Under the pieces are notes generated by a model, which ran no database searches, was not told where the DNA came from, and worked only from the letters and a program-made list of their open reading frames with translations. Source: a virus. Taken from it: 21,792 nt of DNA. Positions 1 through 21,792 of this stretch are shown here, piece by piece (the stretch's first letter is position 1; each line of letters begins with the position of its first letter). Location: positions 1 through 21,792 of IMG/VR virus record IMGVR_UViG_3300029813_000189. One strand, written 5' to 3'. The position numbers and the translations under genes are program-made.

Positions 1-105
1 ATCGTTGGCGTCGCTGGAATCAATGACGGCAGCCTTCGCGAGGCTGGTACCGTCCTTGACGCCGGCGCCGGCGCTCGTAGCCCAGATTGTGGCGGGCGTG
101 GCCAT
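1..105 (-). CDS. Partial phage protein, N-terminus only
   Basis: The ATG at 105-103 opens a frame that runs off the left edge after 35 codons (starts MATPATIWATSAGAGVKDGT). A Shine-Dalgarno GAGGG lies 7 nt upstream, inside the end of the preceding gene. The small-residue, Thr/Ala/Gly-rich start and its place downstream of two probable virion genes suggest a structural protein, but too little is present to assign a family. Confidence 0.6.
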   Translation of the reverse strand, partial: MATPATIWATSAGAGVKDGTSLAKAAVIDSSDAND

Positions 106-108
106 GCA

Positions 109-447
109 CTAACCCTCAATGGCGCCATACCGCCAGGGATTCACGGCGATGCACAGAAACACATCCCGGAGTGTCCAGTTGTTCGCCTCGAACTGAGCGA
201 TCAGTGTGGAGGATTCTGAGAGCACCGCAAGTAATTGCCCAACTGTCAGTGGGGGACGCCCATCATCCGGTGAGCCATCCACAATCTGCTCGGCTGGATC
301 GAGGCCGGCGATGATTTCGTCGATGCCCTGGGCAAAGTATTGCGCTTTGGCTGCCCAGAGTCGGTGCACCAACTGACAGAGGTCGTCCGCCAGCGGTCGC
401 ACCGTCTCGTTACAGTACGTCGCCAGTTGTGTATTCTCGATTGGCAT
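109..447 (-). CDS. Hypothetical phage protein in virion gene block
   Basis: 112-aa, soluble, mostly helical protein with no cysteine motif or membrane segment that I recognise. The start ATG follows an AAGGTG ribosome binding site 4 nt away. It ends in TAG, 3 nt before the next ATG. Its position downstream of TerL and the paired structural proteins suggests a head or neck-region role, which is inference only. Confidence 0.7.
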   Translation of the reverse strand: MPIENTQLATYCNETVRPLADDLCQLVHRLWAAKAQYFAQGIDEIIAGLDPAEQIVDGSPDDGRPPLTVGQLLAVLSESSTLIAQFEANNWTLRDVFLCIAVNPWRYGAIEG

Positions 448-458
448 TTTTCACCTTT

Positions 459-827
459 TTAGATGTACACCGTCACCTTGCCGTTGGTATCGGGACTAGT
501 AGTCCCAGCGGTACCCGCCTCTTGCACACAGGCCACACTTATTGCCGTGTCAAAAGCCCAGCCGACAGGTTGGACCCAAGTCGCTTTCTGTCCAGCGGGG
601 GCGAAAACAAGCAATTCAGGGGCCGTCTCTCCAACATCAGGCGCAGCGACGTTGTAAATCTTCACGAAAACCGGGTAAGTCGTGTTGGCCCTGTTGTCGA
701 TTATCACGGCGTAGACCGTGCCTGCCGACGCGGTTACCGCATGGTAGTTGGCATTCGCCTCATCTATCTCAACGATCTCACTTCCCCGAGTTGAGGGAAC
801 CGTTGTTTTCTCCATTGCTGTCGCCAT
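459..827 (-). CDS. Probable virion structural protein, paralogue of upstream neighbour
   Basis: 122 aa, beta-rich and Thr/Val/Ala-rich. The C-terminal two thirds align by eye with the product of 827-1201: both have a V(F/Y)(V/L)K(I/L)(Y/W)N strand, then D-x-VG-(E/T), a P-x-G-x-AF turn and an AGT-(A/S)-GTT block near the end. The architecture resembles small phage virion proteins built on one beta-sandwich. The start overlaps the previous stop as TGATG, and GGAGG sits 6 nt upstream. Tandem duplication of a decoration-like or structural protein is the simplest explanation. Function is inferred from context. Confidence 0.75.
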   Translation of the reverse strand: MATAMEKTTVPSTRGSEIVEIDEANANYHAVTASAGTVYAVIIDNRANTTYPVFVKIYNVAAPDVGETAPELLVFAPAGQKATWVQPVGWAFDTAISVACVQEAGTAGTTSPDTNGKVTVYI

Positions 828-1201
828 CAGGCACCTCCATCCGTCGTGATATAGACATTGTAAGGAGTCGTCGGATCGGTCGTGCCCGAAGTGCCCGCAT
901 CCGTCGTCGATGCAAAGCTCAATCCTTCACTAAAGGCGACGCCGTTCGGACAAACAACGCAGGCATCTTCGCTAGCCGCGATCGGGAACTGACACCAAGG
1001 GCCGTCGGTTCCGACCACCGGGTCTTTATCGTTCCACAGTTTGAGGTAAACAATCGAAGCATCCTCATTTGTCAGGAAGATAGCTTTCAGATTAGTCGGC
1101 CCTTGGTCGATGTTGTCGCTAGCCGTAGCGTCAACATCGTCGTCGAAGGCACAATTCATTCCCAGGGTCTTGCCGTTGTGATACATGCTTAGTCCGGCCA
1201 T
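827..1201 (-). CDS. Probable virion structural protein, paralogue of downstream neighbour
   Basis: 124 aa with the same strand pattern as the 459-827 product: VYLKLWN about residues 51-57, VGTDGPW about 62-68, PNGVAF about 84-89, and AGTSGTT about 101-107. AAGGAG lies 8 nt before the ATG. It is translationally coupled (TGATG) to its paralogue. Thr/Asp/Gly-rich with no membrane segment, consistent with a capsid or tail component. The exact role is not determinable from sequence alone. Confidence 0.75.
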   Translation of the reverse strand: MAGLSMYHNGKTLGMNCAFDDDVDATASDNIDQGPTNLKAIFLTNEDASIVYLKLWNDKDPVVGTDGPWCQFPIAASEDACVVCPNGVAFSEGLSFASTTDAGTSGTTDPTTPYNVYITTDGGA

Positions 1202-1204
1202 GTC

Positions 1205-1600
1205 TCACTCTCCTTTCTGTATCCATTCTATTTCGGCCGCATGAGGTCGCCCGCTTTGTCGCACCGATTCTGGCGTCTTGGCGTTCGGTTGGTCATATAT
1301 CTTCCTCAACCGTTCAAACTCTGTTCTCCACGGCTCAGGACCAGCCTTCCAGGCGACAGGGATACGGTTCGGCGGGTGCTTTCCAGCTTCGGCCATTCGT
1401 ACGTCTACTAGGATTCGGATGATGAGAACTGGATCATCCATTAACAAGTGGCCACAACGAGCGGCCATGTATTTCATGCCATCGGCAAAGGCCAAGCCAT
1501 TTTCGGTCATTGGCTGGCTGATTCGTTCTGGCTGTGGCACTTGGTTCGGAGCTTGGACTAGCGCCCGTCTCTGCTGCCGCACGCCGTGCAACTTAACCAT
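1205..1600 (-). CDS. Hypothetical phage protein downstream of TerL
   Basis: 131 aa, basic at the N-terminus, with a C-terminal PEPWRTEFERLRKIYD helix. The ATG at 1600-1598 overlaps the TerL stop (TGATG), so I prefer it over the in-frame TTG one codon upstream. A GGAG lies a few nt before it. No recognised domain. Because it is coupled directly to TerL it is likely co-expressed with packaging or head genes. Confidence 0.65.
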   Translation of the reverse strand: MVKLHGVRQQRRALVQAPNQVPQPERISQPMTENGLAFADGMKYMAARCGHLLMDDPVLIIRILVDVRMAEAGKHPPNRIPVAWKAGPEPWRTEFERLRKIYDQPNAKTPESVRQSGRPHAAEIEWIQKGE

Positions 1601-3222
1601 CAATACGCTCCGAAAATGTCATCGTAGGCTCTAATATTTGCCCTTTCATAGTCCCGCATGGCTATTAGCGTGTCCACTGAATCGACGCCAAAATCTCCAC
1701 CAAATTCATCCTGTCTTCTTTGTAGCGTCCGTTGCCACGCCTCCGGTGGCGGCGGATACACGACGGGCACGTCGCCGAACATTAGGGCCTGGAGTAAGTT
1801 GATTCCGTCTATGACCTCACCCCGCTGGCTCATACTGTTTGGAATTCGGTTCGCTTCGCAAGGGAGTCCCTGTTGTACCATCAGCGTGATTGAGCCCGGC
1901 TGTGAACGATCGGCTACCGTGCCGATTATCGGTTCCCGACCGGATATCGCCAGGATGTCGCGAGCGTGATTGAGGATCGAAAGGCCATGTGCAGCCGCGT
2001 GCAATATGTACATCTCCCGGTATACATGAATGTGTCCGCTTAGATCGAAATGCGAACAAAGGTAACGAATTGTGTCACAGGTGTGATTATTCCGATCGGC
2101 CGGCCGGCCTGAATCCGTCCAGCCATAGCCAGTCAACTCCCGCCAGGTGTTCGGGCACGCCCTGACATCGACAGAAAACCCCGGTTCGCCCCTTTTGTGA
2201 GCAACCCAGAGGCATACAAACGGATCGACTCCGCCCCAATCCAGACCACGATACAAGTCATAGCCACTGTCGATCAGAACCGGCAATTCCAGGCTGCGAT
2301 CATGCTTATCACGGATGAGCATCGGATAGACCTTACCCGTGGGCATCTGGAATGCTTCTTCAGGCGTTGCTGGGAACTCCTGCTTGAAATAAATTTCGTC
2401 TCCGCGAAAGTTTCCCGCAATCTGTCGCCGACGCCAGGCCAGTTGTCCATCATCGAGATGGAAAGTTTCGATCAGCCAGTTTTCGTAGTCGGTTTTCTCA
2501 TCAAGCTCAACGCCTGTTAAGCGGTATCCAGTGTCCTCAAACCACGGAGAAAAGAACGCCAAGTAGTTCCCTTCACCGTTCTCTGCGATCTCCCATCGCT
2601 GTTTGAACTCTCCTGTAAGGTCGAGCATATTAGCCGTGCTTTCGATAATGATGATCGAGTTCGGATTTTCAGGGACAGATTGCAGGACTGAGGCAAGTTG
2701 GTCTTGAACCGGAATGCGTGTGTTTTGCCACTTCGCCATTTCGGAGAGGTGCAGGGCATTTGTATTGGCCCCCGAGCTCACATGGAGACCTCCAGCCGTT
2801 CGGGTGCTCATATCGCTATCATGCTCCCAGCGGATCGGATTCATCTTGCCCACCGGCTGCAATCTGCCTCGATAGAGACTGAAAACACGCTCGCTGATTT
2901 CATGGATGTCAGTCGTGCTGTCTTCGGTATGAGCAATCGTCCGTGCTTTCCAGTGGGCAGTGAATTGGCACAAGAAAGCGAACAACAATTGCACAAAGGT
3001 CGAACATCCTTCCTTGCGAGCCTTAAGGACAATCGTGCGGATCGGCTCCTTTCGCTTTGCCTGAGCCAGCAAAACGGCGAAGAGCCGCTCCTGCATCGCG
3101 TTCAGGTGAAAAGTCTCGATATCACCATCCTTGTTCTTAATTTTGTAATTACCCTGCGCGCACCACAGCCAGAAGCTCCGCAACTTGTCGGCCATCGGCG
3201 TGCCGGTCCCGAAAACTTCCAT
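1600..3222 (-). CDS. terL: Terminase large subunit (DNA packaging ATPase/nuclease)
   Basis: 540 aa, normal length for TerL, which threads phage DNA into proheads and cuts it. The ATPase domain shows a deviant Walker A (KARKEGCST, residues about 67-75), an acidic HLSE motif about 158-161 in the Walker B position, and IIIESTAN about 191-198 as the coupling motif. FKQEFPATPEEAF (about 279-291) is the linker motif seen in many TerLs. The RNase-H-like nuclease domain begins with YRGLDWGG (about 324), giving the first catalytic Asp. GGAGA sits 5 nt before the ATG. The 5' leader is a compact set of helices (3233-3340). Confidence 0.93.
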   Translation of the reverse strand: MEVFGTGTPMADKLRSFWLWCAQGNYKIKNKDGDIETFHLNAMQERLFAVLLAQAKRKEPIRTIVLKARKEGCSTFVQLLFAFLCQFTAHWKARTIAHTEDSTTDIHEISERVFSLYRGRLQPVGKMNPIRWEHDSDMSTRTAGGLHVSSGANTNALHLSEMAKWQNTRIPVQDQLASVLQSVPENPNSIIIIESTANMLDLTGEFKQRWEIAENGEGNYLAFFSPWFEDTGYRLTGVELDEKTDYENWLIETFHLDDGQLAWRRRQIAGNFRGDEIYFKQEFPATPEEAFQMPTGKVYPMLIRDKHDRSLELPVLIDSGYDLYRGLDWGGVDPFVCLWVAHKRGEPGFSVDVRACPNTWRELTGYGWTDSGRPADRNNHTCDTIRYLCSHFDLSGHIHVYREMYILHAAAHGLSILNHARDILAISGREPIIGTVADRSQPGSITLMVQQGLPCEANRIPNSMSQRGEVIDGINLLQALMFGDVPVVYPPPPEAWQRTLQRRQDEFGGDFGVDSVDTLIAMRDYERANIRAYDDIFGAY

Positions 3223-3232
3223 TCAAGTCTCC

Positions 3233-3340
3233 GCCCAAACAAAAGGGGCGCGACGGATAAACCGCGCGCCCCAGTACAGGCTCGGTGGTACTGCACCTAT
3301 AAGCCGACGATCAGACGGCCGGTGCCTGCTTTGTTTGGGC
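3233..3340 (-). promoter_or_regulatory. Cloverleaf-like structured leader ahead of terL
   Basis: An 11-bp perfect inverted repeat (3233-3243 with 3330-3340) encloses three further hairpins. They are 3245-3256 with 3262-3272 (11 bp, one bulged base, 5-nt loop), 3273-3277 with 3288-3292 (5 bp), and 3293-3297 with 3321-3325 (5 bp, containing a further 4-bp stem). The closing strand ends exactly where the terL Shine-Dalgarno begins. On the minus strand the GC-rich hairpin is followed by TTTTGTTT, so it could also act as an intrinsic terminator. It could be a regulatory leader, an RNA processing site or a packaging-site structure. The pairing was found by eye, not by folding software. Confidence 0.6.
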
Positions 3341-3342
3341 CA

Positions 3343-3981
3343 TTATGGTTGAGAGATTGTAGTCTCCGCCTCGATTTCTGCTAGTCGCTTTCGCGCCTTC
3401 GCTATTCGTTTTCTATCCGGTTTCGATTCTGCGATCTCGTGGTCGGCTTCATCTTCCAGGTCTGCGGCCATCTCCACGCTACGGCTCAACGCCCGCAGCA
3501 TCGTTTGGATTATCCTAAGTCGCTCGGTTGGTCTACGTCGTTCGACGCCAGATTCCTCAGTGGTAGCCAACAGGCTCAATTCGGCGATTGTCTCCCCCAG
3601 TTTTTGGGCATTTTCGTCTGACAATTCTATGAGCATGGCGTCCATTAGACTCTCAAGATGAGTCAGGAGATCGCCTCTTTTCGTCCGTTTCAATTTCCGT
3701 CGGAGTCTGACTGAATCTTGCATCACTCGAATAATTCCATCAAGCGCGCGCAGTCGCGCACGCGGTCTGTTGTGCCGATTGCCGGCCATTTCCAACAGTG
3801 CGGCGACAAGACGCTCCATTACGCTAGCGTCCAAGCTCTCATACATGCGGATCGCGCGTGCTCCGATATGACGAGCTAGGCTGGCCCGCTGTTCGCCCCC
3901 TTCAATTCGAGCGACGTAAATTTTCAACTCTTCGACGCTTTGTGGCGATTCCTTTACGGCCTCTTTGTTCTTTATCTGCAT
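3343..3981 (-). CDS. Helical protein upstream of TerL, possible small terminase
   Basis: About 212 aa, strongly helical, charged and coiled-coil-like throughout, ending in a Lys/Arg/Glu-rich tail. Its place directly before terL is where a small terminase subunit is usually encoded, but I see no clear helix-turn-helix, so that role is only a guess. Two starts are possible: the ATG at 3981, which follows the upstream stop by 2 nt and would be coupled, or a TTG at 3993 with GAGG 7 nt upstream. Helices within the downstream gap separate it from terL. Confidence 0.75.
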   Translation of the reverse strand: MQIKNKEAVKESPQSVEELKIYVARIEGGEQRASLARHIGARAIRMYESLDASVMERLVAALLEMAGNRHNRPRARLRALDGIIRVMQDSVRLRRKLKRTKRGDLLTHLESLMDAMLIELSDENAQKLGETIAELSLLATTEESGVERRRPTERLRIIQTMLRALSRSVEMAADLEDEADHEIAESKPDRKRIAKARKRLAEIEAETTISQP

Positions 3982-3983
3982 GA

Positions 3984-4097
3984 TTACGGGCAACTAAAGA
4001 CCTCAAAGAGGGCGGACAGCAACCCCGTTAGGAAATCACCGAGTGGCCCGAAAGTGCCGGTCAGTAAGGCCACGATCAGAAATACCAAGAAATCCAC
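3984..4097 (-). CDS. 37-residue hydrophobic membrane peptide
   Basis: GTG start at 4097 with AGGAG 6 nt upstream. The product begins VDFLVFLIVALLTGTFGPLG and continues with a second hydrophobic stretch, ending FSCP. One or two membrane segments are likely. It lies next to other membrane proteins and overlaps the TTG start option of the next gene. A holin or accessory lysis peptide is conceivable, but the sequence itself only shows a small membrane protein. Confidence 0.6.
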   Translation of the reverse strand: MDFLVFLIVALLTGTFGPLGDFLTGLLSALFEVFSCP

Positions 4098-4119
4098 GTC
4101 ATTCTCCTAAAGAGTGAAA

Positions 4120-4189
4120 CCCGCACCGAGCGTTGGCCAAGGAGCAAGCCTCGGTCCCGCGGCGCACGGCCAAGGGAACTCGGTGCGGG
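4120..4189 (-). promoter_or_regulatory. Structured spacer with long outer helix
   Basis: An 11-bp perfect inverted repeat (4120-4130 with 4179-4189, CCCGCACCGAG and its complement) encloses a second 6-bp helix (4133-4138 with 4168-4173). It fills the gap between two genes and ends about 10 nt before the ribosome binding site of the 3984-4097 gene. Same design as the terL leader. It is followed on the minus strand by TTTCACTCTTT, so terminator or attenuator activity is possible. Confidence 0.55.
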
Positions 4190-4191
4190 CT

Positions 4192-4419
4192 TCATGGTCC
4201 ACGAATATTGTCTGATTCACCCCGAATCAAAGCTGTAAGTTCCCCTGACGCGAGAGGTGTCTGCCGATGCACGATTACGTCGGAATTGAAGTGAACAGCG
4301 GCGCGATCCAATAGGCTATCCCAGTCCAAACCTTGCTCTACCGCCAGGTCGCACAACTGAGACTTCGACAGCCCATAGGCTGACCATTCTGGTGTCCACT
4401 CAGTCGGTGCGAGCTTCAT
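4192..4419 (-). CDS. Small hypothetical protein
   Basis: 75 aa beginning MKLAPTEWTPEWSAYGLSKS, acidic and soluble, no recognised domain. The ATG overlaps the stop of the upstream membrane protein (ATGA), so the two are translationally coupled. Downstream lies a structured spacer. No function can be assigned beyond membership of the putative lysis/membrane gene cluster. Confidence 0.65.
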   Translation of the reverse strand: MKLAPTEWTPEWSAYGLSKSQLCDLAVEQGLDWDSLLDRAAVHFNSDVIVHRQTPLASGELTALIRGESDNIRGP

Positions 4420-4718
4420 GGTTCACTCGTTGCGCGTTGCATCACGAGCTGCCGTATCTCGGCAATCTGCCGTTCGATCGATTCCCAGTGCCGAGCAGAC
4501 ACCGCGTTCATCTGCTCGATTGCTTTGTATCGGCCTTGAAGCTCACCGACCTCTTGTGATGTTCTTAAATCAGATTCATCAAGCCGTGTGAAGTGATTTT
4601 CGGCCATCGTCACCCATGTCAAGCCGGCGCCTGCGGCCACGGGAACGACGACGAGAAGGCAAGCCAAGAGCGTTCGCGCTGTCCGGTTATTCCCGATTGC
4701 TTCGGTGAACTTGGTCAT
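4416..4718 (-). CDS. Single-pass membrane protein with coiled coil, spanin/holin-like
   Basis: 100 aa. A hydrophobic segment at about residues 16-38 is followed by a charged, heptad-like helical region to the C-terminus. N-terminal anchor plus coiled coil is the layout of inner-membrane spanins (Rz type), and two small lipoproteins that could be outer partners are encoded nearby, but no family signature is visible. There is no Shine-Dalgarno before the ATG. A 6-bp hairpin (GAAACA/TGTTTC) ends 6 nt upstream. Confidence 0.65.
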   Translation of the reverse strand: MTKFTEAIGNNRTARTLLACLLVVVPVAAGAGLTWVTMAENHFTRLDESDLRTSQEVGELQGRYKAIEQMNAVSARHWESIERQIAEIRQLVMQRATSEP

Positions 4719-4727
4719 TGCGCAGAA

Positions 4728-4755
4728 ACAATACCTGTTTCGGCGGCTTTGTCAA
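4728..4755 (-). promoter_or_regulatory. Possible sigma70-type promoter
   Basis: Minus strand TTGACA at 4755-4750, 16-nt spacer, TATTGT at 4733-4728. Transcription would start only a few nt before the ATG at 4718, so the message would be almost leaderless, consistent with the missing Shine-Dalgarno. Could be fortuitous. Confidence 0.35.
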
Positions 4756-4760
4756 GATAG

Positions 4761-5057
4761 TTAGCATCGGCGCAGCTTTTTGTCCGGCTTGAACGTACCC
4801 CGCGTGATGCTAATGATGCAGCCCTTCGGGATGCGCCAGACCGTTCCGTAAGTGGCGGACTCGTCATCAGATAGGGTTACGCGCTCCATAGAAAGTAGGA
4901 ATTCATCTTGCCGATCCTGCACGACATACCCGATGAACTCCTCCACATCAACCGGTTTGCGCAGACTTTCCATGCCTATCCATCTGGAGTAAGAACAGGC
5001 GTCACGCCATTTGACTTCGACCAGATCGCCAGGCGAATATCGAGGCTTGGAACTCAT
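4761..5057 (-). CDS. Hypothetical phage protein with GDLVEVKWRDA motif
   Basis: 98 aa, beta-rich, starting with PGDLVEVKWRDACSYSRW and ending with an IPKGCIISI strand. The pattern resembles small phage proteins that begin VxWxDA...W and end with IPK/IP strands and have no established function. The start overlaps the upstream stop (ATGA). Located between holin-like and spanin-like genes. Confidence 0.7.
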   Translation of the reverse strand: MSSKPRYSPGDLVEVKWRDACSYSRWIGMESLRKPVDVEEFIGYVVQDRQDEFLLSMERVTLSDDESATYGTVWRIPKGCIISITRGTFKPDKKLRRC

Positions 5058-5251
5058 TTACCACTTCGGCCCATCTTTAGCAGGGCATGCCGGCCAGTAA
5101 TCATCCCGAGCCCGAGCAGCACCTTCTCGCTCGACAGCAACGTAGTCAGAGAGAACGAGAATTGCTCTCCATCTGAGAAGCAGGCCTCAATGATCCCCGC
5201 TGCTAGCGTCACGATCCCGATCCAAAACGTCTTCGTCTTCAACAAGTCCAT
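5054..5251 (-). CDS. Holin-like small membrane protein
   Basis: 65 aa: a short basic start (MDLLKTKTF), a hydrophobic segment at about residues 9-25, and a second amphipathic/hydrophobic segment in the C-terminal half (VLLGLGMITGRHALLKMG). AAGGA lies 8 nt before this ATG, which I chose over longer upstream frames that cross a hairpin. Size and layout fit small phage holin-like proteins. Lysis function is inferred from context. Confidence 0.6.
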   Translation of the reverse strand: MDLLKTKTFWIGIVTLAAGIIEACFSDGEQFSFSLTTLLSSEKVLLGLGMITGRHALLKMGRSGK

Positions 5252-5281
5252 CAAAATGATCCTTTGCAAAAAATGGTCAGC

Positions 5282-5321
5282 ATCGGACTGGGCCAAGTGA
5301 CAAATCCTGGCCCAGTCCGAT
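5282..5321 (-). terminator. Strong hairpin before holin-like gene
   Basis: A perfect 14-bp stem (ATCGGACTGGGCCA with its complement) and a 12-nt loop. On the minus strand a T6 run follows 8 nt after the stem, then the ribosome binding site of the holin-like gene. It may be a weak terminator or attenuator, or an RNase III-type processing site. Confidence 0.5.
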
Positions 5322-5334
5322 AGCCCAGAGGATA

Positions 5335-5372
5335 ACAAAAAGAGGAAAGCTGGCGCACTCTCGTGGGCCAGC
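5335..5372 (-). terminator. Intrinsic terminator after lipoprotein gene
   Basis: Minus-strand hairpin GCTGGC-C-CAC with a GAGA (GNRA) tetraloop, one internal mismatch, followed by TTTCCTCTTTTTG. A plausible rho-independent terminator for the lipoprotein operon, 35 nt past its stop codon. Confidence 0.55.
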
Positions 5373-5406
5373 CGGGATGTTCCGTGGAACAGTGCCCGCG
5401 AGTCCT

Positions 5407-5622
5407 CTATTCTCGTTCTTGCGAAAAGCCTTTCGAGCAATCCGCAGCATCGTGTAAATCCTCTATGACAGCATCCAGTGTGGCGTCGGCTACGTCCTCA
5501 CCGGGGCCGACTTCGACGCTCAGCTTGGCTGCCGTGGCGTGGTAGTGGAAATGAAGCGGAATCTGGCAGCCGGTAATCAGCACCAGAAGCGCACAGATTG
5601 GCGCCAGCCAGCGGCTACTCAT
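5407..5622 (-). CDS. Small lipoprotein, possible outer-membrane spanin
   Basis: 71 aa. Signal peptide at residues 1-18 with hydrophobic core and lipobox LITGC (lipidated Cys19), then a short mature domain of about 53 residues. Size and lipobox match phage o-spanin-like proteins, and the membrane/coiled-coil protein nearby could be a partner, though they are not adjacent as Rz/Rz1 usually are. The start overlaps the end of the upstream zinc-finger-like gene by 8 nt. Confidence 0.7.
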   Translation of the reverse strand: MSSRWLAPICALLVLITGCQIPLHFHYHATAAKLSVEVGPGEDVADATLDAVIEDLHDAADCSKGFSQERE

Positions 5623-5800
5623 CGTGCTTGGCCGTATTCGGGGTCAGATGCGTTGGGTAGGTCGTCGGGTCATCTTCACTCATCCTTTGGAGGCAGTCGC
5701 CACATAGGTGGCGTTCCTCTGGGAGTTCAAACATAATGCTGCAGGGCTTACCGCAGCGATCACATTTGGGGCTCGGACCAGGTACTTTGGCGATAGACAT
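5615..5800 (-). CDS. Small zinc-finger-like protein
   Basis: 61 aa with two paired cysteines, CDRCGKPC and HLCGDC, about 18 residues apart, a treble-clef or zinc-ribbon pattern. The ATG at 5800 has GAGG 6 nt upstream; a longer frame upstream would cross the hairpin cluster, so it was rejected. Zinc binding is inferred from the cysteine spacing. Partner unknown. Confidence 0.65.
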   Translation of the reverse strand: MSIAKVPGPSPKCDRCGKPCSIMFELPEERHLCGDCLQRMSEDDPTTYPTHLTPNTAKHDE

Positions 5801-5855
5801 ATCCGGCCTCACTCCTACTTGTTTCCCTTTCGCGCTTGGCCTATCCTGTAAGCAA

Positions 5856-5923
5856 TGCGGTAACCCGCAGGTGGATGGCCCGTAAGGGCTAGCGTGGGCA
5901 GACGCCCGAAGAAGGCGCTGCCC
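5856..5923. other. Three consecutive hairpins in intergenic gap
   Basis: Stems at 5856-5869 (TGCGG/CCGCA, 4-nt loop), 5878-5889 (GCCC/GGGC, 4-nt loop) and 5896-5923 (GGGCAG plus CGCC, one bulged A, 7-nt loop). The last is followed on the plus strand by ATTTTTA, so it is oriented like a terminator for antisense transcription. The gap 5801-5933 contains no credible gene. Confidence 0.55.
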
Positions 5924-5933
5924 ATTTTTAATG

Positions 5934-6173
5934 TCAGTCAGCCTCACCCTGGGGCACGATGATCTCGCCGAAGCCGCTGGAGCCGCTGACGTTGAACGCC
6001 TGGCCGGCGATGTGGCCGGTACCCCAGATGAAGATGAGCCGGCCGGATACGCCGAGTTCCTGGAGCGCCTTGACGCTGGCCTCCACTTCGTCGATACGAT
6101 CCTCGATGGGCACGTTCCGGCTCACGCAACCAGACAGCGCCAGAACGGCCGCTAGGGCTATCAGGTACTTCAT
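5934..6173 (-). CDS. Small lipoprotein
   Basis: 79 aa with signal peptide MKYLIALAAVLALSGC, a textbook lipobox with Cys16. The mature part starts with a helical acidic segment followed by a Gly/Ser-rich beta region. AGGAG lies 5 nt before the ATG, and the ATG overlaps the stop of the HTH gene (ATGA). Could serve as an outer-membrane spanin or a superinfection-exclusion lipoprotein; nothing in the sequence decides. Confidence 0.75.
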   Translation of the reverse strand: MKYLIALAAVLALSGCVSRNVPIEDRIDEVEASVKALQELGVSGRLIFIWGTGHIAGQAFNVSGSSGFGEIIVPQGEAD

Positions 6174-6439
6174 GGTTTCTCCTTTGCTAGTTGAGCGCGA
6201 TAGTTTCTCTCTAAGTTGTTCCACATCGCCTGCGGTACACCGGTGGCTCTCTCAAGCAACACAGCGATCTCAGCCGTGACCGGAGCGTCGCCCGCGATGA
6301 TCGCCTCGATCTCTTGGTAAGAAGGGGTCATGCGGTATTGAAGCTGAACGATACCGACGCCTTGGGCGCGCATGAGCTCTCGCAGCGTCTCCCCCGGCGG
6401 AACGGCGTAGTAGGGTAGGATGTCCGGGCTATTTGCCAT
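6170..6439 (-). CDS. HigA/VapI-like helix-turn-helix protein
   Basis: 89 aa. PGETLRELMRAQGV near the N-terminus, IEAIIAGDAPVTAEIAVLLE in the recognition region and a TGVPQAMWNNLERNYRAQL tail match the HigA antitoxin/XRE family layout, where PGE...L, I-xG-xxxITAE.A..L and ..FW.NL...Y are typical. No toxin gene is adjacent, so it may be a solitary regulator. The first 11 nt overlap the end of the upstream gene. Confidence 0.75.
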   Translation of the reverse strand: MANSPDILPYYAVPPGETLRELMRAQGVGIVQLQYRMTPSYQEIEAIIAGDAPVTAEIAVLLERATGVPQAMWNNLERNYRAQLAKEKP

Positions 6440-7577
6440 TGCTCGCCTGATCCCAGCCCTGCTTGAATACCCACAAGTGATCCCACCAGTGACGTGCTGC
6501 GCGCTTCTCGGTGCGCACACGCCCCGTCTCCGGTTCTGGCACCTCGGGATAGAAGCACAGATGGGCCGGCCCCGGCGCGTTGCGCAGGAAGGAGCCGCAC
6601 AACTCGCTTTGGGCAAGTGGGTATTCATAGCTCATGTCCCACTTCCACGCTCGGTTGACCATGCAACGGCCAGGGCTCGTCATGGCGGCGTCAATCAGCG
6701 TCGGTCCCGGCTCATCCCCGTCATGCCTAGCGGCTCGCGATCCAGGCCATTCTCGGTATCCCGCTCCCAATGCCACAAAGGGGACCGTCCTGGGCACCGG
6801 TTCCGCCGGCCATTTCCACACAGCCATGCCGCGTGAACGGTAGTACTCCGCATAGATGTTCTCGGTCCACCACAGCCGATAGAGACTTGGCGCGTAGAAA
6901 TTAACACGCGGCCCGACCCGACCCTGGCCATGGCTGCTTGGCGCTCCGTACCAGATGATCTCCGCAGCCGGACACAGATCGCGGGCTATGCGGTCGAAGG
7001 CAATCAGCTTCTCGGCAATACAGCTATCGTGACGAGTCTCTGCATCCCAATCAAGTCTCATCTTCTCGTGGTCGTAGACGATGAACCCGATCGGCACGTT
7101 CCTCTGGTCGGTACTTCGCTTAATATGGCTAAGTCGCTCGTGGAAACTACTGAGCGTAGCGTTGTGTCGCCAGGAGTCCTTGCACGGATTCAAGCCATCT
7201 TCCCAGCCACCAGTGTGATAAGGTGAGAAATGAACGGCCAACACCGTGCCGGGCACCGCTGCCGCAATCTGGCGAGCCGACGCCCAGCGACTCGGACGAA
7301 ACCAATTCGCCGAGATGGACACGCATCCCGAGATGCGCGCAAACGCTTCAGCCAACCGCCGATTCTTCGGCTCGAACCATTCAGGCGCGTGCGGCCAGCT
7401 CAGGACTTTACACTGGAAAGGCTGCATCCCGTCCAAGCGAGCCGCGTACTGCGCGCGAACCTTATCCCAGTTTGTTCTGGCACTTTTCGTCCGAGGCTTA
7501 GACTTGGTACCGGGCACCTCGGCCTTTAGCCTTCCCACTTTCGTCTTTTTTGCTAGCGTAGTTTTTTTCGCCTTCAT
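6429..7577 (-). CDS. Large protein of possible TIM-barrel glycosidase type
   Basis: 382 aa, the largest gene in the membrane/lysis cluster. A Lys-rich N-terminal tail (about 35 residues) is followed by alternating hydrophobic strands and helices: VLAVHFSPYHTGGW, IGFIVYDHEKM, EIIWYGAPS, VNFYAPSLY, VPFVALGAG. Acidic residues at strand ends (notably YDHE) and aromatic-rich loops suggest a (beta/alpha)8 carbohydrate-active enzyme, possibly the lysin or a glycan-degrading virion enzyme. No family motif is certain. AAGGAG lies 5 nt before the ATG, with ATGA coupling upstream. Ends in TAG. Confidence 0.8.
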   Translation of the reverse strand: MKAKKTTLAKKTKVGRLKAEVPGTKSKPRTKSARTNWDKVRAQYAARLDGMQPFQCKVLSWPHAPEWFEPKNRRLAEAFARISGCVSISANWFRPSRWASARQIAAAVPGTVLAVHFSPYHTGGWEDGLNPCKDSWRHNATLSSFHERLSHIKRSTDQRNVPIGFIVYDHEKMRLDWDAETRHDSCIAEKLIAFDRIARDLCPAAEIIWYGAPSSHGQGRVGPRVNFYAPSLYRLWWTENIYAEYYRSRGMAVWKWPAEPVPRTVPFVALGAGYREWPGSRAARHDGDEPGPTLIDAAMTSPGRCMVNRAWKWDMSYEYPLAQSELCGSFLRNAPGPAHLCFYPEVPEPETGRVRTEKRAARHWWDHLWVFKQGWDQASNGK

Positions 7578-7765
7578 GGATGCTCCTTCACGAAGCGGGT
7601 TTCGCCCGTTTTGACCAAAGCCTTAAACTCGTCCAGTTGGCGTTCGATCTCCTGCAATACCACCCAGAAATTTGTCACCGGGCATATCCTGGAATTCGGG
7701 CAACGCACAGACTCGATGAGGTTTTCCCAGCTTTGTAGTTTTAGGCGAATCGCCACTTTGTTCAT
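7574..7765 (-). CDS. Small helical hypothetical protein
   Basis: 63 aa starting MNKVAIRLKLQSWENLIESV, amphipathic helices separated by a CPNSRICP segment. GAGG lies 5 nt before the ATG. Stop and start overlap with neighbours on both sides (ATGA), so it sits inside a translationally coupled set. No recognised function. Confidence 0.65.
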   Translation of the reverse strand: MNKVAIRLKLQSWENLIESVRCPNSRICPVTNFWVVLQEIERQLDEFKALVKTGETRFVKEHP

Positions 7766-7839
7766 TTCATCCTCGCACAAACAACCGGGCGCCCCGTGCC
7801 TTTACCCTTTTTGACGGCAACGAGGGAAAGTGCTGCCAT
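7762..7839 (-). CDS. 25-residue micro-ORF coupled to next gene
   Basis: ATG at 7839 with AAGGG 6 nt upstream encodes MAALSLVAVKKGKGTGRPVV plus five residues, and stops in ATGA overlap with the ATG of the next gene. Placement and spacing suggest a translated leader or a very small basic peptide. The sequence alone cannot separate this from chance. Confidence 0.4.
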   Translation of the reverse strand: MAALSLVAVKKGKGTGRPVVCARMK

Positions 7840-8095
7840 ATCTAGCCCTTCCCGGGACACGCCGCGGAGAGCAGTAGGCGATTACCGGTTTGGTTAGAAG
7901 CCAACATTTCGTACCCATTACGTCTCGGGACGCCCGGTTCGATTCAATGCGGCGGGCCGGTCCTACCCCGGCCATGGGTGGGCAGCGCTTTGCCGGACAG
8001 AAATCCAGAGTTGTCATGCCCTATCTTCGCCTCAGCATGCGAGGCCCCAGCTCGACTTGCCTGCGTGTCATGTCGCCACGCCGCCGCCGCATAAC
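7840..8095. other. Gene-free structured region with repeat copy A
   Basis: No convincing gene. It contains an imperfect hairpin around 7861-7882, GTTTGG/CCAAC around 7899-7916, CGGG-ACG-CCCG at 7926-7936, and a long-range inverted repeat ATGCGGCGG/CCGCCGCAT (7947-7955 with 8084-8092). The ends of the last element are repeated near 13.1 kb. Confidence 0.5.
7945..8092. repeat. Dispersed repeat copy A, conserved ends and unique middle
   Basis: The plus-strand sequence begins CAATGCGGCGGGCCG and ends CGCCACGCCGCCGCCGCAT. Both end sequences recur in the same order at 13103-13117 and 13183-13201. The middle (about 110 nt here) is not shared. The ends are imperfect inverted repeats of each other. 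Confidence 0.55.
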
Positions 8096-8338
8096 TCACG
8101 ACTGCTGCCGCTTTCCAGTTCCGTGACAATCGGGGCACTTTACAAAATGCCAACCATCGTTTGCCGGCCTCTTGGCCTCAGCTTTAAGCCACAAAGATTG
8201 CCAGGGCTCCTCCATATCATCCTTGCTGACAGGTACAACACCCGTTCCTTCGCATTGCCCATCACAGCATGTCTCAGGATCAGGATGTGGAATCCCCAAC
8301 GCAGTGTAACGGTCAACAATTTCGATTCTGTCCTTCAT
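8096..8338 (-). CDS. Zinc-binding protein with CxxCxGxG motif
   Basis: 80 aa. CCDGQCEGTG at about residues 24-33 and CPDCHGTG near the C-terminus form a DnaJ-type (CxxCxGxG) zinc site. GWHFVKCPDC is a pattern I associate with small phage proteins. AAGGAG lies 7 nt before the ATG, chosen over a longer frame that runs through the upstream structured gap. Role unknown. Confidence 0.75.
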   Translation of the reverse strand: MKDRIEIVDRYTALGIPHPDPETCCDGQCEGTGVVPVSKDDMEEPWQSLWLKAEAKRPANDGWHFVKCPDCHGTGKRQQS

Positions 8339-8358
8339 CCATCTTCTCCTTTCAAAAC

Positions 8359-8437
8359 TGCGACGGGCTGATCCTGTCTTGGCCGACGATCGGTGACTTA
8401 TGGCACGTCCGGCTGAGTTTCTGTAACCGCCGCCGCA
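8359..8437 (-). promoter_or_regulatory. Structured spacer with end motif related to repeats A/B
   Basis: In minus-strand RNA, UGCGGCGG (8437-8430) can pair with CCGUCGCA (8366-8359) with one G-U wobble that would be a mismatch in the plus strand. Inside, CCGA/UCGG forms a small hairpin. The motif TGCGGCGGCGG matches the ends of the repeats near 8.0 and 13.1 kb. It fills the gap before the 8096-8338 gene. Confidence 0.4.
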
Positions 8438-8438
8438 T

Positions 8439-8843
8439 TCACTTGTCAAATGCTCCGCGCGCCTTCGCCCGACGCTTGATCCACGCCAATCGAGCTTTTG
8501 CGGTTATGACCAATTCGTCTAGATAAGTTTGAAGGGCTTCGTCGCCTTCGGAGGGGCAGGGGGACTTTTCAAGTTTCTCGGCGAAGGCGTTAAAAGTGCT
8601 CCTGCCCGCGCCCCGGTTAGCACAGGGCGCGTCATCCGTCTCAGTAGCACCTAGCACACACTTGTGGCAGCCGCCCGACAAGTTTGTGGCAGTGGCCCGA
8701 CAAAGTGAGCAACTTGTGTGGCTCCCATAATTAACCGCCCACCAGGTGACGTATTTACCGGGGTTCGCAATCAGCTTTTCATACGCGGTGATTGTCTGGT
8801 CCAAAGCCTTTAACATCTTTTTGTGGAATCGTCGTCGGGCCAT
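8439..8843 (-). CDS. Cysteine-rich zinc-finger-like phage protein
   Basis: 134 aa. N-terminal basic helix (MARRRFHKKMLKALDQTI), then WWAVNYGSHTSCSLCRA, GGCHKCVLG and a further Cys at PCANRG, arranged as a zinc site, and a C-terminal helical, basic tail. AGGAG lies 8 nt before the ATG. A W-x..CxxC..CxxC layout recurs in small phage proteins of unknown function. A nearby hairpin (8875-8900) lies just upstream of its ribosome binding site. Confidence 0.7.
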   Translation of the reverse strand: MARRRFHKKMLKALDQTITAYEKLIANPGKYVTWWAVNYGSHTSCSLCRATATNLSGGCHKCVLGATETDDAPCANRGAGRSTFNAFAEKLEKSPCPSEGDEALQTYLDELVITAKARLAWIKRRAKARGAFDK

Positions 8844-8874
8844 TAGTTGTTCTCCTAGCAGTAAACCGCGTTTC

Positions 8875-8900
8875 GCAACACGCCTCACGGAGCATGTTGC
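8875..8900 (-). promoter_or_regulatory. Hairpin ahead of 8439-8843 gene
   Basis: GCAACA/TGTTGC arms (8875-8880 with 8895-8900) enclosing further short pairs. It sits 20-odd nt before the ribosome binding site. Part of the general pattern of structured gaps in this operon. Confidence 0.4.
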
Positions 8901-8924
8901 TTGCTAAAGCCCTTCGGTTTTTCC

Positions 8925-9098
8925 TCACCCCTCCAGCTCTTCGGCCTTTGCGGTCTCCCTGGCCGCCTCGGTCTCACTCTTCAACCGTTCGATCAACTCA
9001 CCCACGGCATCAAGGTACTAGGAGGCGCTGAGGTGTCGCAACTTGTCCTGAGCGATGCCAATCAGGTCTTCGAATATCATCTCGGTTTCATGCTTCAT
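8925..9098 (-). CDS. Small helical protein interrupted by in-frame TAG
   Basis: From the ATG at 9098 the frame gives MKHETEMIFEDLIGIAQDKL plus RHLSAS, meets TAG at 9020-9018, then continues without another stop as YLDAVGELIERLKSETEAAR and ten more residues to TGA at 8925. The downstream part has the same amphipathic, Glu/Lys/Arg-rich helical character and no start codon with a ribosome binding site of its own. Either a nonsense mutation or sequence error split one 57-codon gene, or the TAG is read through. AAGGAG lies 9 nt before the ATG. Confidence 0.55.
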
Positions 9099-9291
9099 CC
9101 TGTACAACTCCTTCGTCGCTTCGCCTTGTTCTGCTGATTTTCCCGAGTAGTCTGGCACATTTCGAACAGTAAGTCTGACAAGGTTCTTGGGTCTGAACCC
9201 AACCACGGGGCAGGGCGTCCGCCCCGGGTATGCGTAGACGACTGCGTAGCCCACATAAGTCACATCTGTATCGTCCGAGGCGCTTAATCAT
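9088..9291 (-). CDS. Small zinc-finger-like protein
   Basis: 67 aa. YRCDLCG at residues 8-14 and YCSKCA at about 41-46 give two CxxC pairs, with a LPRGWVQ segment between them, a layout seen in small phage zinc-binding proteins. The ATG overlaps the upstream stop (ATGA). Another frame over the same bases is open but lacks such motifs. Confidence 0.65.
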   Translation of the reverse strand: MIKRLGRYRCDLCGLRSRLRIPGADALPRGWVQTQEPCQTYCSKCARLLGKISRTRRSDEGVVQDEA

Positions 9292-9470
9292 CCCTTCGCC
9301 GTGACCTCCACCAGCTCGAAGATTGCGGCGTCCTTGCCGGCGAGCCTCTTTAGGATGGCCTTTGCTTGAAGCTCCGTGGTGGGATGAATGTATACGCAGC
9401 CGATCTTGTCATACACAATTCCATCGCGATAGCCCGCCACGAACCGGTCATTGCGTTTAGCCTTTGCCAT
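9288..9470 (-). CDS. Small basic protein, tandem paralogue of 9457-9663
   Basis: 60 aa. Starts MAKAKRNDRFVAGYRDGIV and ends IFELVEVTAKG. The same frame of residues (RF-x-AGY, P-x-TE-x-QA, IFELVEV, KG end) is present in the gene immediately upstream. Beta-rich with a basic start. Function unknown. It overlaps its paralogue by 14 nt. Confidence 0.75.
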   Translation of the reverse strand: MAKAKRNDRFVAGYRDGIVYDKIGCVYIHPTTELQAKAILKRLAGKDAAIFELVEVTAKG

Positions 9471-9663
9471 CTGGAACCTCGACTAGCTCGAAGATCATGC
9501 CGCCACCGCCAGGTAATTTTTTTGCCTCGGTCCGCGCCTGAATCTCCGTCATTGGTTTCAAGAAGAGTCTGCCGCGCAGACCACGAATCGCCTCAAACCT
9601 GCTGGTGACACAGACTAAGCTGTAGCCCGCCAAGAAGCGATGCTTATCTTTACCCTTGCCCAT
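9457..9663 (-). CDS. Small basic protein, tandem paralogue of 9288-9470
   Basis: 68 aa. MGKGKDKHRFLAGYSLVC at the start and MIFELVEVPDGKG at the end align with the following gene, with an extra 8 or so residues in the middle. GGAGG lies 8 nt before the ATG, in a start block nearly identical to that of the 9702-9947 gene. A recent tandem duplication is likely. Function unknown. Confidence 0.75.
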   Translation of the reverse strand: MGKGKDKHRFLAGYSLVCVTSRFEAIRGLRGRLFLKPMTEIQARTEAKKLPGGGGMIFELVEVPDGKG

Positions 9664-9701
9664 TGGTTATTCCTCCAGGGAGCGTCGGAAAGGCTATATG
9701 A

Positions 9702-9947
9702 CTACTTAAACCAGCCGCGAAGAATTGTCCGGCCGTCTCGCAGGGAGCCGTAACTGTAACCGGCACGCTTGAGCCGTTCACGAACATCACGCCGGGTTGG
9801 TTCGTCGAAAATGGCAGCCAGGGTAAAAACCAGGCGACCATCATCAGCAGGACCGTCAAACTCCAAATATTCCTTGGCTAACTTTTGCGCCTTACGAATC
9901 TGCCGCTCTTGCGCTCTGGTTAGTTGTCTACTTTCTCTTTTGGCCAT
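9702..9947 (-). CDS. Small basic helical protein
   Basis: 81 aa. Basic, helical N-terminal half (RAQERQIRKAQKLAKEYL) and a C-terminal DVRERLKRAGYSYGSLRDGR segment that could be a winged or helical nucleic-acid-binding element. GGAGG lies 8 nt before the ATG. Ends in TAG. No family recognised. Confidence 0.7.
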   Translation of the reverse strand: MAKRESRQLTRAQERQIRKAQKLAKEYLEFDGPADDGRLVFTLAAIFDEPTRRDVRERLKRAGYSYGSLRDGRTILRGWFK

Positions 9948-9983
9948 TGGTCATTCCTCCGGTGGCAGAATCGTCACTCCGTT

Positions 9984-10121
9984 TCACCTACCGCGATACT
10001 CCCAGCCCCGATACTTCCACCAGATTTGTTCAAGCCTGTCGAGCTCTTCGCGTTTCCAGCCGTAGGCGAGACAGCGAACTAGAAACTCGGCACACAAGCG
10101 CACCTTGACACGTTTATTCAT
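9984..10121 (-). CDS. 45-residue Trp-rich protein
   Basis: MNKRVKVRLCAEFLVRCLAY followed by GWKREELDRLEQIWWKYRGW and a short tail. Coherent amphipathic helix with a WW pair. AAGGA lies 5 nt before the ATG, and the start overlaps the stop of a 16-codon ORF (ATGA). Resembles small phage helical proteins. No function can be assigned. Confidence 0.65.
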   Translation of the reverse strand: MNKRVKVRLCAEFLVRCLAYGWKREELDRLEQIWWKYRGWEYRGR

Positions 10122-10168
10122 TTCATTCCTTCGACAGTAGCATCGTTACGATGTCGCCATCGTTTCAT
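10118..10168 (-). CDS. 16-residue micro-ORF, possible leader peptide
   Basis: Perfect AAGGAG 6 nt before ATG; encodes MKRWRHRNDATVEGMK and stops in ATGA overlap with the next gene. The strong ribosome binding site and exact overlap suggest it is translated and couples translation of the 45-residue protein. Confidence 0.5.
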   Translation of the reverse strand: MKRWRHRNDATVEGMK

Positions 10169-10183
10169 CTCAATCTCCTTTAA

Positions 10184-10339
10184 TCAGACCCCGCCGGCGG
10201 ACCGGGAACGTCCCGGCTGAAGAACTGAGCGTTCATGCCCTGGCTGTTGGGGCTGAGCTTCATTTGTCACCGGCGGGGCTGTTACTTTTACTGTGACAAA
10301 GTTCGTCGTGTTCGCATCGTCTGCAGTCGTTTTTTCCAT
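10184..10339 (-). CDS. Possible 51-residue Pro/Gln/Arg-rich protein
   Basis: ATG at 10339 with GAGGG just upstream. MEKTTADDANTTNFVTVKVT is followed by a Pro/Gln-rich, basic tail. It overlaps the end of the upstream cysteine-rich gene by 80 nt in another frame, but it fills the otherwise empty 10187-10259 and ends directly before the next ribosome binding site. Confidence 0.45.
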   Translation of the reverse strand: MEKTTADDANTTNFVTVKVTAPPVTNEAQPQQPGHERSVLQPGRSRSAGGV

Positions 10340-10484
10340 CACCCTCATATTTCTCACAAACAGGTGGAATAACATCTACAGCCCATTCTAATGGATCGCA
10401 CACGCAACCGTCCGGCTGTTCAATCCATTGCGGCTCGTGATGTTCAGCTTCACTCAGACCGCAGACTCTACAGATTCGTTTCAT
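10260..10484 (-). CDS. Cysteine-rich zinc-finger-like protein
   Basis: 74 aa with CRVCGLSEAEHHEPQW at the start, a CVCDPLEW segment, and CRRCEHDELCH near the end: three Cys/His clusters compatible with one or two zinc sites. The start overlaps the end of the resolvase-like gene by 17 nt. Probable accessory nucleic-acid or protein-binding factor. Confidence 0.7.
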   Translation of the reverse strand: MKRICRVCGLSEAEHHEPQWIEQPDGCVCDPLEWAVDVIPPVCEKYEGDGKNDCRRCEHDELCHSKSNSPAGDK

Positions 10485-10905
10485 TTCTCACCAGCGGGGC
10501 CTTTTTGTAACCGAGGGCAACTAGATATTCGTCGAGTACGGCAGTCGCCAAGACTGGTCCGCCGTATTTTTTCGCATACCGTTCGCCAGTAATCAGCCAA
10601 GGCTTTCGATTATGCCGCCAAACCACGCAGGGCTTACAGTTCGACAAGGCGTCTCGCTTCGCTTGCTGTAACGCATGGCGCAACTCCGCTGACCAGAGCG
10701 TCATCCGCTCCGAACGCTTAACCTCAAAATGCAGCCCTGGAATCGAATGTCTCACGTCAGGCGAATCGCCACCGCCACGATGTTGCTGACCGCGCTCGGC
10801 TTCAACCCGTTTGCCGTCCGGCCCAACGAACTGGCGCAGGTACTTCGCCAGGTCTCGCTCGCCGCGTTTGCCTTTATCGATACTGACGATTCGTTTCTTG
10901 CTCAC
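10468..10905 (-). CDS. PD-(D/E)XK nuclease, Holliday-junction-resolvase-like
   Basis: 145 aa starting at GTG (GTGA overlap with the upstream stop). KRGERDLAKYL carries the N-terminal acidic residue (about E16), SPDV the catalytic Asp (about D50) and HFEVKR the ExK pair (about E61, K63). Length and motif order fit phage and archaeal-type Hjc-like resolvases, which cut branched DNA before packaging or during recombination. Its nearness to replication and recombination genes fits. A VRR-type nuclease is the alternative. Confidence 0.8.
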   Translation of the reverse strand: MSKKRIVSIDKGKRGERDLAKYLRQFVGPDGKRVEAERGQQHRGGGDSPDVRHSIPGLHFEVKRSERMTLWSAELRHALQQAKRDALSNCKPCVVWRHNRKPWLITGERYAKKYGGPVLATAVLDEYLVALGYKKAPLVRNETNL

Positions 10906-11096
10906 GGCTGATCTTCCAAGAGCGGTTCGCTTTCACGCTTCACGATGTCGCGGAGTTCGGCGACGAGCCCTTCCCGAGCATCCTTTTTGTCCTTCAACTC
11001 TCCGGCTATTTTCTTGATCTCCGCATCCACGACCGTTAGATCGTGTTCCACCCGCTGCGCTTCCTGCAACAATTTCACTGCGATTTCCGGTCTCAT
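10902..11096 (-). CDS. Small coiled-coil protein
   Basis: 64 aa, almost entirely charged helix (VEHDLTVVDAEIKKIAGELK) and probably a dimeric coiled coil. AAGGAG lies 5 nt before the ATG, in an 18-bp block identical to the start of the 5934-6173 lipoprotein gene. Coupled on both sides. Role unknown. Confidence 0.65.
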   Translation of the reverse strand: MRPEIAVKLLQEAQRVEHDLTVVDAEIKKIAGELKDKKDAREGLVAELRDIVKRESEPLLEDQP

Positions 11097-11326
11097 GGTT
11101 TCTCCTTTGCCTTTTCGTCTGCGATCTTACTGAGCAACAAGCGCACAACTGCTAAGCCCGCGATGCGGCAGTCGGTGATATTTGCCACACCCTGGATTTC
11201 ACCCAGATCGTTTAGGATGCTTCCAGTAGCAACTTTCCGCGTAATGTCGTCAATCAGACCGCGCAGAAGCCCCAAGCGATACATGCAATCTGCTTGAAGA
11301 TCATCATGCTCCTTCTGAAGTGTCAT
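11093..11326 (-). CDS. Small helical hypothetical protein
   Basis: 77 aa, helical, starting MTLQKEHDDLQADCMYRLGL, acidic at the N-terminus and basic at the end (KIADEKAKEKP). AAGGG lies 5 nt before the ATG. Overlaps the following gene (ATGA). No family recognised. Confidence 0.6.
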   Translation of the reverse strand: MTLQKEHDDLQADCMYRLGLLRGLIDDITRKVATGSILNDLGEIQGVANITDCRIAGLAVVRLLLSKIADEKAKEKP

Positions 11327-11443
11327 CTCGTCCCTTTCGGTTATCGGACTGCCAAAATCGTCTCTAAGCGTTTCGGGGGTGCCCAGCTATGGGTCGGGCT
11401 CGTAAAATCGCGCCACGGGGCCAAGATCGCTTCTCAGGCCCAA
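11327..11443. other. Structured gap between loader and downstream genes
   Basis: 117 nt without a credible gene. Contains short inverted repeats (GCCC/GGGC and GGGCC/GGCCC type arms). No promoter or T-run terminator stands out. Confidence 0.3.
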
Positions 11444-12208
11444 TCAGGCGCCGCCGCCTCCAGGCAACGAGCCTGGCGTCGCGTCGTGCGACTCCACGTC
11501 GCCGCCGGCGCTCTTTGGCCGACGGAAAGAGGGCCAGTCGCAGAGCCAGATGCCGCCCGTTTCTAACAATCGGCCATAAATACTCAGACCGATTGACAAC
11601 TTGAACTCATCGGGTTCCTGATTGCTAATTAGCACCGTGTCGAGTTTGTCGCCATAACGCACGTCGATCAGGTAGGTTAGCAACCGGTTTTCCCAATCGC
11701 TACCACCGCGCTCATGGGCATCATCCACAATCAGCAGTGTTCGTTTCGTGAACTCGTCAAGTTGCTGGCGCTCAGTCGGGCCGTTTGGCCGATATGCCTC
11801 GCGGATGCCCATGAAGATGTCGAGCGTCCGAACATATAGCGGCCAAGGCCGCTCCGATGTTTCGATGTGGTGACGAACCAGCTCAACCGCGAGCTGTGTC
11901 TTGCCCGTACCCCGCTCACCGAGCAAGGCAACGAGAAAGCCGTCGCCAAGCCGTTCACTAAGCCCATCCAGCTTTTGCCTCCACGGCACGCAGATGTTCT
12001 CGATTACAGGAGCGTGCCGGCGTGGGATACCAGCGTTCGCCCCGGCCCTCCGGCGCCGAGTCTGAGTTTGCATCCTCTCCAATTCCGCAATACTTGGCAT
12101 ATCAGAAGCGGGTGGCTTCGCCAGGATCGGAGGCATACTCTCCTGGATGGCGCTCGCTCCAGGTAGTCGGCGGTTTTCGAGCACCTGTTCGTACTGCTTT
12201 TCCGTCAT
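11444..12208 (-). CDS. DnaC/IstB-like AAA+ helicase loader
   Basis: 254 aa from the ATG at 12208 (GGAG 8 nt upstream). Walker A GERGTGKT at about 97-104, Walker B LLIVDD at about 158-163, sensor-1-like LISNQ at about 193-197. These identify a DnaC/IstB-type ATPase, which in phages loads the replicative helicase at the origin (lambda P-like role). The N-terminal 65 residues are Pro/Arg-rich, and this part overlaps the end of the initiator gene by 107 nt. A start at 12100 without a ribosome binding site would avoid the overlap. The last residues (PGGGGA) look disordered. Confidence 0.85.
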   Translation of the reverse strand: MTEKQYEQVLENRRLPGASAIQESMPPILAKPPASDMPSIAELERMQTQTRRRRAGANAGIPRRHAPVIENICVPWRQKLDGLSERLGDGFLVALLGERGTGKTQLAVELVRHHIETSERPWPLYVRTLDIFMGIREAYRPNGPTERQQLDEFTKRTLLIVDDAHERGGSDWENRLLTYLIDVRYGDKLDTVLISNQEPDEFKLSIGLSIYGRLLETGGIWLCDWPSFRRPKSAGGDVESHDATPGSLPGGGGA

Positions 12209-12914
12209 CACTTCGGCTCCATTCTTTGGGATCATCATCGTACCGGCCGTGGTTCATCCACGTCGTCGGGTGCGGCGTGTAGGCGCCGGCCTGACCGGCT
12301 GGACTGGCCGCGAACTCCTTGACACGAGCGAGAAGCCAATCGGCGGCGTCGACCATCCCGTCCCGCTTGGCGATTTCCCGGAGTGCTTTCTCGATTGCGA
12401 GCATCGCCTTCTTCTTCCCGACCTTCCGTGGATAGGTCCGATAAATCGTCTCAATCTCTGATTTCGAACAAGAGTATTTTTGGGTCTTCTTCTTGGGTCT
12501 AGTTCTTGGTTCTAGTTTATGTCCGATTTTCGGACACGGGCCGTCCGATTTTCGGACACGGGCCGTCCGATTTTCGGACACGGCAGGTGCGTCGGGCGGT
12601 TCATTTTCAGACACGTCTTTTTTCCAGTCCGGCCAACCCGGTATTCGATAGCGGTTCGTTTGCCGACGCGCATTCCGGCCAGCGCGTTCTACCGTCAATA
12701 GGCCCAGATTCAATAATCGATCAATCGAACCGGAAACGGTTGATTCAGCAATGTGACAATCTTGGGCCAAAGAATGGCGACTCGGCCAAGCTGTGCCGTT
12801 TTTGTCCATGCGATTCCAAAGGACTGCAAAAACTAGCTTAGTCGTGCTTGTCAGATCGCGGCGACTCAAAATATCACGAGGTAGTTTCACAAAGGGCGTC
12901 CATTTGATTCCCAT
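12102..12914 (-). CDS. Winged-helix replication initiator (lambda O-like)
   Basis: 270 aa. Residues about 10-90 form a helix-turn-helix/winged-helix domain (KWTPFVKLPRDIL...STTKLVFAVLW...SRHSLAQDCHIAESTVSGSI...GLLTV), as in phage O-type initiators. The middle is hydrophilic and encoded by the iterons and purine-rich 13-mers. The C-terminal half has a YRTYPRKVGKKKAM segment typical of phage replication proteins that contact the loader, and is followed by the loader gene. No Shine-Dalgarno precedes the ATG, which lies 15 nt after a 19-bp stem. Confidence 0.85.
   Translation of the reverse strand: MGIKWTPFVKLPRDILSRRDLTSTTKLVFAVLWNRMDKNGTAWPSRHSLAQDCHIAESTVSGSIDRLLNLGLLTVERAGRNARRQTNRYRIPGWPDWKKDVSENEPPDAPAVSENRTARVRKSDGPCPKIGHKLEPRTRPKKKTQKYSCSKSEIETIYRTYPRKVGKKKAMLAIEKALREIAKRDGMVDAADWLLARVKEFAASPAGQAGAYTPHPTTWMNHGRYDDDPKEWSRSDDGKAVRTGARKPPTTWSERHPGEYASDPGEATRF
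12479..12517 (-). other. Three tandem purine-rich 13-mers, candidate unwinding element
   Basis: Minus strand: AACTAGAACCAAG (12517-12505), AACTAGACCCAAG (12504-12492), AAGAAGACCCAAA (12491-12479). They directly follow the iterons and resemble the AT-rich/13-mer unwinding region beside lambda and bacterial origins. The region is also coding. Confidence 0.55.
12521..12586. repeat. Three 22-bp palindromic iterons, candidate replication origin
   Basis: Three head-to-tail 22-bp units (12521-12542, 12543-12564, 12565-12586, the last diverging after 19 bp), each containing the palindrome GTCCGATTTTCGGAC. The spacing of about two helical turns puts binding sites on one DNA face. They sit within the initiator gene, as lambda ori sits in gene O. 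Since 22 is not a multiple of 3, each unit is translated in a different frame. Confidence 0.7.
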
Positions 12915-12928
12915 GCGGGGATACCCGA

Positions 12929-13011
12929 AACACGGCTCGCCCGAGTTTGAATGCGGCAGAGAGCAGCCGGACGGTCCCTCGCGGTAACCGAGAACTCGGG
13001 CGAGCCGTGTT
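12929..13011 (-). promoter_or_regulatory. 19-bp stem with internal hairpins before initiator gene
   Basis: The perfect inverted repeat AACACGGCTCGCCCGAGTT (12929-12947 with 12993-13011) encloses about 45 nt with CTCG/CGAG and GGC/GCC hairpins. It ends 14 nt before the initiator ATG, which has no Shine-Dalgarno. A candidate RNA switch on replication-protein synthesis, or a DNA cruciform near the origin. Confidence 0.6.
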
Positions 13012-13079
13012 CAAGGAGAAAATACGAGATGATGCGACTCTCTTAAACATTCCACCCCACATCTTGACCCCGTCTCCCG

Positions 13080-13093
13080 GGCCTGTTAAGGCC
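13080..13093. other. Small hairpin between structured elements
   Basis: GGCCT-GTTA-AGGCC, 5-bp stem and 4-nt loop, between repeat B and the 19-bp stem. The whole gap 12915-13201 (287 nt) lacks a credible gene. Confidence 0.45.
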
Positions 13094-13102
13094 GTTTCTC
13101 AA

Positions 13103-13202
13103 CAATGCGGCGGGCCGATAGGCACCAACTTCAGTCCGCTCTAACCGACTACTGGACCTCCTGGTGTAGTACGACGCGCTTGCGCCACGCCGCCGCCGCA
13201 TT
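13103..13202. repeat. Dispersed repeat copy B, conserved ends and unique middle
   Basis: Begins CAATGCGGCGGGCCG and ends with CGCCACGCCGCCGCCGCAT, both shared with 7945-8092. The ends pair as a 10-bp helix (13104-13113 with 13193-13202). The 65-nt middle differs from copy A and holds ACTAC/GTAGT and ACC/GGT arms. It starts at the stop codon of the 13202-13630 gene. Confidence 0.55.
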
Positions 13203-13630
13203 CATTCCTTCGGTTCGCCGAGGTCCTTCAAAATCTCTTTCGTCATTTCCCAGGACTGATACTCAGCCTTCTTGATCGCCGCATCCCTGATTTTGAAAAG
13301 CCCCGGAACCGCCTTTCGATACCCGTTGGCAGCTCGCACAATGTAAGCCGCAATGACTTCGCGTTGTTGCCGATTCTTTCCATACAGACAATCTACTATC
13401 GCGTAGTCATGGACATTGCGAACGAAACACCCTTCCCCCGGCCTAACATTCCAAGGCAACGCGAGATCGAACCACTCCTCAGGCGGTGCATCGTCCTGGA
13501 CGGATTCGATGAGTTTCCTGAGCCAATCACGGAGCAGTCTCTCGTGGTCAAGCCCAACATGGGATCCTTGAAAGATGTCGAATTTAAGCCGCTCCGCCGC
13601 CGCATCTAGTTTCCCTTCGTCGATCTTCAT
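13202..13630 (-). CDS. Hypothetical helical phage protein
   Basis: 142 aa, helical. Starts MKIDEGKLDAAAERLKFDIF, a central WFDLALPWNVRPGEG loop, and a C-terminal helix rich in Lys/Glu. The start overlaps the upstream stop (ATGA). No Shine-Dalgarno, so expression likely depends on coupling. Unrecognised family. Confidence 0.7.
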   Translation of the reverse strand: MKIDEGKLDAAAERLKFDIFQGSHVGLDHERLLRDWLRKLIESVQDDAPPEEWFDLALPWNVRPGEGCFVRNVHDYAIVDCLYGKNRQQREVIAAYIVRAANGYRKAVPGLFKIRDAAIKKAEYQSWEMTKEILKDLGEPKE

Positions 13631-13836
13631 TCAACGTTATCCTCTGGTTGATCTCGTCCTCTTAACTCTGTCAGCCATGCTGGCGCAACACATTTCCAGC
13701 CGCCCGGTCCAGCAAGTCTATAGCCGAGATCAATCATTGCCGCCGCGTTAGGTGCAGTATCCCCATAGAACAATTTCGCTGCGCGCAACAGTTCATCCGG
13801 CGAAACGTCCTCTAGTTTCACTTTATCGATTTCCAC
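13627..13836 (-). CDS. Small hypothetical protein
   Basis: 69 aa from a GTG start at 13836 with GAGG 7 nt upstream. Helical N-terminal half, then a GPGGWKCVAPAWLTELRG tail. The start lies inside the end of the preceding gene (19-nt overlap). Function unknown. Confidence 0.65.
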   Translation of the reverse strand: MEIDKVKLEDVSPDELLRAAKLFYGDTAPNAAAMIDLGYRLAGPGGWKCVAPAWLTELRGRDQPEDNVE

Positions 13837-14057
13837 ACTTCGACCTCATCTGCAAAACCAGCAATACGGGCGCCTGGTTTGTTGAATGCGCGATCTAGTA
13901 AACGACTCAAGCGCACGCGAGCCCGTGTACTCAGATCGGCCGTTCGTGTGTTCACGTCCTTCCATTCGCCATCGTTGCAAATTTGGATGACGACGCGCAT
14001 TTCCTTGATATCCTGTTGGCTTCCGTAGATGTCACATTTTCGGACTTCTTCAAGCAT
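13818..14057 (-). CDS. Small hypothetical protein
   Basis: 79 aa. A beta-rich MRVVIQICNDGEWKDVNTRT segment is followed by a basic helix. The ATG follows AGGAAATAGCA, a start block duplicated exactly before the 14067-14270 gene. No recognised domain. Confidence 0.65.
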   Translation of the reverse strand: MLEEVRKCDIYGSQQDIKEMRVVIQICNDGEWKDVNTRTADLSTRARVRLSRLLDRAFNKPGARIAGFADEVEVWKSIK

Positions 14058-14066
14058 TGCTATTTC

Positions 14067-14270
14067 CTAATTATGAGCAGCGTTAAGGAGTTCGTTTTCT
14101 TCTCTTGTGAATCCCGTAGTGAGCAACGATTTTCCTGCTCGCCACAGAATCGCGCGATTCTGGACTGGCGGCGAACATTGCGGACAGCTATTAGGTGCAT
14201 CCGGATTATCCGCAGGCCCCCAGTAATATACGCCATGTTTGGGGCATTCAAGTTTCATCCACCAAGGCAT
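14067..14270 (-). CDS. Small zinc-ribbon-like protein
   Basis: 67 aa starting MPWWMKLECPKHGVYYWGPA. C-x2-H and CPQC 20-odd residues later could bind zinc. AAGGA is 7 nt before this ATG. The C-terminal part is a short helical tail. Likely a small accessory protein. Confidence 0.65.
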   Translation of the reverse strand: MPWWMKLECPKHGVYYWGPADNPDAPNSCPQCSPPVQNRAILWRAGKSLLTTGFTREENELLNAAHN

Positions 14271-14272
14271 TG

Positions 14273-14428
14273 CTATTTCCTTTGATTCTTGAGTCGCCGG
14301 ACACATCGTACACAAAAGCTACCATCATCAGCAAGACCGCTACCATGACCGAAGATCCAACATCTCAGACGCTTTCGCCACCAATACAGGTGACAATCCA
14401 GCCACGAGTTTTCCCATCGCCAAATCAT
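14273..14428 (-). CDS. 51-residue Trp/Arg/Cys-rich protein
   Basis: MIWRWENSWLDCHLYWWRKR continues with LRCWIFGHGSGLADDGSFCV and RC, then a basic end. The C..C and GH...FCVRC pattern looks like a small zinc-binding or membrane-associated phage protein. It starts 22 nt after the RecT stop and ends in TAG within the next ribosome binding site. Confidence 0.6.
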   Translation of the reverse strand: MIWRWENSWLDCHLYWWRKRLRCWIFGHGSGLADDGSFCVRCVRRLKNQRK

Positions 14429-14449
14429 TCCACGTATTCCAGCCGCAAC

Positions 14450-15415
14450 TCAGGCGTCGTGTGCATTGCCATTCGGGGTCTCCACTGGTACGCCCTTGGC
14501 GCCACATGCCAGACATTCGCGCCCACTAAGGCTCTTATCCCAGACTGTTTCCCCCGGACAATTCGGACAGCGCAATAGCTCGCATTTGGCAGGTTGTGCC
14601 GGTTCGCCGTCAAACATGCGGCCGATGTCTGTGCCGCCATTTGTTGGCGGCGGTTCAGTCTCCGTCTTTGTCGTATTGGCAATCGCGGCGACTGGTTTCC
14701 GCTTCCGCGTCTTCGGCTCGGCGGCTACTTTATCCAGCAGCTTTGCACCAGTCGTGCGGTCAATAGTTACTGGTGGGGCTTGCTCTTTCAGTTGCTCCTT
14801 CAGCGCCTCGGTTCCGCTAAGTAGCGCCGTGCTCTCAGTCAGCGGACTCTCGGGGTAATCAAGCAGTTCTTCGGTACATGCGATTCCACGGAGCACGTCC
14901 GGGAATGTATCGCGCAGGCAAAAGCTCCGGGCGCGCATTTGCAACATACGCTGCGGGTAGGCCTGCCATGAACCTTGCTTGTTCCACAGGCCGGCCTTTT
15001 TCGCCTCAGCGACACCGAAGCGCCGCTCGGTCCAATCGCTGCGACCCCGTCGCTTCGCCCGGCAAATAGCGGTTATCTCGTCGCCGTTGATATTGATCGT
15101 CTCGGCGATCCCTTCACAAAGCGGCGAAGCCTGAACGACCGCCAGAAACCCATCACCCCACAGTGATGGCCGGCCGTTGATGACGGCGATTGACTGCACG
15201 CTCTGCATCGGCGATAAACCGACCTCGGCACCGTGTTGGATCGCGACCAGAATCTGCGCCGGCTGGTCCATCCCTTTCGGCGCCATGCCGGATTGGGTAA
15301 CGAATTGGGCAAAGCGCCATAGGTCATCGAGGGTGCGCAGTTCAAGGCCGCGCTGGCCCATCGTGATCGGCGCCAAAGCGGTCTGTTGAGTCTTGTCATT
15401 TGCGCGTTCAGGCAT
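14450..15415 (-). CDS. recT: RecT-family single-strand annealing protein with C-terminal zinc ribbon
   Basis: 321 aa. The block WRFAQFVTQSGMAPKGMD, then QILVAIQHGAEVGLSPMQSV and GRPSLWGDG (about residues 33-90) is the RecT/Bet-like core that anneals single strands. C-terminal of a Lys/Pro/Thr-rich linker are CPNC and CLAC pairs (about residues 275-305), a zinc ribbon not standard for RecT. The ATG at 15415 overlaps the stop of the exonuclease gene by 8 nt, and AGGA lies 9 nt upstream. Confidence 0.88.
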   Translation of the reverse strand: MPERANDKTQQTALAPITMGQRGLELRTLDDLWRFAQFVTQSGMAPKGMDQPAQILVAIQHGAEVGLSPMQSVQSIAVINGRPSLWGDGFLAVVQASPLCEGIAETININGDEITAICRAKRRGRSDWTERRFGVAEAKKAGLWNKQGSWQAYPQRMLQMRARSFCLRDTFPDVLRGIACTEELLDYPESPLTESTALLSGTEALKEQLKEQAPPVTIDRTTGAKLLDKVAAEPKTRKRKPVAAIANTTKTETEPPPTNGGTDIGRMFDGEPAQPAKCELLRCPNCPGETVWDKSLSGRECLACGAKGVPVETPNGNAHDA

Positions 15416-16295
15416 GTTTCGGTTTCCTGTATCTGAGCACCCGAAAGGTGTTTTCGGCTCTAGTATGAGCCGGAACCGTCTGTTCGAGAAAGGTGATACT
15501 GCCTGCATCGCCGCCGTCGCCAGCTTCGGCGTCGCCCATCGCGGCGAGGATAAGCCGCTTGGTTTCTTCGGAGAATTTTACCGCGCGCGTTTTTTGTTCC
15601 TGGGCCATTTGCCAACTTTCCACGAGTTCAGGTCGTATCGGCACAGTCTTCTTTGGTTCCCGCCGCATGGCCCGTAGGATCGCCAGCGGCGGAACCGTCG
15701 CGCCCTCTGGTGGCACGCGGGCCACAACGTGCTGATTCCACCACTCCACAAGCTTTGCGACCATGAGCTTAATCAGCTCGTCATCACGGTTCACGCGGTA
15801 GAGCCGGCGCTCGGGCCGGTAGCGGGCCAGGAGCACCGGTATCCATACGGTTTGAAGCTCTGCCACGTACATCTGGTGCTGAACCTGGGCGATGACGTAT
15901 GGCGGAACCTGATCCGTTCCCTCGTCGCCCCATTCGTCAACGTGATCCGGCCCGACGTACTTGGCCTCGATCGCTTCCGGTTTTCTGACGACCGTGGCGT
16001 CTAGGGTGCAGCTCAGCAGTTCGTTATCTGAACCTTTACTGACACGGAAGAGCCCGCGCTGAGAGGTTTTCACGCCGAGCTTCTCAGCCACGAAAGCGAT
16101 CAACGGCGCTTGAAGCCAGTGCCCCATCGCCTTTGATTCTGTTCGTTTGTCAGAGACAACTGGGCTGATCTTGTCGTAGTAGACATCGGCTTCGCCGCCC
16201 CATTCAGGCGGATAGAGTGCGAGAATCTTGGGATCGTCCGTCCCGGTGACATGCTTCTGCCGGCGCTCAAGTGCGTGTTGGCTGAGGCTGCTCAT
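15408..16295 (-). CDS. YqaJ-like exonuclease, RecT partner
   Basis: 295 aa. GHWLQAPLIAFVAEKLG (helix with Glu), LSCTLDATVV...EAIEAKYVG (the D...ExK catalytic triad) and VPPYVIAQVQHQMYV (the conserved Gln helix) match the YqaJ/lambda-exonuclease family. It resects double-strand ends to give 3' tails for RecT. The order is exonuclease, then RecT, directly overlapping. Confidence 0.88.
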   Translation of the reverse strand: MSSLSQHALERRQKHVTGTDDPKILALYPPEWGGEADVYYDKISPVVSDKRTESKAMGHWLQAPLIAFVAEKLGVKTSQRGLFRVSKGSDNELLSCTLDATVVRKPEAIEAKYVGPDHVDEWGDEGTDQVPPYVIAQVQHQMYVAELQTVWIPVLLARYRPERRLYRVNRDDELIKLMVAKLVEWWNQHVVARVPPEGATVPPLAILRAMRREPKKTVPIRPELVESWQMAQEQKTRAVKFSEETKRLILAAMGDAEAGDGGDAGSITFLEQTVPAHTRAENTFRVLRYRKPKHA

Positions 16296-16477
16296 GTCTT
16301 CGGTTTCTTCGCTTCTTCAAAGTACGGCAGGGCGAACTCGATCAAGTCTCTAACGACCCCAGTAATCGTAGTGCGATCCCGAGCGGCGATTACCCTTATG
16401 CGCTGGAGTGTCATATCCGCACATTTCAGGTAAAACTGGGGGTTGCGCGCGCCCTTGCTTGGTTTGCATCTTCGCAT
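16292..16477 (-). CDS. Small ribbon-helix-helix-like protein
   Basis: 61 aa. MTLQRIRVIAARDRTTITGV followed by VRDLIEFALPYFEEA has strand-helix-helix character typical of RHH DNA-binding proteins. Basic N-terminus. The start is 4 nt after the upstream stop, with ATGA overlap downstream. Could regulate the recombination operon; not proven. Confidence 0.55.
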   Translation of the reverse strand: MRRCKPSKGARNPQFYLKCADMTLQRIRVIAARDRTTITGVVRDLIEFALPYFEEAKKPKT

Positions 16478-16480
16478 TGG

Positions 16481-16756
16481 TCACTCTATCCTTCGCACTT
16501 TGATCGTGTCTTCCTGAACGAAGCAGCCCCGTAACTTCGGATTCCACTGGAGTCGGCTCAATGCCGTACCCTCTACCTCCACCTGTAACTCAGCAATCTC
16601 GATCGCCTCTTCCAGAGAGTCGGCCCGAATCTCGATTTGCGGCCCGACGATCTCGATAGTACGGTAAGCTTCGACAAAGAAGCTGGTCTTTCCATCGCCC
16701 GGTCCGTTCTGGCCTTCCCATTCGTCGTGCTTAAGATCGGCGATATCCGGCGGCAT
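16481..16756 (-). CDS. Small hypothetical protein
   Basis: 91 aa, acidic first half, beta-rich middle (RTIEIVGPQIEIRADSLEEA) and short C-terminal strand. The ATG overlaps the previous stop. Family not recognised. Co-transcribed with the recombination genes. Confidence 0.65.
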   Translation of the reverse strand: MPPDIADLKHDEWEGQNGPGDGKTSFFVEAYRTIEIVGPQIEIRADSLEEAIEIAELQVEVEGTALSRLQWNPKLRGCFVQEDTIKVRRIE

Positions 16757-17115
16757 CAGCGCTCCTGCTTCTTTGCCTTGGCGATTGCGTCATGAAGCAG
16801 AATTTCGATCTCGCGACCCGTTGAGGATAAGGTGTTGAAGGTGCCAATCCACTCCCAGGCCGCCTTGCACGCCGTTACCAGCTCCGCGTTCAACTCTTCC
16901 CGTCCAGTGGGGTTGATGTAGTCCTTCGTGATCTCGCCGTGACGTTCCACGGTGTCAGCAACTTGCGCGGCTGCGAAGCTCAGGCGTTCTGATATGGTTC
17001 CAACAGCGGCGCGCAGCGCGGCAAGCTCGTAACAGATTGCTTTCTTTCCGAACTCCGCCTCGTCGTTTGCGAGGACAAAACAACGCTTGGCATCAGAATC
17101 AAGCTCAGCCATCAT
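16756..17115 (-). CDS. Helical hypothetical protein
   Basis: 119 aa, helical, starting at one of two adjacent ATGs (17115 or 17112), directly after the upstream stop. GGAAG lies about 10 nt upstream. Long helical stretches and a central WEWIGTFNTL segment. No catalytic motif is visible. Confidence 0.65.
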   Translation of the reverse strand: MMAELDSDAKRCFVLANDEAEFGKKAICYELAALRAAVGTISERLSFAAAQVADTVERHGEITKDYINPTGREELNAELVTACKAAWEWIGTFNTLSSTGREIEILLHDAIAKAKKQER

Positions 17116-17313
17116 TCACTTTTCTTCCGTTATGTCATGTTCGGCCTGAATCAGTACACGCAGATATTTTGCCGTGGAACCGTCGGGGCACTGAAACGTT
17201 TCTTCTAGGGTCTTCAGCGCTCTCTCGCAGCCACCGAGTAGAGCTGCTATGCGCCCTTCAAGCTCCGACAATTCCTCCCTGTCGCCAGCGTGGGAAATGT
17301 GTTCAGTCATCAT
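17116..17313 (-). CDS. Small acidic helical protein
   Basis: 65 aa, acidic. ATGATG start; helix with LEGRIAALLGGCERALKTLE. It begins directly after the stop of the small membrane protein gene. Function unknown. Confidence 0.6.
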   Translation of the reverse strand: MMTEHISHAGDREELSELEGRIAALLGGCERALKTLEETFQCPDGSTAKYLRVLIQAEHDITEEK

Positions 17314-17430
17314 TTATTCCGTCGTCAGCAAATCGTACATGCTCAGCAGAGCGAAAATCGCTCCACCAATGGCGAATAAGAATGCCGCAATCAGGCAGAT
17401 GCGCAAAAGCCAAAAGTCGAAAGCCGTCAT
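17314..17430 (-). CDS. 38-residue single-pass membrane protein
   Basis: GGAG lies 6 nt before ATG. MTAFDFWLLRICLIAAFLFA continues hydrophobic to GGAIFALLSMY, one membrane segment, then a short polar end. Just downstream of another one-pass peptide. No function assigned. Confidence 0.6.
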   Translation of the reverse strand: MTAFDFWLLRICLIAAFLFAIGGAIFALLSMYDLLTTE

Positions 17431-17433
17431 GCT

Positions 17434-17538
17434 TCACTCCGTCCTCAGGAGACTGTGAATCGTCAGTACCAGTCCCAGGATCACAGCGATGACCACGCAG
17501 ATACCGAAGATCAAGCCGCTTATCGTGATGTCTCTCAT
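17434..17538 (-). CDS. 34-residue single-pass membrane protein
   Basis: AGGGG lies 6 nt before ATG at 17538. MRDITISGLIFGICVVIAVI plus LGLVLTIHSLLRTE, a single membrane helix with basic C-terminus. The same frame stays open far upstream through the hairpin array, but that stretch is not protein-like (see rejected). Confidence 0.6.
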   Translation of the reverse strand: MRDITISGLIFGICVVIAVILGLVLTIHSLLRTE

Positions 17539-17565
17539 ATCATGCCCCTGTCCGCCGAGAAGGAT

Positions 17566-18373
17566 GGGCGGGTCGCTAGGCTGTTGGGACTCAGCCTGAG
17601 TAAGCTCGGCCCTCGACGCAAGCGACCCGCCCTGTTGGTGGTCAAGAGAGCACCCAGCGCTATGGGCAACCGGGTGCTCTTCGGAGGGGAAAGAAGCCAT
17701 TAGGATGGGCGGGCCGCCTCGTTTCTGGCCCACTTCTGAAGGAGCACCAGTAGAAGTGTGATCCAACGGCCCGCCCTTCAGGTGGAGAAAAGGCAAAAGA
17801 ATGGCGCCAAGTCGCACGGAACCTGGGGCTAAGGCTGCTTCGTGCGGAGTAGCCTTGAGCCACTCAACCGTATCCGGGTGGGGTTTCACCTTGGCGCCAT
17901 TAAAAGGACCTTCGGCTGGGCCGATGGCCGGGGACGCGTCCCACGGGAGACCGCCGGGAGCCGAAGACTTGCTCGTTAAAAAAACTTCGGGGCGGTGGAG
18001 AATACACGCCGTTCCTTTTCTGGCCACAGAGACGACGTGTGCCAGACACCCACAAAGCCCCGAAGTGTTAGCTGTCGCGCTCTCGCGCGACAGCCGGTTG
18101 CCCCCTGGGGTAGTGCCGGCGGATGTTCCGCCGTTATCGCGAAAAGCTCGAACAGGCAATCCGCGACAGGGGGTTAATTGACCGCCGAGGATCATCGCCG
18201 TGGTAGCTGGCTCCGACGGTTCGCGCGCAAAAAGGCCACCGGGGCGCTTCGCTGCATAGCGCCGGACGGACCAGGAGGGGTAGTCCGCATCGGCTGCGAT
18301 CGGCAACCCCGATGGCTGGGGGACACGATGCCCTTCCCTACTGATCCCGGTCGGCCTGTGTCGCCGTGTCCCC
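17566..18373 (-). ncRNA. Hairpin array, candidate ~810-nt structured phage RNA
   Basis: Gene-free and packed with perfect stems. Outer arms are 17566-17577 with 17621-17632 (12 bp), 17647-17655 with 17672-17680 (9), 17707-17716 with 17767-17776 (10), 17800-17811 with 17890-17901 (12), 17910-17917 with 17959-17966 (8), 17984-17993 with 18057-18066 (10), 18071-18079 with 18086-18094 (9), 18101-18107 with 18167-18173 (7), 18243-18247 with 18259-18263 (5), 18288-18293 with 18309-18314 (6) and 18319-18327 with 18365-18373 (9). Many enclose further hairpins, for example GGCGGA/TCCGCC at 18118-18132. It starts 1 nt after the RHH gene and lies downstream of a good promoter. Folding and transcription are inferred. 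Confidence 0.55.
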
Positions 18374-18374
18374 A

Positions 18375-18581
18375 TTACGCACTTTCTACTTCATCCGGGG
18401 CCGGTGCCGGCATAGACCTTGCTAACTCGCGCTCCTTAAGCCAAGCCCAAAGGACGTGCTGCGCGCGCAGGGTCACTTTCATGCGGCCCTGGAACTCCGG
18501 CCCTAACAGGCCCTCTATTCTGCGGTTCAGCTCTTGGCTGATTCGTACAGTTACAAAATCTTCTAATTCCTGCGCGCTCAT
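18375..18581 (-). CDS. Ribbon-helix-helix-like regulator
   Basis: 68 aa. DFVTVRISQELNRRIEGLLG has the strand-helix pattern of RHH proteins, followed by helices with RAQHVLWAWLKEREL and an acidic tail. AGGAG lies 8 nt before the ATG. It is the first gene after a strong promoter and immediately precedes the hairpin array, so it may control its own operon. Confidence 0.65.
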   Translation of the reverse strand: MSAQELEDFVTVRISQELNRRIEGLLGPEFQGRMKVTLRAQHVLWAWLKERELARSMPAPAPDEVESA

Positions 18582-18600
18582 TATCGCTTCTCCTACTGAT

Positions 18601-18629
18601 ACGATACCACAAGATTTATAGAATGTCAA
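18601..18629 (-). promoter_or_regulatory. Strong sigma70-type promoter
   Basis: TTGACA at 18629-18624, 17-nt spacer, TATCGT at 18606-18601. The transcript would start about 10-15 nt upstream of the RHH gene ribosome binding site and run leftward into the hairpin array. Confidence 0.7.
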
Positions 18630-18682
18630 ATAGGAATTTAATACAATTCAGAGATTGTCGTAAGAATAATACCCAGCTCGGC

Positions 18683-18886
18683 TTACGGCAAGCCCGTCGG
18701 CTGATCTATTGGCGCATGCTCCCCCGGTGGCGGTCCCGCGCGAACTCGACTCGGATAAACGCGTCTCCGGCGTGGATAATTGTGCCCCCCAGCCTTGCGT
18801 TTACTTTTCCCAGCGCTATCCCGGATCTTCACTCGCTTCCGTCGTGCCTTCGCTTTTGGCTTGCTCTGTGGTCGCCGCTTAGCCAT
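18683..18886 (-). CDS. Very basic small protein
   Basis: 67 aa, about a third Lys/Arg, beginning MAKRRPQSKPKAKARRKRVK, and Pro-rich at the end. AGGAG lies 6 nt before the ATG. Composition resembles DNA- or RNA-binding basic phage proteins; no fold is visible. Overlaps the upstream gene by 8 nt and ends in a hairpin (18680-18694). Confidence 0.6.
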   Translation of the reverse strand: MAKRRPQSKPKAKARRKRVKIRDSAGKSKRKAGGHNYPRRRRVYPSRVRAGPPPGEHAPIDQPTGLP

Positions 18887-19130
18887 CGCTCTCTCCTGGA
18901 TCAATCACCATAGTCCCGCTCGGAGGGGCCAAACCAGCTTGGCCTCGCTCCAGTTCCCGGTATCGCATGCATTCTACGCAGGCGTGTTGGACCAAGGCTC
19001 GTGAGCCAGACGCAGTTATCCCCGGAAACTCCCGTGAAAGCAAGTCTACGATCCACCGGCTTATCTCCATCTGGTGTTCTTTGGGCCGGCTCTTCGTCAC
19101 AGATTCATTCGGCATCGCCTTATCCACCAT
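18879..19130 (-). CDS. Small hypothetical protein
   Basis: 83 aa, helical, containing HACVECMRYRELERGQAGL. An alternative start at 19115 lies 2 nt after an AAGG. The ATG at 19130 overlaps the upstream stop region. Family unknown. Confidence 0.55.
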   Translation of the reverse strand: MVDKAMPNESVTKSRPKEHQMEISRWIVDLLSREFPGITASGSRALVQHACVECMRYRELERGQAGLAPPSGTMVIDPGESDG

Positions 19131-19416
19131 AGTCAGGCCCGGCCAATATCACACCCAGTCGCTGTTGGCCTTGAGCGGCTTCCAGAACCTCGATCTCCGC
19201 CTTGGATCTTTCTGCTTGATATTTTCTTGTCTCAGTAAACGGCCCAGAACCGTATTGCGTCATCCAGCCATACAAGTGTCTCAAGAGTTTTTCAATCTCC
19301 GCTTCCTGGCGTTCGGCCGGAAAATCGGCAACTACGAACTCGCTCCAATCCGCCAGAAAGACCAGCGCATCATCGTCGTACCTGGCCAAGTCGGCACGCA
19401 GTTCCTTGACCGTCAT
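19120..19416 (-). CDS. Small acidic hypothetical protein
   Basis: 98 aa. MTVKELRADLARYDDDALVF resembles the start of small phage proteins with an acidic regulatory look, continuing with EKLLRHLYGW and a Glu-rich helix. The start overlaps the previous stop (ATGA). No enzyme motif. Confidence 0.65.
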   Translation of the reverse strand: MTVKELRADLARYDDDALVFLADWSEFVVADFPAERQEAEIEKLLRHLYGWMTQYGSGPFTETRKYQAERSKAEIEVLEAAQGQQRLGVILAGPDYGG

Positions 19417-19628
19417 CTGGCAGGCTCGCTGAATTCAACCTTCAGGGTTATTGTCCCAGCCCCTCTTAGCGCATGGCCTTGAGTCCCATCAGCCTTCACA
19501 CATTCCACCGTTTTCCCGTCAACGTCCACTTCTTTCAGTGTTATGCGCGTAGGCCATTGCGGGCCACCGATCTGATTGAGAATCACGAAATCTGTTTCCT
19601 GGTCCAATTGTAATGTCGTGGTGGTCAT
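19413..19628 (-). CDS. Small beta-rich protein
   Basis: 71 aa, mostly short strands (TTTLQLDQETDFVILNQIGG, then TRITLKEVDVDGKTVECV). The ATG lies 3 nt after the TAA at 19632, without a good ribosome binding site, suggesting coupling to translation of the upstream bases. Function unknown. Confidence 0.65.
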   Translation of the reverse strand: MTTTTLQLDQETDFVILNQIGGPQWPTRITLKEVDVDGKTVECVKADGTQGHALRGAGTITLKVEFSEPAR

Positions 19629-19631
19629 CGT

Positions 19632-19709
19632 TTACTTCTTTGCCTTGCGGCGTTTAGTGGCCTTGAGTGTGCCGTCGCCTTTCTTAATGACGGCCGCTGA
19701 TTCCTTCCC
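19632..19709 (-). other. Open basic extension in frame after TAA of upstream gene
   Basis: After the TAA at 19712-19710 the same frame continues GKESAAVIKKGDGTLKATKR and RKAKK to TAA at 19634-19632, just before the next ATG. No own start codon with a ribosome binding site. May be a lost C-terminal tail or a readthrough extension. Confidence 0.35.
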
Positions 19710-20174
19710 TTAGGGCATCTTCGCGCATTCAGGGCACAGCCAGGGGACCATCGTTGTGTTCATCTGATCCTCCGGCCACCACCCCTTGCATCCCTGGCAG
19801 AACTGGAAGGCCCAAGTATCCCTCAAAGGAGCGTCCCGCACCTCCTCCACGAGAGCCTCTGGCTCGTCCGTGTGTATCATCTCCTCCACCAGGAGCTTAC
19901 CCGCCTCATCCGCGAGTTGTAACTTGAGCTTCGTCATCTGCCCCAGCTCCTCTGGCAGTGACTCGCGTTCATAGGTGCAGTCCTTTACTACCACGTTGTC
20001 GGATGTCTGAATGGCGTCCTGGAGCTTCCGAACCTGAAGCAACTCCCTTACTCGGCGACGATCAAGTTCCTCGTTTAACGCTGGTATGGACTCGTTGTCT
20101 GGGCTGAGGCTTTCATGGGCCGCCCGAAGATGTCGCCAAAGTTCGTCGTCAGTCATGTCTTGAAGAGATGCCAT
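19710..20174 (-). CDS. Hypothetical helical protein with C-terminal CxxC pairs
   Basis: 154 aa from the ATG at 20174, MASLQDMTDDELWRHLRAAH..., long helical acidic body and CQGC and CPEC pairs near the end (zinc ribbon). A perfect TATAAT lies 6 nt upstream of the ATG, so the message is probably leaderless. First gene of the leftward operons. Confidence 0.75.
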   Translation of the reverse strand: MASLQDMTDDELWRHLRAAHESLSPDNESIPALNEELDRRRVRELLQVRKLQDAIQTSDNVVVKDCTYERESLPEELGQMTKLKLQLADEAGKLLVEEMIHTDEPEALVEEVRDAPLRDTWAFQFCQGCKGWWPEDQMNTTMVPWLCPECAKMP

Positions 20175-20180
20175 ACGGGG

Positions 20181-20209
20181 ATTATAACACAAATTCCACG
20201 GCAATGCAA
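20181..20209 (-). promoter_or_regulatory. Consensus promoter for a leaderless transcript
   Basis: TTGCAT at 20209-20204, 17-nt spacer, TATAAT at 20186-20181, then CCCCGT and the ATG at 20174. The start of transcription should fall at about the ATG. Confidence 0.7.
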
Positions 20210-20445
20210 GGAAAAGCCCCCCCGCGACCTTCTAATATATATATCCCCGCCCCGCATGGAACCGGAACCATGGGGGGGACACCGCCGGCGTCACGACCCA
20301 ACTCTCGCGAATGGTGGAAGCGGTTACGGCACAGAATCCACATGCCTCTTGACGGTAGCATGTGAAATCTACACACTCTCTGCCGGCAGATCGGCCGGAA
20401 ATCGCTGTCGCATTCAGCACGGGCACCGATTGGCACTGAGCTAAC

Positions 20446-20462
20446 CGTTGCAAAATGCAACG
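20446..20462. promoter_or_regulatory. 17-bp palindrome, possible operator
   Basis: CGTTGCA-AAA-TGCAACG is a perfect inverted repeat with a 3-bp centre in the divergent control region. A dimeric repressor site is plausible. Its protein is not identified. Confidence 0.45.
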
Positions 20463-20488
20463 CCCTCACCCTCGCCTCCCAACAACGT

Positions 20489-20512
20489 GTCACCGGCTTT
20501 CAGCCAGGTGAC
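20489..20512. promoter_or_regulatory. Imperfect inverted repeat
   Basis: GTCACCGGC and GCC-A-GGTGAC arms (one bulged A) around TTTCA, overlapping the first TGACGG operator. It resembles a half-site array for the same protein. Confidence 0.35.
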
Positions 20513-20524
20513 GGGAATCCGTCA
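20509..20524. promoter_or_regulatory. Operator-like palindrome TGACGG-N4-CCGTCA, copy 1
   Basis: TGACGG-GAAT-CCGTCA. The same arms recur 43 bp to the right. Candidate regulator binding site upstream of the rightward promoter. Confidence 0.55.
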
Positions 20525-20551
20525 GTGTGACGCCCACTCACGGACCCGAAG

Positions 20552-20567
20552 TGACGGTTTTCCGTCA
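20552..20567. promoter_or_regulatory. Operator-like palindrome TGACGG-N4-CCGTCA, copy 2
   Basis: TGACGG-TTTT-CCGTCA, with one more base pair on each side (GTGACGG/CCGTCAC). The centre is about four helical turns from copy 1 and about 60 bp before the -35 box of the rightward promoter. Confidence 0.55.
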
Positions 20568-20618
20568 CCCCCGCTTCTACCTTTGCGGAATTTGTCCCAA
20601 TATTCCCATGAATTCCCC

Positions 20619-20646
20619 TTGACATTGCTTGGATTTGTGTTAGACT
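20619..20646 (+). promoter_or_regulatory. Rightward sigma70-type promoter
   Basis: TTGACA at 20619-20624, 16-nt spacer, TAGACT at 20641-20646. It precedes an AAAGGAG ribosome binding site and the first rightward ORF. Confidence 0.6.
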
Positions 20647-20670
20647 TCTAATAGAACAAAGGAGATTACA

Positions 20671-20748
20671 ATGGCAACTCTGGCAACGATTGACCTGCAT
20701 TACCATGGTGGAGTGGTAACGGCCAGCGCCAAGGAGAGCACGCGATGA
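20671..20748 (+). CDS. 25-residue leader-like ORF
   Basis: AAAGGAG 6 nt before the ATG. Product MATLATIDLHYHGGVVTASA and five residues. It stops in ATGA overlap with the next gene. First ORF of the rightward operon; possible leader or a small peptide. Confidence 0.55.
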   Translation: MATLATIDLHYHGGVVTASAKESTR

Positions 20749-21038
20749 CAAGCCCAGCAACGGCTAAGGTTGAGATGTTCGGGCCATACAAGGTCTTTTC
20801 CACGCAACGGCGCATTGCAGTGTATCTGGCCGACGACGGCACTGAGGTTCGTCAGGGCTTCTCGCCTCTGTTTCAGAGAGAGGCCGATCGGATGGCAGAG
20901 GCACACGGCGGACACGTTGAAGTTGAACACTATTGGTCGGTAGGCCGCATGATCGACGGCGCCTGGAATGGTCAGTTATGTGCACGGCGAGAAGAAGCGG
21001 TCACGTTGGCGGAGAAATGGCTAGCGTCAGCGACCTGA
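20745..21038 (+). CDS. Small hypothetical protein, rightward operon
   Basis: 97 aa, mixed alpha/beta, starting MTSPATAKVEMFGPYKVFST with a VEVEHYWSVGRMIDG segment. Start coupled to the leader ORF, with AAGGAG about 10 nt before. Unrecognised family. Could be an early host-takeover protein. Confidence 0.65.
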   Translation: MTSPATAKVEMFGPYKVFSTQRRIAVYLADDGTEVRQGFSPLFQREADRMAEAHGGHVEVEHYWSVGRMIDGAWNGQLCARREEAVTLAEKWLASAT

Positions 21039-21044
21039 GCGCGA

Positions 21045-21060
21045 GCGCCCCACGGGGCGC
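21045..21060 (+). other. GC-rich hairpin after first rightward gene
   Basis: GCGCCC-CACG-GGGCGC, 6-bp stem with a 4-nt loop. No T-run follows, so it is more likely an RNA stability or processing feature than a terminator. Confidence 0.4.
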
Positions 21061-21095
21061 CAGCGCCCGGGCCGCAAAGAAAGGATAGGTGCTTA

Positions 21096-21413
21096 GTGGC
21101 AAAATCAGCTAGTGAACTTCTCACCCAGATACTCGATGAAGAGCTAAACAAGCTAACGGGAGACTCTAGGCTTCGCCCACGGTGGTCGCACTTGAAGAAC
21201 CGGCAGAATATGTATCGCTACTTTAAGACTGATTCAGGCTGTTATAGTTGCTGGTCGCCACATCGGGCCGACGACGGATTCTTTTACACGTGGACGTTGC
21301 GCCCGGTAGGAACATCTGGAAAGTTTTTGTCCACTGAGAATGTTCGGAACCACAAGCTGCGATGCCACGCGAAGAACGTAGCGCGGCAAATGGTAACAAA
21401 ACTGGCACAATAA
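21096..21413 (+). CDS. Small hypothetical protein, GTG start
   Basis: 105 aa beginning VAKSASELLTQILDEELNKL (GTG start, AGG 6 nt upstream). Basic aromatic-rich middle (MYRYFKTDSGCYSCWSPHRA) with CxxC, then a polar tail. Family not recognised. Confidence 0.65.
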   Translation: MAKSASELLTQILDEELNKLTGDSRLRPRWSHLKNRQNMYRYFKTDSGCYSCWSPHRADDGFFYTWTLRPVGTSGKFLSTENVRNHKLRCHAKNVARQMVTKLAQ

Positions 21414-21452
21414 ACCGGGCCGCATGGTGCGGCTGGGAGATAGGAGCAAAGC

Positions 21453-21650
21453 ATGACTGTACGGGGCTTTCGCGCACGAATCGCGCGGCTAGAAAATCTC
21501 CTGTACCAAATCGCAAAGTTGGCCGACTTTGAACCAGATGATCTCGCTATACACTTAGGCGAGAGACTCATAGCAATTGAACACCTGGCCTGCGCTGGCA
21601 TGTCCACGGCAAATCTGACGAAGATGCTGGAAGAAGGGAGCAACCCATGA
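21453..21650 (+). CDS. Small helical hypothetical protein
   Basis: 65 aa, helical (RARIARLENLLYQIAKLADF). TAGGAG lies 6 nt before the ATG. Its stop overlaps the ATG of the next gene. Unknown function. Confidence 0.65.
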   Translation: MTVRGFRARIARLENLLYQIAKLADFEPDDLAIHLGERLIAIEHLACAGMSTANLTKMLEEGSNP

Positions 21651-21792
21651 GCGCGCACACACCAGAACCATGGGAAGCTGAGATTGTTGTTTCAGATCGG
21701 GGCGGGTGGGACATCCCAGTACAGATTGTCACAATTTCGGCCGGTGAACAGATCATTGCCCACTACGAGACAAAGACCGTTGAATATCCCAC
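21647..21792 (+). CDS. Partial hypothetical protein, C-terminus off window
   Basis: ATGA overlap start. MSAHTPEPWEAEIVVSDRGG continues beta-rich to the window edge. The HTPEPW start resembles small phage proteins that begin HTPGPW and have no known function. Confidence 0.6.
   Translation, partial: MSAHTPEPWEAEIVVSDRGGWDIPVQIVTISAGEQIIAHYETKTVEYP

Follow-up and report, generated by a model that had tools for sequence, protein, structure and literature searches.

Positions 17539 to 18374 of the window, a 21,792-nt virus record that was scanned over its full length, contain a row of ten closed stem domains on the minus strand. The best explanation of this array, which we offer as a tentative one, is that it represents an untranslated, highly folded spacer in a leftward-transcribed polycistronic mRNA of a tailed phage without close relatives in the data searched. 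It would be the longest of the intercistronic spacers made of closed domains that are found throughout the genome, with a proposed protective or processing role. Its assignment as structured RNA is supported by structure beyond chance, folding bias toward the gene strand, lack of a coding signal, and a covarying paralog within the same genome. The fold consists of local domains, and single or paired domains of this type also occupy six other gaps, so that the array looks like an extreme case of a feature of intercistronic regions across the genome. Thus, the original prediction of a large structured phage RNA is supported with respect to structured RNA (non-random stems, strand bias, non-coding sequence, and the paralog) but not with respect to a single discrete large noncoding RNA.

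Genomic setting

The array (836 nt) spans exactly the sequence that separates the upstream stop codon (18375-18377) from the downstream start codon (17538), in agreement with its predicted location (17540-18374, starting right after the stop of the upstream gene). Nearly all genes in the window are directed leftward. The following features define the setting.

1600-3222: terminase large subunit
11444-12238: DnaC-like loader
12102-12914: replication protein
14450-15427: RecT
15408-16295: YqaJ-type exonuclease
17434-17538, minus strand: downstream gene for a small membrane protein of 34 aa, starting 27 nt past the last array helix
18375-18590, minus strand: 71-aa gene, whose TAA stop codon lies 1 nt ahead of the first closing helix of the array
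18601-18629, minus strand: candidate sigma-70-like promoter, TTGACA-17-TATCGT with a TG preceding the second hexamer (10/12 matches, a consensus match only)

The candidate promoter is located upstream of the 71-aa gene, so that the promoter predicted for the nearest upstream gene has a plausible counterpart in the sequence. The 71-aa protein is CopG-like by eye only and has no Pfam match. After the array, positions 17316-17538 encode two successive small membrane proteins of ~38 and 34 aa with similar C termini (YDLLTTE and HSLLRTE), which resemble paralogs. For a 382-aa tryptophan-rich protein encoded elsewhere in the window (6429-7577), phage records, Pfam, and viral contigs all yielded no match.

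Searches of phages and plasmids revealed no DNA similarity, and no close relative of this phage was found in viral contigs, genome contigs, or phage and plasmid records. The best protein identities are 36% for the terminase, 37% for the YqaJ exonuclease, and 56% for RecT, the latter in Rhizobiales phages and genomes; an array of this kind is absent from all the checked loci of these protein matches. In terms of sequence similarity, this is an orphan phage within the data searched.

Comparison with known RNA families gave no match to GOLLD, ROOL, or any other Rfam family at either gathering or relaxed thresholds, as expected from the original prediction, which saw no sign of GOLLD or ROOL membership; a weak match to mir-2331 falls far under the cut-off of that family. 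Likewise, the statement that this is not a CRISPR or tRNA array is borne out in the window, which contains no tRNA genes (0 in 21.8 kb of a record that may be a fragment) and no regular repeats with spacers. Intrinsic terminators with a short-loop GC stem and a U tract have two weak matches in 17300-18800, one of them inside the array, versus 1.6 expected. An integron attC array was rejected as well, as the GTTRRRY/RYYYAAC cores are absent at the ends of all 19 domains tested on either strand.

Domain organization of the array

The array contains 7 perfect stems of 9 to 12 bp, whereas its dinucleotide shuffles (n=3000) contain a mean of 0.67 and a maximum of 5 stems of at least 9 bp, so that 0/3000 reach 7. 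The predicted excess of stems over chance is therefore real. With three further closing helices of 7 to 13 bp, some of which include G-U pairs, there are ten closed domains in total; together, these domains cover 655 of the 836 nt.

18319-18373, minus strand: E11, 9-bp closing helix GGGGACACG/CGUGUCCCC
18235-18316, minus strand: E10, closing helix of ~13 bp including G-U pairs, followed by CUUUUU; folding z of -3.1 (minus strand) versus -0.6 (plus strand)
18101-18173, minus strand: E8, 7-bp closing helix, interior folding strongly on the minus strand
18071-18094, minus strand: E7, 10-bp stem capped by a GAGA tetraloop
17984-18066, minus strand: E6, 10-bp closing helix, then a U run
17909-17967, minus strand: E5, closing helix of 8 to 9 bp, with a weak folding z
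17800-17901, minus strand: E4, 12-bp closing helix around several hairpins
17704-17779, minus strand: E3, closing helix of 10 to 13 bp
17647-17680, minus strand: E2, perfect 9-bp stem, 12 bp counting wobble pairs
17566-17632, minus strand: E1, 12-bp closing helix

The linkers that join these domains are short and often U-rich. The one between E10 and E8 (~60 nt) has no stable domain over it, and the piece at 18178-18228 within it folds with a z of +1.0, no better than shuffles. Hence, of the approximately eleven stems originally predicted, ten close folded domains and the eleventh, at 18178-18228, does not hold. E1 and E3 share the arrangement AGGGCGGG(U/C)CG ... CG(A/G)CCCGCCCAUCCU, with a single U-A to C-G change in the stem. 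In addition, there is a perfect 10-nt long-range complementarity between GGGCAACCGG in the E8-E7 linker (18094-18103) and CCGGUUGCCC in the E2 loop (17664-17673), which might represent a pseudoknot or chance; since one such 10-bp match is expected ~0.3 times by chance over a region this long (our estimate), this pairing is not claimed.

Folding of the whole array yields -401.3 kcal/mol on the minus strand (z -5.9) and -403.2 kcal/mol on the plus strand (z -5.1), with 0/20 shuffles as good in either case; the check proposed with the original prediction, folding of both strands against shuffled controls, thus came out in favor of structure. Genome-wide folding windows of 120 nt are too coarse to resolve individual domains. 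The domain interiors alone, analyzed on the minus strand with interior-only shuffling, give a Stouffer z of -2.9 for the array and -3.9 when the other gaps are added. Most of this signal is contributed by E8 (interior z -4.0 on minus), E4, and two domains from other gaps (at 3233 and 10189); within the array, it comes mostly from two domains. As the interiors are only modestly beyond chance, the closing helices represent the main signal, and the predicted enclosure of further hairpins by the larger stems is only partly special.

Strand preference

In composition-corrected paired shuffles, the minus strand folds better than the plus strand, with Stouffer z of -3.2 for 20 elements and -3.1 for the array. 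The advantage of the minus strand comes from G-U pairs in E2, E3, E8, and E10, which become A-C mismatches on the plus strand; E6 and E11 fold slightly better on plus. Such a folding bias toward the gene strand favors RNA on that strand over a DNA-level palindrome, pointing to the array as an RNA-level structure on the gene strand.

Similar domains in other gaps

When the entire window was scanned for perfect stems (at least 9 bp, loops of up to 170 nt), 30 were found, compared to about 12 expected, and the excess is intergenic. The twelve gaps examined contain 15 such stems versus 1.33 expected. These stems are found in 7 gaps, namely, the array and six others that each contain one or two similar closed domains. 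Stems of at least 9 bp are absent from the remaining five gaps, namely, the one with the promoter, the divergent one, and three short ones. In the same scan of other fetched phage loci (~1.04 Mb), the maximum was five non-overlapping stems per 850 nt, compared to 7 in the array. The runners-up in stem count, the AT-rich loci L050, L054, and L069, were set aside as simple-sequence effects.

3233-3340, minus strand: closed domain with an 11-bp closing helix that fills the gap between the terminase small and large subunit genes
4115-4194, minus strand: closed domain with a closing helix of 16 to 17 bp, in the gap that follows
5282-5321, minus strand: 14-bp hairpin in the gap 5252-5406
7783-7939, minus strand: closed domain, tiling the gap 7766-8095
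7947-8092, minus strand: second closed domain tiling the gap 7766-8095; its stem (A)AUGCGGCGG is shared with 13104-13202
10189-10278, minus strand: closed domain across a stop codon and the following gap
12929-13011, minus strand: closed domain with a 19-bp perfect closing helix, upstream of the replication gene
13104-13202, minus strand: closed domain that starts at a stop codon, with the 10-bp closing helix AAUGCGGCGG

The domains share a common design, a closing helix of 9 to 19 bp that mostly encloses smaller hairpins. In the gaps measured, closed domains usually start no more than 3 nt from the upstream stop codon or overlap it, and usually end 10 to 30 nt before the next start, leaving the GGAG-like site mostly exposed. 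Inside 3233-3340, a hairpin GGGGCGCG...CGCGCCCC is followed by UUUUGUUU, in which the U tract is paired to the AAACAAA segment of the outer helix; this inner hairpin resembles a terminator with a tail that can be sequestered. The identical 19 nt ATGCGGCGGCGGCGTGGCG opens two gaps (8074-8092 and 13183-13201), directly or 3 nt past the stop codon, and both of these gaps end with CGGCCCGCCGCATTG.

Duplicated GAGA module

One part of the array recurs in diverged form elsewhere in the genome.

18066-18128, minus strand: array module of two hairpins, comprising E7 and the end of E8
5344-5407, minus strand: diverged paralog of this module, right after the stop of the gene 5407-5622

The two modules align over 64 columns with an identical GAGA tetraloop. 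Among the 14 base pairs, 4 are compensated, with both sides differing, and 2 are disrupted in one of the copies. When substitutions were placed at random at the same rate, at least 4 compensated pairs arose in 4/100,000 trials, for a structure that was chosen after viewing the sequences, and a column-shuffle control on these two intragenomic copies gave 29/500. Given the post hoc choice of structure and the latter control, the compensated pairs represent support rather than proof. Within the array, the first hairpin of the module and the E8 closing helix compete with each other. A search of viral contigs with the DNA pattern of the module gave four chance matches, all without complementary arms, and its covariance model had no match in 959 kb of other DNA.

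Alternative explanations

The array might instead be a discrete large structured phage noncoding RNA of a new ornate class, made from the promoter ahead of 18375-18590, processed out of the transcript, and acting as one RNA particle. Its length of 836 nt, helix density, and phage origin recall GOLLD and ROOL (PMC12286853), and the upstream promoter (10/12), the U-rich linkers, and the paralogous GAGA module fit such an RNA. However, the array consists of local domains in a row rather than a fold with a demonstrated long-range core, like domains are present in other gaps, the window contains 0 tRNA genes, and there is no Rfam match even at relaxed thresholds. We consider this explanation unlikely.

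The position of the domains between a stop codon and the next ribosome-binding site is that of the RNase III sites of phage T7, and the hairpins conserve shape over sequence, which would fit intercistronic RNase III processing signals that have been multiplied in one gap. Nevertheless, in T7 itself the stem scan used here detects only two intergenic stems, neither of which coincides with an RNase III site. Ten domains in a row also exceed the need of cutting, and we regard this option as improbable.

We would assign a similarly low probability to mobile hairpin elements accumulating in intergenic DNA, like those of sponge and fungal mitochondria. Here, too, hairpins are nearly confined to gaps, sequence is shared in three partial pairs (7947-8092 and 13104-13202, E1 and E3, and 5344-5407 and 18066-18128), and mitochondrial analogues are known (PMC2800124). 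Still, most domain sequences are unrelated, and three partial pairs are not the many copies of one family; furthermore, strand asymmetry is unexpected for DNA elements, and the pattern search for the shared module gave chance matches only.

One minus-strand frame is open across the entire array as part of a 313-aa ORF (17434-18375) in frame with the downstream gene. In principle, the array could code for this protein by coupled translation at TAATG, with the hairpins being incidental. An open frame of such length arises in 33/4000 dinucleotide shuffles (P about 0.8%), its three-base periodicity is weak (P 0.009), and the middle of the array (17716-17967) has gene-like codon scores of up to 0.14 in the open minus frame, which could reflect a gene remnant or chance. 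However, the overall codon score of the frame is -0.007 (P 0.09 versus shuffles), compared to a leave-one-out gene mean of 0.119 and to 0.06 or higher for all genes of at least 250 codons. Its second-position G+C is 0.60 versus a gene mean of 0.45, and it has no Pfam or PHROG match; queries with the array translation, the 382-aa protein (6429-7577), and the 71-aa protein found nothing. In addition, the downstream gene starts on its own start codon, and the stems would be left unexplained, so that a coding role appears very improbable. We conclude, while retaining a small doubt, that the array is non-coding. The description of the region as gene-free thus stands as far as coding signature is concerned and needs correction in that one minus frame is open end to end; of the conserved coding frame named in advance as evidence against a structured RNA, the array shows only an open frame without the codon signature of this phage or a family match.

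The least probable option is a cis-acting antitermination RNA that would act like the put hairpins of HK022 and recur along an extended transcription unit: the duplicated module resembles put in consisting of two adjacent hairpins, and the genes of the window are almost all leftward, but there is no Rfam match and the domains occupy gaps throughout the unit, not just those after promoters.

Proposed role of the folded spacers

For the untranslated folded spacer, the explanation preferred here, we infer a protective role against Rho and RNase E. Once ribosomes stop, the spacer would fold at once into compact domains, which might shield the ribosome-free RNA from Rho and RNase E. Folding would also keep the stop codon and the next start close in space, while the next ribosome-binding site would stay free, outside the domains. 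In the array, ten domains that would resist RNases, with cuts in the short U-rich linkers, could possibly release a stable phage RNA.

On a broader scale, it is possible, although we hold this with less confidence, that the phage represents a lineage whose intercistronic space systematically consists of closed RNA domains lying between the stop codon and the ribosome-binding site, and in which a single gap has grown to a ten-domain RNA of 836 nt. To our knowledge, such a genome-scale mRNA architecture, and the new class of large phage RNA that comes with it, have not been described. If this is the case, intergenic mRNA folding would add to phage gene expression a heritable layer that is missed by gene annotation. 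The approximately twenty natural domains could then be used to probe the control of ribosome reinitiation, Rho entry, and RNA decay by inter-cistron structure, and the array would be of interest to structural studies as a candidate for a new large phage RNA.

Comparison with known systems

The domains resemble integron attC sites, which are imperfect inverted repeats of 60 to 140 nt directly after stop codons, but the GTTRRRY/RYYYAAC cores of attC are missing from the 19 domains tested here.

The early RNase III sites of phage T7 are single intercistronic hairpins of ~10 bp with small loops. As in T7, structured RNA, here in a predicted mRNA, lies between a stop codon and the next ribosome-binding site of co-directional genes. 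However, the domains described here are larger (up to 157 nt), have closing helices around inner hairpins, and are sometimes tiled, in contrast to the short single hairpins of the T7 type.

The repetitive hairpin-forming elements of mitochondria form sequence families in intergenic DNA (PMC2800124). Their intergenic concentration is shared by the domains of this phage, a few of which have common sequence, whereas most of the latter are unrelated in sequence, favor the gene strand, and fit tightly between stop codon and ribosome-binding site.

GOLLD and ROOL, ornate RNAs from phage and prophage genomes, assemble into homo-oligomeric RNA cages. Both are large phage RNAs that are often found near tRNA genes (PMC12286853). 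Like them, the array is phage-encoded, gene-free, hundreds of nucleotides long, and made up of many helices. It differs from GOLLD and ROOL in having no Rfam match or nearby tRNA genes, in consisting of local domains in a row, and in sharing its type of domain with other gaps of the same genome.
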